Of a stretch of DNA of 64,000 bases, positions 1 to 64,000 are shown in pieces. Both the position numbers and the translations under genes were made by a program. Under the pieces are notes generated by a model. It saw only the letters and a program-made list of their open reading frames with translations. It did not search any database and was not told where the DNA came from. Location of the stretch: positions 1 through 64,000 of the forward strand of contig JAJPHV010000114.1 of the NCBI GenBank assembly GCA_021325095.1, written 5' to 3'. Origin of the DNA: Chloroflexota bacterium (GTDB lineage Bacteria; Chloroflexota; Anaerolineae; Aggregatilineales; UBA2796). The first letter of the stretch is position 1, and each line of letters begins with the position of its first letter.

Positions 1-195
1 CAGATGGCGATGAGCCTGGTCGAGCGGGGCGAGTCGGGGCGGCTGGTGTGCCTGCAACGGGGGGTGTACAGCGACGTGCCGATAGCGACGCTGTCGCAGG
101 GCAAGAAGCGAGTGAACGTGCCGGAGTTGTACGACACCGACCAGTACCGGCCTCGTATCCGTCACATCATCGGAATGCCCATGTTCCTGACCTGA
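1..195 (+). CDS. 6-phosphofructokinase, C-terminal fragment (partial at window start)
   Basis: Only the last 64 codons are present; the frame is open from base 1 and ends at TGA 193-195. The tail contains an ESGRLVCLQRG-like stretch, then a DVPI segment and an ELYD motif. This order (GRMV.LQ, VPI, then a short helix with LYD) is the usual C-terminus of ATP-dependent PfkA-type phosphofructokinases, which phosphorylate fructose-6-phosphate in glycolysis. No catalytic residue lies in this fragment, so the call rests on tail similarity alone. The gene runs toward cobQ on the opposite strand, and a stem-loop between them can terminate both. Confidence 0.6.
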   Translation, partial: QMAMSLVERGESGRLVCLQRGVYSDVPIATLSQGKKRVNVPELYDTDQYRPRIRHIIGMPMFLT

Positions 196-218
196 CCGGT
201 CTGTTCGTGAAGATAACA

Positions 219-255
219 AGCGCTGGCGTCCAGATATATGACGGATACCAGCGCT
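219..255. terminator. Bidirectional terminator between convergent genes
   Basis: An 8-bp perfect stem, AGCGCTGG (219-226) with CCAGCGCT (248-255), lies in the gap between the convergent pfk and cobQ genes. It is followed by ATTTGTTT on the plus strand and by TTGTTATCTT on the minus strand, so each direction has a moderately T-rich tail. The 21-nt loop is long for a Rho-independent terminator, which lowers confidence. Confidence 0.55.
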
Positions 256-268
256 ATTTGTTTGCCTG

Positions 269-1690
269 TTAACCCGTATCCTTCGAGGCGAACCATCCCG
301 ACGCCGGAATCAGGGCTGCCACCCGCTCAAGTTGCTCATCCAGGTAGGCTTGCCAATCCCGCGTCTGCCCCCGCCAGCCGAGCCGTGCCAGAAATTGCTG
401 GCGATAAGCGGTATTTTCGAGCAAACCGTGCAAGTACACACCCCAAACGTTGCCCTGCTGCCAGCCGAGGCCGGCTTCCAGGTGGGCGCGCACGTTCAGG
501 CCAGCCTGCGTCTGCCCATGATGGATCTCGTAGCCGCGCACCACGCCGCCACCGACGTCTCCGCTGACGATGTGCGCTTCTCGCTGCGCAGTGACTTTCT
601 CCGGTAAGAGCGTTGTGGTCACGTCCAGCAGGCCCAGACCGGGCATGTCCCCGCCTTCCAGGTGGCCCGGATCGCAAATCTGCTGGCCGAGCATCTGCAA
701 CCCACCGCAAATGCCCAGGATAGGAATGCCGCGTTGAGCGGCACGGCTGATCTCCGCTGCCAGACCTGTCTGGCGCAGGTGGCGCAAACTCTCGACGGTG
801 TTCTTGCTCCCCGGCAAAATGACGGCATGGTAGCGATCCAGCCGCTCAAGTTCGCGCACAGGAACCAGCGTCACGCCCGGTTCGTGGATGAGCGGATCGA
901 ACTCGTCCAGGTTGCTGGCATAAGGATACGCGATCAGGGCGATGTTGATCTGTTCCTCAACAGGTGCGGCGCGGTGATGCAAGGCATCCTCCTCAGGCAG
1001 GGCGTGATCAATCATCGGGATGATGGCAACTGTCGGGATACCGGTTCGCGCTTGCAACCAGCTCATCGCGTTGCCAAGCAGGCGCGGGTCGCCGCGAAAC
1101 TTGTTGAGGACGAAACCCTTGATCAGCGCCTGCTCCGGTGGCTCAAGGCACGCCCACGTACCGAGTAAGTGGGCAAATGAGCCGCCCCGGTCTATGTCGG
1201 CAACCAGGTACACGTCAGCCTGGCATTCGAGCGCTACTGCCATATTGACAATGTCGCTCGCCCGCAGATTGACTTCGGCGGGGCTGCCCGCGCCCTCAAT
1301 GACGACCTGTTCGTAATCGTCCAGAAGGCTGTGCAGCGCGGCCCGCACCACAGGCCACAGCCGATTACGCCGCTCCAGCCAGGGCAGCGCCGTGATTTCG
1401 GGACTGAACTTCCCCAGCACAATGACCTGGCTATACGTTTCTGCGCTCGGCTTGAGCAGCACCGGGTTCATGCGCGCCTGTGGAGTCGTGCGCGCAGCCA
1501 GCGCCTGAAGATACTGCGCCCGCCCGATTTCGAGGCCCTCGGCTGTGACTGCCGCATTGTTGCTCATGTTCTGAGCCTTGAAGGGCGCAACCTGCACGCC
1601 CTGATTGGCGAAATGCCGGCAAAGGGCTGTGACCAGAAAGGACTTGCCCGCATCACTGGTACAACCCATGATCATGATCGGCTTTGCCAC
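269..1690 (-). CDS. cobQ: Cobyric acid synthase CobQ/CbiP
   Basis: Glutamine-dependent amidase that adds amide groups to adenosylcobyrinic a,c-diamide in cobalamin synthesis. The 473-residue length fits the family (about 480-500). The N-terminus has the ATP-binding P-loop GCTSDAGKS and the family motif KAQNMSNNA. The C-terminal half is a class I glutamine amidotransferase-like domain with the GICGGLQMLG nucleophile-Cys elbow and a later YEIHHG segment carrying the His. I start at GTG 1690 because AAGGAG lies 8 nt upstream and the protein then begins at the P-loop strand (VAKPIMIMG). An upstream in-frame start at 1759 would add 23 unconserved residues. It is divergent from dprA and no other cobalamin gene is in the window. 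Confidence 0.95.
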   Translation of the reverse strand: MAKPIMIMGCTSDAGKSFLVTALCRHFANQGVQVAPFKAQNMSNNAAVTAEGLEIGRAQYLQALAARTTPQARMNPVLLKPSAETYSQVIVLGKFSPEITALPWLERRNRLWPVVRAALHSLLDDYEQVVIEGAGSPAEVNLRASDIVNMAVALECQADVYLVADIDRGGSFAHLLGTWACLEPPEQALIKGFVLNKFRGDPRLLGNAMSWLQARTGIPTVAIIPMIDHALPEEDALHHRAAPVEEQINIALIAYPYASNLDEFDPLIHEPGVTLVPVRELERLDRYHAVILPGSKNTVESLRHLRQTGLAAEISRAAQRGIPILGICGGLQMLGQQICDPGHLEGGDMPGLGLLDVTTTLLPEKVTAQREAHIVSGDVGGGVVRGYEIHHGQTQAGLNVRAHLEAGLGWQQGNVWGVYLHGLLENTAYRQQFLARLGWRGQTRDWQAYLDEQLERVAALIPASGWFASKDTG

Positions 1691-1864
1691 CGTTTTAGCT
1701 CCTTGTCGTGACCGTTTCTCGCGCATTGATGACCGTGCCAGGGATGTGATCTGCTTCAAGCGACCTGACGCGGCTCAATATGGGTGTTATTCTACACGCT
1801 GAATTCGGCGCGTTTGAACGGACGGCTTCCTGCACGCTCCCGAAATCGCGGTATGCTTGAGGGC

Positions 1865-2737
1865 ATGAGCGACTCCAGTCCAATTGATGACCGTACCCGC
1901 GCACTGGCGCTGGCTCTCACTGATCGGATCGGCTGGACGCTGCTGCACCGTCTGTTGGGCACGTTCGGCACGTTGGAAGCGACATTCGCCGCCACAGGCG
2001 AACAACTGCAAACGGTGCAGGGCATCGGCAAACAGATCGCGGCCAGCATCCGGTCAATTGATCTGAGGCGGGTCGCCGCCGATTTTCGTCGTCTGGACGC
2101 CCAGGGAATCCGCGTGGCTTTGTGGGATGACTCTACCTATCCCGACGCGATCAAGGCGCTCGCCGACAGGCCGCTGGCTCTGTTCTGGAAGGGCGAAATC
2201 TGCCGCGAAGATGCACAGGCCATCGCCATCGTCGGCACGCGCAGCCCCTCCCCACGCTCTGCGCAACTGGCCCATGACCTGGCGAGCGATCTGGCGGCAC
2301 AGGGTTGGACTATCGTCAGCGGGCTGGCACGTGGCATCGACACGGCAGCGCATCGCGGCGCGTTGGCCGCTGGTGGGCGCACGATAGCCGTACTTGGCTG
2401 CGGCGTGAACGTGGTTTACCCACCGGAAAACACCCGATTGGCGTCGGAAATCGCAGGCAGCGGCGCGCTGATCAGCGAGGTATACCCGGACGTTAACCCT
2501 TCGGCCACCGCCCTGATGCGGCGCAACCGCCTGATCGCTGCCCTCTGCCGTGCCACGATTGTGGTAGAAGCCCCGGCAGACAGTGGCGCGCTGCACGCGG
2601 CCAGGAGTGCCCATGCGCTTGGCAGGCCAGTGTTCGCCATCGACAACAGCCAGGGCAACGCGGCACTGCTGCGCGACTTTGCGTGCCCACTGCCAGACGG
2701 TACAACGGCGCTGATCGAGATGCTAACTGCTCCTTGA
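1865..2737 (+). CDS. dprA: DNA-processing protein DprA (Smf)
   Basis: DprA binds incoming single-stranded DNA during natural transformation and loads RecA. The N-terminus holds a helix-hairpin-helix region (QTVQGIGKQIA). The rest is the Rossmann-like DprA core: a VGTRSPS strand, the SGLARGIDTAAHRGAL motif, the GCGVNVVYPPEN loop, a RNR.IAA helix and a final strand through GRPVFAI. The length of 290 residues is at the short end of the family, and the C-terminal winged-helix domain found in many members is absent. Start choice is uncertain: ATG 1853 and ATG 1865 are both possible and neither has a strong ribosome site. Residues before 1853 are not conserved. Cytoplasmic; no other competence gene is nearby. 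Confidence 0.93.
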   Translation: MSDSSPIDDRTRALALALTDRIGWTLLHRLLGTFGTLEATFAATGEQLQTVQGIGKQIAASIRSIDLRRVAADFRRLDAQGIRVALWDDSTYPDAIKALADRPLALFWKGEICREDAQAIAIVGTRSPSPRSAQLAHDLASDLAAQGWTIVSGLARGIDTAAHRGALAAGGRTIAVLGCGVNVVYPPENTRLASEIAGSGALISEVYPDVNPSATALMRRNRLIAALCRATIVVEAPADSGALHAARSAHALGRPVFAIDNSQGNAALLRDFACPLPDGTTALIEMLTAP

Positions 2738-2891
2738 CAGCAGACTGAACTCTTCGCAGCGCGCTACGAGGCTCTTGGCCGTCGAGCTATCGACGGTCTG
2801 GCGTGGGGTATCCGTGCGCTCCTGCTGTGCCAGACCGGACATATACTATTTTCATGACGTACCTCTCTGAAACAGCAAGGACATTACCGAC

Positions 2892-4049
2892 ATGAAACCG
2901 GCAGCACGATTACTTCGGCACTCGTTGTACCTGCTTATCGCGTTGAGCCTGGCCGCCGCTGCGCCTGGCCTGCACGTTGCCCACATGCAGGGCACAGCGA
3001 CGCCCGCCAATTACCAGGCGGTGTTTAGCGATCTATCGTTCGGCCCTTCAGCGGGTGGCCCCGACACCAGCTACTTTCCGGTGGGCACGCAGCAAGTCTT
3101 TGCCCGCTGGAACTACGTCAATGTCCCTAACGGAGCCGGAATCACGCTTCTGCGGCAGTGGTATCGCAACGGCCAACTGTTCATCGAAAAGCAGGAACCC
3201 TGGAACCCGGCCTGGGGCAGCAATGGCCGTCTCACCCACATCTCGATCTACGACTTCACCGAGGGCCTGACACCCGGCTATTACCACGTCGTCATCTCGC
3301 TCATGTATGACTATCCGGCGGCCTCAGTGGTGGGCGATTTTGTCATTGCGGACTACCCGGCCACCGGGATTCCATCTGGCGGTGGGGCAGTCTTCAGCGA
3401 CCTGACGGTCAGCACCAGCGCCGGTGGGCCAGCCATGACCGTCTTCCCGGCGAGCACGCCTCTGGTCAGCGCCCGCTGGAACTACGCCAACGTGCCGGTG
3501 GGCGCGGTTGTCCAGCGCGACTGGTATTACAACGGCGTCCTGTTTCGCTCGGTGCGCGAACCCTGGAGCAGCTATTGGGGGACGAGTGGACGCCTGACGC
3601 ACATCGCCATCTACGACTTCGAGCGTGGGCTGCCATCTGGCAGCTACCGTCTGAACGTCTTCCTGCGAGACAATCCCGCCGTCCAGGCCACCGCCGTGTT
3701 CTCCATTGGCAGCCTGCCGCAAGGCACGGGGTTGTTCAGCAACCTGACCTTTAGCGCCACATCCGACGGCCCGGACAGCGCGATCTTCCCACGCGGAACA
3801 ACGCAGGTCTTTGCGCGTTGGGATTTCCACAACGTCTCGCCTGAAAACCGTGTCGCACGGCGCTGGTTCAGGAACGGCGTGCTGTGGCTGCAACGGGAAG
3901 ACCCCTGGACCTATGGCGCCAACGGCACGGTGCGCAACATCTCCATCTACGACTTCCAATTCGGGCTGCCACCGGGCGATTATTATGTGGAGGTCAGCCT
4001 GGTCGGCGTTCCCGGTTCGCTGCTCCGAGGCTATTTCACCATCTTGTAA
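2892..4049 (+). CDS. Secreted protein of three tandem ~110-residue repeats, function unknown
   Basis: A signal peptide (hydrophobic stretch about residues 10-30, cleavage probably near HMQG) precedes three repeats at roughly residues 43-153, 160-270 and 277-385. Each repeat begins with an FS[DN]L[ST] strand and contains [VF][SF]ARWNY-like, RxWYRNGxL and EPW motifs. Each ends with ISIYDFxxGLPxGxY. The conserved W/Y pattern suggests beta-sandwich domains, perhaps for binding a wall polymer or carbohydrate. I know no named family for it. An M23 peptidase follows about 145 bp downstream on the same strand, so both may act outside the membrane. A small inverted repeat at 2779-2796 (CCGTCGA-gcta-TCGACGG) lies between dprA and this gene. 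Confidence 0.75.
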   Translation: MKPAARLLRHSLYLLIALSLAAAAPGLHVAHMQGTATPANYQAVFSDLSFGPSAGGPDTSYFPVGTQQVFARWNYVNVPNGAGITLLRQWYRNGQLFIEKQEPWNPAWGSNGRLTHISIYDFTEGLTPGYYHVVISLMYDYPAASVVGDFVIADYPATGIPSGGGAVFSDLTVSTSAGGPAMTVFPASTPLVSARWNYANVPVGAVVQRDWYYNGVLFRSVREPWSSYWGTSGRLTHIAIYDFERGLPSGSYRLNVFLRDNPAVQATAVFSIGSLPQGTGLFSNLTFSATSDGPDSAIFPRGTTQVFARWDFHNVSPENRVARRWFRNGVLWLQREDPWTYGANGTVRNISIYDFQFGLPPGDYYVEVSLVGVPGSLLRGYFTIL

Positions 4050-4193
4050 GGACGACTTACCTCGTTCCTGTCCCGCGCAGCCAGCAGCGAGAAGAGCAGG
4101 CCACACACGCTCTTTTCTCTGCTGGGGGTGTTGCTGTATTACCTCCGGTTGCAGTATTATCTCCTCATCAAACGCGGAGGCGTGTCAGTTCCG

Positions 4194-5486
4194 ATGCAGT
4201 CAAAAGCACGCGATCTACAGGGCTTTCTCGTGCTGGTGGTGGCGCTCCTGGTGGGCGGCTTTCTGCTCATCCGCAACATGCAGCCCGCTGTCACTTACAC
4301 CATCCCTGGCCCGACGGTCACCGTCACGCCCCCTGACTCGTCCTGGCAGCAGGTGATCCAGCAGCAGTTGGTCAACGGCCCGACGGCCATCCCGACCCGT
4401 GATGTCCCGGCTTCAACGCTCGTCGCACCGACTCTCCCGCCCATAACCGGGACGGCGGTCCTGTTCCAGCCGACTCAGGTCTTTCGGGGCACGACGCCGA
4501 CGGCCACGCGCTTCATTCCCATCACCGCCACGCGGCCCGGCCCGACGGCTGTGCCCAGCCCAACCGGGCAGTTCACTGTCGTCGCCAACAACAACCCCTT
4601 CAACGGCCAGTTCTCGCCGCCGCCCGAGATCGTGCCACTGTCGATGGACCCCCGCGATCATTTCTGGTTCAAACGCCCAGTAGATTCGAGCGCGAACAGC
4701 ACCAGCATCTTCTGGTATGGCTATGGCTCCGATGGCCCGCAGAACACCTGGCGGGTGCATCACGGGATCGACTTGCCCAACCCGATTGGTAAGGAAGTCC
4801 GGGCGGCTGGCCCCGGCCACGTCATCTGGGCCGACGATCATTACGTCTGGCGGGAGAACGGCGTGATCGCCGACGCCGCCTATACTTACGGCAACGTCGT
4901 GATCATCGAACACGACTTCGGCTACCAGGGCCAGAAGCTGTTTACGCTGTACGCCCATCTGTCGGTTATCCTGGTGCATCTCAATGATCGTGTCCAGACC
5001 GGCGATATTGTCGGCCTGAGCGGCGCAACCGGGCAGGTGTCCGGCCCGCACGTGCACTTTGAGGTGCGCGTGGCCCGCAACAATTATTTCGATACCCGCA
5101 ACCCGATCCTGTGGATGGCCCCCTACGAGGGGACGGGCGTGGTGGCGGGTCGCGTCGTGTACCGCGATGGCAGGCCGGTGGAGGACGCTACGGTGTCGCT
5201 CATCGATCCGCGACGCGGGCGCATCACCGACACGACCACGACCTACGTGCACCCACACCGCCCCGGCGCGACGACCTGGAATGTCAACCCCGATGACGTG
5301 TGGGGCGAAAACTTCGTTTTTGGCGACGTACCAACGGGCGATTATCAGGTTGTCGTGAACATCAATGGCTTCCGCCTGACCAAAGACGTCACGGTACACG
5401 CTGGCACAACCTCATTCATCGATCTGGGACAGGCGCCCGTCAGCACGACAGTTCCGCCGACGCGCACCCCGACGCCAATACAGTAA
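4194..5486 (+). CDS. Membrane-anchored M23 family metallopeptidase with C-terminal carboxypeptidase-regulatory-like domain
   Basis: LytM-type peptidoglycan endopeptidase or structural homologue. One N-terminal helix (about residues 8-28, GFLVLVVALLVGGFLLI) is followed by a Thr/Pro-rich linker. The M23 domain (about 150-315) has the zinc motif HHGIDLP (H-x3-D) and the second motif GPHVHFEV (HxH), with GNVVIIEH and TLYAHLS strands between them, so all metal ligands are present. The last 100 residues (VVAGRVVYRDGRPVEDATV onward) look like a CarboxypepD_reg-like beta-sandwich. I chose ATG 4194, with GGAGG 12 nt upstream. Earlier in-frame GTG codons at 4128 and 4182 are alternatives. It probably remodels the envelope. 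Confidence 0.88.
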   Translation: MQSKARDLQGFLVLVVALLVGGFLLIRNMQPAVTYTIPGPTVTVTPPDSSWQQVIQQQLVNGPTAIPTRDVPASTLVAPTLPPITGTAVLFQPTQVFRGTTPTATRFIPITATRPGPTAVPSPTGQFTVVANNNPFNGQFSPPPEIVPLSMDPRDHFWFKRPVDSSANSTSIFWYGYGSDGPQNTWRVHHGIDLPNPIGKEVRAAGPGHVIWADDHYVWRENGVIADAAYTYGNVVIIEHDFGYQGQKLFTLYAHLSVILVHLNDRVQTGDIVGLSGATGQVSGPHVHFEVRVARNNYFDTRNPILWMAPYEGTGVVAGRVVYRDGRPVEDATVSLIDPRRGRITDTTTTYVHPHRPGATTWNVNPDDVWGENFVFGDVPTGDYQVVVNINGFRLTKDVTVHAGTTSFIDLGQAPVSTTVPPTRTPTPIQ

Positions 5487-5492
5487 GCTTGA

Positions 5493-5531
5493 CCTCACCC
5501 CTGACCTGCTCCGCAAGCAGAGAGAGGGAAC
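5493..5531. repeat. Interspersed palindromic repeat, copy A (variant)
   Basis: The stretch starts CCTCACCCC and contains CTGCT-ccgca-AGCAG followed by AGAGAGGG. It shares the outer CCTCACCCC box and the purine-rich AGAGGG arm with the better-conserved copies at 19244, 29361, 32447, 48541 and 59187, but its inner stem differs. It lies just after the M23 peptidase stop codon and could also act as a transcription end signal. Confidence 0.5.
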
Positions 5532-5615
5532 TGGTAGGGCGAAGCTCCCCGTATCTACGGGTTGCAGGGAAGCAAATTCGTCGCCATGAAAACGTTAAGC
5601 GCCAGCGTTACCTCG

Positions 5616-5644
5616 TTGCAGGAACGCCCGCACCGCCCTATACT
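5616..5644 (+). promoter_or_regulatory. Candidate sigma-70 promoter for the cupin gene
   Basis: TTGCAG at 5616-5621 and TATACT at 5639-5644 are separated by 17 bp. The -10 matches 5 of 6 consensus bases and the -35 matches 3 of 6. It would start transcription near 5651, giving a short leader to the cupin ATG at 5695, which has an AAAGGA ribosome site. Confidence 0.5.
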
Positions 5645-5694
5645 TTCCCCAACAACATAAATATCGGCCAGTATTTGCGAAAGGATTTTCATCG

Positions 5695-6918
5695 ATGACC
5701 GATCAACAGACCCGACAGATTGTGACCAGAGCGCTTGAGCAGGGAGCGGGTGTCGTCCGCCTGATGCCCACCTGGGTTCCCCGTTCGTTTTGCGTGCCGG
5801 GCCGGCGGCTGCGCCTGCATCCCCGCGATCTCTATGCCCTGGGCGCACAGCGCGGCGGCATCGACGAGCGCTGGTTCTCCTCGACCACCAAAGCCGACAA
5901 CGGCCCGCTGACTGCCGACGACGAGGGCCTGAGTTACATCTATGTGGACGGCCAGAAAGCCACGCTCCGCGATGCGATTGGTCTGATGGGTCAGGACTTT
6001 CTGGGCAAGGAAGCCATCGACAGGTACGGCGGCTGGGTGATGTACAGCAAGTTTTTCGACAACATGTACCCGCTGCCACACCACCTGCACCAGAGCGACG
6101 AAATTGCCGCCAACGTCGGGCGGGTCGGCAAGCCCGAAGCCTACTATTTCCCGCCGCAGTATAACTTTGCCCTGGATACCTTCCCGTACACCTTCTTCGG
6201 CTTTGAACCGGGCACGACCAAAGAACAGGTTGTGGACTGCCTGAAGCGTTGGGACGAAGGCGACAACGGCATTTTGCAGCTTTCCAAAGCCTACCGCCTG
6301 ACGCCCGGCACGGGCTGGGACGTGCCGCCGGGCATCCTGCACGCACCGGGGACGATGTGCACTTACGAACCGCAGCGGGCCAGCGACGTGTTCTCGATGT
6401 GGCAGTCGCTCATCGCTGACTACCAGGTTGTGGATCGGGCCATGCTGGTCAAGGACGTGCCGCCGGATAAGTGGTACGACTACGATTACCTGATGGGAAT
6501 GCTCGATTGGGAGGCCAATGTCGATCCGAACTTCAAGGACAACCACTTCACCGAGCCGTGCGCGGCGGGCAACGAAGACGCCATGCACGCGGCGGGCTAC
6601 CACGAGAACTGGATCGTGTACGGCAGCGAATGGTTCAGCGCCAAAGAATTGATCGTCTATCCGGGCCGCACCGCCACCATCAAGGATGCTGCCGCCTACG
6701 GCGCAATCTGCGTGCAGGGCTACGGGCGCTTCGGCAAGCATCAGGTGTCGTCACCGTCGCTGATCCGTTTTGGCGAGATGACCGAGGACGAGTTCTTTGT
6801 CACCGCCGATGCTGCCAAAGCAGGTGTTGCCGTCACCAACCTGAGCACCACCGAGCCGCTGGTGATCCTCAAGCACTTCAACCCCGGCAACCCGGAAATG
6901 CCGCGCCGAAGGAAATAG
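5695..6918 (+). CDS. Cupin / class I mannose-6-phosphate isomerase-like protein
   Basis: A 407-residue soluble protein with a cupin metal site: LPHHLHQ (about residues 130-136) supplies the first histidines, as in type I phosphomannose isomerases. A following glutamate is in the DEIAANVG segment, and a VPPGILHAPG turn (about 214-223) carries the last His. These positions fit the manA fold, which interconverts mannose-6-phosphate and fructose-6-phosphate with Zn2+. Overall sequence is divergent from ManA, so another sugar-isomerase or lyxose-isomerase-like role is possible. ATG 5695 has AAAGGA about 10 nt upstream. It stands alone, with a candidate promoter at 5616-5644. Confidence 0.7.
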   Translation: MTDQQTRQIVTRALEQGAGVVRLMPTWVPRSFCVPGRRLRLHPRDLYALGAQRGGIDERWFSSTTKADNGPLTADDEGLSYIYVDGQKATLRDAIGLMGQDFLGKEAIDRYGGWVMYSKFFDNMYPLPHHLHQSDEIAANVGRVGKPEAYYFPPQYNFALDTFPYTFFGFEPGTTKEQVVDCLKRWDEGDNGILQLSKAYRLTPGTGWDVPPGILHAPGTMCTYEPQRASDVFSMWQSLIADYQVVDRAMLVKDVPPDKWYDYDYLMGMLDWEANVDPNFKDNHFTEPCAAGNEDAMHAAGYHENWIVYGSEWFSAKELIVYPGRTATIKDAAAYGAICVQGYGRFGKHQVSSPSLIRFGEMTEDEFFVTADAAKAGVAVTNLSTTEPLVILKHFNPGNPEMPRRRK

Positions 6919-7078
6919 GGTTCCCCTAAAGCGATTCCGTCTTGCTGAGGCGACGATTGGCACATTGATCTTGATGGCTAGTTTTTCAGGCGGCTGGCAT
7001 GTTGCAGGTGTAAGCAGGGTGTGTTTTGACCAGCCGGTAACCGTCGGATGTTCAAATGTAACAGGGGAGGCGCGACCT

Positions 7079-7534
7079 ATGCGAGAAAAACCGCCTCAAC
7101 CAACACTGCTCAAAATCGCATTGCAGGATCAGGTGGTCGGTGCAGCAGGTTTCTTTGGTATCGTGCTAATTGTGTCAACGGTGCTTGTCGCGTTTGTAGG
7201 GGATGTCGGCTCGGAGGTGATGGCAATCCTCACTGCGTTGATAGTGCTCTGCCTCGTGATGGCAGCCTGGCGATTGATCAGGCGGGCAACACAGATTCGA
7301 CGCATATGGGAACGCGGCGTGAGGCGGCCAGCTTTTATCACCTCGTTGCAGTATATGGGGTATGGTCGCTCACTGCGGAAAGTTGTGCTTTATCAGTATG
7401 AATTCGGGGGAGAAATGTACCGGAAACGAGAGATTTTTATGCCCCGTTGGCAGCCGCCCCTTTCCAATGTGCTGGACATCATCGTCGATCCTGAAAGGCC
7501 GGATAAGCCCCTCATCGTGGACAATTATCTATGA
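7079..7534 (+). CDS. Small two-helix membrane protein with C-terminal soluble domain (hypothetical)
   Basis: A 151-residue protein. Two hydrophobic helices (about residues 20-40, AAGFFGIVLIVSTVLVAFVG, and 45-65, MAILTALIVLCLVMAAW) are followed by a basic loop and a soluble domain. That domain has beta-strand segments such as VVLYQYEFGGEMY and ends VDPERPDKPLIVDNYL. This looks like a DUF3592-type fold, in which a cytoplasmic domain of conserved 'V.Y.Y...G..Y' strands ends in a '[VY]dP.nP...' motif. Start ATG 7079 has GGGGAGG 8 nt upstream; an earlier in-frame start at 6965 lacks such a site. Function unknown. Confidence 0.65.
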   Translation: MREKPPQPTLLKIALQDQVVGAAGFFGIVLIVSTVLVAFVGDVGSEVMAILTALIVLCLVMAAWRLIRRATQIRRIWERGVRRPAFITSLQYMGYGRSLRKVVLYQYEFGGEMYRKREIFMPRWQPPLSNVLDIIVDPERPDKPLIVDNYL

Positions 7535-7611
7535 GACTGTGATTGTCGATGCCTTGATGCGGCTGGTTAGTCTTCAATATAGGGACTTCACATTGAAAGG
7601 ATCACTTCGAC

Positions 7612-8469
7612 GTGCCAGCAAACTACAAAGCTGAACTGGTGGGTTGCTTTGGCGACCCGGTGGCCGAGAATCCGACAGGCGTCATGCAGGAGGCCGCCTT
7701 CAACGCAATGGGCCTTAACTGGCGCTATCTGACCATCGAGGTCAAGCGCGAAGGGCTGGCCGACGCCATGCGCGGCATCCGCGCGATGGGCTTCCAGGGC
7801 ATTAACCTGACCATTCCCCACAAGGTCGCCGTGATGGAACTGCTGGACGACGTTGCGCCCGACGCCAGGATGATCGGCGCGGTCAACACGGTGCGGCGCG
7901 AGGGCAACCGCCTGATCGGGGAGAACACCGACGGCAAGGGCTTTCTGCGCGGCATCCGCGAGGATGGGGGCATCGACCCCAAAGGCAAGCGCGTTGTCAT
8001 TCTGGGTGCTGGCGGCGCGGCCCGTGCCATCGGTGTTGAGCTGGCGTTGGCGGGCGCGGCGGAACTGGTTATCTACAACCGCAGCCAGGAGCGCGGGCAG
8101 TCGATGGTCAGCGATCTCAAGTCGCGCGCCAAAGCCAACGCCAGCTTCGAGCAGTGGTCGAAAACGGTTCACGTCACCGAAGAGGTGGATATTCTGGTCA
8201 ACGCCACGTCTATCGGGCTGTTCCCGGACGTAGGGGCCATGCCCGACGTATCGCTGGACGGCGCGCGGCCCGCTCTGATGGTGTGCGACGTGATCCCCAA
8301 CCCGCCGGAGACGCGGCTGGTGCAGGCGGCGCGCGCCAGAGGCTTGAAAGTGCTGACCGGGCTGCCCATGCTGGTCTACCAGGGGGCCATCGGCTTCGAG
8401 ATGTGGACAGGCCAAAAGCCGCCCGAACAGGTGATGAAAGAGGCGCTCAGTCGGGCATTCGGGTTATGA
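7612..8469 (+). CDS. aroE: Shikimate dehydrogenase AroE
   Basis: Reduces 3-dehydroshikimate to shikimate with NADPH, step 4 of the chorismate pathway. Length 285 fits. The substrate-binding domain shows GDPVAENPT (in place of the usual GxPxxxSxSP), the catalytic-Lys motif GINLTIPHK, AVNTV and the catalytic-Asp motif GENTDGKGF. The Rossmann domain has the glycine loop GAGGAARAIG and ends with a GLPMLVYQGAIGFEMWTG tail helix characteristic of AroE. GTG 7612 has GAAAGGA about 10 nt upstream. The next gene, pheA, also serves aromatic amino acids, but a new promoter lies between them. Confidence 0.96.
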   Translation: MPANYKAELVGCFGDPVAENPTGVMQEAAFNAMGLNWRYLTIEVKREGLADAMRGIRAMGFQGINLTIPHKVAVMELLDDVAPDARMIGAVNTVRREGNRLIGENTDGKGFLRGIREDGGIDPKGKRVVILGAGGAARAIGVELALAGAAELVIYNRSQERGQSMVSDLKSRAKANASFEQWSKTVHVTEEVDILVNATSIGLFPDVGAMPDVSLDGARPALMVCDVIPNPPETRLVQAARARGLKVLTGLPMLVYQGAIGFEMWTGQKPPEQVMKEALSRAFGL

Positions 8470-8505
8470 ATCGCATTTCATCCTTCGGCAGAGTGCTCTA
8501 CTTCG

Positions 8506-8534
8506 TTGACCTTCTGCCGGGTTAATGTTATCCT
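8506..8534 (+). promoter_or_regulatory. Sigma-70 promoter of the pheA-thrC-aspartate kinase operon
   Basis: TTGACC (8506-8511, 5 of 6) and TATCCT (8529-8534, 4 of 6) are separated by exactly 17 bp, predicting a start near A8541. The -35 lies in the loop of an inverted repeat, CGGCAGA (8486-8492) with TCTGCCG (8513-8519). That repeat may be the aroE terminator or an operator. Confidence 0.65.
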
Positions 8535-8540
8535 TTTGCC

Positions 8541-8633
8541 ATGCTGACGATCCTATCCATTACCAGTAGCCGTCCCTTTTTGAAGACCGACTCGACCTGT
8601 TCGGGGCGAGAGCACGCTTCACTGCCGCGATAG
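8541..8633 (+). other. Possible 30-codon leader ORF at the predicted transcript 5' end
   Basis: The predicted transcription start, A8541, is also the A of an ATG that opens a 30-codon frame closing at TAG 8631, ahead of the attenuator terminator. If translated it would be leaderless. It holds four Thr and three Ile codons, one Phe codon, and many Ser and Leu codons. There is no run of a single codon like those of classical thr or phe leader peptides, so the assignment is tentative. Confidence 0.25.
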
Positions 8634-8699
8634 TCGTCAGTCGGCACTATACTGATGATCGAGGCGTGGAGCAGCACCAGCTCCCCGCCTTTTTCTTTT
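8581..8699 (+). promoter_or_regulatory. Transcription attenuator of pheA-thrC-aspartate kinase
   Basis: A strong Rho-independent terminator lies about 30 nt before pheA: AGGCGTGGAGC (8662-8672) pairs with GCTCCCCGCCT (8680-8690) with one T-C mismatch, then a run of T (8690-8699 with one C). Its 5' arm can instead pair upstream: CACGCTTC (8613-8620) with GAGGCGTG (8661-8668), 8 consecutive pairs including one G-U, which would block the terminator. A further hairpin, TGCCG (8623-8627) with CGGCA (8642-8646), sits inside that antiterminator. TGAAG (8581-8585) with CTTCA (8617-8621) could undo it. The promoter-leader-terminator-gene order supports regulated readthrough. The sensor is not evident. 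Confidence 0.6.
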
Positions 8700-8728
8700 A
8701 TTTCAGCGCTGTGGTTTGGGAGGCAAGT

Positions 8729-9586
8729 TTGCCAACGGACTCGATCCTGGTTGCTTTTCAAGGTGTACATGGAGCCTATTCCGAAGAAGCGATCCGCCAG
8801 CATTTCGGTGAAGCCGTACAGACCCTACCTTGTAACTCGTTCGAGGAAGTCTTCAGTGCCGTCGAGTCGGGGCGGGCCACCTATGGAATGCAGCCCGTCG
8901 AAAACACGCTGGCAGGGTCGGTAGCTTCGTCCTACGAACTGCTGCTCGACTACGATCTGCGCATCCAGGCCGAAGTGATCTTGCGCGTCCGCCATACCCT
9001 GCTGGCCCCGGCAGGCACTGCACTGGCCGAGGTCAGGAAAGCGCGCTCTCACCCGCAGGCATTGGCGCAGTGTGAGCGCTATCTGGCGCGGCATGGCATT
9101 GAAGCCGTTGCCTGGTTTGACACGGCAGGCAGCGCCCGCGATCTGGCCGCGCAGCCGGAGCCGAATACAGCCGCGATTGCCAGCGCGCTGGCCGGACAGT
9201 TGTACGGCCTTCAAGCCCTCGACGTGGGAATCGAAGACCAACCGTTCAACTACACACGCATGTTTGTGCTGGGCCACAGCGACCCGCCGCCGGGCGACCA
9301 CAACAAAACGTCGATTGTCTTTACATTGATGCACCAACCCGGTTCACTGCATGGCTGTCTTGGCGAATTCGCCTCGCGGGGCATCAACCTGACCAAGATC
9401 GAGTCCAGGCCACGCCGCAATAAGCCCTGGCAGTACTACATCTACCTGGATTTCGAGGGCCATTTCCGGGAACCGCACTGCGAGGCAGCACTGATGGGTC
9501 TGCTTCGGCGCGCCACAATGGTCAAAGTGCTAGGGTCGTATCCGGCGGCCAGCCAGCCTGTCGATGAAAGGAATGGCAACTTATGA
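8729..9586 (+). CDS. pheA: Prephenate dehydratase PheA (PDT + ACT)
   Basis: Converts prephenate to phenylpyruvate for phenylalanine synthesis. Of 285 residues, about 1-180 form the PDT domain with GAYSEEA, the [11 protein letters not shown] active-site motif (Thr in place of the usual Ser) and NYTRMFVLG (TRM instead of TRF). Residues about 195-265 form an ACT domain with QPGSLHG and the NLTKIESRP motif that binds phenylalanine in feedback-regulated homologues. I start at TTG 8729, behind GGGAGG at 5-6 nt, which puts the conserved [14 protein letters not shown] strand at the N-terminus. A longer in-frame GTG 8666 would translate the terminator T-run as a spurious FFFYF stretch. Its TGA overlaps the thrC ATG. 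Confidence 0.94.
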
Positions 9587-10887
9587 CGCTCAGTCTGCTG
9601 CGGTGTATGGAATGCGGCAATACGCACCAACTGGATGACCCGGTTTACGTCTGTGGCAAGTGCGGTGGCCTGCTGGACGTAGAACACGATCTGGATACGC
9701 TGCGGCCAACGATCAGCCGGGCGCTGTTCGATTCGCGTCTGGGCAGCCTGGATGCGCCATACAGCAGCGGCGTGTGGCGCTACAAAGAACTGGTCTTCCC
9801 GGAAGCGGACGAGAGTGCCATTGTCACGCGCGGCGAGGGCAACACGACGCTATACCGCGCGCCCGCGAAGCTGGCAGCCTGGGTCGGCTCGGAACGTCTG
9901 GCGCTCAAGCACGAGGGCGAAAACCCCACCGGCTCCTTCAAAGATCGCGGCATGACGGGCGGTGTCACCCACGCCGTGATGGTCGAGGCATCGGGTGTGG
10001 TCTGCGCCTCAACGGGCAATACGTCAGCGTCGATGGCTTCCTACGCGGCGCTGGCGGGCCTTCGTGGGTTGGTGTTTTTCCCTTATGGCAACATTGCGAT
10101 GGGCAAGCTGGCGCAGTCCGTCGCCTACGGCGCGATCAGTGTCCAGGTCAAGGGCGACTTTGATGCGAGCCTGGCGCTGGTGCGCCAGGCGTGCCGTGAG
10201 TTCGGCATTTACCTGCTCAATTCGGTCAATCCTTTCCGCCTGGAAGGGCAAAAGACCATCGTCTTCGAGATTCTCCAACAGCGGCGCTGGAAAGTGCCGG
10301 ATTGGATCGTGCTGCCCGGCGGCAACCTGGGCAACGTTTCGGCGTTCGGCAAAGGTCTGAAGGAACTGCTCGACCTGGGCCTGATTGACCGGATGCCGCG
10401 CATCGCCGTGATCCAGGCCGCCGGAGCCGCGCCCTTTTACCAGAGCTACCGCGAGGGCTTTGCCGAGCGGCATACCGTCAAAGCCAACACGATAGCGACG
10501 GCCATCAAGATCGGCAACCCGGCCAGCTACATCAAGGCCCGCCGCACCCTGCAATGGACCGATGGTATCGTGGAGATCGTCACCGATCAGGAGATCATCG
10601 ACGCGAAGGCGCAGGTCGATAAGTCCGGGATTGGCTGCGAACCGGCCTCGGCGGCTTCGGTAGCGGGCATCAAAAAGCTGATTGCCAGCGGGGTCATCAA
10701 ACCAGCCGACGACGTGGTTGGCATTCTGACCGGACACGTTCTGAAAGACCCCGGTATCGTCATCGACTACCATCAGGGCACACTGGACGGCCTGCAAAGC
10801 ACGTATGCCAACGCCCTGCGCACCATTGAGCCGACGCTGGCCGACGTGCAGGCGCTTTTGAACGAGGAGAAGGTTCCAACGCGGTAA
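9583..10887 (+). CDS. thrC: Threonine synthase ThrC
   Basis: PLP enzyme converting O-phosphohomoserine to threonine. The 434-residue protein begins with a CxxC...CxxC zinc-ribbon-like segment (CMECG, CGKCG) common in this ThrC subgroup. Next comes the EGNTTL motif and the PLP-lysine loop [11 protein letters not shown]. The [10 protein letters not shown] substrate/phosphate-binding loop follows, then a glycine-rich [12 protein letters not shown] cofactor-phosphate loop. The ATG overlaps the pheA stop (ATGA), so translation is probably coupled, and aspartate kinase follows after 8 bp. One transcript would thus feed both phenylalanine and threonine pathways under one attenuator. Confidence 0.95.
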
Positions 10888-10895
10888 AGGCGCTT

Positions 10896-12290
10896 ATGTC
10901 CACGCTCGTCATGAAATTTGGCGGATCGCTCACCGCTGACGCCAGGCGCATTGCACGGGTGGCACAGGTTATCCTGGCCGAAACGCTGGCCTGGGAGCGG
11001 ATGGTCGTGGTCGCCTCCGCGATGGGCGGCGTGACCGACGATCTCAACCGGGCGGTAGAGCTTGCTGCGGCCCGCAACGCAGCGGGCTACCGCCGGGTCA
11101 TTGCCGACGTGCGCAATCGTCACATCGAGGTCATTGAAACCCTCTTCAGCAGTGAGGCTTCACGCTGCGACCTGGTCGCTCACGTTGACCGACTGCTGTT
11201 CGACGTGCTCAACATCTGTGATGCGGTGCTGGCGCGGCGCGAAGCGCTGCCCCGTGACCGCGACCTGGTGATGGCAGCGGGCGAGCGCATGATGATTTAC
11301 ATCCTGGCGGCGCTGGTACGCCAGGAAGGACTGCGCGCTGCTGCCGTCGATGCCACATCGCTGATCATCACCGATGATCGCTACCAGAACGCCAATCCAC
11401 TGATGGACCTGATCGACGAGCGGGTGGATACGATTTTGCGCCCGCTGCTCGAAGAAGGCATCGTGCCGCTGGTGACGGGCTTTATCGGCGCTACCCGGAG
11501 CGGCATCGTCACGACGCTTGGCCGGGGCGGAAGCGATTTCACTACTACCATCCTGGCTGCATCGCTGCACGCCGAGGAGATCTGGATCTGGACGCATGTG
11601 GATGGCGTGATGTCGGCAGACCCGGCGCTCGTCCCCGGCGCGCACGTGATCCCGGTGCTGTCTTACGAAGACGTGGGTGAATTGTCCTTTTTTGGCGCGC
11701 ACGTGCTGCATCCTCGTGCCGTCGAGCCACTATTGCCGCACGGTATCCCACTGCGTGTACGCAACCCATTCAATCTTGACCATGCCGGGACGCTCATTCA
11801 GCCGGAAACTGTCGAATCGTCTATCGGCCCGAAGATGGTGACGGCTGTGGACGGCATGTACCTGTCCACGAGCGGACAATCCATCGACCTGACCGAATTC
11901 CTCGGCCAATTTCGCCAGATCGCCGGGCAGTTGGCGATGGGGCCGGTCATCGTCATGCAGAGTCACCGGCGCACGACGCTAGTGTTCGTCGTGCCGACCA
12001 CCGCCGGGCCAACGGCCATTGCGACGCTCACACAGCGTCTGGAGTCCGGGCTGGGCACGGATCGTTGGGAGATCAGCCCGGTCAAGGTCATCGCCGTCAT
12101 GGGATCGCCAGCGCAGATCGCATTGAACGACCCGGTCAGCGGTCAGGCGATCCGGCCACTGGCGCTCGCTGTCGGGCCGGGCGAGCGCCGCCTGATCGCC
12201 GTCGCGCCGCAGGATGCGCAGTCCGTCGTCCGGCAGTTGCATAAGCTGGCGAACCAGCCCTTGTACGGCGCTGGCACGCGCCTGGGCTGA
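10896..12290 (+). CDS. Aspartate kinase (monofunctional, with ACT tail)
   Basis: Phosphorylates aspartate, the first step toward lysine, threonine and methionine. The 464-residue protein has the amino-acid-kinase N-terminus VMKFGGSL, the AMGGVTDDL turn and a GERMMIYIL helix. TLGRGGSDFTTT (aspartate/ATP site) and the WTHVDGVMSADP segment follow, then FFGAHVLHPRAVEPL. The last 150 residues are two degenerate ACT-like modules (around VTAVDGMYLS and VKVIAVMG) that would mediate allosteric control. No homoserine dehydrogenase domain is fused. It lies 8 bp after thrC, last in the pheA operon. Which isozyme symbol (lysC or thrA type) applies cannot be decided from sequence alone. Confidence 0.95.
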   Translation: MSTLVMKFGGSLTADARRIARVAQVILAETLAWERMVVVASAMGGVTDDLNRAVELAAARNAAGYRRVIADVRNRHIEVIETLFSSEASRCDLVAHVDRLLFDVLNICDAVLARREALPRDRDLVMAAGERMMIYILAALVRQEGLRAAAVDATSLIITDDRYQNANPLMDLIDERVDTILRPLLEEGIVPLVTGFIGATRSGIVTTLGRGGSDFTTTILAASLHAEEIWIWTHVDGVMSADPALVPGAHVIPVLSYEDVGELSFFGAHVLHPRAVEPLLPHGIPLRVRNPFNLDHAGTLIQPETVESSIGPKMVTAVDGMYLSTSGQSIDLTEFLGQFRQIAGQLAMGPVIVMQSHRRTTLVFVVPTTAGPTAIATLTQRLESGLGTDRWEISPVKVIAVMGSPAQIALNDPVSGQAIRPLALAVGPGERRLIAVAPQDAQSVVRQLHKLANQPLYGAGTRLG

Positions 12291-12359
12291 TCGGTTCTGG
12301 GCGAGGGCTGGCCTGTTTGACCCTTCATGGGGACGCTGCGGTCTGGTACAATAGGCTTT

Positions 12360-12720
12360 GCCCAGGCTGGTCGGATGGTCGCGCCCCGTTCACCGGGGTG
12401 AGGAAAGTCCGCGCTCCGTAGAGCACGGTGCTGGCTAACAGCCAGGCGAGGCAACTCGACGGCAGAGTGCCACAGAGAAGTGTATTGCCCCGCAAGGGGC
12501 GAGGGTGAAACGGTGGCGTAAGAGGCCCACCAGCGCTGCCGGTGACGGCAGCGGCTAGGCAAACCCCACCGGGAGCAAGGCCAAGCAGAAGCGAGGGGCT
12601 GCTCGTCCCGTTACCAGCTTCGGGTAGGCTGCACGAGACGGCAGGTAACTGCCGCCCTAGAGAGATGACCATTACCCTGCACCGCAGGGAACAGAACGCG
12701 GCTTATAGATCAGCCTGGGC
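12360..12720 (+). ncRNA. rnpB: RNase P RNA, bacterial type A
   Basis: Catalytic RNA that matures tRNA 5' ends. The terminal helix P1 is visible as GCCCAGGCTG (12360-12369) with CAGCCTGGGC (12711-12720). The P4 5' strand region reads GAGGAAAGTCCGCGCTCC (12400-12417), the family signature. The 3' core has AGAACGCGGCTTATAGA (12693-12709). The internal GGCAGGTAACTGCCGCCCTA stretch, followed by GAGATGACC, matches the segment that carries the tRNA-CCA-binding loop and downstream junction in type A RNAs. A possible -10 TACAAT lies at 12347-12352, with only a weak -35. It is convergent with the split tRNA-fMet gene, whose 5' end it would process. Confidence 0.95.
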
Positions 12721-12754
12721 TTCTTGAGGCAGAACATCCAGGGGGCGCACCCGG

Positions 12755-12784
12755 AAACAAAAACTGGCATCTCGTCGATGCCAG
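12755..12784 (-). terminator. Rho-independent terminator of tRNA-fMet (shared gap with rnpB)
   Basis: Perfect 8-bp stem CTGGCATC (12764-12771) and GATGCCAG (12777-12784) with a 5-nt loop. On the minus strand it is followed by TTTTTGTTT, a good T-tract just after the tRNA-fMet gene. On the plus strand the tail is only TCCTTT, so rnpB may also use it, but weakly. Confidence 0.8.
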
Positions 12785-12796
12785 TCCTTTGAGCAG

Positions 12797-13145
12797 TTGC
12801 GGGGGTAGGATTCGAACCTACGACCTCCGGGTTATGCATACCACTTCAGCTTTCGCTGCCTGTTTGCACAGTTCGTGGTCTGGACTTTCCCTTCATCTTT
12901 CGGCTGTTGGGGGCCGCGAAGATGCCTGCCATCAAGTCTCTACACCTTCTCCGCCAACGCTGAACGTTGTTGGAGCTTGGCTCGGGGTTACCCCGCTAAC
13001 GGCTTCCCCGACTTTGACAGAAAATCGCACGCCAGTTTCCTCGCGTGCAGCCCACTGTGAGATTAACGCCCTTCGCGGAATTGGGTGGGTGTACTGTTAA
13101 CCTCACGGAATTGAGCCCGACGAGCTGCCACTGCTCTACCCCGCG
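12797..13145 (-). tRNA. Initiator tRNA-fMet(CAU), interrupted by a group I intron
   Basis: Two exons, 13145-13114 (32 nt) and 12836-12797 (40 nt), join into an initiator tRNA. The acceptor stem is CGCGGGG with CCCCGCA, leaving the C1-A72 mismatch that marks bacterial initiators, and the discriminator is A73. The anticodon stem carries three consecutive G-C pairs (TCGGG with CCCGG), also an initiator hallmark. The joined loop is CTCATAA, with anticodon CAT. The T arm is GTAGG-TTCGAAT-CCTAC and the D arm GAGC-AGTGGCA-GCTC. CCA is not encoded. The intron sits between T33 and C34. The gene would be silent without splicing, and it is the only initiator tRNA in the window. Confidence 0.95.
12837..13113 (-). 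ncRNA. Group I intron (IC3-like), 277 nt, no ORF
   Basis: Conserved core elements are all visible on the minus strand. P4 is CGGGG (13010-13006) with CCCCG in the Q-like TAACCCCGAGCCAAGC (12990-12975). P5 is CCG-ttag-CGG. P6 is CTCC...GGAG. P7 is GACTT (12938-12934) with AAGTC (12887-12883), flanked by the R-like GGTGTAGAGACTTGATGG and S-like GGAAAGTCCAG. P9 closes with ACCAC and GTGGT. The intron ends in G (omega-G) and exon 1 ends in T, as required. A guide segment GTG-a-GGTT (13103-13096 region) can pair GGCU of exon 1 (P1, G-U at the splice site) and CAU of exon 2 (P10). The order and wording resemble cyanobacterial tRNA introns. No endonuclease gene fits in it. Confidence 0.93.
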
Positions 13146-13152
13146 ACTGAAG

Positions 13153-13181
13153 AGTATACCAGCCCGACTCCCGCTTGTAAA
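13153..13181 (-). promoter_or_regulatory. Promoter of the split tRNA-fMet gene
   Basis: On the minus strand, TTTACA (13181-13176) and TATACT (13158-13153) are 17 bp apart, each matching 5 of 6 consensus bases. The predicted start is within a few bases of the tRNA 5' end at 13145. This separates the tRNA transcript from the upstream SpoIIE-family gene. Confidence 0.75.
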
Positions 13182-13202
13182 GGGGCAAATGGGGGTGGGA
13201 AT

Positions 13203-15314
13203 CTACGGCCTGTTCCGTTCTCTGTACAGGCGGCCTGGCTTGCTCTCCAGTTCGCGGCGCAGGATCAGCAGTGTAATGTCGTCGGCGCGCGGCACTGTGC
13301 CTTCAAATTCGGCGACGGCGCGCAAAATCTCGCTACACATGGCCTCGGCAGGTGAGTGCAAACACGCGCGGACTGCCCCTTGCAGCGCTTCGTCGCCGAA
13401 AAATTCCCCTGTCTCGTTCATTGCCTCGGTCAGCCCATCCGTATACAGCACCAGCGTTTCGCCTGCCTCAATCTTCAGACTGCGACGCGACCAACGAGCG
13501 TTTTCCAGAATACCAAGCGGCGGGCCGGTGCGCCGCAGTGCCCTGGCGCGGCGGCCCCGGTGGCGGCGGAAGAGGTAGGGTGGATTGTGGCCCGCGTTGA
13601 CGTAGGTCAGGATGCCCGTCGATGGGTCGAGCACCCCGAAGAACAGGGTTACAAACAGGTCGCTCTGGGTGTCGGTGACGATCCGCGCATTTACGGTCTG
13701 GATGACGTGGGCCACTTGCCGCAGATAGGTCTGCGCATAGCGCAGCGCGTAATCGATGGCATAGGCGCGGATTAGGGTGCGGCTGAGGGCCATGTAGAGG
13801 GCCGCTCCCACCCCCTTGTCGGCCACGTCCGCAATGACGATTCCGAGGCGCCCGCCGTGCAGGGGAATGAGGTCAAAGAAATCTCCAGAGGTTTCGCGGG
13901 CCGGTTCGAGTGCCGCCGCGATCTGCCAGCCCCCGATCTGGGGACGCTCGGCGGGTAGAAAGCTGGTCTGCACCGAACGGGCGAAAGTCAATTCTTGCGC
14001 CAGGCGTTCCCGGCGCACCTGCTCCGATACCGTCTGCCGGTACACTTCGGCGCTGTGCAAAGTCGAAGCGATCTGATCTGCCAGCCACTGCACGGCGGGC
14101 AGCAGATGATGAAAGGTTCCGATCCGCTGCTCACGGTGCAGATAAATCCGGCCCTGCACGCGCTGCGTGCGCGGCTGGATGACCGGCACGATAATCACCC
14201 CTTCCCGGCCCGCCTGGTCCAACCAGGGACGCGCCTCGCGGGGGCCTAAGACCAGCGGTTCCACCCGATCCACGTCCCAGTTCCAGCACCGGGCATCGGG
14301 GCCAGCCCAGTGATCGGGCAGAAGCAGCAAGACCTGATCGGGGTAAAGACGGATGGCGACGCAGCACAGCGGAAAGATGTTCGGGACGAATGCCTGGAGC
14401 AGGCCGGGCAGGTTGGCCTCGTCGGGTGCGGCTTGCAGCAGCGATTGGCTGAGTCGTTGAAGTTGCTCAAGCTCGCGGGTGCGGCGGCGGGCACTCTCGA
14501 TGGTACGGCTCAGGCGGTCAATGATGACGGTTCCAATGAGCAGAATCGCCAGGAAGCTGAAAAAAGCACCCCAGCCCGCCAGACTGTACAGGCCGGCGGG
14601 CAAGATCGCCACCAACCCGGCCACCGGGCCGAGCAGCACCATCAGGGCGAACAGAAGGGTGCTTTCGGTGCGCTGTCCTGGTGTAAACGGCGACATGACG
14701 CGGCTGATCCCCTGGCTGATGGCGATCATGACCGAGCCAAGCGTGAACCCAACCAGGGTCGCTGCTACGACAGGCAGCACGTCTGGCACGTCCAGAGAGG
14801 GCAAAGGGAAACGCCCGCCCAGCCGCTCGTAGACTGCCACTTCAACCAGTGTCGGCACCAGCACGGACATGCGGAAGACGCTCTGAGAGAAGATGCGGAT
14901 GCGCTGTAAGGAACCGCCCTCCCGCTGCTGAAGAAAATAGGCCACCCAGGGCAGAAGCACGCCGAGCCACGCCACCGTCGGCCCGAACACAAGCACGCCT
15001 GACCACATCGCCTCGCCCCAGAACGAGCGCCGCTCCGAGCGATAGCTGCCCGATGTCGTGACGAAATACATCTCCAGCCAGAGCGTGCTGAACAGCAGGA
15101 GGAAGCCGAACAGGAGCAGCAAAAAAGGCCAGTGCTCGCGCAAGACGTCTGAATCGGTCACGCTGATCAGCCAGGCCAGGCCAAGCAGTGAGGGCGGAAT
15201 AAACACCAGCGCCCGCCATACGTATCCGGCGGCAGCATATCGCTCCGCTTCTGGAAAGCGATCCAGCCAGGGAAAGCAACGGCGCACAATTGCGTACAAA
15301 CGTTCTCTCATCAT
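13203..15314 (-). CDS. Membrane-bound SpoIIE/RsbU-type PP2C serine phosphatase
   Basis: A 703-residue signalling phosphatase. The first 270 residues hold about six to seven hydrophobic helices. A linker helix (RRRTRELEQLQRLSQSLL) follows, then a GAF-like sensor region (about 290-425). The C-terminal PP2C domain (about 465-690) shows SGDFFDL, the metal-Asp motif IADVADKGVGAALYMAL, YVNAGHNPP and LYTDGLTEAMN. These are the metal-binding aspartates of SpoIIE/RsbU enzymes, which usually dephosphorylate anti-anti-sigma (STAS) proteins. No STAS or RsbW-like partner is in the window. The N-terminal double Met (15314, 15311) makes the exact start uncertain. It is transcribed divergently from malQ. Confidence 0.88.
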   Translation of the reverse strand: MMRERLYAIVRRCFPWLDRFPEAERYAAAGYVWRALVFIPPSLLGLAWLISVTDSDVLREHWPFLLLLFGFLLLFSTLWLEMYFVTTSGSYRSERRSFWGEAMWSGVLVFGPTVAWLGVLLPWVAYFLQQREGGSLQRIRIFSQSVFRMSVLVPTLVEVAVYERLGGRFPLPSLDVPDVLPVVAATLVGFTLGSVMIAISQGISRVMSPFTPGQRTESTLLFALMVLLGPVAGLVAILPAGLYSLAGWGAFFSFLAILLIGTVIIDRLSRTIESARRRTRELEQLQRLSQSLLQAAPDEANLPGLLQAFVPNIFPLCCVAIRLYPDQVLLLLPDHWAGPDARCWNWDVDRVEPLVLGPREARPWLDQAGREGVIIVPVIQPRTQRVQGRIYLHREQRIGTFHHLLPAVQWLADQIASTLHSAEVYRQTVSEQVRRERLAQELTFARSVQTSFLPAERPQIGGWQIAAALEPARETSGDFFDLIPLHGGRLGIVIADVADKGVGAALYMALSRTLIRAYAIDYALRYAQTYLRQVAHVIQTVNARIVTDTQSDLFVTLFFGVLDPSTGILTYVNAGHNPPYLFRRHRGRRARALRRTGPPLGILENARWSRRSLKIEAGETLVLYTDGLTEAMNETGEFFGDEALQGAVRACLHSPAEAMCSEILRAVAEFEGTVPRADDITLLILRRELESKPGRLYRERNRP

Positions 15315-15500
15315 GCCGGGGATTGTACCGCGCGACTCTGGAGATCGCGGAGTCTCGGCGCGGCCAGTCGCCTCTGGCCCCTTCTACAAGTTTGGAGACA
15401 GAGACGGGATTGGCACACGCTTAACTTGTCAGCCATTTTATAGGGCTGCCCGTGTTGCGCGAGTAGCCTGTTGCTTTGTACACTGGTATTGTCTGGAATG

Positions 15501-15528
15501 GCAGCGGCGGCTTCGGAGCCGCCGCTGC
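15501..15528 (+). promoter_or_regulatory. Perfect 12-bp hairpin in the malQ leader
   Basis: GCAGCGGCGGCT (15501-15512), a TCGG loop, and AGCCGCCGCTGC (15517-15528) form an uninterrupted, very G+C-rich stem 30 nt before the malQ ATG. There is no T-tract, so it is not a simple terminator. A weak promoter (TTGCGC 15455-15460, 18 bp, TACACT 15479-15484) would place it in the 5' untranslated RNA, where it could stabilise the message or affect ribosome access. Confidence 0.45.
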
Positions 15529-15557
15529 GCACAGGTGCTACAGAGAGGATTATCTGA

Positions 15558-17102
15558 ATGCAGTTCCCACGTTCGAGTGGCATTTTGCTTCACCCTACTT
15601 CACTACCGGGCCGCTATGGGATCGGCGACATCGGAGAAGCCGCGTTTCGCTTTGTGGATTTCCTAACCTCTGCCAGGCAGACGATCTGGCAGGTCTTACC
15701 GCTTGGCCCGACCAGCTTTGGCGATTCGCCATACCAGTCGCTGTCCGCCTTCGCCGGAAACCCCCTGTTGATCAGTCTGGATAAGCTCGTCGAGGAGGGC
15801 TGGCTGACCGCTGAGGACCTGGCAAACGTGCCACCCTTTTCGGATGAGCGTGTGGACTACGGCAGCGTGATCGCCTATCACGACCAGATGTTGAGCCTGG
15901 CTTACGAGCGCTTTGCGTCGAGCGGCACCGCGGCGCAGAAAGCAACCTTTAACGTCTGGTGCGCGGCCAATATCGACTGGCTGGACGACTTTGCCGTATT
16001 TGCGACGCTCAAGGATGCCAATGGCGGCAAACCCTGGGTCGAATGGCCGGAGGGCCAGGCGCTGCGCCACTCGGATGCCATTGCCAACGCGCGCAATGCT
16101 CACCGGCGGCGCATTGCCGAGCATTCCTTCCGCCAGTGGGTCTTTTTCACACAGTGGAAAGCGCTCAAAGCCTATGCCAACAGCAAAGGGATTCGCCTGA
16201 TCGGGGACATTCCGATCTTTGTGGCGCATGATAGCAGCGATGTCTGGGGCAACCGGCATCTGTTTTACCTGGATGAAACCGGGCGCCCGACCGTGATCGC
16301 AGGCGTCCCCCCCGATTATTTCAGCGCCACCGGGCAGCGTTGGGGCAATCCACTCTACCGCTGGGACGTGCTGGCCGAGGACAATTACTCGTGGTGGATT
16401 CGCCGCTTCAAGGCGATGTTGGGCATGGTAGACATCATCCGCATCGATCACTTCCGGGGTTTTGAAGCCTACTGGGAAGTGCCTGCCGAAGAAGAGACGG
16501 CAGTGAATGGGCGCTGGGTTCCTGGGCCGGGCAACCATTTCTTCGATGCCGTGAACGAAGCGCTGGGCGAACTGCCGATCATTGCCGAAGACCTGGGGCT
16601 GATCACGCCGGGTGTGGAGGCGCTGCGCGACCATTACGGCCTGCCGGGTATGAAAGTGTTACAATTCGCCTTTAGCGACGACTGCGCCGACAATGACTAC
16701 CTCCCCCACAATTTCGTGCCGAACTGCGTCGTCTATACCGGGACCCACGATAACAACACGACGGTTGGATGGTGGCAGCACGAAACGAGCAAGGCCATGC
16801 GCCGCTGCGTCAGACGCTATGTGGGCTATCTCACCAAACCCCATTGGGATTTGATCCGTCTGGCGATGATGTCTGTGGCGCATACGGCCATTGTGCCCCT
16901 GCAAGACGTGTTTGGCCTGGGCGCGGAGCACCGCATGAACACGCCCGGCGTGCCCGGCGGTAACTGGTCGTGGCGCTTCCCGGCAGCATGGTTTGACCAC
17001 CCGGCCCGCAAACGTATGGCCGCGCTGGCGAAATTATATGGCCGCGCCCCCGCAGTGGAGGAACCAGAAGCGGAGCCAGCCGATGAAATCAATGAGCCGT
17101 GA
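15558..17102 (+). CDS. malQ: 4-alpha-glucanotransferase MalQ (amylomaltase, GH77)
   Basis: Transfers alpha-1,4-glucan segments between maltodextrins and releases glucose. The 514 residues match the compact bacterial MalQ form. Family signatures in order: SGILLHPTSLPGRYGIGDIG at the N-terminus, QVLPLGPTSFGDSPYQ, the nucleophile-Asp segment RIDHFRGFEAYWEVPA, the acid/base Glu in IAEDLG, and the transition-state Asp in YTGTHDNNTTVGWW. The ATG has GAGAGGA upstream. The next gene starts inside its last 20 bases, so the two are probably co-translated, although their functions have no obvious link. Confidence 0.96.
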   Translation: MQFPRSSGILLHPTSLPGRYGIGDIGEAAFRFVDFLTSARQTIWQVLPLGPTSFGDSPYQSLSAFAGNPLLISLDKLVEEGWLTAEDLANVPPFSDERVDYGSVIAYHDQMLSLAYERFASSGTAAQKATFNVWCAANIDWLDDFAVFATLKDANGGKPWVEWPEGQALRHSDAIANARNAHRRRIAEHSFRQWVFFTQWKALKAYANSKGIRLIGDIPIFVAHDSSDVWGNRHLFYLDETGRPTVIAGVPPDYFSATGQRWGNPLYRWDVLAEDNYSWWIRRFKAMLGMVDIIRIDHFRGFEAYWEVPAEEETAVNGRWVPGPGNHFFDAVNEALGELPIIAEDLGLITPGVEALRDHYGLPGMKVLQFAFSDDCADNDYLPHNFVPNCVVYTGTHDNNTTVGWWQHETSKAMRRCVRRYVGYLTKPHWDLIRLAMMSVAHTAIVPLQDVFGLGAEHRMNTPGVPGGNWSWRFPAAWFDHPARKRMAALAKLYGRAPAVEEPEAEPADEINEP

Positions 17103-18108
17103 GCAGCGTCTGGCCCTTTCCGCCACCAAGCCCGTACCGCCCTATGCGATTGATCCGGCGCTGACCTTCTACTGTCCGCAGGAAAACGTCACCGCCTTCG
17201 ATGAGCCTCGTATACGGGCTTTCATGGCACACCTGCGATCAGATTACCAGCCGCCGGCACCTGTCATAGCGGCTGAGAAGGCTGTCTTGCTCCTGTTGCC
17301 CTGTACCAAAACCAAGCCCTACCTGCTCAGTAAAGAACACCTGCACATCAACCGCTACCTGCTGGACGGCCTGGGCTTTGTGCCCATCGGTACGCCCGAC
17401 TACCCGCCTGCCATCGCCGAGGCCCTGCCCGAAGGCTTTCCCCTGTCAGCGCTGCACAATGGTTTGCTCCAACACGGCAGCCTGGTCGTTCACCGCATGG
17501 TCGTTTCCGAGCCGATGGGGATTGTGCCGTTTGAATATATCTACCATTGGCGCGGCGAATTATCATTGGTGTCACGCTATGATGATCCGGGTCTGTTCGA
17601 GCATCGCGGCGCATCAGTCTGTACGTGGCGCAAGGACAATACTGCGACGCCGCTTGGCAACGGCAAATACCGATGGGGAGTGAATGAGCGCGCTGCCTAT
17701 GTCGAGGCCCACAATCGGTACAGTCAGCACATGGCCGCCGTGTTGAAACGCCTGAAGCCATACTATCACACGATCCTGGGCTACGTTGCGCCAAAGATGA
17801 CCCACCGCAGCTTTCTGACCAGTGCTGCCGAAAAAGCTGCTGGCGGCCTGCCGCGTGCCAGAAAGACCGGCCAGGGCAGCGGGCAGTTGATCGGTGTCAA
17901 CGATCTGGTTCCCGGACTCGTGCACGTCGTGCCCGATGCCGCTGAACAGGCCGAAGCGCTCGCTGCTCTGGGGAAACGCCTGCCGTACCTTTCCCCGGCG
18001 GGCCGCAGCGGGTATTTCTCCACCGGAGGGGGAATTGCCACCGCGCTTGTCCTGCCTGAAATATTGGCGATTTTGAAAAAACATTTACAGACTATCGAAA
18101 GGAGGTAA
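17083..18108 (+). CDS. ArcS-core-like protein (DUF5591 type)
   Basis: A 341-residue protein with the signature PCTKTKPYLLSKEH (about residues 70-83), which fits the PC-x3-KPY-x2-S-x2-H pattern diagnostic of the archaeosine synthase ArcS core. The following SEPMGIVPFEYIYHW and YDDP segments match the SxPxGxVPxE...YD pattern of the same domain. In archaea ArcS modifies preQ0 at tRNA position 15 to archaeosine; bacterial members of the family have no role I can name with confidence. The C-terminal 80 residues (GVNDLVPGLVHV onward) resemble a PUA-like RNA-binding fold, an inference. ATG 17083 has GGAG 9 nt upstream and overlaps malQ by 20 bp. Confidence 0.7.
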   Translation: MKSMSREQRLALSATKPVPPYAIDPALTFYCPQENVTAFDEPRIRAFMAHLRSDYQPPAPVIAAEKAVLLLLPCTKTKPYLLSKEHLHINRYLLDGLGFVPIGTPDYPPAIAEALPEGFPLSALHNGLLQHGSLVVHRMVVSEPMGIVPFEYIYHWRGELSLVSRYDDPGLFEHRGASVCTWRKDNTATPLGNGKYRWGVNERAAYVEAHNRYSQHMAAVLKRLKPYYHTILGYVAPKMTHRSFLTSAAEKAAGGLPRARKTGQGSGQLIGVNDLVPGLVHVVPDAAEQAEALAALGKRLPYLSPAGRSGYFSTGGGIATALVLPEILAILKKHLQTIERR

Positions 18109-18184
18109 CTGTTCTCGTCTACCGCGTCCGGGCTCGTTTGCATTGGCAACCGTATTGGCATTTTAGCAAGAGGTAAGGGGTCAA

Positions 18185-19216
18185 ATGATGCGTCGCAGAT
18201 TGGTACTCGCACTGGTACTTGTGCTGGCGGTGCTGCCACTCCTGGCCGCCAGGCCCACCGCCGCGCAAACTTTCCGTGTGGCGCTCGTGCTGCCCGGCTC
18301 GATTGCCGACAAGGGTTTTAACCAGAGCGCCTATGATGGCTTGAAGCTCGTCGAGAAGGAACTCGGCGTGAAAACAGCCTACTCGGAGAAAACGCCTACC
18401 GAGAAGTTCGAGCGCACCTTCCGCGACTTTGCAGACGACGGCAACAACGTCATCATCGGGCACGGCTTTGAATTTGCCGATGTCGCCGTGAAAGTCGCCA
18501 AAGATTACCCGAAAACCTATTTTGTCGTCACCAATCACCCTGGCGTGGATAACCCGCCGCCGAACGTGGCCTTCATCCAGCCATCTTCCAAAGATTCGGC
18601 CTTTCTGGTCGGCGTGGCAGCCGGGCTGGCAACCAAAAGCGGTGTCGTCGGCGCAGTAGCTGGCTTTGACTTCCCGACCATCATCGCACAAATTGAAGCG
18701 ATCCGAATGGGCGTCAAAGCCGTCAACCCCAAGGCCGAATTACGTCCGGTCTACATCGGCACGTTTGACGATGCGACGGTGGGCAAAGAAGCCGCCAAAT
18801 CGCTCATCGCGGCCAAGGCCGATGTCGTCTACCAGATCGCCGACGCGGCGGGATTGGGGGTCATCCAGGCCGCGCAGGAAGCGAAAGTCTGGGCTATTGG
18901 CTGGGGACTGGATCAGCACGCCGTTGCCCCGGATACGATGCTGACAACGCAAATCGTCGATACCGGTAAAATGATGGTTGAGGAAATTAAACTGATCCAG
19001 GACGGCAAATTCAAGGCCGGTGCAAAGTTCTTTGGCCTGGATACGGGCGTAGTCGGCTATGCGCCGCTGAACGACAAAGCCAAAGACCTGGCTCCTGCGA
19101 TGGAAAACGTGGCGGCTGCACTGAAAGCGGGTCTGATCAACGTGCCTTACTTCGACAAGCAGGATGCGGCCAAAGATTTGCCCGGCGGCTGGCTGGTGCT
19201 CTCCGCCGCAAAGTGA
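18185..19216 (+). CDS. BMP-family ABC transporter substrate-binding protein
   Basis: A 343-residue exported binding protein of the BmpA/PnrA/Med family, which captures purine nucleosides. A Sec signal (hydrophobic residues about 5-22, cleavage probably after the TAAQ region) precedes the core. The strand VALVLPGSIADKGFNQSAYDGL carries the family's G..D.GFN motif. A GFEFAD helix and VAGFDFP then follow, with the ligand loop VYQIADAAGLGVIQAA. No lipobox Cys is evident, unlike many Gram-positive homologues. ATG has GAGGTAAGGGG upstream. The double ATPase and two permeases downstream complete the transporter. A palindromic repeat at 19244-19288 after the stop could reduce readthrough so that this subunit is made in excess. 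Confidence 0.92.
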   Translation: MMRRRLVLALVLVLAVLPLLAARPTAAQTFRVALVLPGSIADKGFNQSAYDGLKLVEKELGVKTAYSEKTPTEKFERTFRDFADDGNNVIIGHGFEFADVAVKVAKDYPKTYFVVTNHPGVDNPPPNVAFIQPSSKDSAFLVGVAAGLATKSGVVGAVAGFDFPTIIAQIEAIRMGVKAVNPKAELRPVYIGTFDDATVGKEAAKSLIAAKADVVYQIADAAGLGVIQAAQEAKVWAIGWGLDQHAVAPDTMLTTQIVDTGKMMVEEIKLIQDGKFKAGAKFFGLDTGVVGYAPLNDKAKDLAPAMENVAAALKAGLINVPYFDKQDAAKDLPGGWLVLSAAK

Positions 19217-19243
19217 TGGGCTGACGCCTGATACGCCCAGATT

Positions 19244-19288
19244 CCCCTCTCTGTTGGCTCTGTTTGCGGAGAGGGGATAGGGGTGAGG
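19244..19288. repeat. Interspersed palindromic repeat, copy B
   Basis: CCCCTCTC...GGAGAGGGG arms around a 20-nt middle, then ATAGGGGTGAGG. It shares its inner arms and its GGGGTGAGG end box with the other copies. It separates the binding-protein gene from the ATPase gene within one operon and may act as a partial terminator or message-stabilising stem. Confidence 0.7.
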
Positions 19289-19311
19289 TTCATTCAGTCC
19301 CGGAGGAATCG

Positions 19312-20868
19312 ATGACATCGATGACGCCGCTGCTGCAAATGGAAAACATCACCAAGATTTACCCTGGTGTGGTCGCCAACCACAACATCAGCCTCACCAT
19401 CATGCCCGGCGAGATTCACGCGCTGCTTGGTGAAAACGGCGCGGGCAAATCCACCCTCATGAACGTGTTGTATGGCATGACGACCCCAGACAGCGGGCGC
19501 ATCCTCTGGAAAGGCCAGCCCGTCCACATCGACAGCCCGCGCACCGCCAACAGACTGGGCATCGGTATGGTTCACCAGCATTTTATGCTGGTTCCTGTCT
19601 TCACGGCGCTGGAAAACATCGTGATGAGCGCCCCAGGTGACAGCTTCTGGCTGCGGACGCGAAATACGGCGGAGGCGGTGAAGAAGCTCTCCGACGAATT
19701 CGGCCTCGACATTGACCTGAATATGCGCGTCGAGGCTATGCCGCTCGGAATGCGCCAGCGCGTCGAAATTGTCAAGGCGTTGCACCGGGGTGCCAACCTG
19801 CTGATCATGGACGAGCCTACCGCTGTCCTGACGCCGGGTGAGATCGATGGCCTCTTTCGCATCTTGCGGCGGTTCGTCGCGGGTGGTCAGGCCGTGATTT
19901 TCATCAGCCACAAGTTGGACGAGGTAATGACCATCAGCCAGCGTGTGACAGTCCTGCGCGACGGTCACGCAGTCAAGACTCTGGAAACGGCCACCACGAA
20001 CAAACACGAACTGGCTGAACTCATGGTGGGCCGTCCGGTGTCACTGACGGTGGATAAACCGCCGCGTAAGGCGTCGGGAGAACCCGCGCTCCGCCTGGAC
20101 GACGTATACGTCACCCATGTCGAAGGGCGCGACCAGCTTAAGGGTGTTTCCCTGGCAGTCTTGCCCGGCGAGATTCTGGGCATCGCCGGGGTCGATGGCA
20201 ACGGCCAGCGGGCGCTGCTCGAAGCGATCTGCGGGCTGCGCCACCCGTCCAGAGGGCGCATCTTCATCCAGAACGTCGATGTAACCGAAAAATCACCCCG
20301 CGAAATCGTCCGATTGACGAACGTGGGGCGCATCCCCGAAGACCGCCACGCGATGGGCCTGGTGCTGAAAATGCCCGTGCGCGACAACCTGGCGCTGCAA
20401 AAGTACCCGTCTGCGCCGCTGTCCTGGGGCTGGCTGCTGCGCTTTGGCAGCATGACCTCGTTTGCAGAACACCTGGCCGAACAATACGACATTCGCACGC
20501 CGAGTGTCCTCATCCCCGTCAGTGCGCTTTCCGGCGGCAACCAGCAGAAAGTGATCCTGGCCCGTGAGATGAGCGAAAATCCGCCCGTGCTGGTGGTTGC
20601 CAACCCGACGCGCGGCCTGGATGTGGGCGCAACCGAATACGTCTACCAGCAGCTTCTACAGCAGCGAGAACAGGGGGCGGCCATTCTTTTGATTTCGAGC
20701 GAACTGGAAGAGATTTTATGGCTGAGTGACCGGATCGCCGTGCTGCATGCGGGCGAGATCATGGGCGTGCTGCCCGGCGACGAAGCAGAGCCAACCCGGA
20801 TCGGGCTGATGATGGCCGGAACGCGCCTGGCCGATCTGCCACCTGTGCCGCAGGCTGTGATGGAATGA
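19312..20868 (+). CDS. Double-domain ABC ATPase of nucleoside transporter
   Basis: A 518-residue protein with two nucleotide-binding domains, of the YufO/RbsA-like type that energises BMP-dependent nucleoside uptake. Domain 1 has Walker A GENGAGKST, a MPLGMRQRVEIVKAL signature region (degenerate C-loop) and Walker B LLIMDEPTAVL. Domain 2 has GVDGNGQRAL in place of a standard Walker A, as is usual for this subfamily, the LSGGNQQKVILAREM signature and LVVANPTRGLD. I start at ATG 19312 because GGAGG lies 5 nt upstream. An in-frame start at 19264 lies inside the repeat. The TGA at 20866 overlaps an ATG of a small reading frame. Confidence 0.94.
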   Translation: MTSMTPLLQMENITKIYPGVVANHNISLTIMPGEIHALLGENGAGKSTLMNVLYGMTTPDSGRILWKGQPVHIDSPRTANRLGIGMVHQHFMLVPVFTALENIVMSAPGDSFWLRTRNTAEAVKKLSDEFGLDIDLNMRVEAMPLGMRQRVEIVKALHRGANLLIMDEPTAVLTPGEIDGLFRILRRFVAGGQAVIFISHKLDEVMTISQRVTVLRDGHAVKTLETATTNKHELAELMVGRPVSLTVDKPPRKASGEPALRLDDVYVTHVEGRDQLKGVSLAVLPGEILGIAGVDGNGQRALLEAICGLRHPSRGRIFIQNVDVTEKSPREIVRLTNVGRIPEDRHAMGLVLKMPVRDNLALQKYPSAPLSWGWLLRFGSMTSFAEHLAEQYDIRTPSVLIPVSALSGGNQQKVILAREMSENPPVLVVANPTRGLDVGATEYVYQQLLQQREQGAAILLISSELEEILWLSDRIAVLHAGEIMGVLPGDEAEPTRIGLMMAGTRLADLPPVPQAVME

Positions 20869-20906
20869 GCGCCTGCGCCAGAGTTCATGGAGTGGGACGG
20901 CAAAGT

Positions 20907-21218
20907 ATGAGGTATAAGGCCGAACTCACTCAAGCCGTCCGTGCTTTCCTGAACGGCCTGCATGAAGACGACAAGCAGGCCGTTCGCGTTTTACTGAACG
21001 CGATTGGCGAAGCGCCTGAATTAGGTGATCCCGTGCAAACTCTAGACAACGTGTTTTATCAGAAAACTTACTGGTTGGATCGGCAGCGTTGGCCCGATGG
21101 CATCCGTCTCTTTTACCGCTACTGGAATGACACGCTGTTAGTCGCTGTAATAGATGCAGGTGACCACCGCACTAGTGCCCGATTCCCAGGCCAAAGCATC
21201 TATCCTGACGAGCGCTAA
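20907..21218 (+). CDS. RelE/ParE-like small protein (possible toxin fold)
   Basis: A 103-residue protein. Features that fit the RelE/ParE fold are an N-terminal helical hairpin, then DNVFYQKTYWLDRQRWPDGIRLFYRYWN (strands with basic and aromatic residues), and a final strand LLVAVIDAGDHR. Many ParE/RelE proteins end in a similar 'VxVxxIGhRxxxY' strand. The downstream 92-residue gene does not look like a standard antitoxin, so a toxin-antitoxin role is unproven. The start could also be ATG 20865, overlapping the ATPase stop; 20907 fits the fold better. It interrupts an otherwise continuous ABC transporter operon. Confidence 0.55.
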   Translation: MRYKAELTQAVRAFLNGLHEDDKQAVRVLLNAIGEAPELGDPVQTLDNVFYQKTYWLDRQRWPDGIRLFYRYWNDTLLVAVIDAGDHRTSARFPGQSIYPDER

Positions 21219-21265
21219 ACGAATTGGGGCGGCCTGGTATGTTACAATTGTTTTAGGAGGCAGAG

Positions 21266-21544
21266 ATGCAAACTGTGACTTCCACCGAAGTTCAGCCTAT
21301 TGTCGAAGCAATCCTCAATTACTTCGGGCATGACGTAGCGCGTGTCAGGTCATTCTACATTGCCGCTGTTCACGACGCCAAGTTACGGGGGGCAATTCCG
21401 CTAGTTGACGCTATCCTGGATGGCATTGACAAATGGCTGGTTGACAATGATTGGGGGCCACGACTCAAGAACCTGTACGGGAACCTCACCGCAGAAGAGG
21501 TTCTGGCCTCGGATGAGTTTGAGGAGTGGAACGGCAGGCTGTGA
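21266..21544 (+). CDS. Hypothetical 92-residue acidic protein
   Basis: A short, mostly helical, acidic protein with no family I recognise. ATG 21266 is preceded by TAGGAGG at a good distance, so it is probably expressed. Its C-terminus (NLTAEEVLASDEFEEWNG) is rich in Glu and Asp. Coming directly after the RelE/ParE-like gene and before the permease gene, it may be that protein's partner (acidic antitoxins often bind basic toxins) or an unrelated cargo gene. It has no helix-turn-helix or ribbon-helix-helix that I can see. Confidence 0.6.
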   Translation: MQTVTSTEVQPIVEAILNYFGHDVARVRSFYIAAVHDAKLRGAIPLVDAILDGIDKWLVDNDWGPRLKNLYGNLTAEEVLASDEFEEWNGRL

Positions 21545-21559
21545 GCTATTAGGTCGCCC

Positions 21560-22762
21560 ATGAAATCTACACGCCTCTTTCTCCTCTGGCTCTTCTCGCA
21601 AGATGACGGCGGGCCGGGCCGTTTCCTGATCCCGGTGCTGGCCGTTGTCCTGGCCCTGGCGGCGGGCGCGATCTTTATCGCGCTTTCCGGCCATGAGCCG
21701 CTGGAAGCCTATAGCGGAATCTTCAAGGGCGCGCTTGGCATTAACCGCGACTGGCAGCCCGGCGATGCGCTGTCGGATTTCATCAGAAGCCCCAAGCGCA
21801 TCGGCAACACGCTGACCGAAGCGGGGCGGCTGATCCTGGTCGGGCTGGCGGTGGCGCTGCCCTTTCGCGTCGGCCTGCTGAACATCGGCGGAGCCGGACA
21901 GATCACGGCGGGCGGCCTGTTTGCGACGCTGGCCGGGTTGGCCTTCGCCGGGAGCAGCCTGCCCGCCGCCGTACAGGTGCTGGTGGTCATCGCCGCCGCG
22001 TTCGTGGGTGGCTTCCTCTGGGGAGCGCTGGCGGGCGTGCTGCGCGCCTATCGTGGCCTGAACGAGATCATCACCACCATCATGTTGAACTTCGTCGCCT
22101 TCTGGATCAATGCCTATCTGGTCAAGGGGCCGCTCAAAGACCCGAAGAGTATCGGCTACGACTGGTCGCCGCCTTTGCCCGACTCGGCACGCATCCCGGA
22201 ATTGATCGAGGGGTCACGCATCAGTTCAGGCATCATTATCGCGCTGCTGGCCGCGCTGGTCGTCTACGTAGTATTGTGGTACACAACCGTCGGTTTCGAG
22301 TGGCGCGCCACCGGCTTCAACCCTTCCGCCGCGCATTTCGCCGGGATGCGCGTCAAGTGGAGTCTGGTGCTGTCGATGGGGCTGGCGGGCGGCCTGGCGG
22401 GCCTGGCCGGGGCGCTCATCGTCGCCGGGGGCGACGAAGGCCGGTTGACGCTGGATTTCGCCCAGAACTACGGCTTCGACGGCATCCCGGTGGCCTTCAT
22501 TGCCCAGGCCCATCCGCTGGCCGTCATCATCACCGGGCTGTTCTTTGGAATGCTGCGCTACGGCTCCGACACGGCGGAAACGCTGCTGGGCGTGCCACAA
22601 TCCATCTCCGAAGTGATTCTGGGGCTGACTATGCTGTTCGTGGTTGCGGGGCAGTCGCTTGTGCTGGTACGCTGGCTCCGCAAGAAACGCCTGGAAGCCA
22701 CCACCCACCTGGACAGTGCAACGCTGATCGACAAACCCTTACCACAAGGCGGTGACCGATGA
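21560..22762 (+). CDS. ABC transporter permease, YufP-like
   Basis: First of two inner-membrane channel subunits of the nucleoside transporter. 400 residues with about nine hydrophobic segments, including PVLAVVLALAAGAIFIAL near the N-terminus and the conserved FRVGLLNIGGAGQITAGGL motif that marks BMP/ribose-type permeases. The cytoplasmic coupling loop region contains GLNEIITTIMLNF. The TGA overlaps the ATG of the second permease (ATGA), indicating coupled translation and 1:1 assembly. ATG 21560 has only a weak ribosome site (AGG), perhaps because it once followed the ATPase gene directly. Confidence 0.92.
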   Translation: MKSTRLFLLWLFSQDDGGPGRFLIPVLAVVLALAAGAIFIALSGHEPLEAYSGIFKGALGINRDWQPGDALSDFIRSPKRIGNTLTEAGRLILVGLAVALPFRVGLLNIGGAGQITAGGLFATLAGLAFAGSSLPAAVQVLVVIAAAFVGGFLWGALAGVLRAYRGLNEIITTIMLNFVAFWINAYLVKGPLKDPKSIGYDWSPPLPDSARIPELIEGSRISSGIIIALLAALVVYVVLWYTTVGFEWRATGFNPSAAHFAGMRVKWSLVLSMGLAGGLAGLAGALIVAGGDEGRLTLDFAQNYGFDGIPVAFIAQAHPLAVIITGLFFGMLRYGSDTAETLLGVPQSISEVILGLTMLFVVAGQSLVLVRWLRKKRLEATTHLDSATLIDKPLPQGGDR

Positions 22763-23700
22763 GCGCGCCGGGCGATTTTGTCTCGCTCCTGCTCTCAACC
22801 GAGTTCCTCAACACCGGGCTGCGCGTGGCTGCGCCCTACGTTGCCGCCTCCGTCGGCGAGATTGTGTCGGAACGGGCGGGGATCGTGAACATCGGCCTGG
22901 AAGGGCTGATGCTGACCGGCGCATTCGTCGGCACACTCGGATCGTATTACTCCGGCAATATGTGGTTCGGCGTGCTTGCCGCCGTCGTCGTGACAGGGTT
23001 GATCGCTGCCGGGCAGGCTTTCTTGATGATCACGCTGGCGGCGGATCAGGTTGTGTCCGGGATCGGGTTGAACCTGGGGGCGCTCGGCCTGACCACGTTT
23101 CTGAGCCGTACCATCTTCGGCCAGCAGCCGCCGCAGATCAGCTATTTCGCGCAGCCCTGGCCGATCCCGGTTCTGAGCGACATCCCCGTAATCGGCCCAA
23201 TTTTCTTCAATCACCTGCCGATTGTGTACGTCGCCTATATCCTCGTGCCGCTGGTGTACTTGCTGCTGTTCCGCACGCGCTGGGGCCTGAGCGCTCGTGC
23301 CACCGGCGAACAGCCCCGCGCGGCGGATAGCGTGGGTATTCCGGTCAATCGCGTGCGCTACACTGCCACCATCCTGTGTGGGCTGATGGCAGGGCTGGCG
23401 GGAACGTATTTCACGCTTGGCAACCTGGGCACGTTCACCGAGAACATCACTGCCGGGAATGGCTTTATCGCGCTGGCGGTGGTCATCGCGGCCAAGTGGT
23501 ATCCGGGTCGCGCGCTTGCCATGTCACTGCTCTTCGGCATTGCGCGGGCGCTGGTCGTCTGGGTTCCCTCGATGGGCATTGAAGTGCCCTACACACTGCT
23601 CAATACCCTGCCCTACCTCGCCACGCTGATCGTGTATATGGGCGTCGCAGGCCGGACGCACGTTCCGGCGGCGCTGGGCGTGCCGTACCAGAAGGATTGA
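22759..23700 (+). CDS. ABC transporter permease, YufQ-like
   Basis: Second channel subunit. 313 residues with eight to nine hydrophobic helices. The N-terminal SEIV-type motif appears as ASVGEIVSERAGIVNIGLEGLM (read as two overlapping parts), typical of the YufQ/NupQ family. The loop WGLSARATGEQPRAADSVGI corresponds to the EAA-like coupling segment. It ends the transporter set: binding protein, ATPase, permease 1, permease 2, a complete importer for nucleosides or related bases. Substrate specificity cannot be read from the sequence. Confidence 0.93.
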   Translation: MSAPGDFVSLLLSTEFLNTGLRVAAPYVAASVGEIVSERAGIVNIGLEGLMLTGAFVGTLGSYYSGNMWFGVLAAVVVTGLIAAGQAFLMITLAADQVVSGIGLNLGALGLTTFLSRTIFGQQPPQISYFAQPWPIPVLSDIPVIGPIFFNHLPIVYVAYILVPLVYLLLFRTRWGLSARATGEQPRAADSVGIPVNRVRYTATILCGLMAGLAGTYFTLGNLGTFTENITAGNGFIALAVVIAAKWYPGRALAMSLLFGIARALVVWVPSMGIEVPYTLLNTLPYLATLIVYMGVAGRTHVPAALGVPYQKD

Positions 23701-23798
23701 TGCGCGGCGTTATCTATTCCTTGCCGTCGATTCAAACTTTCTTCCGAACTTGTGCTATCTTTGATACTGTAGCGTTTGTGAGTCGGAGTTTGTCCCTC

Positions 23799-25709
23799 AT
23801 GCGACGTATTGGTGTGTCGTGTTTGCTGCTGTTGTGTGTGCTGGCTGTCGTTCATCCCCCTGTTCTGGCGCTTGCGCCGGGCCGTGAAACGCTCGATACG
23901 CTGCGGCAAACCGCTGTCCCGGCGCGCGATCCGGCTGATCTGGCGCGGCGACTCCTGGGCATCACCACCATTACCCCGATACCACGCGCCCCAGAACATC
24001 AGGTCGGTGACATCGCGCAGTTTACAGCGCTGAACAACGACAAGAGCGCGGCGTTCAACGTCAGCGCGCAGTTATGGTACAAGACTCCGCACGTCTACAT
24101 GTGGTTCCAGGCCGGCTATAAGCCGAACCTGGACGACGTGAAACGCAGCGCCGATATTTTTGAGGAGCACATTTACCCCACTGTTCACAAGTATTTCGGG
24201 CAGGAAGGCCCGCCGCTGGATGGCGACCCTCATCTGTCGATTCTGCACGTGCGCGGGTTGGGCGGCTCCATCGTCGGCTATTTCGACTCCAGCAGCGAAT
24301 ACCCGAAGGCGATTGTCCCGGACAGCAATGAGCAGCACATCTTTTTTGTCAACCTGGATTATGTCAAAAACGGAATCGGGGCGGACTATTACCTGAGCAC
24401 GCTGACGCACGAATTCCAGCACATGGTTCATGACAACGTCGATCCCAACGAGGAAGGCTGGCTCAACGAGGGTCTGGCCGTATTGTCTCAGTTGCTCAAC
24501 GGCTATCCGGAATCTGGCTACCAGGATGCGTTCATGGCCTCGCCGAACGTGCAGCTTAACACCTGGTCGCCCGATCTCAACGAGAATGGGGCACATTATG
24601 GCGCGGCCTACCTGTTCGTCACCTATTTCCTGGAACGTTTTGGGGAAGATGCACTCAGGGCACTCGTCGCCAACCGGCAAAAGGGGCTGGAAAGTGTTGC
24701 AAGCACTTTGCAAAACCTGAACGTCACCGACCCGGCCACGCAGAAGACGATCAAACTGGATGACTTCTTTGCCGACTGGACGATGGCAAACCTGCTGAAC
24801 AATCCGAAGGTCGGCGACGGACGGTTTGCCCACCCGCGCCTCACGACGGGCCTTTCTGCGCCCCGAATGCAGAAAGCTGTCGTGTCGCCTGCACCGCAGG
24901 AGTTGCAGGTGTCGGAATGGGGAACCACCTACCTCGACCTGGCTGGCAGCGGGCGCTACCGCTTCAACCTGCAATGTTCGCCGACGGTCAAGGTTGTTCC
25001 GGCAGAAGCGCACAGCGGGCAAAAGATGTGGTGGAGCAACCGGGGCGACAACAGCGACATGCGCCTGACGCGCGCCTTCGACCTGACCGGTGTGCAGAAG
25101 GCAACGCTTTCCTTCTGGCTCTGGTACGCCATCGAGAAGGACTGGGACTACGGATACGTTGAAGTCTCTACCGACGGCGGCGCGACGTGGACAGCCCTCT
25201 CCACCCAGGACAGCGTGCCGGGCGGCGGGCACGCCAATCCCTACGGGCCAGCCTATACCGGCTTCACGGGCGCTTCCGCTGCGAACGTGACTTGGCGACA
25301 GCAGACGGTTGACCTGACCCCTTACGCCGGGAAGACAATCCTGATCCGCTTCGAGTATCTGACTGACGACGCGGTGAACGAGGCTGGAATGCTCATCGAC
25401 GACATTCGCATCCCAGAGATCAACTACACAACGGATGCCGAAGCGGGTGATGATGGCTGGCAGGCCGAAGGCTGGGTGCGGATCGACAACGTGCTGCCGC
25501 AAACCTACCTCGTCCAGATGGCTGAGTATGGCCCGACGCCGCGCGTCTTCAAACTGCTGACGTCCGACGGTGGTAATAGCGGCAACTGGGCGCTCGACGT
25601 TGGTGGGGACGTGTCTCATCTGGTGATTGCTTTGTCGGGGCTGACCGAATTTACGACGCAAAAAGCGGCGTGTCAGTATCAGTTGGAGGTGGTCAGCAGC
25701 GCGCAATAG
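23799..25709 (+). CDS. Secreted gluzincin-type metalloprotease with MAM-like C-terminal domain (paralogue 1)
   Basis: A signal peptide (RRIGVSCLLLLCVLAVV) is followed by a short propeptide and a peptidase domain. The zinc site is HEFQH at residues 204-208, with a third ligand Glu in WLNEGLA about 20 residues later: the HExxH...E pattern of gluzincins such as hyicolysin (M30), not the metzincin pattern of M6. A DFFADWT motif follows. The C-terminal 230 residues (WWSNRGDNSDM..., WYAIEKDWDYGYVEVSTDGG, MLIDDIRIP) form an immune-inhibitor-A/MAM-like beta sandwich. 636 residues from ATG 23799; in-frame starts upstream from 23697 would add an unlikely extension. A close paralogue follows. Confidence 0.82.
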   Translation: MRRIGVSCLLLLCVLAVVHPPVLALAPGRETLDTLRQTAVPARDPADLARRLLGITTITPIPRAPEHQVGDIAQFTALNNDKSAAFNVSAQLWYKTPHVYMWFQAGYKPNLDDVKRSADIFEEHIYPTVHKYFGQEGPPLDGDPHLSILHVRGLGGSIVGYFDSSSEYPKAIVPDSNEQHIFFVNLDYVKNGIGADYYLSTLTHEFQHMVHDNVDPNEEGWLNEGLAVLSQLLNGYPESGYQDAFMASPNVQLNTWSPDLNENGAHYGAAYLFVTYFLERFGEDALRALVANRQKGLESVASTLQNLNVTDPATQKTIKLDDFFADWTMANLLNNPKVGDGRFAHPRLTTGLSAPRMQKAVVSPAPQELQVSEWGTTYLDLAGSGRYRFNLQCSPTVKVVPAEAHSGQKMWWSNRGDNSDMRLTRAFDLTGVQKATLSFWLWYAIEKDWDYGYVEVSTDGGATWTALSTQDSVPGGGHANPYGPAYTGFTGASAANVTWRQQTVDLTPYAGKTILIRFEYLTDDAVNEAGMLIDDIRIPEINYTTDAEAGDDGWQAEGWVRIDNVLPQTYLVQMAEYGPTPRVFKLLTSDGGNSGNWALDVGGDVSHLVIALSGLTEFTTQKAACQYQLEVVSSAQ

Positions 25710-25763
25710 GCGTTTTCTCGTTTGTGAATCGCTGGTCGCAAGGTGTTGGATGTGAGAGGTTGT

Positions 25764-27650
25764 ATGTTCAGGTTGAAGTCGGGACGAAACTTGTGGAGAC
25801 GTTTACCGCTGCTTGTGTTGGCCGGGTTGCTGGTGGTGGCTGCCTTCCCTGCTGGTGCGCAGGACACACGCGCGCCGGTAATTGGCTGGTCGGATGTAAC
25901 GCCCACCGATCACCTGCGGCATCGTGGCGATTGGCTGGTGGACATCGGCAAGGCGCAGCCCGAAGACATCTACGGGCCGTTCCCAAGCAAGCCATACCAG
26001 GAAGGCGATACCGAGCGGTTTTTTGCGCTAGATTTCGACCAGTCCAAACCGCAACGCACGCTGCGGGCCGAACTGCGCCTGGTCACGGAGCACGCCTACT
26101 GGTGGTTCGAGGACGGCACGGACGTTGACCAGGCCAAAATCGAGACCGAAGGCAAGTATTTCGAGACACAGATCTATCCGCTTGACCATCTGCTGTTCGG
26201 CGATGCCTGGACGCCGGGCATTGACGGCGATCCGCGCATCTTCATCCTGCACCAGAAAGCCATCGGCGGGTACGCAGTGGGCGTTTTCAGCCCGAAAGAC
26301 GAGTGCCCGCGCCGCCTTTGTCCCAATTCCAACCAGCACGAAATGATTTACATCGGTCTGGACAACGGTCCCGTCGATTCGCCCCGGCAGTTAACTGTCA
26401 TTGCCCACGAGTTCCAGCACCTGATCCAATATAACAACGACGGGAATGAAGAGCGCTGGCTGGACGAAGGGTTGGCGCAGCTTGCCGAACACCTCAACGG
26501 CTTCAACCCGCGCTACATTGCCAACAGCAACCTGCGTGATTTTCTGCACAACACAAATTTCCAACTGAATAGCTGGCCGTACCGTTTGGACGTCGATCCC
26601 GCGATCAACTACGCCGCCGGCTACATTTTTTGCGTCTATCTCTACCAACGCTTTGGGACGCCCTTCATCCAGTATCTGGCACGCTCACCATACAAGGGCC
26701 TGGCCGCTGTCGAAGAAGCGTTGCGTTCTCAGAAAACGGGGGTAACGCTGGATGAGGTATTCGCCGACTGGACAGTCACGAACTACGTCAACAGCCCCTA
26801 CGTGGGCGATGGCCGCTACTACTACCAGTCGCTCAAGCTACCGCAGCGCGCCGACACCGTCGATCTATCGCCGGAAGAGCCGCGCAGCGCGGAGGTCAAC
26901 GAATACGGCGCGGATTACCTGCAACTGGATGGCGCGGGTAACTACACACTGAACTTCGAGGGCGATTCCACCGTCCGGCTGACCGATGTCGTGCCTACAT
27001 CCGGCTCGTGGATGTGGTGGTCGTACAACGAGGAGCGCGGCATTGCCCGCCTGGAACGCGACTTCGACCTGACCGACGCGCAGGAACCCAAATTGACCTT
27101 CAAGGCGTGGTGGGATTTCCGAGATCAGTCCACCTGGGCGGACATCCTGGCCTCGACGGATGGCGGCAAGCACTGGGACATGCTGAAAACCAACAGTACA
27201 TCCAACTGCCGTTTCCTGGGCAACGTGCCCTGCTACCGGGGCAGCAGCCGGGACTGGTCTGCGGAGACAGTAGACCTGAGCGACTATGCCGGGCAGAAAA
27301 TCCGGCTGCGGATTGAATACGTCACGGATAGACCGCCCGAGGGCGAGGGCATGTACATTGACGACTTCGCGCTGTCGGCTATCAGCTACAAAGATGACGT
27401 TGAAACGGCCAACGGTGGCTGGAAGACGCAGGGCTTTGTCCGTGTACAGAGCGATCTCCCCCAGCACTGGGCGGTGAACGTCATCACACGCAACTCGCCA
27501 CCGCGCGTCCTGCCCCTTAATCTCGGCGCAGACAACAAGGGTACGCTCAAATTTACCGCTCCCAACGATGGTGCAGTGATCGTGGTGGCTGCGATGGCGC
27601 CCTTTATCGAGGCCACCTCAAATTACACCCTCTCGGTGGATCAGAACTGA
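25764..27650 (+). CDS. Secreted gluzincin-type metalloprotease with MAM-like C-terminal domain (paralogue 2)
   Basis: The same architecture as its upstream neighbour in 628 residues. It has a signal peptide (RRLPLLVLAGLLVVAAFPAGAQ) and zinc site HEFQH at residues 215-219, with WLDEGLAQLAEHLNG supplying the third ligand. A VFADWTVTNY motif follows, then a C-terminal sandwich with MWWSYNEERG, WADILASTDGG and MYIDDFALS. Two cysteine pairs (PRRLCPN, SNCRFLGNVPCY) are present here and absent from paralogue 1. ATG 25764 has AGAGG 4 nt upstream. The pair arose by tandem duplication and has diverged widely, suggesting different substrates. Both probably degrade extracellular protein. Confidence 0.82.
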   Translation: MFRLKSGRNLWRRLPLLVLAGLLVVAAFPAGAQDTRAPVIGWSDVTPTDHLRHRGDWLVDIGKAQPEDIYGPFPSKPYQEGDTERFFALDFDQSKPQRTLRAELRLVTEHAYWWFEDGTDVDQAKIETEGKYFETQIYPLDHLLFGDAWTPGIDGDPRIFILHQKAIGGYAVGVFSPKDECPRRLCPNSNQHEMIYIGLDNGPVDSPRQLTVIAHEFQHLIQYNNDGNEERWLDEGLAQLAEHLNGFNPRYIANSNLRDFLHNTNFQLNSWPYRLDVDPAINYAAGYIFCVYLYQRFGTPFIQYLARSPYKGLAAVEEALRSQKTGVTLDEVFADWTVTNYVNSPYVGDGRYYYQSLKLPQRADTVDLSPEEPRSAEVNEYGADYLQLDGAGNYTLNFEGDSTVRLTDVVPTSGSWMWWSYNEERGIARLERDFDLTDAQEPKLTFKAWWDFRDQSTWADILASTDGGKHWDMLKTNSTSNCRFLGNVPCYRGSSRDWSAETVDLSDYAGQKIRLRIEYVTDRPPEGEGMYIDDFALSAISYKDDVETANGGWKTQGFVRVQSDLPQHWAVNVITRNSPPRVLPLNLGADNKGTLKFTAPNDGAVIVVAAMAPFIEATSNYTLSVDQN

Positions 27651-27658
27651 GTATATCC

Positions 27659-27690
27659 CGGTTCCCTTCTCGGAGCGGGGCGGGGAACCG
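27659..27690. terminator. Palindrome after the protease pair
   Basis: CGGTTCCC (27659-27666) and GGGAACCG (27683-27690) form a perfect 8-bp stem around a G-rich 16-nt loop, 9 bp after the stop codon. There is no T-tract, so its terminator role is a guess. The rest of this 222-bp gap, up to the convergent gene ending at 27874, shows nothing else I can name. Confidence 0.4.
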
Positions 27691-27873
27691 AGCCGCATAC
27701 TGTCGGCTCCCTGCCGCCAGATGATTCTTGATAAGGATCAGGTGGACCGCCGACAAGCACAGGCGCTGACGGTGTGGGGCAAGCGGCAGGATAGGGTGCA
27801 GCGGTGCTGAACGGGTGCTGAACGATGTTCCAGGGGAGGGTTTAAGCCCGACGCCAGGGCGCCGGGCACGGCT

Positions 27874-28710
27874 CTACCGCGAAATGGAGCGCCGCGTTCC
27901 TTCCAGGATGTCCCCGATCCAGCTTACGTAGAAGTCGATCAGGCGAAAGAGCGCGGGTTCGGTTTTGGGCGGCTCTGGCGGCGACTGCTTGGCTTCGACG
28001 ACGCGCGGCGCGAGTGCATTCATGATGAGCGCCAGAACTACCGCAAAAATCGCTATTGTGATCAGTACTGCACCCGCGATGATCACAAAGAAAACGGTCT
28101 TGTTGACGACCAGACCGTCCCCAATCGGCAGGATGATCGATCCGGCAGGCGTCACTGCCGAGGCGGTGGGGGTATCGGTCTGAACACGAGTGAGAGGCGA
28201 CGGGATCATGCCAAGCACCATGAAGATCGCCACCACTACCGCACTTACCACCAGCGCCACGAGCAAAGGACGAATGAAGGGGGCGAGCCAGCGGATAAAG
28301 CCCGGCGTCCCCCGGATTCCCCGGTGAATGAGGCGAGCCAGGGCTGTCGGCTCCGACTTCATCTCACGCAGGTGTTCCATGCCGTTGTGCTCGTGCGAAT
28401 ATGGGTTGAACGTGCCCACGCCCCACAGCCAGCCGAACAGCCCACCGAAACCGCCAAAGGTGAGCACCGTCCCTGTGCTGACGGGCAGGTTCGGGTCAAC
28501 AAAACCCACTGCCGTCAGCAGCAGCCGCAGCAGCCCGATCAGGGCCGGTAAGGCCAGGAACCCACCCACAAAGCCGAGCACGGCACGCAGGAAGCCAGGG
28601 CGAATGCCCAACATCGCCACCACTTCCATCGCCACCCGCACGACGATATACAGCACAACCAGGCCGATGACGGCGGCGGTCAGCGTTACAGTTGTCGTAA
28701 AGAGATCCAT
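27874..28710 (-). CDS. Multi-pass membrane protein linked to the cytochrome oxidase operon (unknown)
   Basis: 278 residues with four to five hydrophobic helices: TLTAAVIGLVVLYIVVRVAM, a glycine-rich pair near 30-90, LLVALVVSAVVVAIFMVLGM and VFFVIIAGAVLITIAIFAVV. A conserved-looking loop, NPYSHEHNGMEHLREM, lies between and is rich in His and Glu. The cytoplasmic tail ends in a short helix. ATG 28710 is chosen because GGAGAGA lies 4-5 nt upstream; an earlier in-frame start at 28860 would enter coxC. It follows coxC on the same strand by 26 bp, so it may be a small accessory or assembly subunit of the oxidase. Confidence 0.65.
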   Translation of the reverse strand: MDLFTTTVTLTAAVIGLVVLYIVVRVAMEVVAMLGIRPGFLRAVLGFVGGFLALPALIGLLRLLLTAVGFVDPNLPVSTGTVLTFGGFGGLFGWLWGVGTFNPYSHEHNGMEHLREMKSEPTALARLIHRGIRGTPGFIRWLAPFIRPLLVALVVSAVVVAIFMVLGMIPSPLTRVQTDTPTASAVTPAGSIILPIGDGLVVNKTVFFVIIAGAVLITIAIFAVVLALIMNALAPRVVEAKQSPPEPPKTEPALFRLIDFYVSWIGDILEGTRRSISR

Positions 28711-28736
28711 GATGTCTCTCCGTTGGCGGAACGGCC

Positions 28737-29327
28737 TTACAGCACGTACAGCACCAGGAAGAAAAAGACCCACATCAGATCGATGAAGTGCCAGAAGACG
28801 ACTGCCGCCTCTACCGACCAGTGGCTTTCCTTCGAGTAGGCTCCGCGCTGCGCCTTCCACAAGACATACCCGAACAGCACCATTCCGGCCAGCACGTGAA
28901 AGGCGTGGAAGCCGGTCATGGCGAAGAATATCGCGCTGTAGCTGCCGCTGTACGGCACTTGCCGCCAGACGAAGCCCAGCCCGAGCAGGAAGATCAGCCC
29001 CAACCCAATCGTAAACAGGACGTTGCGCTGCATCGCAGGCCGATTATCACGCCGGATGGCAGCCTGCGCCCGAATGGCAGTCACTGCGCTGAACAGCAGA
29101 CTCAGCGAAAAAACGGCAGGCAATGTCGGGTCAATCCGCGCTACGCCTGCCGGCGGCCACGATGCCTGCGTTGACCGAAGCAGGTAATAGGCAAACGCAA
29201 AAAACACAAACACCATGCCGTTCGCAATACGCCACAGTTGCAGGGCAAAGCGTTTGTTCCTCAGTTCCCTGTCGTGAAGGAACTGCTCCTCGTCAAAGGT
29301 TAATGGGCGAGCAAATTGCGCATCCAT
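28737..29327 (-). CDS. ctaE: Cytochrome c oxidase subunit III
   Basis: 196 residues, the short five-helix form of heme-copper oxidase subunit III. Helices include LWRIANGMVFVFFAFAYYLL, a QRNVLFTIGLGLIFLLGLGF segment and the diagnostic TGFHAFHVLAGMVLFGYVLW helix. The C-terminal WSVEAAVVFWHFIDLMWVFF helix is also diagnostic, with its VVxFWHFVDxxW family motif. ATG 29327 has GAGG 10 nt upstream; TTG 29336 is possible. It lies third in the operon after subunits II and I. A palindromic repeat (29361-29398) sits between subunits I and III. Confidence 0.93.
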   Translation of the reverse strand: MDAQFARPLTFDEEQFLHDRELRNKRFALQLWRIANGMVFVFFAFAYYLLRSTQASWPPAGVARIDPTLPAVFSLSLLFSAVTAIRAQAAIRRDNRPAMQRNVLFTIGLGLIFLLGLGFVWRQVPYSGSYSAIFFAMTGFHAFHVLAGMVLFGYVLWKAQRGAYSKESHWSVEAAVVFWHFIDLMWVFFFLVLYVL

Positions 29328-29360
29328 ACCATACAATCCTCATCGCTCAGGCCGTACCTA

Positions 29361-29398
29361 CCCCCTCTCCACTTGCGGAGAAGGGGCAGGCGGTGAGG
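29361..29398. repeat. Interspersed palindromic repeat, copy C
   Basis: CCCCCTCTCC-acttgc-GGAGAAGGGG, then CAGGCGGTGAGG. The inner stem is nearly perfect (CCCCTCTCC with GGAGAAGGGG) and the GGTGAGG end box is kept. It lies between the subunit I stop and the subunit III start inside the oxidase operon. Confidence 0.7.
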
Positions 29399-29405
29399 TT
29401 CCTTA

Positions 29406-31103
29406 CTAATCCCCGGCGGGCGCTTCGGCATGGTCAGCGCCATGCCCGTGCCCGCTCGCTTGTACCGCGATCTTCCCCTCCCCTTCCAGGTAGGCGGCTG
29501 CTTCCGGCGTCCCGAAGCCGTAGGGATCGGGCGCAGGGATGGGCATTCCGTCGAAGTTGTGGTCAGGCGGCGGCGAGTCGGTCATCCATTCCAGTGTCAG
29601 GGCGCGCCAGGGATTGCGGCCCGCCACCTTGCCGAAGGGCACGGACACCAGCACGTTGATCAGGAACGGGATGATGCCCACCGCCATCGTAAACGCACCG
29701 ATGCTGGCGATGACGTTCAGTGTCTGGTACTTGGGATCGTAGGTATAGATTCGGCGCGGCATCCCTTCCAGACCCAGGAAATGCATCGGGAAGAAGGTCA
29801 TGAAGAAGCCGACGTACAGGATGGCAAAGTGGATCTTGCCAAGCGTCTCGTTGAGGTGGCGGCCTGTGAACTTGGGGAACCAGTGGTAAATGGCCGCGAA
29901 GAGTCCCAGCACGCTGCCGCCGAACAGGACGAAATGCAGGTGCGCGACCACGAAGTACGTGGCGTGAACGTGGATGTCTATCGGGATTGAGGCCAGGAAC
30001 ATGCCGCTGATGCCGCCGATAGGGAACATCGACAGGAAGCCCAGCGCAAAGAGCATGGCCGTCGTGAAACGTATCTTGCCGCCCCAGATTGTGCCAAGCC
30101 AGCTAAAGACCTTGATCCCCGTTGGCACAGCGATGATCATCGAGGTGATCATGAACGGGACACGCGCCAGCGGAGCCAGGGTCGTGAACAGGTGATGGCC
30201 CCACACCAGGAAGCCGACGAACGCAATGCCCATGCTGGACAGCGCCACTGCCTTGTAACCGAAGATCGGTTTGCGTGAATGAACGCTCAACACTTCGGAG
30301 ATGACGCCCATCGCCGGCAGTACCATGATGTACACCGCCGGGTGCGAATAGAACCAGAACACGTTCGGCCACAGCAGAGGATCGCCGCCCGTCGCCGGGG
30401 CGAAAAAGCCCGTCCCCGCCAGACGATCCAGCAGCATCAGCGTCAGCCCACCCGCCAGGAAGGGCGTCGCCAGGACAATCGTCACGGATGTTGCCAGGGT
30501 CGCCCAGCAGAACAGGGGCATTTGCCACCAGCCCATGCCCGGCGCGCGCATGTTGCGGATCGTGACGATGAAGTTGATCGCGCCCAGGATCGACGACAGG
30601 CCGAGCATGTGCAGACTGATCGCCCATAGGGTTTGCCCGTCGAACGGGCTGAACTGGGTGCTGGACAAGGGGAAATAGGAAGTCCAACCAGCCTGCGCCT
30701 GCCCGCCGAGCACCCATCCACTGAGGAGCAATATGCCAGCCGGCGGGATCAACCAGAAGGCAAAGGCGTTCAGCCAGGGGAAGGCCATGTCCTTCGCGCC
30801 GATCATGAGCGGGACCAGGTAGTTGCCCAGACCCGCGCCGAACGGAATGACGAACAGGAAGATCATCACGGTGGCGTGAATGGTGAACAGGGAGTTATAT
30901 GCGCCGCCGTTTGCCATCAGGCTGGCTTCTGGCGTCAGCAGTTCAATGCGGATCAGTTCCGCCAGGATGCCGCCGATCAGAAAGAAGAAGAACGACGTTG
31001 CCATGTACTGGACGCCGATCACTTTGTGATCGATGCTCCAGACGAAGTACCGACTGATTCCGCGCGTGCGCTTGGCCGCAGGTGCGGCTACTGAAGTTGC
31101 CAT
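29406..31103 (-). CDS. ctaD: Cytochrome c oxidase subunit I
   Basis: Catalytic heme-copper subunit (heme a, heme a3 and CuB) that reduces O2 and pumps protons. 565 residues with 12 expected helices. Visible landmarks: SIDHKVIG at the N-terminus, the heme-a His helix (FTIHATVMIFLFVIPFG), and the CuB motif FWFYSHPAVYIMVLP whose His-Tyr pair forms the active-site crosslink. The VWGHHLFTT helix supplies two more CuB histidines, and HATYFVVAHLHFVLFGG carries the heme a3 and heme a ligands. This is an A-type oxidase. It lies directly after the gene for subunit II. Confidence 0.96.
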   Translation of the reverse strand: MATSVAAPAAKRTRGISRYFVWSIDHKVIGVQYMATSFFFFLIGGILAELIRIELLTPEASLMANGGAYNSLFTIHATVMIFLFVIPFGAGLGNYLVPLMIGAKDMAFPWLNAFAFWLIPPAGILLLSGWVLGGQAQAGWTSYFPLSSTQFSPFDGQTLWAISLHMLGLSSILGAINFIVTIRNMRAPGMGWWQMPLFCWATLATSVTIVLATPFLAGGLTLMLLDRLAGTGFFAPATGGDPLLWPNVFWFYSHPAVYIMVLPAMGVISEVLSVHSRKPIFGYKAVALSSMGIAFVGFLVWGHHLFTTLAPLARVPFMITSMIIAVPTGIKVFSWLGTIWGGKIRFTTAMLFALGFLSMFPIGGISGMFLASIPIDIHVHATYFVVAHLHFVLFGGSVLGLFAAIYHWFPKFTGRHLNETLGKIHFAILYVGFFMTFFPMHFLGLEGMPRRIYTYDPKYQTLNVIASIGAFTMAVGIIPFLINVLVSVPFGKVAGRNPWRALTLEWMTDSPPPDHNFDGMPIPAPDPYGFGTPEAAAYLEGEGKIAVQASGHGHGADHAEAPAGD

Positions 31104-31141
31104 TGCAGTCCTCTCCGCTTAATCATTTTTCGCCGTGCTCG

Positions 31142-32245
31142 CTACTTCTGAGTGAGCAGATAATTGACGATGGCCTCGCGGTCATCCTCCGGCATGATGG
31201 CTGGGTCACCGAAGTTCTTGGGCATCAGGTTCTGGTAACCGGGAACCAGGTATGCGCCCGGATTGATGATCGAGGTACGGATGTATTCCTCCGCCGTCTT
31301 GACGCCGCTGTTGGTCAGGCGATTATCGACGTTGTTGGCGGCGCGGGTCGCAATGCCGTTCAGGGATGGCCCTACCGTTCCCGTTAAGCCGTCGTCCGTC
31401 AGCGTGTGGCAACTGCCGCAGGGATATTTTTGAACCATCAACTGCTTGCCCCGCTCTGGCCGTCGTGGATCGGTGGCAGCCTGCCGTGCCTTTGTGCGCA
31501 GATCGGTGACCCATGCATCGTACTTATCCGGCTCTTCCACAAACACCTTGTTGATCGTGGACATTTTGGCGTGGCCTTCGCCGCACAGTTCGCTGCACAC
31601 CACCGCGTATTCACCCACAGCGCTCGGTGTAAAGCGCGTGGTCGTGATGTGGCCGGGAATGGCGTCCTGCTTGATGCGAAATTCGGGAATGTAAAAGCCG
31701 TGCATCACGTCGCGGGACTGGATTTCCACGCGCACGGGGCGGCCCTTCGGCACGTGCAGTTCATTGCTGATCATGTTGGCTTTCGCCATCTCGTTTTGTT
31801 CCGGCGTGAGATCAGCAAACGATTCATAGGGGTAGGTGAAAGTCCACTGGAACTGCTGCCCCGTCACCCCAATGACCGTCTCGTTGTCCTGTGGCGACTG
31901 GATGTCCACGAAGACCTTATAGCTGTAGATCGTCAGGACAAACACGATCACTGCCGGGATGGCTGTCCACGTCACTTCGAGGGCCGTGTTACCGTGATCG
32001 GGCGGCCCGTCGGCATCGTCGCCTGCTCGACGACGGAAACGCACGATGGAATAGATGATTCCGCCCTCGACAATCAGGAAGACGACTGTCGCAATGGCAA
32101 GCATGAAGTTGAAGAGCGAGTCAACGCTGGCGGACTCGGCTGACGCTTGGACGGGTAGCCATCGGGCATTCAGGCCGACGACAACGCCAATGGCGATCAA
32201 CACCGCGCCAATGACGATGACCGTGATCGTCCGATTCGATTTCAC
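31142..32245 (-). CDS. ctaC: Cytochrome c oxidase subunit II with fused cytochrome c domain (caa3 type)
   Basis: Accepts electrons and passes them to subunit I. Two N-terminal helices (TVIVIGAVLIAIGVVVGL, FMLAIATVVFLIVEGGIIY) precede the cupredoxin domain, whose CuA ligands lie in VVCSELCGEGHAKM, with the upstream His in MHGFYIPEF. The last 90 residues are a class I cytochrome c: heme site YPCGSCHTL and a distal Met in PKNFGDPAIM, ending in a helix NYLLTQK. I prefer GTG 32245 (GGAG about 10 nt upstream). TTG 32266 would add seven residues without a ribosome site. First gene of the oxidase operon, behind the promoter at 32303-32331. Confidence 0.94.
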   Translation of the reverse strand: MKSNRTITVIVIGAVLIAIGVVVGLNARWLPVQASAESASVDSLFNFMLAIATVVFLIVEGGIIYSIVRFRRRAGDDADGPPDHGNTALEVTWTAIPAVIVFVLTIYSYKVFVDIQSPQDNETVIGVTGQQFQWTFTYPYESFADLTPEQNEMAKANMISNELHVPKGRPVRVEIQSRDVMHGFYIPEFRIKQDAIPGHITTTRFTPSAVGEYAVVCSELCGEGHAKMSTINKVFVEEPDKYDAWVTDLRTKARQAATDPRRPERGKQLMVQKYPCGSCHTLTDDGLTGTVGPSLNGIATRAANNVDNRLTNSGVKTAEEYIRTSIINPGAYLVPGYQNLMPKNFGDPAIMPEDDREAIVNYLLTQK

Positions 32246-32302
32246 GGCTGCTGTGTCTCCATTCAAGAAAGAAATTACGTGGGAATGTGAAACTTGTAAT
32301 TA

Positions 32303-32331
32303 ACGATAGTCAACTTCTCCAAGATTGTCAA
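32303..32331 (-). promoter_or_regulatory. Promoter of the cytochrome oxidase operon
   Basis: On the minus strand a perfect TTGACA (32331-32326) and TATCGT (32308-32303, 4 of 6) are 17 bp apart. This predicts a start about 50 nt ahead of the ctaC GTG. Confidence 0.65.
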
Positions 32332-32375
32332 ATGAAAGTTTTGAATGGCTTGAACGGCTGAAAACCAGGAGGGTT

Positions 32376-32405
32376 GCCAGAGGCGAATCTTATCGTGCCT
32401 CTGGC
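32376..32405. terminator. 9-bp perfect hairpin upstream of the oxidase promoter
   Basis: GCCAGAGGC (32376-32384), a 12-nt loop and GCCTCTGGC (32397-32405). It follows the stop of the minus-strand gene at 32504 and precedes the oxidase promoter, so it may insulate the two. The plus-strand tail is TCATTTT; the minus-strand tail has no T-run. Confidence 0.45.
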
Positions 32406-32446
32406 TCATTTTCAATACGACGGTGAAGCTGCTCACGCAGAGCAGT

Positions 32447-32486
32447 TCCCCCTCTCCACTGTGCAGAGCGGGGGTTGGGGGTGAGG
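32447..32486. repeat. Interspersed palindromic repeat, copy D
   Basis: CCCCCTCTCC-actgtgc-AGAGCGGGGG-TTGGGGGTGAGG. One inner arm is imperfect but the GGGGGTGAGG end box is intact. It sits 18 bp after the stop of the SH3b/FecR-like gene (minus strand). Confidence 0.7.
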
Positions 32487-32503
32487 TCAATTTCGGGAGT
32501 CCG

Positions 32504-33850
32504 TCAGTTGCAGATGACCATCGTAACCGTCACCACCTGCCCGTTATATTCACCTGATTGCGACATCGTCGTCGTACCTGTATTGCAGGTACAGGGGGCA
32601 TTTACTGTACGGCCCGGATACGTTGTCCCATCGGGCAGTGTTATGGACGGGTAGCTGATGCGGATCGGGGTTCCGGATGGGCACGCAATGCCAGCCGTCG
32701 ATCCGCCGCCGGGTCGGGGAGTCCGCTGCGGTGCGGTCTGCCCGCCGGTGGTAGAGGGTGGTGCGACGGGCGCGGGCAGGTTGTTGAAGGGCAGCGTCGA
32801 GAAATCCTGCGGCTTGAAGGCGACAGGTTTATCCGGCGGCCCGGAGACTTTATGATCGGCGCCAAGCGGCAGTGAAGCTTGCATCCCTGCCGGGATAGTC
32901 TGCCGCTTGCCGAAGGACTCCACCGTGACCGCGCCCTCAAAGGTACTCAGCGTCATGTCATCACCGGAGTCCATAAACACCGTGGAGCCAATGGTCACTT
33001 TGGCGTCGTTGATGACCATGTTCACCTTCGGCGCACCCCTCGGCGTCTGGATCAGAATACCGTTGGGCGGGGCCGCTTTGCACGACTGCACGCCAACGCC
33101 CGTCTGGAAATAAAAGGCCTGCATCGGGCCGTAGACAGGTGCGGTGGGATCAACCACGTCGAGCGTGTTGATGTCACCGGAGCCGCTCAGGAACTTTGCC
33201 GCGACCCAGCCGGTGAGCGTGATCCTGGCGTCTTTTGCTGGAACCTGAATGCGTATCCAAGAATTATCTTTGAGGCGGCCCGTCGCCGTAACCGTCGCAT
33301 TGGCGGGCAGGCTGCCAGCCAGCGAGCCGTTGACGGGCTTGCTGCGGAAGGCAGTGGCGGCGGTGACGGTCATGGGCAGGGTCGTGGTCGGTACGGGAAC
33401 GGCGCTCTGCAACTGTACATCGCCAAAGACCAGCATGGTGGCGGCCTGACCGGTCACCGTGCCCGGCAGATTCGCCCGGAGCCTCATCAGGACCACGCCC
33501 CACGTCTTATCTTCGGCGTCCAGTGCGCTGAGTTGCAGGGATTTGATGGTTGCCAGGTCAACGATCTTGCCCGGTGAATCAAACACGAAGTTGTCAACGC
33601 CGGGCTGCGCTTCGGCCTTGAGAGAAATATTGCCGTAGCACGCCTGGTTGACCCCCGTATCGGCGCAGGCTTTGTTGGTGGTCTCCAGTGCCGCCTTGAC
33701 GAAATCTGCGCAGGCATCAGATTGGGCTGATTGCGTAGCGGCTTGCGTGGCTGGTCCTTGTGCGGTTACGCCAGGCGGCGTCGACGCGAAAGCAATGAAG
33801 ATCAACATCATCAGAATATACAGTACAACGCGCGACCAACGAATGGACAT
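32504..33850 (-). CDS. Secreted protein with SH3b-like and FecR-like domains
   Basis: 448 residues. The signal peptide (VVLYILMMLIFIAFAS) leads into a Gln/Ala/Thr-rich linker and a first domain (about 45-150) with the cysteine pattern DACADF, NKACAD, QACYG. Residues about 155-220 (TAATAFRSKPVNGSLAGSL..., WIRIQVP, LTGWVAAKFL) match a bacterial SH3 (SH3b) domain, often a wall-binding module. Residues about 230-330, with ILIQTPRGAPKVNMVINDA and VTVESFGKRQTIPAGMQ, resemble the FecR-type beta-helix segment. A Pro/Thr linker and a Cys-containing C-terminus (IACPSG, APCTCN, VICN) complete it. Its role is unknown; probably extracellular envelope sensing or binding. Confidence 0.65.
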   Translation of the reverse strand: MSIRWSRVVLYILMMLIFIAFASTPPGVTAQGPATQAATQSAQSDACADFVKAALETTNKACADTGVNQACYGNISLKAEAQPGVDNFVFDSPGKIVDLATIKSLQLSALDAEDKTWGVVLMRLRANLPGTVTGQAATMLVFGDVQLQSAVPVPTTTLPMTVTAATAFRSKPVNGSLAGSLPANATVTATGRLKDNSWIRIQVPAKDARITLTGWVAAKFLSGSGDINTLDVVDPTAPVYGPMQAFYFQTGVGVQSCKAAPPNGILIQTPRGAPKVNMVINDAKVTIGSTVFMDSGDDMTLSTFEGAVTVESFGKRQTIPAGMQASLPLGADHKVSGPPDKPVAFKPQDFSTLPFNNLPAPVAPPSTTGGQTAPQRTPRPGGGSTAGIACPSGTPIRISYPSITLPDGTTYPGRTVNAPCTCNTGTTTMSQSGEYNGQVVTVTMVICN

Positions 33851-33986
33851 AGGACACCTCGATTTGCTGTTGACTTAAGGACTGCCAGGCAACAGTCAAG
33901 CCTACACCCGGCAACGAAACCCGGCAAATAAAGATGTCAGAAACGCTGCTCCCGCCTTGCTGTTGGCGGAAGAGAGAAAGGTTAAT

Positions 33987-35120
33987 TCAATGCGTTCCGC
34001 CGCCGGGCAGCGCCGACGGCAGCAAGAAGAACGCCAGCGCCAGGATCAAGTAGACCACCAGCAGCATCGCGCCTTCCAGCCAGTTCGATTCGCCGTCCTG
34101 GGAGACGAGCGCCGCCACAATCGAGGCCGTTGCCAGCGCCACCAACTCGTAGGGATTGAAGACCAACAGCAGCTTTTGCGGGAAGAGCAGACTGACGAAC
34201 ACCAGCACGGGCGCGACGAACAGCGCGATCTGAAGGCTGGAGCCAAGCGAGATGCTCAGGCTCAAATCCATGCGGTTCTTGTAGGCCACCTGCACGGCAA
34301 CGATATGTTCCGCCACGTTGCCGATGAACGGCACGATGATGATGCCGATGAAGAACTGCGAGAGGCCAAAGCCCTGCGCCACCGGTTCCACTGTGCCGAC
34401 CAGCGTTTCGCTCATGAGCACGATGCCAATCGTTGCCAGCGCCAGCATAATGAACGAGCGGCGCAGGTCGATCTGCGTGTGCCTGGCTTCTTCTTCCTCG
34501 GTCTCGTCCGGCGTATGGCCCAGGCGTGGCTGGCGTTCGCGCAGCGTGTAGATCAGCGAGAGCGCATACAACACGATGATGATCAGGGCGATGCCCTCGC
34601 TGAAAAACAGTTCGCGCCCCGGCCCGCCCGCCCCGGAATTGAGCAGCACTTCGTCAAACCCGGATGGGATCGCCAGTGCCAGGAAGGCCAGGATCACCAG
34701 CGTGGCATTCATCGCAGCGGCGCGGCGTTCAAACGTTTGGAGACCGTGCTTGAGGCCGCCCAGAAGAAAACTGAACCCGGTTACCAGCAGCAAATTGCCC
34801 AGGATCGAGCCAACAATCGAGGCTTTGACCAGTTCGGTCAGGCCCGCGCTGAGGGCGATAATGGTGATGATCAGTTCGGCGGCGTTGCCAAGCGTCGCAT
34901 TGATCAGGCCGCCGATGCGCTGGCCGAACTTCTCCGAGAGCGTTTCCGTTGCCTCGCCGATCATGCCCGACAGCGGCATGATCGCCAGCCCGGAGACCGC
35001 AAACACCAGCAGGTCGCTCCATCGCAACGCCTTGCCGATCAGCGCCACCGGGATAAAGATGAGCAGCAGGTTCAGGTTGAGCAGGTTCGAGGGCCGGAAA
35101 GGCTGGTTACGGGTCGCCAA
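33987..35120 (-). CDS. Calcium/proton antiporter (CaCA family, Cax type)
   Basis: 377 residues with about 11 helices in two inverted repeats. Each repeat carries the CaCA alpha motif: GNAAELIITIIALSAG in repeat 1 and GNVAEHIVAVQVAYKN in repeat 2, the latter with the GNxxEH form of vacuolar-type Cax exporters. An acidic loop (TPDETEEEEARHTQ) separates the halves. The start is TTG 35120, with GGAGG 6 nt upstream, overlapping the Nudix gene's stop by 14 bp. It is the last gene of the sigma/anti-sigma/Nudix operon. It would expel Ca2+ using the proton gradient. A 136-bp gap upstream (33851-33986) shows no feature. Confidence 0.9.
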   Translation of the reverse strand: MATRNQPFRPSNLLNLNLLLIFIPVALIGKALRWSDLLVFAVSGLAIMPLSGMIGEATETLSEKFGQRIGGLINATLGNAAELIITIIALSAGLTELVKASIVGSILGNLLLVTGFSFLLGGLKHGLQTFERRAAAMNATLVILAFLALAIPSGFDEVLLNSGAGGPGRELFFSEGIALIIIVLYALSLIYTLRERQPRLGHTPDETEEEEARHTQIDLRRSFIMLALATIGIVLMSETLVGTVEPVAQGFGLSQFFIGIIIVPFIGNVAEHIVAVQVAYKNRMDLSLSISLGSSLQIALFVAPVLVFVSLLFPQKLLLVFNPYELVALATASIVAALVSQDGESNWLEGAMLLVVYLILALAFFLLPSALPGGGTH

Positions 35121-35619
35121 CGGTGTCCTCCGCGTTGTGCAGGCCGCTGATCCAACGGCTGATGAGTCGCTCGGTGCTTTCAAAGGCCAGTTCCGGCAGT
35201 TCGCCGGGCGCAAACCAGCCGACCTCATCCACGTCATCCGCCGCGCCCAGTATACCATCAATGACCCGTGCGGCATACGCGATCACGATGGTCACGCCGC
35301 CAAAGAGCACATCCAGCAGTCCGGTGATCTCAACGTTCAGCCCGGTCTCTTCCGCCGCTTCGCGGACGGCGGCCAACCGGGGGTCTTCTCCGAAATCGAC
35401 GAAGCCGCCCGGCAGCGCCCACTTGCCGCGCTCCGGATCGACGGCTCGCCTGATCAGCAGCACCCGGCCCTTGTCCTGAATGAAGACAACGGCGGCGACT
35501 TTGGGATTGGCGAAATGGATGTAGTTGCAGGCCGGGCAAACCCGGTGCAGCTTATTGAAACGCATTTCGTCCGCGAGGGCGTGACCACAGCGCGGACAGA
35601 AGCGGGGTGCATCGATCAC
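35107..35619 (-). CDS. Nudix hydrolase with N-terminal zinc ribbon
   Basis: 170 residues. A zinc ribbon at the N-terminus (FCPRCG, VCPACN) is followed by a Nudix domain whose box, starting GFVDFGEDP and running into REAAEETGL, matches the GX5EX7REUXEEXGU pattern with all catalytic acids. This two-part form resembles NudC-like or COG1051-type ADP-ribose/NADH pyrophosphatases, but the substrate cannot be fixed from sequence. Its ATG overlaps the anti-sigma gene's stop and its stop overlaps the antiporter's TTG, so four genes are translationally chained. Confidence 0.9.
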   Translation of the reverse strand: MIDAPRFCPRCGHALADEMRFNKLHRVCPACNYIHFANPKVAAVVFIQDKGRVLLIRRAVDPERGKWALPGGFVDFGEDPRLAAVREAAEETGLNVEITGLLDVLFGGVTIVIAYAARVIDGILGAADDVDEVGWFAPGELPELAFESTERLISRWISGLHNAEDTVGDP

Positions 35620-36830
35620 AGGCGCGACCTGAGCCAGCCGACGCCGAACAGCATGGCCGAGAAAATGAACAGCGCGATCCCGACGATGAAGAAGTACGCC
35701 GGTGCGGCAAGCGGCGGTATGGCTCGCCCATGCGCATTGGCGTCCTTGTTGTCTCGCAGGCCCGCCGTCAGCGTTGCGGAAGGCAAGGCAGCCGGTTCAA
35801 CCTTGCCGCCTGCGCCACCCTGTTCGCCGCCGGGGCCAGTGACCGTCGCGGCCAGTACCACAACGGTAGTGCTCTGAGGGGAAGGCGTAGGTAGAATCTG
35901 TGTAGCCGTCGGCGCAGGGCCTGGCGTACCCGTTGCGGTGGCGGAGGGCAGCGCCGTCGCCTGCGGGACAAGAGGCTGTAGTGGCTGTGTAGGAGCCAGA
36001 GCCAGTTGGCCGGGCTGCGCGGGTCTCGGCGACTGCGCATTCTGGCCGCTGTCCGCCTGCGCCTTCAAGACAGGTCGGGTTGCGGTGGGTGGCTGTGCGG
36101 CGGCTGCACCCGCCATCACGCCCGCCGTTGGCTGGTAGCCTTCTGCAAGTGGCGTTTGTCCCGACGGCGGTAAGGCAGGCTGCCCGGCAGCCGTCTCATC
36201 GGCAGCGCTCGGCGGGATGGCATTGGTGGCCGCGAAGAGTGGAGCAGCCGCCACCGTTGGCGGAAGGGTCTGAATCGTTACCAGCGGGGTCGTCGTCGGC
36301 ACAGCCTGGGACGCGCTCAGGGCGTCCTGGCCCAGCAGCGCATTGGTTTCGGTAGCGAGCGCAGCCGCCTTGTCGCTGGCGCGCTGCCCAAGAGTGGGCG
36401 TGGATTCTGGCCGGCTGTTTTGGGTGGCCGCAGCAGAGGTCGGCAGCACCGCGATAGCGCTGTTTGAAGCTGCCGGAGCGCTCTGGAAACTCATGGTCGA
36501 GGTGAACAGCCCCAACACGATCAGCACGATGGATGCGAATGCGCCCAATGCGCCGACGACCTGCATGGCGCGGTAACTGGCCCACCAGGGCGCGCGGCGG
36601 CTGTAACGGGCGGGGTCAAGCGTAAAGTTGCGCGGCGGCCTCAGGGTTGGCGCGGCGCGCAGCACGCGGATCGTCGTGCGCAAACTGTCCAGCGTCGCGC
36701 GCAGTTCGGGTTCCGCAGCAAGCCGCGACTCAAGGTCGGCGCGTGTCGCTTCAGGCAGCGCATTGTCCAGGTACGCGGACAGCAACTCAAAATCGTCGGG
36801 GCGAATCGGTGAAGTCATACGGTCTCTCAT
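35616..36830 (-). CDS. Anti-sigma factor-like membrane protein with large Pro/Thr/Ala-rich region
   Basis: 404 residues. The N-terminal 70 residues (FELLSAYLDNALPE, a basic LRTTIRVLRAAP helix) match the ASD-like sigma-binding region of ECF anti-sigma factors, but the zinc motif HxxxCxxC is missing. A membrane helix (VVGALGAFASIVLIVLGLF) leads into about 230 residues rich in Pro, Thr, Ala and Gln, then a second helix (FFIVGIALFIFSAMLFGVGW) and a short basic tail. The two-helix hairpin with a disordered external loop is unusual. The start overlaps the sigma gene stop (ATGA), strongly supporting a sigma/anti-sigma pair. Confidence 0.75.
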   Translation of the reverse strand: MRDRMTSPIRPDDFELLSAYLDNALPEATRADLESRLAAEPELRATLDSLRTTIRVLRAAPTLRPPRNFTLDPARYSRRAPWWASYRAMQVVGALGAFASIVLIVLGLFTSTMSFQSAPAASNSAIAVLPTSAAATQNSRPESTPTLGQRASDKAAALATETNALLGQDALSASQAVPTTTPLVTIQTLPPTVAAAPLFAATNAIPPSAADETAAGQPALPPSGQTPLAEGYQPTAGVMAGAAAAQPPTATRPVLKAQADSGQNAQSPRPAQPGQLALAPTQPLQPLVPQATALPSATATGTPGPAPTATQILPTPSPQSTTVVVLAATVTGPGGEQGGAGGKVEPAALPSATLTAGLRDNKDANAHGRAIPPLAAPAYFFIVGIALFIFSAMLFGVGWLRSRL

Positions 36831-37414
36831 TCCCTTTGATTCAGACGGTATGACTCGGGCAAAAGTTCCCCGGCGTCCTGCAAGCAGTCGCGCAGGCGCT
36901 GCCGCGCCCGGCTGATGCGCGATTTGACGGTGCCGAGCGAAACCTGGGCAATGGCGGCAATCTCCTGATAATCGTAGCCCTGCACGTCACAAAGCACCGT
37001 GACCAGCCGCTGTTCACTGGACAGCTCGTCCAGGCAGTCCTGGATGATCCGGTTCAGGGCATTGAGTTGCGCCAGGCTCTCCGGCCCTTCGCCGGGGCTG
37101 ACCAGTTGCAGTTCGGTGTCCGCTTCGGGGTCATCCAGGGAAACGACGGGGCGTCGCTTGCGGCGGCGCAACTCGTCGTAGCAGGCGTTGGTCACGATGC
37201 GCATCAGCCACGATTTGAAACTGCCGCCGCGAAATTGCATAAGGTGGGCATAGGCGGAGATGAACGCTTCCTGGGTGGCGTCGGCGGCGGCCTCTGGCTC
37301 CCCGATCAGGCGGTAGGCAAGGTTGTAAGCGCTGGTCTGGTAGTGAAGGATCAGCGTATTGAATGAACTGACGTTGCCGCGTTGCGCCTCGTGGATGAGC
37401 GCTAATTCGTCCAT
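36827..37414 (-). CDS. ECF-type RNA polymerase sigma factor
   Basis: 195 residues of extracytoplasmic-function type. Region 2 (about 5-90) has YNLAYRLIGEPEAAADATQEAF and FKSWLMRIVTNACYDELRRRKRR, which bind core polymerase and the -10. Region 4 (about 130-185) has LDELSSEQRLVTVLCDVQGYDYQEIA and SLGTVKSRISRARQRL, the helix-turn-helix for the -35. Regions 1.1 and 3 are absent. First gene of the operon with the membrane anti-sigma, Nudix and antiporter genes, which suggests response to envelope or ionic stress. It is divergent from tRNA-Leu. Confidence 0.95.
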   Translation of the reverse strand: MDELALIHEAQRGNVSSFNTLILHYQTSAYNLAYRLIGEPEAAADATQEAFISAYAHLMQFRGGSFKSWLMRIVTNACYDELRRRKRRPVVSLDDPEADTELQLVSPGEGPESLAQLNALNRIIQDCLDELSSEQRLVTVLCDVQGYDYQEIAAIAQVSLGTVKSRISRARQRLRDCLQDAGELLPESYRLNQRE

Positions 37415-37435
37415 ACCGAACGATCACTGCAATCC

Positions 37436-37464
37436 TTGACGAAGAGGCTATTTTAACGTAAAAT
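37436..37464 (+). promoter_or_regulatory. Promoter of tRNA-Leu
   Basis: TTGACG (37436-37441) and TAAAAT (37459-37464) are 17 bp apart, each 5 of 6 to consensus. The predicted start at about 37471 is 5 nt before the tRNA. Confidence 0.8.
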
Positions 37465-37475
37465 GAGCGCCACTT

Positions 37476-37554
37476 GCCGGAGTGGCGGAATGGCAGACGC
37501 AAGCGACTCAAACTCGCTCGGGAAACCGTGTGGGTTCAACTCCCACCTCCGGCA
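37476..37554 (+). tRNA. tRNA-Leu(CAA)
   Basis: Acceptor GCCGGAG (37476-37482) pairs with CTCCGGC (37547-37553), discriminator A37554, CCA not encoded. Anticodon stem AGCGA with TCGCT encloses loop CTCAAAC, anticodon CAA. A long variable arm (CGGGAAACCGTG) marks a class II tRNA, and the T arm is GTGGG-TTCAACT-CCCAC. It is uninterrupted, unlike the tRNA-fMet. Confidence 0.97.
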
Positions 37555-37567
37555 CTATACAATGCGC

Positions 37568-37592
37568 AAGCCGGGCCACAACCCCGGCTTTT
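37568..37592 (+). terminator. Terminator of tRNA-Leu
   Basis: AAGCCGGG (37568-37575), a 7-nt loop, and CCCGGCTT (37583-37590) followed by TT, 14 bp after the tRNA. The stem is perfect but the T-tract is short. Confidence 0.75.
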
Positions 37593-37645
37593 GCATGTGA
37601 CCATTATAACAAGGTCACACCAAAACTTCTCGATAAGGTGAACCC

Positions 37646-38038
37646 ATGCGGCGATTGTTGCTGTCACTCCTGATAGGGCTGGTTGTGGGCGCGGGAATTG
37701 GCCTGTACTTTGGTTGGGTCGTGTCACCCGTGCAGTACGTCCAGAGTCCGATGGCCGATCTCTCACGGCGCTACAAAGACGAATACACCGTCATGGTCGC
37801 AACGGCTTATCAAGTGGATGGCGATCTGAACGAGGCTATTCGCCGCCTGCAACCGCTGGGTGTCAGCAACATCCCGGTCTATGTGCGTGAAGTGACCGAG
37901 CGTTATATCTCCGAGAGCGGCACGGGCAAAGAAGCGGACATTCGCAACCTGGTTGTGCTATCGCGCGCGCTCGGCTACTATACGCCGCCCATGCAGGCTT
38001 TTGCGTTGCCGACCACCGCCCCTACACCGGGATCGTAA
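37646..38038 (+). CDS. Single-helix membrane protein, paralogue of the next gene
   Basis: 130 residues: an N-terminal membrane helix with glycine-zipper spacing (LLIGLVVGAGIGLYFGWVVSP), then a soluble domain. That domain holds LSRRYKDEYTVMVATAYQVDGDLNEAIRRLQPLG, a helical hairpin like a single TPR-type unit. It shares helix pattern, SPV/NPV turn and the [KD]xxYxVxxAxAxxxDxDLNxAxxRL motif with the next gene. Function unknown. It lies just downstream of tRNA-Leu. Confidence 0.65.
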   Translation: MRRLLLSLLIGLVVGAGIGLYFGWVVSPVQYVQSPMADLSRRYKDEYTVMVATAYQVDGDLNEAIRRLQPLGVSNIPVYVREVTERYISESGTGKEADIRNLVVLSRALGYYTPPMQAFALPTTAPTPGS

Positions 38039-38042
38039 GCCC

Positions 38043-38924
38043 ATGCGACGAGGCCGCGTTTCCTGGTTGGCGATACTGATCGGAATAGGAATTGGCCTGG
38101 CGCTCGGTCTGTTTTATGCCTGGAAAATAAACCCGGTCATCGCCTTTAATACGGCCCCCTGGCAGCTATCCAAACCGATGCAGCAGCAATACCTGGTGGC
38201 GATCAGCCTGGCCTTTGCCCGGGATCACGATCTGAACCGTGCCGTAGAGCGCCTGATCGATCTGCGCCTGGGCGACCAGACGTGGCGCACACTGGCCGAC
38301 ACCGCCTGCGAACTGGCTCGCACCAACTATGCCAGCACCAACACCGGCCTGACGGCCATCCGCAGCATGGTGCAACTGGCACAGTCGCAGGGCGCGACGG
38401 GCTGCGCCTCCGAATTGCTGCCGCTGTACACCAGCACGCCCGCCCCGACGCCCACTTTCATTCGGCCAACGCCTACCCTCATCCCACCGCCGACCAAGAC
38501 CCCACTCCCAACGCCTGGCCCGACCTTTACCCCGGCCACGCCCTTGCCGCCGGAAGCCACGCCCACCGCTTCCGGGGAATTCAAGATCGGGGCCCTTGAG
38601 GCGTTCTGCAACCCGAAGAATCCGGGCACGATTGACATCTTTGTGCAAGACGCAGACGGCACTGGTCTGCCAGGTATTCCCGTGGAAGTCACTTCGGGAG
38701 GCGACAAGGACGACTTTTTCACCGGACTGAAGCCGGAGCGCGATCCTGGCTTTGCCGACTACCAGATGACGGCAGGGAGCAATTACAACGTCGTGCTGCC
38801 GGGCCTCAGCGAGCGGACGCGCGCACTCGAAGCGGTGCCGTGTACGGTTCCGGCCAGCGATGGCGGCGGCAAGGCCATCACCTCGTACCGGGTCTACTTC
38901 CGCCGGGTCGCCGCAGCCAAATAG
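38043..38924 (+). CDS. Single-helix membrane protein with Thr/Pro linker and C-terminal beta domain
   Basis: 293 residues. The N-terminal 110 (ILIGIGIGLALGLFYAWKINPV helix, then QQQYLVAISLAFARDHDLNRAVERL) match the preceding protein and indicate duplication. A Thr/Pro linker (about 135-180) follows. The C-terminal 115 residues (FKIGALEAFCNPKNPGTIDIFVQDADGTGLPGIPVEV) look like an Ig-like or carboxypeptidase-regulatory-like sandwich with a Cys pair (FCNP, VPCTV). ATG 38043 lies 4 bp after the upstream stop. Probably an outward-facing envelope protein; no enzyme motif seen. Confidence 0.65.
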   Translation: MRRGRVSWLAILIGIGIGLALGLFYAWKINPVIAFNTAPWQLSKPMQQQYLVAISLAFARDHDLNRAVERLIDLRLGDQTWRTLADTACELARTNYASTNTGLTAIRSMVQLAQSQGATGCASELLPLYTSTPAPTPTFIRPTPTLIPPPTKTPLPTPGPTFTPATPLPPEATPTASGEFKIGALEAFCNPKNPGTIDIFVQDADGTGLPGIPVEVTSGGDKDDFFTGLKPERDPGFADYQMTAGSNYNVVLPGLSERTRALEAVPCTVPASDGGGKAITSYRVYFRRVAAAK

Positions 38925-39024
38925 GTTCAAGATAGCGCGTAGCATCATGCTGAGGCACGGCGACGTACTGCCTCACGCCAGACGTTAAAATCGGCACAGT
39001 ATCCGCTTTACAGGCCTGAAACGC

Positions 39025-39606
39025 CTAGAACACGGCTGTCGGGCCGGGTTCGGCCAGCAAAGTGTCGAGCGCGGCGCTGATGGCATCGTAACGCCCCTCG
39101 CCGATCTGACGGAAGCGCATCCGTCCGAACTTATCCACGATGACGAAAGCAGGCCAGGCGTGCATCTGGTAGGCGTTCCAGGCCGCGCCGTCGTTGTCGA
39201 TGGCGACGGGGAAGGCAATCGCTTCGCGCTGCACGGCGTCGCACACGTTGTTCACGTCACGTTCGTAGCTGAATTCGGGGTAGTGGATGCCGATAAACTC
39301 CACACCCTGCCCTTTATATTTGGCGTAGGCTTCCTTGAGATAGGGCAGCGTGTGCTGGCAATTGATACAGCCAAATGTCCAGAAGTCCAGCAAGACGACC
39401 TTGCCGCGCAGGTCGGCCAACCGCAGCGGTTTATCGCTGTTGATCCAGATGTTGTTGGTCAGCTCCGGCGCTGCGCCCTGATCTTGCAGCCGTTCGGGGT
39501 CGAGTCCGGAGTCGGCGCGAACCCCTCTGGTGCTGTAGGCGAATATCCCGGCAAACACCGCTGCGGCGGTAAAAATGACCGCTGCCAGCCATCGTAAGCG
39601 TTCCAT
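39025..39606 (-). CDS. TlpA-like membrane-anchored thioredoxin-fold protein
   Basis: 193 residues. A signal anchor (WLAAVIFTAAAVFAGIFAY) precedes a thioredoxin domain with redox motif WTFGCINCQH (CxxC) at about 87-96, VVLLDFW before it and the cis-Pro loop HAWPAFVIVDKFG. The WTFGCINC form is typical of extracytoplasmic TlpA/DipZ-C-like proteins that reduce or isomerise exported disulfides, or mature cytochromes. ATG 39606 has AGGAG at a suitable distance; two in-frame Met codons lie just before it. It is divergent from the enolase-superfamily gene. A 100-bp gap follows it with no feature seen. Confidence 0.85.
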   Translation of the reverse strand: MERLRWLAAVIFTAAAVFAGIFAYSTRGVRADSGLDPERLQDQGAAPELTNNIWINSDKPLRLADLRGKVVLLDFWTFGCINCQHTLPYLKEAYAKYKGQGVEFIGIHYPEFSYERDVNNVCDAVQREAIAFPVAIDNDGAAWNAYQMHAWPAFVIVDKFGRMRFRQIGEGRYDAISAALDTLLAEPGPTAVF

Positions 39607-39762
39607 CATCATTCTCCTGCTCTTGCTGATGAATGGGAGCATAATAGCCGATCATTACACAAATCTTGCCAGCGATGGGGCAAACGGGGATAGAATTATA
39701 GACGCCCACTGGCAACCCAAAAATCCGGGCATCTTTGCACACAGGTATTAAAAATATCCACC

Positions 39763-40914
39763 ATGCACGAACCGTATCACCTGATCTCCGATCAGCCGAT
39801 TGAACAGATCACCCTGCATCCTATCGCCATGCCGCTCGTAGAGGTATTGACGACGAGCTTTGGCGGCGATGCGCTGCGTCCCGCTATCCTGGTCGAGTTG
39901 CGGCTGGCCGGAGGTGCAACCGGTTGGGGGGAATGTGTGGCGGGCTGGTCGCCCGGCTACAGCTACGAAACCATCGGGACGGCCATGCACGCGCTGTCCG
40001 ATTTCTTCATCCCCACAGCGCTCGGCAAAACGCATCTGGACGGTCTGCACCGCTTTCGCGGCCACCCCATGGCGAAACTGGCGATGGAGGCGGCGTTCTG
40101 GTCGGCAGTGGCCGGAGCACGAAATATGCCGCTCGGCGACCTGCTGGGCAGCGGGCGCAAAGATCGGGCTGTCGTCGGTGTGAGCATCGGCATCCAGCCG
40201 AGCATCGACGCCACGCTGGCCGTGATCGAGAAGCGGTTGAACGAAGGCTATCAGCGTATCAAGCTGAAGATCAAGCCGGGTTGGGATATCGATATGTTGC
40301 GTGCGGTGCGGCAAGCGTACCCGGACATTCTGCTCATGGCTGACGCCAACAGCGCCTATACGCTGGACGACCTGCCGTTGTTCAAAAAACTGGACGACCT
40401 GAACCTGTTGATGATCGAACAGCCGCTCGGCCACGACGACATTTACCAGCACGGCAAGTTGCAGCCCCACCTTCGCACGCCGATCTGCCTGGACGAGAGC
40501 ATTCGCAACGTGGACGATGCCCGGCTGGCGATTGAGACCGGCGCGGGCCGGATCATCAACCTGAAACCGGCGCGCATCGGCGGGATCACCGAGTCGCTCA
40601 AGCTGCACGCCTATTGCCACGAAGCGGGCGTGCCGCTCTGGATTGGTGGAATGCTGGAAACGGGATTGGGCCGTGCGGTCAACCTGGCGATGGCTTCCTT
40701 GCCCGGCGTGACCATGCCGAGCGACATCAGCGCCACCAACCGCTATTATGAGCCGGACATTACCAACGAGGTCTTCACCTTGAACCGCGAGGACTCAACC
40801 ATCACCGTTCCGGCGGGGCCGGGGTTGGGCGTGACCGCGAACCCGGCACGGCTGGCCGAGGCCGAAGCGACCTTTGCCAGCCTGACCAAGAGCGAGTTCA
40901 TGGGCCTCAAATAG
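39763..40914 (+). CDS. Enolase-superfamily enzyme, o-succinylbenzoate synthase / N-succinylamino-acid racemase type
   Basis: 383 residues with the enolase-superfamily layout. The capping domain contains TSFGG and GWGECVAG. The barrel has the KLKIK motif (catalytic Lys pair, about 166-170), then metal ligands at MADANSAY (Asp), IEQPL (Glu) and LDESI (Asp-Glu). The second general-base Lys lies in NLKPARIGG. The WIGGMLETGLGRAVN strand is the specific mark of the OSBS/NSAR subgroup. In menaquinone synthesis it would dehydrate SHCHC to o-succinylbenzoate. NSAR members instead racemise N-succinylamino acids, and the next gene, proC, is an amino-acid enzyme. No other men gene is present, so I leave the symbol blank. 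Confidence 0.88.
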   Translation: MHEPYHLISDQPIEQITLHPIAMPLVEVLTTSFGGDALRPAILVELRLAGGATGWGECVAGWSPGYSYETIGTAMHALSDFFIPTALGKTHLDGLHRFRGHPMAKLAMEAAFWSAVAGARNMPLGDLLGSGRKDRAVVGVSIGIQPSIDATLAVIEKRLNEGYQRIKLKIKPGWDIDMLRAVRQAYPDILLMADANSAYTLDDLPLFKKLDDLNLLMIEQPLGHDDIYQHGKLQPHLRTPICLDESIRNVDDARLAIETGAGRIINLKPARIGGITESLKLHAYCHEAGVPLWIGGMLETGLGRAVNLAMASLPGVTMPSDISATNRYYEPDITNEVFTLNREDSTITVPAGPGLGVTANPARLAEAEATFASLTKSEFMGLK

Positions 40915-40943
40915 ATCGCAGTCCATCAGAGGGAATGAGAGAT

Positions 40944-41852
40944 ATGACTTCAAACCATGACAAACCACCGGCAGCGGAGATGTTCAAGGGGCAGACTGTC
41001 GGGTTTATCGGCAGCGGCGTGATGGGCGAAGCGATGATCGGCGCGCTCGTCAACCAGCATGTCGTCGAGCCGAACCAGATACTCGCATCCGATGTGCTGG
41101 AAGCGCGGGGCAGAGAACTCGAAGCGCGCTTCGGCGTGCGCTGGACAACAGACAATGTGCAGGTAGCCCGTGAGTCAGACGTGCTGGTACTGAGCATCAA
41201 ACCGCAGGTGCTGGACAAAGTGCTGCGCGAACTGCACTTGGCCGGGCGCGAACCCAAAGTCGTGTTGAGCATCATCGCCGGCGTCCACATCCAGCAGTTG
41301 AGCGAGGGGCTGTACAACCCGAACGTGATCCGCGCCATGCCCAACACCCCGGCGCGCATCGGCCAGGGGATCACCGTCTGGACGGCCACGAATGAAGTTC
41401 CGGCGGCGCAACGCGAGCAGGCGCGCGCCATCCTGTGCTCGTTCGGCCAGGAGGTGTTTGTTGACAACGAAGATTACCTGGACATGGCAACGGCCCTCAG
41501 CGGCACCGGCCCGGCCTACGTGTTCCTGTTTATGGAAGCCATGATCGACGCGGGTGTCCACATGGGCTTTTCGCGCCGGGTGGCCGAGCAGTTGGTGATC
41601 CAGACCATGCGTGGATCGGTGGAATATGCGGCAGCGACGGGCGAACATCCGGCGGCGCTGCGCAACCAGGTGACCAGTCCCGGCGGTACGTCGGCGGAAG
41701 CGATCTATCACCTGGAAAAAGGCGGCCTGCGTACCGTCATCGCGCGCGCGGTGTGGGCGGCCTACCAGCGCAGCGTGGCACTCGGCGCAGGCAAGAAGGT
41801 CAGCCAGCGCGCACCCGCCCGCAACCCCGACGATCTGGGCGAGGGGAAGTGA
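40944..41852 (+). CDS. proC: Pyrroline-5-carboxylate reductase
   Basis: Final step of proline synthesis, reducing P5C with NAD(P)H. 302 residues from ATG 40944 (AGAGGG 10 nt upstream); ATG 40935 would add three residues. The Rossmann start is VGFIGSGVMGEAMI, followed by LSIKPQVL, VLSIIAGVH and the RAMPNTPARIGQG motif. The C-terminal ProC signature spans DMATALSGTGPAYVFLF and LRNQVTSPGGTSAEA. About 20 C-terminal residues extend beyond the usual end. The gene follows the enolase-superfamily gene by 29 bp and is closed by a strong terminator. Confidence 0.96.
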   Translation: MTSNHDKPPAAEMFKGQTVGFIGSGVMGEAMIGALVNQHVVEPNQILASDVLEARGRELEARFGVRWTTDNVQVARESDVLVLSIKPQVLDKVLRELHLAGREPKVVLSIIAGVHIQQLSEGLYNPNVIRAMPNTPARIGQGITVWTATNEVPAAQREQARAILCSFGQEVFVDNEDYLDMATALSGTGPAYVFLFMEAMIDAGVHMGFSRRVAEQLVIQTMRGSVEYAAATGEHPAALRNQVTSPGGTSAEAIYHLEKGGLRTVIARAVWAAYQRSVALGAGKKVSQRAPARNPDDLGEGK

Positions 41853-41919
41853 GTCTTTCGGGGCTGTGCGCCGCTTGCCTGGCTATAAGGGAAGCTCCTG
41901 CGACCTGAAGCACATCTCA

Positions 41920-41955
41920 GCGGGCAGTCCTTCGTCACGGACTGCCCGCTCTTTG
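41920..41955 (+). terminator. Strong Rho-independent terminator after proC
   Basis: GCGGGCAGTCC (41920-41930) and GGACTGCCCGC (41939-41949) make a perfect 11-bp G+C-rich stem with an 8-nt loop, followed by TCTTT. It separates proC from the histidine kinase unit. Confidence 0.85.
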
Positions 41956-42079
41956 ATAAACTTTTGCGATCCAACAGAACATCTAAATGGCATAGGATTC
42001 GTATAGACCTAGACCAAAAGCAGACCAGCAGGGTGGTTCACCTTACTGGTCGTCCATCACATCGTACCGGGGGCATATC

Positions 42080-44221
42080 ATGGCTGACATCACTGACCTA
42101 CCTGACCAGGCACAACGCGAGAACATCGAATACTACCGGTTGGTACTCGACGTATTGCCTGATGCGATAGCCGTGTACGATCTCGAAGCCCATCTGGCCT
42201 ACCTCAACCCGGCCTTCACAGCCACCTTCGGGTGGTCTATGGATGAGGCCATTAGCCAAGCCCCGCAGAATGGTCGCCACACAGAGGGATCGGACGAGTG
42301 GATAGAGTTATCGCAACGCTTGAGCGAAGGCAGCGGCAACACTCTGGAAACCTGGTGTTCGACCAAAGACGGGAAACGACTGGCCGTTCAACTGACCACT
42401 TCCCTGTTAAGAGACAGGAACGGCCAGCCGACCCACCGCATGGTCAGCCTGCGTGACATCACCGAGTACCGGCAAACACAGCAAACGTTACAGCAAGGGC
42501 GTGATGAGCTAGAACAGCGCGTCGCCCAGCGGGCCGCCGAGTTGCAAGAGCAGATTGCGCTCCGCGAACGGGCCGAAAAGAAACAGGCCGAAGAGCGCAG
42601 CCTGCTGCAAGCCCTGATCGACAACCTGCCAGACAACATCTTCGTAAAAGATACTCAGGGCCGGATCATCATTGACAATGTGGCGCATAGAACACTACTG
42701 GGGGTAGCAAAGCCCGAAGAGTCGGAAGGAAAGACCGACTTCGACTTTTTCTCGCCGGAACTGGCGTCACAATACTTCGCCGACGAGCAGGCAATCATTC
42801 AGTCGGGCCAGGCGATGATCAACAGGGAAGAGCCAACGGTGGACCCGCAGGGCCAGAAGCGGTGGCTGCTGACCTCCAAAGTGCCCTGGCGGAACGCGCA
42901 TGGCGAGATTATCGGAATTGTGGGCGTCAACCGGGACATCACCGAACGCAGACTGGCCGAGGAAGCGCTGGCCGAAGAGCGCAACCTGTTGCGCACGCTG
43001 ATCGATACCCTACCGGATCCAATTTTCGTCAAAGACACAGAAGGCCGCTTGATCGTCAACAATACGGCGCATGCACGGCTGTTGGGAGCAGCCACACCGG
43101 AAGCGTGCATCGGCAAGTCCGATTTCGATTTCTTCCCGCCAGACATGGCGCGCCGCTCTCATGACGACGAACAGGCTTTTATGCGGTCGGGAGTGCCGGC
43201 CATCAGCCTGGAAGAACGGGCTGTTGATCGCACCACAGGCACCCAGATATGGTATCAGACAAGCAAAGTTACCTTACGGGATCGTTCCGGCCAGATTGCC
43301 GGGCTAGTTGGGATCAGCCGCGACATCACAGCACGCAAGCAAGCTGAAGAAGTGTTGCAAAGGGCACACGACGAACTGGAAAGGCGTGTTGCCGAACGGA
43401 CGAGCGAACTGGTCCGAGCCAACAACGAGCTTCAGGAGCAGATCGCGGAGCGTAAGCGGGTCGAAGCCGAGCGTGAGGCGCTCCTGGAGCGGGAAAGTGC
43501 CGCCCGCCGCGAAGCACAGGAAGCCAACCGCCTGAAAGACCTGTTCCTCGCCACGATGAGTCATGAATTGCGCACGCCGCTTAATGCGATGATCGGCTTC
43601 CAACACCTGATGCTGTTCAGCGGTCAGCTTGACGAAGACAATACCCACATGGCCGAACGGACTCTCGCCAATAGTCAGCGCCTGTTGAGCCTGATCAATA
43701 ATATCCTCGATCTCTCGCGTATCGCTTCTGGCCGATTGGAAATCATCCCGGTGCCAATGTCGCCCCGGCAACTGGCAAAAGCCATACACGAAGACATGAG
43801 CTTGTTGGCGACAGAAAAAGGACTGGCGCTGGAAGTCGAAGTTGACCCGGCGCTGCCTGAAGAGATCATCCATGACGAGGAACGAATCACGCAGATCGCC
43901 ATCAATCTGGTCAACAACGCCATTAAGTTCACCGAGAAGGGAAAGGTCCGCCTGGCTCTGAAAAGGCTCGACGCGAAGTTCATCGTCGAAGTATCTGATA
44001 CCGGGATGGGCATCCCACCTTCCCGCCAGGGCATCATTTTTGATGATTTTGTGCAACTGGATAGCACGTCGACCCGCAAATATGGAGGCGCTGGCCTGGG
44101 GCTGTCGATTGTCAAACGGCTCACTATCCTTATGGGGGGCGGCATTAAGGTGTCGAGCGACGTAGGCCAGGGTAGTACCTTCACTGTCGAGCTACCACTC
44201 AACCTGAACACGGCGCGCTAA
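42080..44221 (+). CDS. Cytoplasmic histidine kinase with three PAS domains
   Basis: 713 residues without membrane helices. PAS 1 (about 12-130) is followed by a coiled coil (QTLQQGRDELEQRVAQRAAE). PAS 2 (about 175-295) and PAS 3 (about 300-420) are near-duplicates, each starting LIDxLPDxIFVKDTxGR and ending GxxRDIT. A second coiled coil leads to HisKA, with the phospho-acceptor His 495 in ATMSHELRTPLN. The HATPase domain shows N box NLVNNAIKF, G1 DTGMGIP and G2 GAGLGLSIVK. It probably senses an internal ligand or redox state and phosphorylates the two receivers encoded next. A hairpin (GACCAG 42023, CTGGTC 42046) lies in its leader. Confidence 0.93.
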   Translation: MADITDLPDQAQRENIEYYRLVLDVLPDAIAVYDLEAHLAYLNPAFTATFGWSMDEAISQAPQNGRHTEGSDEWIELSQRLSEGSGNTLETWCSTKDGKRLAVQLTTSLLRDRNGQPTHRMVSLRDITEYRQTQQTLQQGRDELEQRVAQRAAELQEQIALRERAEKKQAEERSLLQALIDNLPDNIFVKDTQGRIIIDNVAHRTLLGVAKPEESEGKTDFDFFSPELASQYFADEQAIIQSGQAMINREEPTVDPQGQKRWLLTSKVPWRNAHGEIIGIVGVNRDITERRLAEEALAEERNLLRTLIDTLPDPIFVKDTEGRLIVNNTAHARLLGAATPEACIGKSDFDFFPPDMARRSHDDEQAFMRSGVPAISLEERAVDRTTGTQIWYQTSKVTLRDRSGQIAGLVGISRDITARKQAEEVLQRAHDELERRVAERTSELVRANNELQEQIAERKRVEAEREALLERESAARREAQEANRLKDLFLATMSHELRTPLNAMIGFQHLMLFSGQLDEDNTHMAERTLANSQRLLSLINNILDLSRIASGRLEIIPVPMSPRQLAKAIHEDMSLLATEKGLALEVEVDPALPEEIIHDEERITQIAINLVNNAIKFTEKGKVRLALKRLDAKFIVEVSDTGMGIPPSRQGIIFDDFVQLDSTSTRKYGGAGLGLSIVKRLTILMGGGIKVSSDVGQGSTFTVELPLNLNTAR

Positions 44222-44247
44222 GGCAGCTACAAGAGGGACATCACACC

Positions 44248-44673
44248 ATGCCACCGATACCAAAACTATTTACAAACTGGGATGTCTTAGTCGTGGATGA
44301 CGAGCCGGACAGCCTGGAAGTCGCCACACGCATGTTGAAGCTGGCAGGCGCGAACGTCTTTACGGCAGAGAATGGGCGCGACGGGCTGGAGGTCGCCAGG
44401 CAGAAAAGGCCCAGATTCATTCTGTCTGATCTGTCGATGCCAGTGATGGACGGCTGGCAAATGCTGGAACAACTCAAACGCAACCCTGCAACGGCAGACA
44501 TCCCCGTGATTGCGCTCACAGCGCATACCATGCCCGGTGATCGGGAAAGGGCCATGGCAGCAGGCTTTCACAACCACATCGCCAAGCCGCTCGACCCGCC
44601 CAAACTGGTGCAGCAACTGGCGAACATCCTGATGGATATTCCGGACATAGCAGCTCTGATCGGCAAGATATAG
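44248..44673 (+). CDS. Single-domain response regulator (receiver 1)
   Basis: 141 residues with only a CheY-like receiver. Acidic pocket VVDDEPD, phospho-acceptor Asp in FILSDLSMPVMDG, Thr in ALTAH, and Lys in IAKPLD are all present. No output domain, so it acts as a phospho-relay or protein-binding switch. It follows the histidine kinase by 26 bp and precedes a second receiver by 11 bp, giving a three-gene unit. Confidence 0.93.
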   Translation: MPPIPKLFTNWDVLVVDDEPDSLEVATRMLKLAGANVFTAENGRDGLEVARQKRPRFILSDLSMPVMDGWQMLEQLKRNPATADIPVIALTAHTMPGDRERAMAAGFHNHIAKPLDPPKLVQQLANILMDIPDIAALIGKI

Positions 44674-44684
44674 GAGAATGTGTC

Positions 44685-45059
44685 ATGAGCCAGCAACCTG
44701 TATTAATCGTTGAAGATGAGCCGGACGGCCAGGAACTGGTAGCGCGGATGCTTTCCCAGGTAGACCTGGCCGTAGACGTTGCAGACGACGCCGAACAGGC
44801 GTGGCCGCTGCTGCTGTCGAAGCACTATTCTGCCGTCGTCATCGACCTTGCTTTACCCGGTATGGACGGCTTTCAGTTGCTCAGGGCCATCCGGCAGAAG
44901 CCTGAACTGGACGGCGTGCACTGCGTAGCGATCACTGCTTTTCATACCCCGGAGCTGAAACAGCAAGCCTTGCAAGAAGGGTTTAATGGCTACTTCGCCA
45001 AGCCCCTGGATGGGACGCGCTTTCTGAGCGCCCTTGAGGGAATGGTGTCCAAATCCTGA
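44685..45059 (+). CDS. Single-domain response regulator (receiver 2)
   Basis: 124 residues, again a lone receiver: IVEDEPDG acidic pair, Asp in VVIDLALPGMDG, Thr in AITAFH and Lys in FAKPLDG. It is clearly distinct from receiver 1, so the kinase may split phosphate between two targets or run a relay. The next 165 bp, up to the convergent methyltransferase end at 45225, hold no feature I can name. Confidence 0.93.
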   Translation: MSQQPVLIVEDEPDGQELVARMLSQVDLAVDVADDAEQAWPLLLSKHYSAVVIDLALPGMDGFQLLRAIRQKPELDGVHCVAITAFHTPELKQQALQEGFNGYFAKPLDGTRFLSALEGMVSKS

Positions 45060-45224
45060 CGGGCGAAGTTGCCCTCAAGGGCGTCGGCGCGGCCATTCTG
45101 GAGAGCAAACCTGGCCGGAACCTCAAACAAGGCTTCAGTGCCCGCCAGAGGATCAGTTCGATCATCGCGCTTCGGAATGGAAAGGCAAGATATTATCGCC
45201 GCGCCCTATTCACCGTCGCCTCAA

Positions 45225-45998
45225 TTACTGTTCTTTTATCCCGATCAAAATCAACTGCCAGCGGGTGAATGCCGCCTGGTCGCCGTCCACCTTTTCAGGT
45301 TCCAGCCATTCGGCCACCGCCTGCGGGGCCTGCTTGAGCATGACGCGCAGCCGCAGCGAGGTGTCCTCGTCAACGTTCTGCATCTGCGTCCACCAGTTGA
45401 AATTCAGGCGGGTGCGGACAACTTCGCTGTACTGAGTCCTGAACCCGGCAGTGACGAACAGTGCTTCCCATTCACCCTGGCTGTATTCCCAGACGTGGCT
45501 CGGATCGCGCAGCCGCTCGAAGGTGTTGACGTAGCGCGCCACTGATGGATCGGTTGCGCCCGCATGATCGACCAGGCCAAAGACGCCGCCAGGCCGGACA
45601 ACGCGCGCACATTCGGCGACGTACTGAGCCACATCCGGGAAATGGTGGGGAGCGAGCCGGGTTGTCACCATGTCAAAAGTTCCATTCGCAAAGGGCAAAC
45701 GCTGTGCGTCGGCGTTCGCGTAGCGGGCCGTCATGCCCTTTTCGCTGATGAACTGGCGGGCGGCGCGCAACATCGGCAAGGTCAAATCGCTGGCGATCAC
45801 CTCCGCACCGTGACGGGCCAGGGCCAGCGCGACGTGCCCGCCACCAGTGGCAATGTCCAGGGCACGTTTGCCCGGAGCAGGTTTGACAAGCTCGATCAAC
45901 TTATCCAGGGTATAGCCTGTTCCATGTACCTGGCTGGTCACGTAATTCTGGGCCGTGCCGCCAAAACGCTCCTGCACCCGTCTGCGCGTGTCGTCCAT
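45225..45998 (-). CDS. Class I SAM-dependent methyltransferase (UbiE-like)
   Basis: 257 residues. SAM-binding motif I is ALDIATGGGHVALALA (about 46-61), the acidic end of strand 2 is VIASDLT, the adenine-contact motif is ANADAQRLPFANGTFDMVTTR, and ARVVRPGGVFGLVDH is motif III. This is the Methyltransf_11/UbiE pattern, but Asp-Ala-Gly is replaced by DIATGGG. The substrate is unknown; quinone methylation is one possibility. ATG 45998 has GGAG about 10 nt upstream; an in-frame start at 46049 adds a hydrophobic segment with no ribosome site. Confidence 0.88.
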   Translation of the reverse strand: MDDTRRRVQERFGGTAQNYVTSQVHGTGYTLDKLIELVKPAPGKRALDIATGGGHVALALARHGAEVIASDLTLPMLRAARQFISEKGMTARYANADAQRLPFANGTFDMVTTRLAPHHFPDVAQYVAECARVVRPGGVFGLVDHAGATDPSVARYVNTFERLRDPSHVWEYSQGEWEALFVTAGFRTQYSEVVRTRLNFNWWTQMQNVDEDTSLRLRVMLKQAPQAVAEWLEPEKVDGDQAAFTRWQLILIGIKEQ

Positions 45999-46099
45999 TG
46001 AGGTTTGTCTCCAGGTTGGAATGCTGAATGTCTGAATGTAAAAGAACAAGGCGACCTGTGGGCCGCCTTGCGATTAACCAGGATAGTCTGGACGCTGGT

Positions 46100-46876
46100 T
46101 TAGCTCCGACGGCTGCCGCCTCCCAGGATGCGAAGGATGAAGAGGAAGAGGTTCATGAAGTCCAGGAACAGGTGGAACGCCCCGACCAATGCCAGGCGCT
46201 GCGCGCCGTCGCCATCGCCGCTGGCTGCCACCATTGCCGCGTTGTTCTTGATCCACTGCGTATCGTAGGCGGTCAGGCCAACGAAAATGATCACGCCGGC
46301 ATAGCTGATCAGCCAGTAGATCGCTGTCGAGTTCAGGAAGATGTTGACAATGCTGGCGATGATCAGGCCGATGAGCGCCATGAGGAGCAGGCTGCCCCAC
46401 CGAGACAAGTCCATCTTGGTGGTGTAGCCAACAATCGTCATCGCACCAAACATGCCCGCCGTCGCCACAAAGGCCATCGCAATCGTGCCGGGCTGGTATG
46501 CCAGGAAGATGCTGGAGATCATGAACCCAAACAGGGCCGTAAACAACAGGTAAAACAGGGAGCCAATGGCCGGGCGCGCCCGCATGATGATCGGTTGCAG
46601 GGCAAAGGCCAGCACGAAGTAGGCGATGAGCGACCCCAACCAGATGACCGGGTTAAAGAGGATGCTGGAAGACAGCGCTGCCCGTGCCGCTGCCGCTGAT
46701 CGGGCACCGCTAAGGGCCGCCTCATAAGTTGCCACTGCCGAATTCCCGACCGCAAAAGACACGCCGAAAGCGACTAACAGCCCCAACGCCAGCCACAGAT
46801 ATACCTGCCGCATCACTGCGCCAAGATCGAGGCCCATCGGACGCGCTTCGACATTGGTGTTTGAATAGAAGCTCAT
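46100..46876 (-). CDS. Bax inhibitor-1/YccA family membrane protein
   Basis: 258 residues with seven hydrophobic helices. An N-terminal VMRQVYLWLALGLLVAFGVSF helix is followed by a series including FMISSIFLAYQPG, MAFVATAGMFGAMTIVGY and a final YDTQWIK loop with FHLFLDFMNLFLFILRILGG. The last segment, ending in an ALxLYLDxxNLFLxLLRxxG-like motif, is the family signature. Members act as pH-sensitive Ca2+ leak channels or interact with membrane proteases. It has an extended -10 promoter at 46911-46919 and GAGGAG before the ATG. Confidence 0.92.
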   Translation of the reverse strand: MSFYSNTNVEARPMGLDLGAVMRQVYLWLALGLLVAFGVSFAVGNSAVATYEAALSGARSAAAARAALSSSILFNPVIWLGSLIAYFVLAFALQPIIMRARPAIGSLFYLLFTALFGFMISSIFLAYQPGTIAMAFVATAGMFGAMTIVGYTTKMDLSRWGSLLLMALIGLIIASIVNIFLNSTAIYWLISYAGVIIFVGLTAYDTQWIKNNAAMVAASGDGDGAQRLALVGAFHLFLDFMNLFLFILRILGGGSRRS

Positions 46877-46910
46877 TTGACAATCTCCTCAGGCCACATT
46901 TCTTCAAGCA

Positions 46911-46919
46911 ATTATAGCA
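46911..46919 (-). promoter_or_regulatory. Extended -10 promoter of the Bax-inhibitor-1 gene
   Basis: On the minus strand TGCTATAAT combines a perfect TATAAT with the TGn extension, which can replace a -35. No good -35 is seen 17 bp upstream. The predicted start is near 46904, about 28 nt before the ATG. Confidence 0.6.
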
Positions 46920-46985
46920 AGATTCCAGCGGGAAGTATATCCAATAGTTCTGGCGGTGGGAGGCGTTAACGGCCAGTCGGGGTTC

Positions 46986-47015
46986 TTGACAACACAGCGG
47001 GACATCGCATATAAT
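46986..47015 (+). promoter_or_regulatory. Consensus sigma-70 promoter of the chrB operon
   Basis: Perfect TTGACA (46986-46991) and perfect TATAAT (47010-47015) with an 18-bp spacer. The predicted start is about 47022, inside the first operator. Such a strong promoter under two operators suggests tight repression and high induced output. Confidence 0.85.
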
Positions 47016-47047
47016 GTAACCACCGTTACAATGTAACAGCTGTTACA
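47015..47047 (+). promoter_or_regulatory. Two tandem palindromic operators (TGTAAC-N4-GTTACA)
   Basis: Operator 1 is TGTAAC-cacc-GTTACA (47015-47030), overlapping the last base of the -10. Operator 2 is TGTAAC-agct-GTTACA (47032-47047), part of a perfect 18-bp palindrome, 47031-47048. Centres are 17 bp apart. A dimeric repressor bound here would cover the transcription start. The DNA-binding protein is not identified; ChrB itself is a candidate. Confidence 0.8.
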
Positions 47048-47063
47048 TGCCTATGGAGCGGTA

Positions 47064-47504
47064 TTGTCTGCGCAATTGTGGCTGCTTCTCGTGTATAAAA
47101 TTCCACCGGAGCCGACGGCGCGCCGCGTTTACGTCTGGCGCAAGCTCAAGCGCCTGGGCGCGATCCTGCTGCACGATGCGGTCTGGGTGCTGCCGCCCAC
47201 ACCCTATACCAGGGAACAATTGCAGTGGCTTGCCGCCGAAATCGACGAACTGGATGGACAGGCCACGCTCTGGGAAGCCCGCCTGCTGCTGCCCGATCAG
47301 GACGCCGCACTGGTGGAACAATTCACGGCGCAAGCCGAGACCGCTTATCGGGAGATACTCGACGAGCTGGGCCAGGAGAACCCGGACATGGCCGCCCTGG
47401 CCCGGCGTTACCAGCAGACCAGCGCCAGCGACTACTTTCACTCTGAACTGGGTCAGCGCGTCCGGGCAGCCTTGATAGCCGGTGGAAAGGAGTTGCCCAG
47501 GTGA
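47064..47504 (+). CDS. ChrB N-terminal-domain protein
   Basis: 146 residues matching the N-terminal domain of the chromate-resistance regulator ChrB. It has WLLLVYKIPPEPTARRVYVWRKL near the start (read as two halves), then GAILLHDAVWVLP, EIDELDGQATLWEA and a C-terminal helix. In other bacteria ChrB regulates chr genes in response to chromate, and this domain is its likely DNA-binding part. Start TTG 47064 is preceded by GGAG at 5 nt; ATG codons at 47047 and 47053 open other frames. It is first behind the operator-controlled promoter and may be its repressor. The stop overlaps the next gene's GTG. Confidence 0.85.
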   Translation: MSAQLWLLLVYKIPPEPTARRVYVWRKLKRLGAILLHDAVWVLPPTPYTREQLQWLAAEIDELDGQATLWEARLLLPDQDAALVEQFTAQAETAYREILDELGQENPDMAALARRYQQTSASDYFHSELGQRVRAALIAGGKELPR

Positions 47505-47920
47505 GATGGGTAACCTGGCAAAACGTCGGCGTGGATCGGATGGCCTGCGCCTGGCTGATCCGCAAGTTTATCGACCCCCAGGCCGAATTCCTGTTTATCC
47601 CTGCCCAACAGAAAACACTGCCCGCCGATGCCGAACCTTTCGACATTCCGGGTGTGCGCCTGTCGCATCATGGCGGGCACTGCACGATGGTGAACATTCT
47701 GGCCGAATATGCACTGAGAGACCCGGCGCTGCACCGGATCGCGCGCATGGTGGACGAGGCAGACGTGGTTCAGGACGTATCGGTGGAACCTGCCGCACCG
47801 GGCCTTGACCTGATCTGCCGGGGCATTCGTCTCGTCAGCCCCGACGACCAGACCGCGCTGGAACGCAGCATGTTGATTTACGATGCTCTATACGCGCAGT
47901 TGACGACTGCGGTGACGTAG
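47501..47920 (+). CDS. ChrB C-terminal-domain protein (copy 1)
   Basis: 139 residues matching the C-terminal domain of ChrB (chromate resistance exported/ChrB_C type). WVTWQNVGVDRMACAWLIRKFIDP at the start (two parts) is followed by FLFIPAQ, the His motif LSHHGGHCTM and a VDEADVVQD segment. The final YDALYAQL helix completes it. His and Cys residues suggest a metal or oxyanion site. GTG 47501 overlaps the previous stop (GTGA), so the N- and C-domain proteins are made together. The domains are fused in canonical ChrB. Confidence 0.87.
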   Translation: MRWVTWQNVGVDRMACAWLIRKFIDPQAEFLFIPAQQKTLPADAEPFDIPGVRLSHHGGHCTMVNILAEYALRDPALHRIARMVDEADVVQDVSVEPAAPGLDLICRGIRLVSPDDQTALERSMLIYDALYAQLTTAVT

Positions 47921-47931
47921 AGGAGGTTCCG

Positions 47932-48408
47932 ATGAAGTGGATTACACGTGAACGGGTGAAGGTGGATCGCGTGGCCTGCCCCTGGCTCATCAAGCGTTTT
48001 GTCGATAAGGAGGCCAAATTCCTGTTCGTACCCGCCGATCAGGTTTTAGCCGAGGCCGCACGGCAGGGTGCGATCCCCTACGATGTAAAAGGCGCTGAAC
48101 TCGGCCATCACGGCCAGGAATGTTCGTTCGAAGCGATCCTTAAGAAGTACAATCTGACGGATGATCCAGCCCTGGTGCTGCTCGGCAAGATTGTGAACGG
48201 CGCGGACACGGACAATACGCTCTGGAACCAACCGGAAGGGCCAGGTCTGAAAGCAATCGCCGAGGGTTTCCGCCACCTGGGTTTCAAGGACGACCACGCC
48301 ATTAACGCCGCCGAATGGATCGTCTACGACGCGCTGTACGCTTACTGCCAGGAGGCGGTGCGGCGAGGCCAGCCCGACGGCATGTTCAAGGCCAGCAGCC
48401 GGGTGTAA
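47932..48408 (+). CDS. ChrB C-terminal-domain protein (copy 2)
   Basis: 158 residues, paralogue of the preceding gene. It begins MKWITRERVKVDRVACPWLI, then FLFVPADQ, GHHGQECSFEAIL with the same HHG and Cys pattern, KIVNGADTD and a YDALYAYC helix. An extra C-terminal basic stretch follows. ATG 47932 is 11 bp after copy 1, with GAGG upstream. The two copies probably form a heteromeric metal/oxyanion-handling unit. No ChrA chromate exporter is in the window. Confidence 0.87.
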   Translation: MKWITRERVKVDRVACPWLIKRFVDKEAKFLFVPADQVLAEAARQGAIPYDVKGAELGHHGQECSFEAILKKYNLTDDPALVLLGKIVNGADTDNTLWNQPEGPGLKAIAEGFRHLGFKDDHAINAAEWIVYDALYAYCQEAVRRGQPDGMFKASSRV

Positions 48409-48540
48409 GCACGGCTATCGGTTTCACTCTCGACCCCGCCTGCTCCGCAGACAGGCAGCCGATACGCGGCACAGCGCCGAGCGGCTCCCTCCCCAAGCCT
48501 GGCTCACGCACTGACACGTTCGAGTCTGGGCCTCAGTTCG

Positions 48541-48628
48541 CCTCACCCCCAACCCCTCTCCACCCTGTGGAGAGGGGAGTCCTGGCCCACCGCCCCTTGC
48601 CAGATGGAGCGGGGTCAGGGGTGAGGTA
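48541..48628. repeat. Interspersed palindromic repeat, copy E (double)
   Basis: First unit: CCTCACCCCCAACCCCTCTC then CACCCTGTG and GAGAGGGGAG (48541-48580), a clean CCCCTCTCC/GGAGAGGGG stem. Second unit: CCCCTTGCC...GGAGCGGGGTCAGGGGTGAGG (48593-48627). A CTGCTCCGCAGACAGG-like variant lies just upstream at 48440-48460. The element fills most of the 265-bp gap between the chr genes and the next gene. Confidence 0.75.
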
Positions 48629-48673
48629 AAATACATGGCGCGTAGGGTGGATAAACAATATTTGGGGCCAGTC

Positions 48674-49081
48674 ATGAACGATAGGGAGTTCACTGAGCGT
48701 TATTCCGATGACCTGGAAAACATCGAATTTGCCATCGTTACCTATTATCGAGAACACCCTGAGCTGGCCGACTCGAATGTGGATCGGGTGCTGGACCTCC
48801 TGGCCCGAGTCTACGCGGCGGAGACAAACCAGCGCAAAGCGCCACCGATCAAGCTGTCCGCCCTCGATCAGCCCCTGTTTGATAGGATTCGCACGGTATG
48901 TGAGTGGCGATTGGGACGCGGCACGGCGCCCTCGAAACCCAGGGGCAAAGCCGAGTTCCAGCCCAAAGTGTCTGAGGAAATGACAGCCTGTTTGAAGCGC
49001 GTCCGCTCCTCAGTCAAGCTCTGGACAAAGGAACTTGGACGGCAGGGCTACCTGAACTGGATCGCCACCTTCTTTGAGTAG
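48674..49081 (+). CDS. Hypothetical 135-residue helical protein
   Basis: Predicted soluble and mostly helical. Acidic N-terminus (MNDREFTERYSDDLENIEFAI), then LADSNVDRVLDLLARVYAAE, a basic middle (TAPSKPRGKAEFQP) and a final VKLWTKELGRQGYLNWIATFF helix. I do not recognise a family. ATG 48674 is preferred; ATG 48635 lies in the repeat edge. The next two genes follow at short distance on the same strand, so they may form a small operon. Confidence 0.6.
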   Translation: MNDREFTERYSDDLENIEFAIVTYYREHPELADSNVDRVLDLLARVYAAETNQRKAPPIKLSALDQPLFDRIRTVCEWRLGRGTAPSKPRGKAEFQPKVSEEMTACLKRVRSSVKLWTKELGRQGYLNWIATFFE

Positions 49082-49103
49082 AGCGTAAGCAGGATGTGCG
49101 GCA

Positions 49104-49340
49104 ATGGCAGGAAGGAGCGCATCGTTTTCTTTTATCGCTGCTTACCCAAACCTTGCGCGCTGGATTGCGGAACAGGGTTGGATCGAGATAGGTCGCAACG
49201 GATTCAACACGTCGCTGGTTCGGGCGCTCGACCCGGACGGCACGACCTGGGAAAGCAGCGATCAACCCTCGGACATAGACGCGGCACTCCGCGCACTCGA
49301 TGCCGACCTTGCGACCTGGTTTGAGGAGAATGGAGAATAA
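49104..49340 (+). CDS. Hypothetical 78-residue acidic protein
   Basis: A short protein with N-terminal Ser/Phe-rich segment (RSASFSFIAAYPNLARWIAEQG), a strand pair IEIGRNGFNTSLVRALDPDG and an acidic C-terminal helix. The middle, WIEIGRNGFNTSLVRALD, reads like a small antiparallel sheet with a helix, as in many unassigned bacterial 8-kDa proteins. It ends 2 bp before the next gene, and probably shares its message. No function inferred. Confidence 0.6.
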   Translation: MAGRSASFSFIAAYPNLARWIAEQGWIEIGRNGFNTSLVRALDPDGTTWESSDQPSDIDAALRALDADLATWFEENGE

Positions 49341-49342
49341 CG

Positions 49343-49543
49343 ATGACCACTAAACCGCTCTACCCTTACGATAAGCGCACCGAGAAGATCACGTTGCCGC
49401 CGGAGATCGAGCAGGAAATCCATCAGCTTGTGCAGAGCGGCAGGAAGGTCGAGGCTGTGCAGCGCGTTCTGCATCTGACAGAGGCAGGGCTGAGAATCTC
49501 AAAAGACTACGTGGACGTTTTTGAGCGAGAGAATAAGCCCTAA
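49343..49543 (+). CDS. 66-residue protein resembling the ribosomal L7/L12 C-terminal domain
   Basis: The segment LVQSGRKVEAVQRVLHLTEA then GLRISKDYVD closely follows the L7/L12 C-domain pattern (G.K[IV]EA[IV]k.[VL]R..T..GLKEAK..VE), in which a helical hairpin contacts translation GTPases. Only this half-domain is present, preceded by PPEIEQEIHQ. Full L7/L12 is about 120 residues, so this is not the ribosomal stalk protein itself. It may be a translation-associated or toxin/antitoxin-like small protein. ATG 49343 has GGAGAATAACG upstream. Confidence 0.6.
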   Translation: MTTKPLYPYDKRTEKITLPPEIEQEIHQLVQSGRKVEAVQRVLHLTEAGLRISKDYVDVFERENKP

Positions 49544-49668
49544 GGCCGCGCATGTGCCCCTCGAGGAGGTCGTGAATACGAATACTCCTCACTGCCTGTG
49601 TGCCACGTCGTAGTCTTGATGCGCCTCTCTGCCGGTAATCCGGTGGAGTTAACGGCTGAGGAAATATC

Positions 49669-50556
49669 ATGAGCAAGGCCATAGATCGGTTTCTGGAAGT
49701 GGTGGACTCTGCCGAGCAGTTGCCCGCCGTGTACCGTGATGAATTCCGGCGGCTGGCAGAGCAGCCCATTCACCGGATCATCCTTTGCCCGCCGCAGGAA
49801 TTCCCGGTGCGGCGCATTGGCTGGCTTGGCGATCTGCCGTTTGGCTGGCGACTGACGCCACAACGTGTGCTCGTCTTCGGCGATTGTCACATCACAGTCA
49901 TGACCCTGGAAAGCCAGGGCATGGTCAGCGCGATCCACATTCCGCTGGATGCCCTGGTCTGTATCGAGCTGGCAACGGTGCTGCTGCGTGCCCACGTGCG
50001 GTTCGCCTGGGCGCGCGGCAACCAGATCGACACGCTTCAGATCGATTTCAACGCGGTAGGCGAACTGAAAATGCGCCGCGAGCTGGACTACGTGCGCTGC
50101 ATCATGGCCGCGCGGAGCAGTCGCGCCGGGGTAGCAGGCGCGGGAGCCGCCTGCGAACACCTGCCGCTGAAGTATTACAACTACTTGAAGTTCAGTCTCA
50201 TCCCCGGCGAGCAGGTCGCGGCAGTGGTCTTCCAGCCTGCCATTCGCCATTCGCGCAGCCTGCTGCGAACCTACCTGTCACCCAACCGGGCCGTCGCGCT
50301 CACCAACCAGGCAGTGATCGTGGTCGAGGATGAGCGGCGCAGCCCGCAGCCCGACTACGCCGTGATCACGCGCTTCCTGCCACTTGGACACATTCGCACG
50401 GCGACGGTTGAGGTCAAAGATGACGTGGGCTGGCTGTGTCTCGAACTGGGCACGCAAACAGCCCATACCGACCTGAGCTTCCCGCTGCTGCCCGGCGAGG
50501 CGGTTCGCTTGCGGGCCGCGCTTGAAGACAGGCTGGCGCAGACGGCAGCCGCCTGA
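49669..50556 (+). CDS. Hypothetical 295-residue soluble protein
   Basis: Mixed alpha/beta with no signal peptide or membrane helix. Two similar strand-rich halves: RLTPQRVLVFGDCHITVMTLE with IHIPLDALVCIELATVLL in the first, and LSPNRAVALTNQAVIVVEDE with ITRFLPLGHIRTATVEV in the second. Each looks like a PH-like (bPH2-type) domain, where a strand pair reads 'LT..R.[IV]V....' followed by 'IPL..I..V'. This is an inference from pattern only. It is convergent with the Thr/Pro-rich gene and has no functional context. Confidence 0.65.
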   Translation: MSKAIDRFLEVVDSAEQLPAVYRDEFRRLAEQPIHRIILCPPQEFPVRRIGWLGDLPFGWRLTPQRVLVFGDCHITVMTLESQGMVSAIHIPLDALVCIELATVLLRAHVRFAWARGNQIDTLQIDFNAVGELKMRRELDYVRCIMAARSSRAGVAGAGAACEHLPLKYYNYLKFSLIPGEQVAAVVFQPAIRHSRSLLRTYLSPNRAVALTNQAVIVVEDERRSPQPDYAVITRFLPLGHIRTATVEVKDDVGWLCLELGTQTAHTDLSFPLLPGEAVRLRAALEDRLAQTAAA

Positions 50557-50576
50557 CAGCGACCTGACGTTGCCCG

Positions 50577-51590
50577 CTACGACACCGTGAATGCAGAGGT
50601 GGCGGCGGGTTCGGTGGCCTCACCGATGTACAGCCTGATCTCGTATTGGCCCGGTTTAAAGCCGCCTTCCTGCCCGAAGAAGAAGAAGGCTTCGCCATCC
50701 TGGGCCATGCCCCACAGGTACTCGTGGCGCTGGATGACCTGTCCCTGGTAGACCAGTTCGCGTCGCCACAAGACCCCGGCTTGCATTCCGCTGAAATTGA
50801 CAAAAAAGAAGATGCGACTGAACCCGGCCTTGAAACTGGTCGCCGGGCTGACGGGCTTGCCTTCGCTGGACACCTGTGTATCCAGCGCCGTGATGTTGAT
50901 GCTGGCGTTCGCGCCCGGTGTCACGCTCGATTCCAACACGACGGTACTGATCACTACCAGCGTTTCGGTGGGTGTGGGCGAGAGGGTAGGCGTCGCGGTC
51001 ACCGTTGGGGTGGGCGTGATCGTGGGCGTGAATGTGGCGCTGGGCGTCGGGGTGATTGTCGGGGTGGGCGTCGCCGTGCGCGTTACCGTTGCCGTCGAGG
51101 TGGGTGTTTGCGTCGGGGTGGGCGTCGGTGTCGGGGTGGCCGAGGCAGTGCGCGTGGGCGGCAAGGTATGGGTCAAGGTAGCAGGTAGGGCGGTTGTGCT
51201 GGGCGTGCGTGTAGCTGTGGCAGTGGATGTGAGCGTGACCGTGAGCGTTGGCGTGGGCGTCAGTGAAGGCGTTGCGGTGTGGGTGAGCGTTGGGGTCGAA
51301 GTGCGCGTCGCAGTGGCTGTAAAGGTGTGCGTGAGGGTCGGCGTGGGCCGCGCACTGAGCAACCCGGCCACGCCCGTCACCAGGCACAGCATCCCGGCCA
51401 GCAGTGTCAGCACGATGGAGGTCACGAACATCCGCCAGCCGCGCTGTCCGGCGGCCCGCCGCCGCCGCCAGTAGAAATCGGTTCGGCTCTTTCGGAATAA
51501 CCGTAATGAGGCTAAGAATAATAACAGCGCCACCACGAAGATCGCTGCGGCGATGAGCGGGGCGACCGATTGTAGCTGCTCAGACGTCAT
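50577..51590 (-). CDS. Membrane protein with very long Thr/Pro repeat linker
   Basis: 337 residues. Two N-terminal helices ([18 protein letters not shown] and [22 protein letters not shown]) flank a basic loop. About 130 residues of TxTPTxT repeats (about 80-215) follow. The C-terminal domain ([19 protein letters not shown]..., [26 protein letters not shown]) ends in [10 protein letters not shown]. That tail resembles, in its [12 protein letters not shown] and [10 protein letters not shown] pattern, the repeats of the secreted protein at 2892 (RxWYRNG, GxYxV). Probably a membrane-tethered beta-sandwich on a flexible stalk. Function unknown. Confidence 0.7.
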
Positions 51591-51676
51591 AAAACGCCGA
51601 TCTCTACGTTGGGGCAGCGCTGCACGCAGCGCTCGCTATTTCCTCGCGGTTCGATTATAGCACTCACCTCTTCCGA

Positions 51677-52921
51677 TTAGCGTATTTTCCACAACTGCGG
51701 CGCACGCCACACCACCAGCCCGACCCCGATCAGGTCGATGGCACCGTAGAGCAGCAGCGCGGGCACGGTGCCAACCGCCTGCGCAGCCACACCAATCGCC
51801 AGACTGCCGAACGGGTTCAGGCCCATGAACGTCAAGGTATACAGGCTCAGGACGCGCGCCCGCAGCTCGTCCGGAACCTGAGTCTGAATCAGGGTGTTCA
51901 TCAACACATACTGCGAAATGAATCCAAAGCCCGCAAACCCGACCAGCGGTAGGGAAGAGAGCAGGCTCGTCGAGAACGCAAAAATCAGGACGCTGATCGG
52001 AGCGGCAAGCGCCATCGAGGCCATGAACTGCCCACGCCGTCCACGATTGTTGGCCCAGGCGATGGCGACTCCGGCCAACACCGCGCCGATGCCCTGGGCG
52101 GTGTTCAGCGCCGCCGTGCCAAGCTGCGTATCGTGCAGCACCTGGTCTGCGAAGGCGGGCACAACCGTTGAGAAGGTGAGGCCGAAAGTGCTGGTCACGG
52201 CGCTCAATATCAGAATCGGCCAGATGGCGGGATGGCTGCGCGCGAATCGATAACCTTCCTTGAGCGGCTGGATGATCAGAATCCGCCCGGGAAGGCGCTG
52301 TACGTGCGGCACGGTCATGACGATCAGCCCGATGATAACGGCGATGAAACTGGCCCCGTTCAGGAAAAAGCACCAGGCAGGCCCGACGGCCTTCAGCGCC
52401 AGGCCGCCCAACGCCGGGCCAATGATCCGCGCGCCATTGAACATGATCGCGTTCAGCACGATCCCGCTGGCGAGATGTTCTTTGCCCACCATCTCCACCA
52501 CAAAAGCCTGGCGGGCCGGCGCATCCAGGGCGTTTGCCACGCCAATGCCGAGCGACAACACGACCAGATGCCACACCTGCAACACGTTGGCGAATTGCAG
52601 GTAGGCCAGGATAAAAGCCAGGATCATCATGAAGGTCTGCGTGCCGACCAGGATAGTGCGGCGCGGGTAGCGTTCCACGAGCACCCCCGCAAAAGGCGTG
52701 AGGATCAGCGCGGGAAGGCCCTGCGCGCACGCCACCAGCCCCAGGGCCAGCTCGGATTTGGTCAGCTCGTAGACGACGACCTGCTGCGCAATGGCCTGCA
52801 TCCACGTCCCGGATACCGAGACCAGTTGCCCGGCGAAGTACCAGCGGAACGCCGAGTGCTTGAGCGCCGAGAGACTGCCCTCTTGCGCCACAGCTTCGGT
52901 GCGGAGAGCGCCTGATGACAT
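51677..52921 (-). CDS. MFS exporter (enterobactin-exporter/MdfA-like)
   Basis: 414 residues with 12 hydrophobic helices. Start pattern FRWYFAGQLVSVSGTWMQ and the cytoplasmic loop GVLVERYPRRTIL (the R-x-PRR variant of the A-motif) are typical of the EntS/DHA3 subfamily. The second-half loop NNRGRRGQFM plays the equivalent role. Members export siderophores or drugs. It is divergent from the cytochrome c gene across a 232-bp gap (52922-53153) in which I see no clear promoter or repeat. The substrate is unknown. Confidence 0.88.
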   Translation of the reverse strand: MSSGALRTEAVAQEGSLSALKHSAFRWYFAGQLVSVSGTWMQAIAQQVVVYELTKSELALGLVACAQGLPALILTPFAGVLVERYPRRTILVGTQTFMMILAFILAYLQFANVLQVWHLVVLSLGIGVANALDAPARQAFVVEMVGKEHLASGIVLNAIMFNGARIIGPALGGLALKAVGPAWCFFLNGASFIAVIIGLIVMTVPHVQRLPGRILIIQPLKEGYRFARSHPAIWPILILSAVTSTFGLTFSTVVPAFADQVLHDTQLGTAALNTAQGIGAVLAGVAIAWANNRGRRGQFMASMALAAPISVLIFAFSTSLLSSLPLVGFAGFGFISQYVLMNTLIQTQVPDELRARVLSLYTLTFMGLNPFGSLAIGVAAQAVGTVPALLLYGAIDLIGVGLVVWRAPQLWKIR

Positions 52922-53153
52922 AGATGATTCCTTATAGCGGGTTGTGCCGAGACAACCTGCTCGACCTGCGTATCGATTGATTATCTGACGGGGTATAACA
53001 CTATGACTATACCGCCATGTGGCCGCGATGAGGGTAGGACAATCTGGCCGAGAATGTGGATTGTCACCTTCGCCATCTGATAAATGCCACTGACCTCCCG
53101 CTGGGCTCCTGTGTTAGGCTGTCAAAATCCAGCATGGAAACCGTCTGACTCGA

Positions 53154-53897
53154 ATGGGAACCTCTACCGTGCAGCGCGAAACACCGGGAATAATTCACGA
53201 TCTTGAACACCCCAGGCACAAATACAGCGGCTTGCTGGTCATTGCTGCCGCCTTCGCCTTGACGCTGATCGTTGGCCTGATCGCGGCGTCGTTTCTGAAC
53301 CCGCAGCGTCCGGGCACGCCTGACAGCAACGCATTCAAACTCGCCGGCCTGAACGCCACTCTGTGCAGCGTCGGCACGGAGAAAGCGTCCGGGTACGTTG
53401 GCATCTATGCATTGTACGGCACGTTGACCCGCACGCCAACTCGCACTCCCCAACGGACCGGCGTTGCAGCCCTGCCGACGGCGACGATCACTCCCTCACC
53501 GTATATGCTGGATTCGATGGCGACGGCACTGGCGGCGCTGCCCACCTCCAACGCCACGCCCACGCCGACGTTCGCCGCTTACGTCTCACCCACGCCCAAA
53601 CCGCCGGACGCGGCACGTGGCAAACTTGTGTTTAATGGGGCTGGCACGTGTAATGCCTGCCACGATGTATCGACGGGCGCGAAGGTCGTCGGCCCGTCGC
53701 TCAAGCGGATCGCCAGCGTTGCCGACAGCCGCGAAGCCGGCAAAACGGCCCAGGATTACCTGTGGGAGTCAATTGTCTCGCCCAACGATTACATTGTTCC
53801 TGGCTTTGCGGCGGGCGTCATGCCGATCAGCTATGACAAGACGCTCGACCAGCAGCAGATCGCGGACATCGTCGCCTACCTGTTGACGCTGAAATAA
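53154..53897 (+). CDS. Membrane-anchored monoheme cytochrome c
   Basis: 247 residues. An N-terminal helix (YSGLLVIAAAFALTLIVGLIAASFL) is followed by a Thr/Pro linker (TPTRTPQRTG... TPTPTF) and a class I cytochrome c domain of about 95 residues. The heme site is GTCNACHDVS. The distal Met is in AGVMPISYDK and the last helix is DIVAYLLTLK. The C-terminal YLWESIVSPNDYIVPGF segment closely parallels YIRTSIINPGAYLVPGY in the caa3 subunit II tail, so the two domains are related. It may be an alternative electron donor to the oxidase. No ribosome site fits ATG 53154 well. Confidence 0.85.
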   Translation: MGTSTVQRETPGIIHDLEHPRHKYSGLLVIAAAFALTLIVGLIAASFLNPQRPGTPDSNAFKLAGLNATLCSVGTEKASGYVGIYALYGTLTRTPTRTPQRTGVAALPTATITPSPYMLDSMATALAALPTSNATPTPTFAAYVSPTPKPPDAARGKLVFNGAGTCNACHDVSTGAKVVGPSLKRIASVADSREAGKTAQDYLWESIVSPNDYIVPGFAAGVMPISYDKTLDQQQIADIVAYLLTLK

Positions 53898-53911
53898 TGT
53901 AGAATCCTCCC

Positions 53912-54535
53912 ATGCAGCAAGACCTGCTCAAGATGCTATCGGCCCGCGAGGGCCACTTCAAGCTCGAATCGGGCCATCACAACAACTTCTGGCTCGATCT
54001 CGATCTCTTGTTCCTGCGGCCACGCGCCGTTCATCGCTTCGCCGTCGAACTCGCCAACCGGCTGGTGAAACACAACCCCGATGCGATCTGCGGGCCGCTG
54101 GTCGGTGGCGCGTTGGTTGCGGAGATGATCGCATCCGAGCTAGACGTGGAGTTCTTCTACACGGAACGATTCGTCCCCGCACAGCGCGACGGCTTGTATT
54201 CGATGGAATACCGGCTTCCGAGCGGGCTCAGGAAGCCCATTCATGGCAAGGCAGTCGCCATCGTCGATGACGTGATCAGCGCGGGGTCGGCGGTTCGGGG
54301 CACGCTCACCGAAATACAAACTTACGGCGCGCGGCCCGTCGCCATCGGCGCGCTGCTGGTACTGGGCGATCTGGCAGTAAATTTCTTCGCAGAGCGGAAC
54401 CTCCCCCTGGAACGCATCGCCAACCAGCCGAGCAGTCTGTGGCTGCCCTCGGAATGTCCGCTCTGTGCGGCCCAGGTCCCGTTGGAGGATATGGTAGCGA
54501 GTCAGTTGTCGCCCAGAGACGCTGCGAATACCTGA
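53912..54535 (+). CDS. pyrE: Orotate phosphoribosyltransferase (PyrE) homologue
   Basis: 207 residues, type I PRTase fold. GHFKLESGHHNNFWLD at the N-terminus corresponds to the orotate-binding 'G.F.LxSG..s..Y.D' motif of PyrE. The PRPP-binding signature is AVAIVDDVISAGSAVRG. PLVGGALVAEMIA is the substrate-side loop. It transfers ribose-5-phosphate from PRPP to orotate in UMP synthesis. The C-terminus (PSECPLCAAQVPLED) carries a CxxC, unusual for PyrE and perhaps a zinc or regulatory site. It lies 14 bp after the cytochrome gene; no other pyr gene is here, so a specialised PRTase remains possible. Confidence 0.85.
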   Translation: MQQDLLKMLSAREGHFKLESGHHNNFWLDLDLLFLRPRAVHRFAVELANRLVKHNPDAICGPLVGGALVAEMIASELDVEFFYTERFVPAQRDGLYSMEYRLPSGLRKPIHGKAVAIVDDVISAGSAVRGTLTEIQTYGARPVAIGALLVLGDLAVNFFAERNLPLERIANQPSSLWLPSECPLCAAQVPLEDMVASQLSPRDAANT

Positions 54536-54547
54536 ATCGGCATCCCC

Positions 54548-55750
54548 CTAATGGGCTGCTACCAGCCCTTGATCCCGCAAGAACGCGCTGACCAGCGCGG
54601 CGACGACGCGGTTGCCCTCCGCGTTGAGGTGCGAATCGTTGGCGTAGTAGAGTTGCCTGTCGGCCTGGGCCTGCAAGCCGGGCAGCAGGTCAAGGCAGGT
54701 CAGGTTTTGCGCTTTGCAGAAGTCGAGCAAGCGCAGGCGCGGCGCGGCCAGCGCATCGAGGGCGGCCTTGCCCATCTGGGGTTCGGTCAGCGCCCGGTAG
54801 ACCTCCTCTTTGGTCGGGAAGGCCAGCACGATAAACCTGCCGCCGTTCTTCTCCACCAGGTCGCGCGTTTGCAGGATGGCCTGCCGCGATAACTGCTCGC
54901 CTTCCTGGTTGCGCGCCTGCGTCATGTCGAACGAATCCCGAATGTACGTGCTGCCGAACAGTAAGTCCACGTTCCCTGACCTGACGTGATACGGCTCGAC
55001 GAACTGCTCCACACCCGGATCGCGCCGGATCAACGCGCTGAGGATGCCGTACATAGCCGAATTCTCGCGCAGCCACACGACCAGCGCGCCCTGCGGCAAG
55101 GGCGTAGCGTTCGGCGCGGCCTGTGGCGGCGTTTTCGCCGTGTGGTTCAGGTCGGCCAGTCCATAGTCGTCGTTGTAGTCGTTCCCGAAAAACTGCCACA
55201 GCACCAGCCGGGGCTGCTTCAACTTGAGTTCGGGTTTGGCGACGAAATCGTAGTAGAGCCGAGCGTGGCTGACCGAGCCGGTGACGGGCTGGCCCATGTT
55301 CAGCAGGGGCAGCCCGGTATCCTGCCGCAGGCGCGTCACCCAACAATCTTCAAGTTCGGTGTAGCAAAAAGTGAACGAGTCGCCAATGGCGACGGCCTGC
55401 ACGTTGCCGTCGTCGGGCGGAGGCGAGCGGAAGCCGACCCGCCCGCCCCACCAGTTGTAACTGGTCACGTGAAAGGTGACAGTGGGGCTGCCTGCCTGCA
55501 AATTGTTGAACGCGCCAGGGCGCACGATGTTCAGATAATCGAGATCGCTCTGCCAGAGTGGCGCAGGAGCCAGCCGCGCATCGCTAAAGGGCGTCACGTG
55601 GACGTTGCGCAGCGCCGTTTGCAGGCCGATGGGCAACGAAGCATACAACAGCCGAACCGCTGTCTCCGCAATGAGCAGCGCCAGCACCAGCCCAAAGAGC
55701 ACCGCGACCAGGTATCGGGCGGCGCTACGCAGCCGCCGGAGCGCTACCAC
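54548..55750 (-). CDS. SGNH/GDSL-like hydrolase or acetyltransferase-associated protein, membrane anchored
   Basis: 400 residues. An N-terminal helix (LVAVLFGLVLALLIAETAVRLLY) precedes an SGNH domain with the block I motif AIGDSFTFCYT (Ser nucleophile), GxND-like FFGNDYND (block III) and the C-terminal NDSHLNAEGN with Asp and His of the triad. This layout is typical of exported SGNH hydrolases such as AlgX/AlgJ relatives that act on O-acyl groups of polysaccharides. GTG 55750 is the likely start, one base after the stop of the upstream small gene. An earlier in-frame start, 55930, is within that gene. Confidence 0.82.
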   Translation of the reverse strand: MVALRRLRSAARYLVAVLFGLVLALLIAETAVRLLYASLPIGLQTALRNVHVTPFSDARLAPAPLWQSDLDYLNIVRPGAFNNLQAGSPTVTFHVTSYNWWGGRVGFRSPPPDDGNVQAVAIGDSFTFCYTELEDCWVTRLRQDTGLPLLNMGQPVTGSVSHARLYYDFVAKPELKLKQPRLVLWQFFGNDYNDDYGLADLNHTAKTPPQAAPNATPLPQGALVVWLRENSAMYGILSALIRRDPGVEQFVEPYHVRSGNVDLLFGSTYIRDSFDMTQARNQEGEQLSRQAILQTRDLVEKNGGRFIVLAFPTKEEVYRALTEPQMGKAALDALAAPRLRLLDFCKAQNLTCLDLLPGLQAQADRQLYYANDSHLNAEGNRVVAALVSAFLRDQGLVAAH

Positions 55751-55751
55751 G

Positions 55752-56000
55752 TCAACTGATCCAGTCGCGGTTGACCACGTCCCACTGCCGGTGGCGGTAA
55801 GCGGTCTTGCACTCCATACACACGCGCCCGCTGTCCACCCGCCCACTCTCGCGCCAGCGCCAGCGCACTGTGCCGCCATGAAAACGGCAGTAGGGGCGGA
55901 AGCACACCGGGCAGTAATCGCCTTCTTCAAGGCCGCTATCGCCGTAACGACGTTTCTCGTTGGGGTCGCTATCGCAAATGTGACAGTAGGGAACGGCCAT
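55752..56000 (-). CDS. 82-residue zinc-finger-like protein
   Basis: Three cysteine pairs, CHIC, CPVC and CMEC, plus Cys/His in YCRFHGG make two probable zinc-binding sites. The layout (CxxC, then CxxCxxxxCxxH, then CxxC) resembles small double zinc ribbons. Basic residues cluster at GTVRWRWRESGR and KTAYRHRQW, compatible with nucleic-acid contact. It ends one base before the SGNH gene's GTG, so the two are co-translated. ATG 56000 is plausible. Function unknown. Confidence 0.65.
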   Translation of the reverse strand: MAVPYCHICDSDPNEKRRYGDSGLEEGDYCPVCFRPYCRFHGGTVRWRWRESGRVDSGRVCMECKTAYRHRQWDVVNRDWIS

Positions 56001-56076
56001 TATTGTGTCTGTTACCTTGATCTTTACTACAAGCGTCGTAATTATACCCGACTCCGCGTGGAATCAGAGTGGCAAA

Positions 56077-57060
56077 TCAGTCTTCCGTTGTGGAATCGTC
56101 AGGCGGTTTGGACGACCTGTCGAGTCGGAGCTTTTCGACGGGCCGATCTTTGGCAATCGAGAAGATGTCGAAATCGCGCGCCACGTAGCTGTTCGGGAAG
56201 ATAGCCTGCGCCTCGGCCAGCACGTCACGCTCCCGGCTGCGCCGCGAGATGTGCGTCAGGATCAGCGTCTTGACGTTCGCTTCCTGGGCCAGCCGTGCCG
56301 CCTGCGCCGCCGTCAGGTGTCCGAACTGGTGGGCAAGTTCAGCCTCGTCGTCCAGGTACGTAGCCTCGACTACCAGGGCGTGCGCATCCTGGACGTACTG
56401 CACGACATTGTCGGTACGGCCTATGTCGCCGATGTGGACGTAGCGCGCGCCGGGCAAATCCGGGCCAAGCACCTCGTCCGGCTGGATGGTGCGCCCGTCG
56501 GCCAGGGTGATCGCATGGCCGCGCACCAGTTGGGCGCGCTCCGGGCCGGGCGGCACGCCAAGCGCCTCAGCCTTTTCCACCAGGAACGGGCGGCGCGGCT
56601 TTTCCTGGAAGATGAAGCCAAAGCAGCCAGGGCCGCGATGCGTGACCGGGAAGGCGCTCACCGAGAAGTCCTTGTTGTCGAAGAACACGCCTGGTTTCAA
56701 ATCCACCAGATGGATCGGCAGGGGCGGCTCCTCACCACGCAGCACGATCCCGTAGATCAGGTCGTAGACACGATCCAGCGCCCATTTACCACCGTAGATT
56801 TCCAGTTCGTCCATGCTTTCCCAGCGGATGAAGGTGGACAGTAGCCCGGCCAGCCCCAGGATGTGATCGAGGTGGCCGTGCGTGATCAGGATGCGGTTGA
56901 GGCGCTTGAAGCCGATGCCGCTGCGCAATATCTGGCGCTGCGTGCCTTCGCCGCAGTCGATCAGGAAGCGGTACTCTTTGACCATAACGACGTGCGCCGC
57001 CAGCCCGCGATGGACGGAAGGCGCAGAGGCCGAAGTCCCCAGAAACAGCAGTTCAAACAT
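56077..57060 (-). CDS. rnz: Ribonuclease Z
   Basis: Endonuclease that trims tRNA 3' trailers where CCA is not encoded, fitting the two tRNA genes here, both of which lack encoded CCA. 327 residues, metallo-beta-lactamase fold: LLFLGTSASAPS start, DCGEGTQRQ, the HxHxDH zinc motif ITHGHLDHILGL, an Asp in VVEATYLDDEAE and the His motif LILTHISRRS. The exosite region (PVTHRGPGCFGFIF) contains the PxxHxxxxxGy motif of RNase Z rather than a lactamase. The GT39-like gene ends 28 bp upstream. Confidence 0.93.
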   Translation of the reverse strand: MFELLFLGTSASAPSVHRGLAAHVVMVKEYRFLIDCGEGTQRQILRSGIGFKRLNRILITHGHLDHILGLAGLLSTFIRWESMDELEIYGGKWALDRVYDLIYGIVLRGEEPPLPIHLVDLKPGVFFDNKDFSVSAFPVTHRGPGCFGFIFQEKPRRPFLVEKAEALGVPPGPERAQLVRGHAITLADGRTIQPDEVLGPDLPGARYVHIGDIGRTDNVVQYVQDAHALVVEATYLDDEAELAHQFGHLTAAQAARLAQEANVKTLILTHISRRSRERDVLAEAQAIFPNSYVARDFDIFSIAKDRPVEKLRLDRSSKPPDDSTTED

Positions 57061-57087
57061 GCGTGGTTATTCTCCGGAGTCGGCTGG

Positions 57088-59145
57088 CTACTCGACGTTG
57101 ATGGTGTCGAGGAACAGGCGATCCCCGTGTTCGTCATTGGCGTCGTAAACCGGCAGGCGAGTCTCGTCGCTGCTGCGATATGCACCGATGGACAGATGAT
57201 ACTCACCTGCCGGAAAGTCCGGCGGCAGCGGAATGGAGATGATCTGCATGAACACATCCCGGTCACGCAGACGGCTGGCCTCCACGCTCAACACGTCATT
57301 CTGCAAGATCGGTTCCGTAAACGGGTTGCGCAGGATGTGTGCAAAGACCCGCAAATCGGGTTCTTGTGGGCCATCGGCCCGCCAGTAGGTGACGAGCGCC
57401 ACGGTGTCGCCCGGCCTGTAGGCAGAGCCAGCAGGCAGTTGATAGCCCTCGAAGGTCAGATAGCCGCCCATGCGCACCGGAAGGGTGGCTCTGGTGCTGG
57501 ACGGCACACCCACCGATTCGGGCGCCCATTCCACGTGGCCGAGTGTCAGCTTTCCGGCCAGGTCGGCCAGTTCCTTTTCGACGTTGAGGATCAGCACCGT
57601 TCCAGGAGCCAGGCCATCTGTCGGGACTGGCTGGCCCTTGTCCAGCCAGAAACGAAACAGCGGTGAGGCGGCCTTCGCCGCTTCCCTGTCCGCAAAGGCA
57701 AAGCGCTGCAAGCCGCCGCCGCGCGTCAGCACCAGGGCCGTCAGGCAATTGCTGAAGCGCACGTCGGGACTGCGGCGGTGCAGCATCAGATCGAGCAGCG
57801 CCGGGTCGCTTGGCTTGCGGCTGTCGGCGCTGGTCAGGTTGAGCGTACAGATCGAAGTCGTCAGGCCATCATGGTTGCGGTCCAGGTAGGCGGCCAGCCT
57901 GCCCAGCCGTCCGTAGTAGGCTTGATCGACGCCCTGACTGCGCGGCCACTGCTGGAACAACGCCGTGCTGGTGAAATAGAGGCTGACGGCAGCAATCGCC
58001 GCGCCGGCCAGCAAGGCACGTCCGTTCCCGGTCAGGTTGTTCAGCTTGAATGCCTGCTGCGCAGCGACCAGCGCCCCCAGGCCGACGAGCGCCATGATCG
58101 CCGGAAGGGCCAGGATGGTATAGGTGAAGTTCGGTTCCCCGCGCGACCACAGGCCGGGCAGCAGGCCGATCAGCAGTGTCAGCAGCACCAGCGCCATGTT
58201 CGGCCAGCGCCAGCGCCGGATCGCCGTCAGCAAACCGATCAAGAGCAAAACCGATCCAAGTGGGCCGATCAGCGGACTGCCCGGCATATTGTGCTGCGGC
58301 AGCGGATCGCCAGCCAGGAAAAGGCTGCCCACCGTCCTGGCTGTCGAATTGAGCAGCGACACCACATTTTCCGGGCGGTTAGCCCAGAACACGTGCAGCG
58401 CGCTCAACGCCGGGGCGCGAAGGCTGAAGGTCAGATAGGGAATGCCCAGGATGATGGCGACCAGGAACGCAAACCCGGTGAAGCTCAAGACTCGCCGCGA
58501 GATAGGCTGATGGGTGGCGATCAGATAGATCAGGAACACGACGACCAGCGGAACGGTTAGAATACCCGTCCAGTGGGTATAGATCGTCATGACCATCAGG
58601 ACGCCGAGCATGGTATAGGGCGCGGTCATCGGCGCTTCTGGCTCGATCTTACGGCTCAGGTGCAGCGCTCGCGCCATGATCAGCAGCAGTGCCAGGACAA
58701 GCGGCAGGAGCAGTGCCTCACGGATGGCGGAGCGCGAAAGCAGCACCGGCCAGAAAGTGACCGCCAGCGCCACCGCCGCGCCCAGTCCGGCGAAATGGCC
58801 GAACAGTCGCCTTGCCAGGGCATACATCAGCGCAACGCTGATCAGCCCACACCACATGGACAGGATGCGATAGCATAACAGGCCGTCCCCGATCAGGCTC
58901 GTCAGAATGCCTTGCAGAGTCGGGTAGAGGCCCTCGTAACCGCCCGCCGGGTCGCCCACATTATACAGCGAGGCGACCACGCCCTGCTGCGTCGTTTCGG
59001 CAACCTGAATCCCCCGAATTTCGTCGTCGTTGAAGCCGGGGGGCAGCCGCGTCAGATCGGCGATCCGAATGGCCGCAGCCACCAGCAATATCAGCAAAAT
59101 GAGCGGAAGTTGGGATTTGAGCGGGCGATGAACTTTTAACGACAA
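57088..59145 (-). CDS. GT39-like (ArnT/PMT-type) membrane glycosyltransferase
   Basis: 685 residues. About twelve hydrophobic helices fill the first 440 residues, beginning with LPLILLILLVAAAIRIADL. The acidic first outside loop, RLPPGFNDDEIRG, is the diagnostic DDE/DE motif that binds metal and lipid-linked sugar in GT39/ArnT/PMT enzymes. A large exported C-terminal domain (about 440-685) holds a strand-rich GYLTFEGYQLPAGSAYRPGDTVAL segment with a galactose-binding-like pattern. It transfers sugar from polyprenyl phosphate to an exported protein or lipid. Downstream neighbours encode glycosidase-like and SGNH proteins, which suggests an envelope glycan cluster. Confidence 0.82.
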   Translation of the reverse strand: MSLKVHRPLKSQLPLILLILLVAAAIRIADLTRLPPGFNDDEIRGIQVAETTQQGVVASLYNVGDPAGGYEGLYPTLQGILTSLIGDGLLCYRILSMWCGLISVALMYALARRLFGHFAGLGAAVALAVTFWPVLLSRSAIREALLLPLVLALLLIMARALHLSRKIEPEAPMTAPYTMLGVLMVMTIYTHWTGILTVPLVVVFLIYLIATHQPISRRVLSFTGFAFLVAIILGIPYLTFSLRAPALSALHVFWANRPENVVSLLNSTARTVGSLFLAGDPLPQHNMPGSPLIGPLGSVLLLIGLLTAIRRWRWPNMALVLLTLLIGLLPGLWSRGEPNFTYTILALPAIMALVGLGALVAAQQAFKLNNLTGNGRALLAGAAIAAVSLYFTSTALFQQWPRSQGVDQAYYGRLGRLAAYLDRNHDGLTTSICTLNLTSADSRKPSDPALLDLMLHRRSPDVRFSNCLTALVLTRGGGLQRFAFADREAAKAASPLFRFWLDKGQPVPTDGLAPGTVLILNVEKELADLAGKLTLGHVEWAPESVGVPSSTRATLPVRMGGYLTFEGYQLPAGSAYRPGDTVALVTYWRADGPQEPDLRVFAHILRNPFTEPILQNDVLSVEASRLRDRDVFMQIISIPLPPDFPAGEYHLSIGAYRSSDETRLPVYDANDEHGDRLFLDTINVE

Positions 59146-59186
59146 TCTTTATCCACCATCAGGTTGGCTACAAAAACCGAATCATA

Positions 59187-59287
59187 CCTCACCCTCTGGC
59201 CCCTCTCCGAATTCGGAGAGGGGAACCAGGCAGCGCAACTTCACGTTCTGCCTCCCCTCTCCAACTGGAGAGGGGTCGGGGGTGAGG
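59187..59287. repeat. Interspersed palindromic repeat, copy F (double)
   Basis: Two units: CCCCTCTCCGAATTCGGAGA continuing to GGGG (59200-59223), a fully symmetric palindrome, and CCCCTCTCC-aact-GGAGAGGGG (59254-59275). They are framed by CCTCACCC on the left and GGGGGTGAGG on the right, the most complete version of the element. It fills the 146-bp gap between two minus-strand genes. Confidence 0.75.
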
Positions 59288-59291
59288 TTCC

Positions 59292-59804
59292 TCAAATCGA
59301 CGTGGCAATGGCGGTAAAGATCAGCACGACGATTCCCAGCACGCAATTCAATGCGGTAAGCTGGCGTTCACGGCGTCGCAGCCGATCCAGGTCAGGCGAT
59401 TCCCTGCCGCTGCGGACGAGGAGCATCGCTCGCTCCAACGCTGGCATGACCCCCCATTGCATCGCTACGCCGATGACTAGCATGCCCAGAACGGCGACAT
59501 GCTTGAGTAGTATAGCGCGAGTCCAGTCATTCGTTAACTGTAGCAAACCGTCGTAGTGGGGATTCTGATCCATCTGGAACAGCCCGGTCACGATCAGCAC
59601 GACCAGGCTCAGGTTCGCCAGCGGGTAAAAGCGCTTGCGCAGCCGATCCAGGAAGTCGAGCAGCAGCCCGCTCTGATCCTGGCGGGCCAGCAGGGCACGC
59701 GCTTCCGGCCAGACTACGAGGGTCAACAGCAGCAGCCCGCCGACCCAGACCACCGTAGCGACGAGATGCAGAAAGAAGCTGAACGCGAGCAGCCACTGGA
59801 TCAT
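59292..59804 (-). CDS. CopD-like four-helix membrane protein
   Basis: 170 residues with four hydrophobic helices: WLLAFSFFLHLVATVVWVGGLLLLTLVVWP, FYPLANLSLVVLIVTGLFQM, AILLKHVAVLGMLVIGVAMQ and TALNCVLGIVVLIFTAIAT. Helix 1 has HLVATVVWVGG, and a His lies in the LLKHVAVLG segment, matching the HxxxxxxWxGG and KH pattern of the copper-resistance D (CopD) superfamily. Those histidines may bind copper or heme. Its operon link to the glycosidase-like genes, which start 16 bp upstream in transcription order, gives no clear role. Confidence 0.75.
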   Translation of the reverse strand: MIQWLLAFSFFLHLVATVVWVGGLLLLTLVVWPEARALLARQDQSGLLLDFLDRLRKRFYPLANLSLVVLIVTGLFQMDQNPHYDGLLQLTNDWTRAILLKHVAVLGMLVIGVAMQWGVMPALERAMLLVRSGRESPDLDRLRRRERQLTALNCVLGIVVLIFTAIATSI

Positions 59805-59819
59805 CGGGGGAATGCTCGC

Positions 59820-61106
59820 TTACTTCGGCGCAGGCAAGGGGGTGGTCAGCGTGCCCGGCTTGCGCGCAGGGATGAACTGATCGTCGGTGTAACGCGCCAT
59901 GTCCGCCAGGTCGGTGAAGGCCCGCCTTCCGTAGAAGTTGTAGCCGGGCAGGCCGATGGCCCACCAGTATTCCTCGTCGTCCTGCGTCCAGCCCACGTCC
60001 GGCAGATAGATCGTGACCATCAGGCCGACCCAGGGCCGCCAGTGCTGCGCGGCATATTCGTAGGCACGCACCAGGTATTCGGCCTGCTGGTCGTCGGTGA
60101 CGGCGTGCCAGCGATACGGGTTGTCGATCAGCTTGCCGCCTGGATCATTCGGGTCTTTGATCTTGTCGCGCGTGTCGGTTGTCCAGCCCACTTCGAGAAT
60201 AGCGATCTGCTTTTTGCCGTCGCCGTTCGCCACCTGGATGGCGCGCATGTCCTCGACGTGGCGGAAGGACATCCAGCGGTTGCCGTCCAGCGAGGGGTCG
60301 TCGGGGGGCATCTCCGGCGGCGATTTGTAGCCGGGCGCGTGCAGCCCCAACACGTCGTAGTAGGCTGCAAAGCCCGCCCGGTACATCTCGGTCAGGAATT
60401 GCTCGTCGGGCATGGCAATCGGGCTGTACGTGCCTGTCGTAGCTAATCCGGCGCTGATCACAACCGCATTCGGATCGGCCTCCTTGATGGCCGTGTAGCA
60501 GGCGCGCAGCATAGCGACGTAGCCGGCGGGATTCGGCGGGTGGCCCTGCCATTCCCGTGCCAGGTTCGGCTCGTTCCAGACCTGATAGCCCGCGATCTGC
60601 CCCTTGTAGCGGGCGGCCAGGTCGTGGCAGAAGGTCGCCAGCGCTTTCAGATCATATGGCGATTGGGGGTCGGCGGGCGTGAGCGCCCAATGCGGCGGCT
60701 TGCCGATGCGGGCGATCAGCTTCAGCTTGCGGTACTGCACCTCCTTGACGACTGCATCGGCGTGTTCCCAGTTGTAGGGCTGGTTGGCGTCCGCACGAAT
60801 GTCGTTCCAGTCAAAGATCTGCTTGACGTAATCGAAACGCATGAGGCGCACCAGTTCCAGGTCACGCGGACGGGTGGTCTGGTTCCACCACAAGAACGCC
60901 TGAATGCCATAGCTCAGGGATGGATAAGTACGCTGCGTGATGAGCGAAGCGCCCAGGTCGGTAGGTCGGGCCGTTGGCGGGGGCGGCACGTTTCCGGCTG
61001 CGCCGGAGGCCCCCAACCCGGCGGCAAGCGCGATAGACAGACTGAGGGCCAGACCCAGCACCAGTAAGATGCCGACCCTGGCCCTGGTTGAAAGCTGAAG
61101 GCTCAT
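59820..61106 (-). CDS. Exported TIM-barrel glycosidase-like protein (clan GH-A pattern), paralogue 1
   Basis: 428 residues. Signal-type helix VGILLVLGLALSLSIALAAG, a short Pro-rich linker, then a barrel domain. QVWNEPNLAREW carries the acid/base Glu of clan GH-A (the NEP motif) and AILEVGWTT the probable nucleophile Glu on a late strand. The distance of about 145 residues between them fits the clan. Other strands include YVKQIFDWNDI, KLIARIGKPPHW and YDVLGLHAPGY. The GH family (GH5, GH39 or similar) is not clear. It overlaps the next paralogue by 4 bp (ATGA). Confidence 0.8.
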   Translation of the reverse strand: MSLQLSTRARVGILLVLGLALSLSIALAAGLGASGAAGNVPPPPTARPTDLGASLITQRTYPSLSYGIQAFLWWNQTTRPRDLELVRLMRFDYVKQIFDWNDIRADANQPYNWEHADAVVKEVQYRKLKLIARIGKPPHWALTPADPQSPYDLKALATFCHDLAARYKGQIAGYQVWNEPNLAREWQGHPPNPAGYVAMLRACYTAIKEADPNAVVISAGLATTGTYSPIAMPDEQFLTEMYRAGFAAYYDVLGLHAPGYKSPPEMPPDDPSLDGNRWMSFRHVEDMRAIQVANGDGKKQIAILEVGWTTDTRDKIKDPNDPGGKLIDNPYRWHAVTDDQQAEYLVRAYEYAAQHWRPWVGLMVTIYLPDVGWTQDDEEYWWAIGLPGYNFYGRRAFTDLADMARYTDDQFIPARKPGTLTTPLPAPK

Positions 61107-62647
61107 TGGGACGCTTTACGCGGCTGCCCCCGGAAGTTGCGATCCACGATCTTCTGCCAGACCGGGCGCGGCTGGAAGTCCGGCCCCAGGATGGAATAAA
61201 CCACGTTGTCGCTGACCGGCCCCTTCATCGACCAGCCTGCCTGTGCCCCGTAGTTCAGGTTCCACAGGAAGGCCAGCCGCACCCAGCCCCACTTCTGCAT
61301 CTCGGTGATGGCCTGGTCGGTGAAGTCGGCCTGATCGGCCAGCGAGTTATCGCCTGCAAATTCAAATCCCTGGCGCGGCTGTCCGTTCAGCCCTTGTGTG
61401 CTGGGCCAGCCGAACTCGGTCACGCACAGCTTGAGATTGCTGCCCGCCGCCTTAATGCGCTGGTTGTAACCTTCGAGCGTACTCTTGAAGGCCCAACTGT
61501 GGTGGGGATTCTCCCAGGGGCCACGATAGCGCGCCTTCGGACGGTTCGGAATGTTGTTCCAGTCGGCAGTGGGCGGCACGTTGATGCCGTTGTGGTGCGC
61601 GCCGACGCAGTCCGCGTATTGCAGCATCCCGGCGTCGATCAGCATCTTCATGTAGGTGAAGTCGTCCATGACCTTGCCGGCGATGTTGGCCCCGGTGGGC
61701 GAGAGCGCCGCCGTTATAATGATGATGTTGGGGTCAATGGCCTTGACGGCGTCATGAACTGCCTTCAGCAAGTCTACGTAGCGTTTGGGATCAAGCCGCT
61801 GCGGGGCGGTTGACCATTCGCGGTCAAGGTTGATCTCGTTCCAGACCTCGATGGCGTGGATCATGCCCGGATATTTCTTGACGATAGCCGTCACGAAATC
61901 GACAAAATCCTGCGGGTTGGCGGGCGGGCCGTCCAGTTCGCCGGGCCGGTTGGTCGGCGCACCTTTGTCGCGCGCCCAGTTCGGCGCTTTGGCGATACTG
62001 AGCAGGACTTTGATGTTGGCCTGGTTAAGCATCGGCAGGCTTACGTCCAGTGCGCCAAAATCGATGTGGCCTTTTTCCTTTTCCACGTCGCGCCACACGA
62101 CCTGTTCCTTGACCCAGTTCAGCTTAAGCTGTTCGCCAACCATCGCTACCCAGTTCTTGTAGGTGTTGGCGTCCACGTTCTCTTGAACGGCGATGCCCAG
62201 GTCAAAGTCGGTGTCTTTAATGGGCGGGATGGTCGGCGTCGGGCCAGCCGCCGCGGGCGCCTCTGTGGCGGGCGCGGCAGTGGCCGGAAGCGCTGTTGGC
62301 TGTGTATTGCCGCCAGCGGGCGCTTGGGTGTTGGTGGCGGGCACGGCAGCAGGCTGGCCGGAAGTCGCTGTGACCTGGGCCATTGCCACGAGCGGCACGT
62401 CCGAGGGCGATTGGGTGGTGGTCATCTCGGTGATGGTCGTGCCGTTGTTGGTGGTGATGCTCACCGGGGCAAGGCCGCGTGTCGTGTTAGCGGCATTGGC
62501 GGCAATGCCTGTTGCGGCGTAGACGGCGATGAAGCTCAACGCCCCAAACAGTAGAGTCACGCCTGTCCAGGCAATGGCGAAGTTGCGAACTCGCTGGCGG
62601 TGCCGGGGCCGCATGACTCCGGTTGTCATCGTTTCTCGGGCTGCCAT
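61103..62647 (-). CDS. Exported TIM-barrel glycosidase-like protein (clan GH-A pattern), paralogue 2
   Basis: 514 residues. N-terminal anchor helix (FAIAWTGVTLLFGALSFIAVYAATG), a Thr/Ala/Pro linker to about residue 145, then a barrel with LNWVKEQVVWRDVE, VLLSIAKAPNWAR, the acid/base motif AIEVWNEINLDREW and the nucleophile-type CVTEFGWPS. In place of NEP it has NEI, an unusual change next to the catalytic Glu, though the Glu is kept. It aligns with paralogue 1 throughout. ATG 62647 has GAGGAG 6 nt upstream. Substrate unknown; envelope or extracellular polysaccharide is likely. Confidence 0.8.
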   Translation of the reverse strand: MAARETMTTGVMRPRHRQRVRNFAIAWTGVTLLFGALSFIAVYAATGIAANAANTTRGLAPVSITTNNGTTITEMTTTQSPSDVPLVAMAQVTATSGQPAAVPATNTQAPAGGNTQPTALPATAAPATEAPAAAGPTPTIPPIKDTDFDLGIAVQENVDANTYKNWVAMVGEQLKLNWVKEQVVWRDVEKEKGHIDFGALDVSLPMLNQANIKVLLSIAKAPNWARDKGAPTNRPGELDGPPANPQDFVDFVTAIVKKYPGMIHAIEVWNEINLDREWSTAPQRLDPKRYVDLLKAVHDAVKAIDPNIIIITAALSPTGANIAGKVMDDFTYMKMLIDAGMLQYADCVGAHHNGINVPPTADWNNIPNRPKARYRGPWENPHHSWAFKSTLEGYNQRIKAAGSNLKLCVTEFGWPSTQGLNGQPRQGFEFAGDNSLADQADFTDQAITEMQKWGWVRLAFLWNLNYGAQAGWSMKGPVSDNVVYSILGPDFQPRPVWQKIVDRNFRGQPRKASQ

Positions 62648-62673
62648 AATTCTCTCCTCTTGTCGTCCCAATA

Positions 62674-64000
62674 TTAGCGTGAAACATGGCCTGCTGCATC
62701 ACGACTGGCCTCCGTTACCATGACGCCTACCTTCGTGGCGCGTGGCGTCGAGGTCGGCGGCGCAGTTGCGGACGGCACACCGGTTGCTGTCGGCAGCACT
62801 GTTGGCGTGGCCGTTGGTGCAGGGGTTGCGGTGACAACTTGCAGCACGACCGGGCCAAGCATCTGGCGCGCTCCGACGATCTCGGCGCTGATGGCAACGC
62901 TGGAATTGGCTGCGTCCGGCTTGTAAACAAACGGGGTGCCGGGCACACCGGTTGATTGAGCAACCACGCTCCCACCCGCGTTGACCATCCAGTTCAGGGC
63001 TAACGCGGCGGACTGCGCATCGGCGGGCTGATTCGCCTTGTACATCGAGAGGACGTTCGTGACATCCGGCGATATGCCCGGGCTGAGCAAGTCGAGCGCC
63101 AGAACGCCCGCGAGATTGTACGTCGTCACGCGCTCCAGACGCTTCCGGATGACCGCGCCCGTCGCCAGCCACATGGTGCTGGCAAGTGTGCCGTCTGGGG
63201 CGAAGTACTTGATCGATGGCGTGCCGGAGGAATCCAGCGGCGCGAAATGGGCCAGATAGCCTGTCAGGGATGCCTGGACAGGTTGCCCGGCGACGGCCAC
63301 ACCGCCCGGCTTAACCTCCACCTGGCCCAGAGGGGCCAGTGTATCGGCATAGGCGACAGGCGCGAAGACGCCGTTGGTATCCTGCACGCTCAATAGAGTC
63401 AGGCCGATTTGCAGACGCGCCCGGTTGACCTCGCCCACTGCCCACTGCAAGGCGCTGTCCACCGCGCCTTTGTCCGCGAACGTCTGCGGATCGAGCGGCA
63501 GGATGACTTGCAAGCTGTCGGCCACTGCGCCAATTGCCCGCCAGTCGTATGCGCCCGTGTTAAACCCACTGCCGTCCTGAGTGGGGAAGGGGACAACCAC
63601 TGTCAGGGTGCGGTTGGCGTTGTGCAGTTTGGGGGCCAGCGCCGCAATAAAGGCCGTGAAGTGATCGCGCTGCTCGGCATCCAGCCGCCGGTAGTCGATA
63701 GCGATGCCCTGGTAGGGCTTGCTGCTGGCAAATTCCACCAGCCGCTCGACATGGGCCGAACGCAGCCCTCTGTTTTGCAGGAGCGCCGTGACGGTTGCCA
63801 CGTCAATCGCGGCGGGGTTGGCAAAGTTGCGAATGACCGGCACGACGGCATAACCCTTGCCTGTCTCGATCCCGGCAGGCAGGACTCCTTGCAGCGTCCC
63901 AGAGGCGGTGGGCTGCAAGCCTGCCGGGTGAATCAGGCTGGCGACTCCGGCAGCTTTTGGCGTCAACTGCTGGCCGATTTCGACCACCGTGCCAATGACC
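62674..64000 (-). CDS. GH18-like protein, 5' end beyond the window (partial)
   Basis: The frame is open to the window end; the visible part is 441 residues plus stop. It shows a barrel: YAVVPVIRNF, VEFASSKPYQGIAIDYRRLD, RTLTVVVPFP and DSLQVILPLDP. The GIAIDYRRL strand matches the GxDxDxE signature strand of GH18 chitinases and YaaH/CcCBM-like spore hydrolases. However, the catalytic Glu position is an Arg, so this may be a sugar-binding or inactive relative. A later part holds VYADTL-like barrel strands, a SIKYFAPDGTLASTMWL sandwich and a Thr/Pro tail. It ends 27 bp before the GH-A paralogues. Confidence 0.6.
   Translation of the reverse strand, partial: VIGTVVEIGQQLTPKAAGVASLIHPAGLQPTASGTLQGVLPAGIETGKGYAVVPVIRNFANPAAIDVATVTALLQNRGLRSAHVERLVEFASSKPYQGIAIDYRRLDAEQRDHFTAFIAALAPKLHNANRTLTVVVPFPTQDGSGFNTGAYDWRAIGAVADSLQVILPLDPQTFADKGAVDSALQWAVGEVNRARLQIGLTLLSVQDTNGVFAPVAYADTLAPLGQVEVKPGGVAVAGQPVQASLTGYLAHFAPLDSSGTPSIKYFAPDGTLASTMWLATGAVIRKRLERVTTYNLAGVLALDLLSPGISPDVTNVLSMYKANQPADAQSAALALNWMVNAGGSVVAQSTGVPGTPFVYKPDAANSSVAISAEIVGARQMLGPVVLQVVTATPAPTATPTVLPTATGVPSATAPPTSTPRATKVGVMVTEASRDAAGHVSR

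What the first reader, a model, noticed from the sequence alone, without database searches (positions are those of the whole stretch)
12797..13145. Initiator tRNA gene split next to the anticodon by a group I intron
The minus strand holds tRNA-fMet(CAU) exons at 13145-13114 and 12836-12797 with 277 nt between T33 and C34. The joined tRNA has initiator marks (C1-A72 mismatch, three G-C pairs in the anticodon stem). The insert shows P4, P5, P6, P7 and P9 pairings with Q-, R- and S-like core strings, T before the 5' splice site and omega-G at the 3' end. Group I introns in the anticodon region of tRNA-fMet are known from cyanobacteria; this genome looks like Chloroflexota. A lone interrupted initiator tRNA would make all translation start depend on intron splicing.
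Basis: partly seen in the sequence, partly recalled or inferred. Interest (0 to 1): 0.92.

Follow-up and report, generated by a model that had tools for sequence, protein, structure and literature searches.

The report
Self-splicing intron in initiator tRNA gene
The only gene found in this Chloroflexota genome for the tRNA that starts every protein is interrupted by an intact self-splicing group I intron, a kind described since 1994 in cyanobacteria and here traced at the same position in about 14 bacterial phyla, so it is real and well supported but not a new kind of thing.

Summary
On the minus strand a tRNA-fMet(CAU) gene (exons 13145-13114 and 12836-12797) is split between U33 and C34 by 277 nt. 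ARAGORN in intron mode calls it independently. A covariance model built from 39 relatives without the window scores it 114 bits (E 3e-25). Thirty-nine aligned introns show strong covariation in P2, P3, P6a, P8, P9 and P9b. P1 places a U.G pair at the 5' splice site, and the intron ends in omega-G. A same-family relative carries the joined tRNA letter for letter, uninterrupted. No intact tRNA-fMet was found elsewhere in the 92.6%-complete MAG. Introns at this fMet site occur in about 14 phyla, and 50 of 396 genomes sampled in the window's class carry introns of this family. A Chloroflexota relative's fMet intron encodes an I-Ssp6803I-type homing endonuclease; the window's encodes none. The window intron groups with fMet introns of other phyla, not with its own genome's Ile2 intron. 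Verdict: a real, probably essential, new member of a known kind. Splicing itself is inferred, not shown.

The parts
13153..13181 (-). Promoter: -35 TTTACA, 17-nt spacer, -10 TATACT with TG before it
   Evidence: Consensus scan, 10 of 12 matches, 1 found against 0.2 expected; the same TTTACA...TATACT layout precedes tRNA-fMet in same-family genomes
13114..13145 (-). 5' exon of tRNA-fMet, nucleotides 1-33 (acceptor strand, D arm, 5' anticodon stem, C32 U33)
   Evidence: Sequence; ARAGORN intron mode; identical to the uninterrupted gene of G002
12837..13113 (-). 277-nt group I intron, starts CA, ends in omega-G (12837)
   Evidence: RF00028 34.9 bits; model R1 114.2 bits, E 3.2e-25; covariation
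13057..13106 (-). P1 extension hairpin GUGAGGUUAAC/GUUAAUCUCAC inside the P1 loop; the equivalent place holds the endonuclease ORF in long relatives
   Evidence: Fold of the single sequence; ORF position in L152
13049..13054 (-). Internal guide sequence UGGGCU: pairs exon GGCU (U33.G at the splice site) and intron CA; after step 1 it can pair 3'-exon CA(U) as P10
   Evidence: Fold; GGGC conserved in 76 of 77 fMet introns and all Ile2 introns examined
13027..13048 (-). P2 hairpin with GAAA loop
   Evidence: All 9 pairs show changes on both sides among relatives, 96.6% of cells paired
13015..13020 (-). P3, 5' strand CUGUCA (3' strand UGGCAG at 12931-12926)
   Evidence: 94.9% of cells paired, 4 pairs with double changes; RNAalifold consensus
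12982..13011 (-). P4-P5: UCGGGG/CCCCGA and GCC/GGU
   Evidence: 98.6% of cells paired; fold
12944..12981 (-). P6-P6a-P6b, including GCC/GGU and CUCC/GGAG
   Evidence: P6a 99.4% of cells paired, all 4 pairs with double changes
12935..12940 (-). P7, 5' strand G-A(bulge)-GACU, expected guanosine site; 3' strand AGUCC at 12886-12882
   Evidence: 100% of cells paired; one compensatory UA to CG change, in L065
12894..12924 (-). P8: CAUCUU/AAGAUG
   Evidence: 93.3% of cells paired for the main helix, 3 pairs with double changes
12840..12879 (-). P9 ACCAC/GUGGU with hairpins P9a (CUGU GCAA ACAG) and P9b (CAGC GAAA GCUG)
   Evidence: P9 89.7% and P9b 98.1% of cells paired, with double changes
12797..12836 (-). 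3' exon of tRNA-fMet, C34 to A73 (CAU anticodon, T arm, A72); CCA not encoded
   Evidence: Sequence; ARAGORN; identical in G002
12755..12785 (-). Terminator-like hairpin ACUGGCAU/AUGCCAGU followed by a T-run
   Evidence: Read directly from the sequence; not reported by the consensus scan; hairpin plus T-run also follows tRNA-fMet in relatives

Best explanation
This is the genome's working initiator tRNA gene carrying an intact group I intron of the bacterial tRNA-fMet intron family. The precursor is transcribed from its own promoter. The intron folds into the P1-P9 ribozyme, and P1 pairs exon GGCU with the guide UGGGCU so that U33 forms a U.G wobble. A guanosine bound in P7 attacks after U33. 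The freed 3'-OH of U33 then attacks after omega-G, joining U33 to C34 and releasing the intron. Ends are then processed (RNase P, 3' trimming, CCA addition). The family moves between genomes by homing into the conserved anticodon-arm site; this copy has no endonuclease gene and is now inherited passively or cross-mobilised. Shown here: anatomy, homology, covariation, occupied and empty sites in relatives, no other fMet in the assembly. Inferred: splicing, its chemistry, essentiality, mobility.
For: ARAGORN intron-mode call. Model without the window: 114.2 bits, E 3.2e-25. Covariation: 95.0% of cells paired (shuffled 83.9%, slid 32-44%), 289 double-change cells (shuffled 87, slid 32-60). The single-sequence fold independently gives P1 with the splice-site U.G, P2, P4, P5, P6, P8 and P9; z -3.5. 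GGGC guide in 76 of 77 fMet introns and a terminal G in all. Letter-identical uninterrupted tRNA in same-family G002; only interrupted copies in G005 and in G028 (97% complete, 20 contigs). Promoter. Homologous endonuclease in the fMet intron of a Villigracilaceae genome: PF11645 E 2.4e-52, PDB 2ost E 5.3e-65. Tree: the window intron lies among fMet introns of Nitrospirota and others; pairing it with its own genome's Ile2 intron is rejected, p-AU 0.004.
Against: No RNA-seq or splicing assay was available. The Rfam general model score (34.9) is below its gathering cut-off (50). P2 holds one G-G mismatch. The MAG is 92.6% complete with 6.4% contamination, so an unassembled intact tRNA-fMet cannot be excluded. 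The order of lateral transfers is weakly resolved on about 200 columns; vertical inheritance with other Chloroflexota is not rejected (p-AU 0.066 for all nine, 0.28 for the nearest four).
Confidence: 0.94

Rival explanations
1. A decayed extra copy: the true initiator tRNA gene is intact elsewhere and this locus is a relic whose intron need not splice.
For: The MAG is incomplete (92.6%, 153 contigs).
Against: No other fMet by DNA search or among 41 tRNA hits. Promoter, complete exons and ribozyme core are intact. G028 (97%, 20 contigs) and G005 also have only interrupted copies, and intact-gene relatives show one strong full-length match each.
Confidence: 0.05
2. The intron was copied within this genome between tRNA-Ile2 and tRNA-fMet by reverse splicing, since both sit at the same place in a CAU anticodon loop and share guide and core.
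For: Same insertion position, same GGGC guide, same core strings. One Ile2 intron (G007) falls among fMet introns in the tree.
Against: The window intron is 76-81% identical to fMet introns of other genera and phyla but 67% identical to its own genome's Ile2 intron. Joining the two is rejected, p-AU 0.004. An older jump between the two genes is not excluded (p-AU 0.09 for the window with all Ile2).
Confidence: 0.08
3. A protein-spliced (archaeal bulge-helix-bulge type) tRNA intron or another non-group-I insertion.
For: Position next to the anticodon resembles archaeal tRNA introns in general (PMC4033280).
Against: 277 nt with complete group I helices, P7 with bulged A, U.G splice site, omega-G, and high-scoring covariance match. 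No group II match in Rfam for this stretch.
Confidence: 0.01
4. Assembly or binning artefact: the contig is chimeric or from a contaminant.
For: Contamination estimate 6.4%.
Against: The same arrangement occurs in several independently assembled Chloroflexota genomes with different intron sequences, and the joined exons equal the same-family tRNA.
Confidence: 0.02

Closest known systems
Group I intron of cyanobacterial tRNA-fMet (Synechocystis PCC 6803, Gloeobacter; Biniszkiewicz 1994 and Paquin 1997 as cited in PMC8450103; I-Ssp6803I endonuclease, PMC1995217)
   Same: Same gene. Cyanobacterial loci retrieved here have the same U33/C34 site, guide, P2 with a GAAA-type loop, core and omega-G; up to 80.6% identity to the window intron.
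   Different: Different phylum; no endonuclease ORF in the window copy; the window intron groups (without strong support) with Nitrospirota introns.
Group I introns of bacterial tRNA-Ile2(CAU) (Acidovorax, Burkholderia, PMC8450103; Azoarcus pre-tRNA-Ile ribozyme, PMC3984707)
   Same: Same ribozyme type in another CAU tRNA; this genome's Ile2-like gene carries one too (L048).
   Different: A different host gene, and in the tree a mostly separate clade. Whether the Azoarcus intron sits at the same nucleotide was not tested.
Group I introns of tRNA-Leu(UAA) in cyanobacteria and plastids
   Same: Small self-splicing introns in a tRNA anticodon arm.
   Different: Different host gene. The majority of bacterial and plastid tRNA introns are reported at 37/38 (PMC4033280), against 33/34 here.

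Membership tests
Group I introns | Conserved P3-P8 core with P7 pseudoknot | tested here: met
   R1 hit 114.2 bits; P3, P4, P6, P7, P8 paired in 93-100% of cells with covariation
Group I introns | P1 with U.G at the 5' splice site | tested here: met
   Single-sequence fold pairs exon GGCU with guide UGGGCU, U33 opposite G; guide GGGC in 76 of 77 fMet introns
Group I introns | Terminal guanosine (omega-G) | tested here: met
   G12837; all 81 fMet and 10 Ile2 introns extracted end in G
Group I introns | Rfam RF00028 gathering score | tested here: inconclusive
   34.9 bits against 50, but E 2.6e-7 over the full model length; the family-specific model is decisive
Group I introns | Guanosine-initiated self-splicing | not testable with these tools
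   Needs an in vitro splicing assay
tRNA-fMet intron family (cyanobacterial type) | Insertion between U33 and C34 of tRNA-fMet | tested here: met
   Same junction in the window and in fMet introns of about 14 phyla, including 35 cyanobacterial loci
tRNA-fMet intron family (cyanobacterial type) | Common descent with fMet introns rather than other tRNA introns | tested here: met
   Placed among fMet introns; pairing with its own genome's Ile2 intron rejected, p-AU 0.004. Joining it with all Ile2 introns is not rejected at 0.05 (p 0.09)
Subgroup IC3 | IC3 peripheral and core signature | not tested
   No subgroup-specific model at hand; resemblance to bacterial tRNA introns only
Mobile (homing) intron | Encoded homing endonuclease | tested here: not met
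   No minus-strand ORF of 60 aa or more within the intron; relatives such as L152 do carry one
Initiator tRNA | C1-A72 mismatch, three G-C pairs in the anticodon stem, CAU | tested here: met
   Sequence; identical to the uninterrupted gene in G002

The most novel reading that the evidence does not exclude
Splicing of this intron is a control point. Because a group I intron needs free guanosine/GTP and Mg2+, supply of the only initiator tRNA (and, through the second intron, of the AUA-decoding tRNA-Ile2) would follow the cell's GTP state. That could explain why introns are kept at these two sites in so many lineages after loss of the endonuclease gene.
Probability: 0.05. Interest if true: 0.8.

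Novelty: new member of a known kind. Interest (0 to 1): 0.38.

Why it matters
An essential tRNA with no backup found in the assembly, interrupted by a ribozyme, makes all protein synthesis depend on RNA self-splicing. The wider result is that this insertion is not a cyanobacterial oddity: it recurs at the same nucleotide in about 14 phyla and is common in this class, often invisible to standard annotation (ARAGORN in default mode and Rfam at its cut-off both miss the window copy). Genomes reported as lacking tRNA-fMet or tRNA-Ile2 should be rechecked. Co-occurrence with a homologous intron in tRNA-Ile2 allows a test of how introns move between tRNA genes.

Tried and rejected
Pairing the exon with a guide directly after the splice site (GGUU at 13102-13099) was tried first by hand; it did not hold across relatives, whereas the downstream guide UGGGCU does. 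Recent copying between the two tRNA genes of this genome was considered and rejected. Synteny of fMet loci with the window's neighbours (PP2C-type phosphatase, aspartokinase, RNase P RNA) was not found in the short loci of relatives. Several pattern hits proved not to be introns (tRNA-fMet-like arrays in Marinobacter, Shewanella and others). The 1994, 1997 and 2025 key papers are not in the library, so they are cited through other papers.

Full report
OBSERVATION. The minus strand reads CGCGGGGTAGAGCAGTGGCAGCTCGTCGGGCT (13145-13114), then 277 nt, then CATAACCCGGAGGTCGTAGGTTCGAATCCTACCCCCGCAA (12836-12797). The joined tRNA has C1 opposite A72 and three G-C pairs in the anticodon stem, the marks of an initiator. 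Its 72 letters are identical to an uninterrupted gene in same-family genome G002. The gene has its own promoter (TTTACA-17-TATACT) and a hairpin plus T-run downstream (read directly; not reported by the scan). RNase P RNA is the convergent neighbour at 12363-12721.

THE INSERT IS A GROUP I INTRON. Rfam RF00028 matches over its whole length at 34.9 bits, E 2.6e-7, below the gathering score. I extracted 39 related introns, built a covariance model without the window, and searched the window: 114.2 bits, E 3.2e-25. On an alignment of 39 introns including the window, the named structure keeps 95.0% of cells paired. It has 289 cells changed on both sides, against 87 in shuffles and 32-60 when partners are slid. 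P2, P6a and P9b covary at every pair; P7 has a compensatory change (UA to CG in L065). The window sequence folded alone gives P1, P2, P4, P5, P6, P8 and P9. In that fold exon GGCU and intron CA pair with UGGGCU at 13054-13049, so U33 forms the U.G wobble expected at a group I 5' splice site. The same guide can pair the 3' exon's CA(U) after the first step. GGGC is conserved in 76 of 77 fMet introns and in the Ile2 introns, 62 of 77 fMet introns begin with CA, and all end in G.

SOLE COPY. A DNA search of the MAG (6.58 Mb, 153 contigs, 92.6% complete, 6.4% contaminated) finds only the two exons at full strength. Among 41 tRNA hits the only other CAU gene is an elongator Met, L019. In relatives the site is variably occupied: eight same-family genomes have an uninterrupted gene. 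G005 of the same family and G028 (97% complete, 20 contigs), G044 and G098 of the same order have only interrupted full-strength copies; G044 also holds a degenerate 3' half.

SECOND INTRON. The genome carries another group I intron at G000:C129:207171-207385 (51.5 bits), L048 2111-2421, splitting a tRNA that reads as tRNA-Ile2(CAU) at the same U33/C34 position beside tRNA-Gly and tRNA-Pro. ARAGORN mislabels it Phe. The Ile2 assignment is by sequence resemblance and by elimination, not by a dedicated model. Thus two of the three CAU tRNAs of this genome appear to depend on splicing.

DISTRIBUTION. By record titles they fall in Cyanobacteriota, Bacteroidota, Chloroflexota, Omnitrophota, Nitrospirota, Thermodesulfobacteriota, Patescibacteria (Uhrbacteria), Vulcanimicrobiota, Actinomycetota, Pseudomonadota, Armatimonadota, Chlamydiota, Melainabacteria and Planctomycetota. 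Single-MAG phyla need confirmation. In the window's class 50 of 396 sampled genomes have a model hit; of 30 loci examined, at least nine are in tRNA-fMet and most others in Ile2. About a quarter of the fMet introns exceed 380 nt. The ORF of one, from a Chloroflexota (Villigracilaceae) genome, is a PD-(D/E)XK endonuclease (PF11645, E 2.4e-52) related to PDB 2ost (E 5.3e-65), which I know to be I-Ssp6803I. The window intron has no such ORF.

DESCENT. On about 200 core columns the window intron lies among fMet introns of Nitrospirota, Planctomycetota, Armatimonadota and other Chloroflexota; nine of ten Ile2 introns form their own clade. Pairing the two introns of this genome is rejected (p-AU 0.004). 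A single Chloroflexota fMet clade is disfavoured but not rejected (p-AU 0.066), nor is one with the nearest Chloroflexota (0.28). The best reading is spread at one site across phyla by homing, with later loss of the endonuclease gene; the direction and number of transfers are open.

COMPARISON. [quoted passage not shown] A 2025 preprint on tRNA introns of Patescibacteria exists but is not held (cited in PMC12641178). In the open papers searched I found no description from Chloroflexota. The finding is therefore a new member of a known kind. The breadth across phyla and the fMet plus Ile2 pair are the more interesting parts.

NOT SHOWN. Splicing, its rate, its guanosine dependence and essentiality are inferred from anatomy and homology.

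Noticed in passing
L048 2111-2421 (G000:C129, minus): Second group I intron of the same genome, in a tRNA-Ile2(CAU)-like gene at the same U33/C34 position; ARAGORN mislabels it tRNA-Phe.
   Followed up: yes
L049, L054, L056 (G023, G042, G033): Group I introns inside what reads as a thyX (flavin-dependent thymidylate synthase) gene, HRHTSPFEMVEFKFRVRAP before the intron, in same-order Chloroflexota.
   Followed up: no
L052 (G010) and L062 (G001): Group I introns in what look like tRNA-Arg genes in same-family genomes, a third host tRNA for such introns in this lineage.
   Followed up: no
L103, L126, L166, L114, L174, L072 (Marinobacter, Gynuella, Oleiphilaceae): Next to intact tRNA-fMet genes lie copies whose 5' half equals tRNA-fMet up to GGGCT but continue into a segment that is the reverse complement of the fMet anticodon arm (ACCTTCGG..TTATGAGCCCGAC); possibly an antisense or decoy RNA.
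   Followed up: partly
L087, L105, L115, L144, L157, L108 (Catenovulum, Shewanella, Psychrosphaera, Marinomonas): tRNA-fMet arrays contain copies with a rewritten, longer anticodon arm lacking CAU, sometimes repeated exactly.
   Followed up: partly
L034 (G000:C113:886-944): A tRNA-like stretch with GCG in the anticodon position and a broken acceptor stem on a 5-kb contig.
   Followed up: no
window 12363-12721 (+): RNase P RNA lies directly downstream of the tRNA-fMet gene, convergent; this adjacency was not seen in the short loci of relatives.
   Followed up: partly
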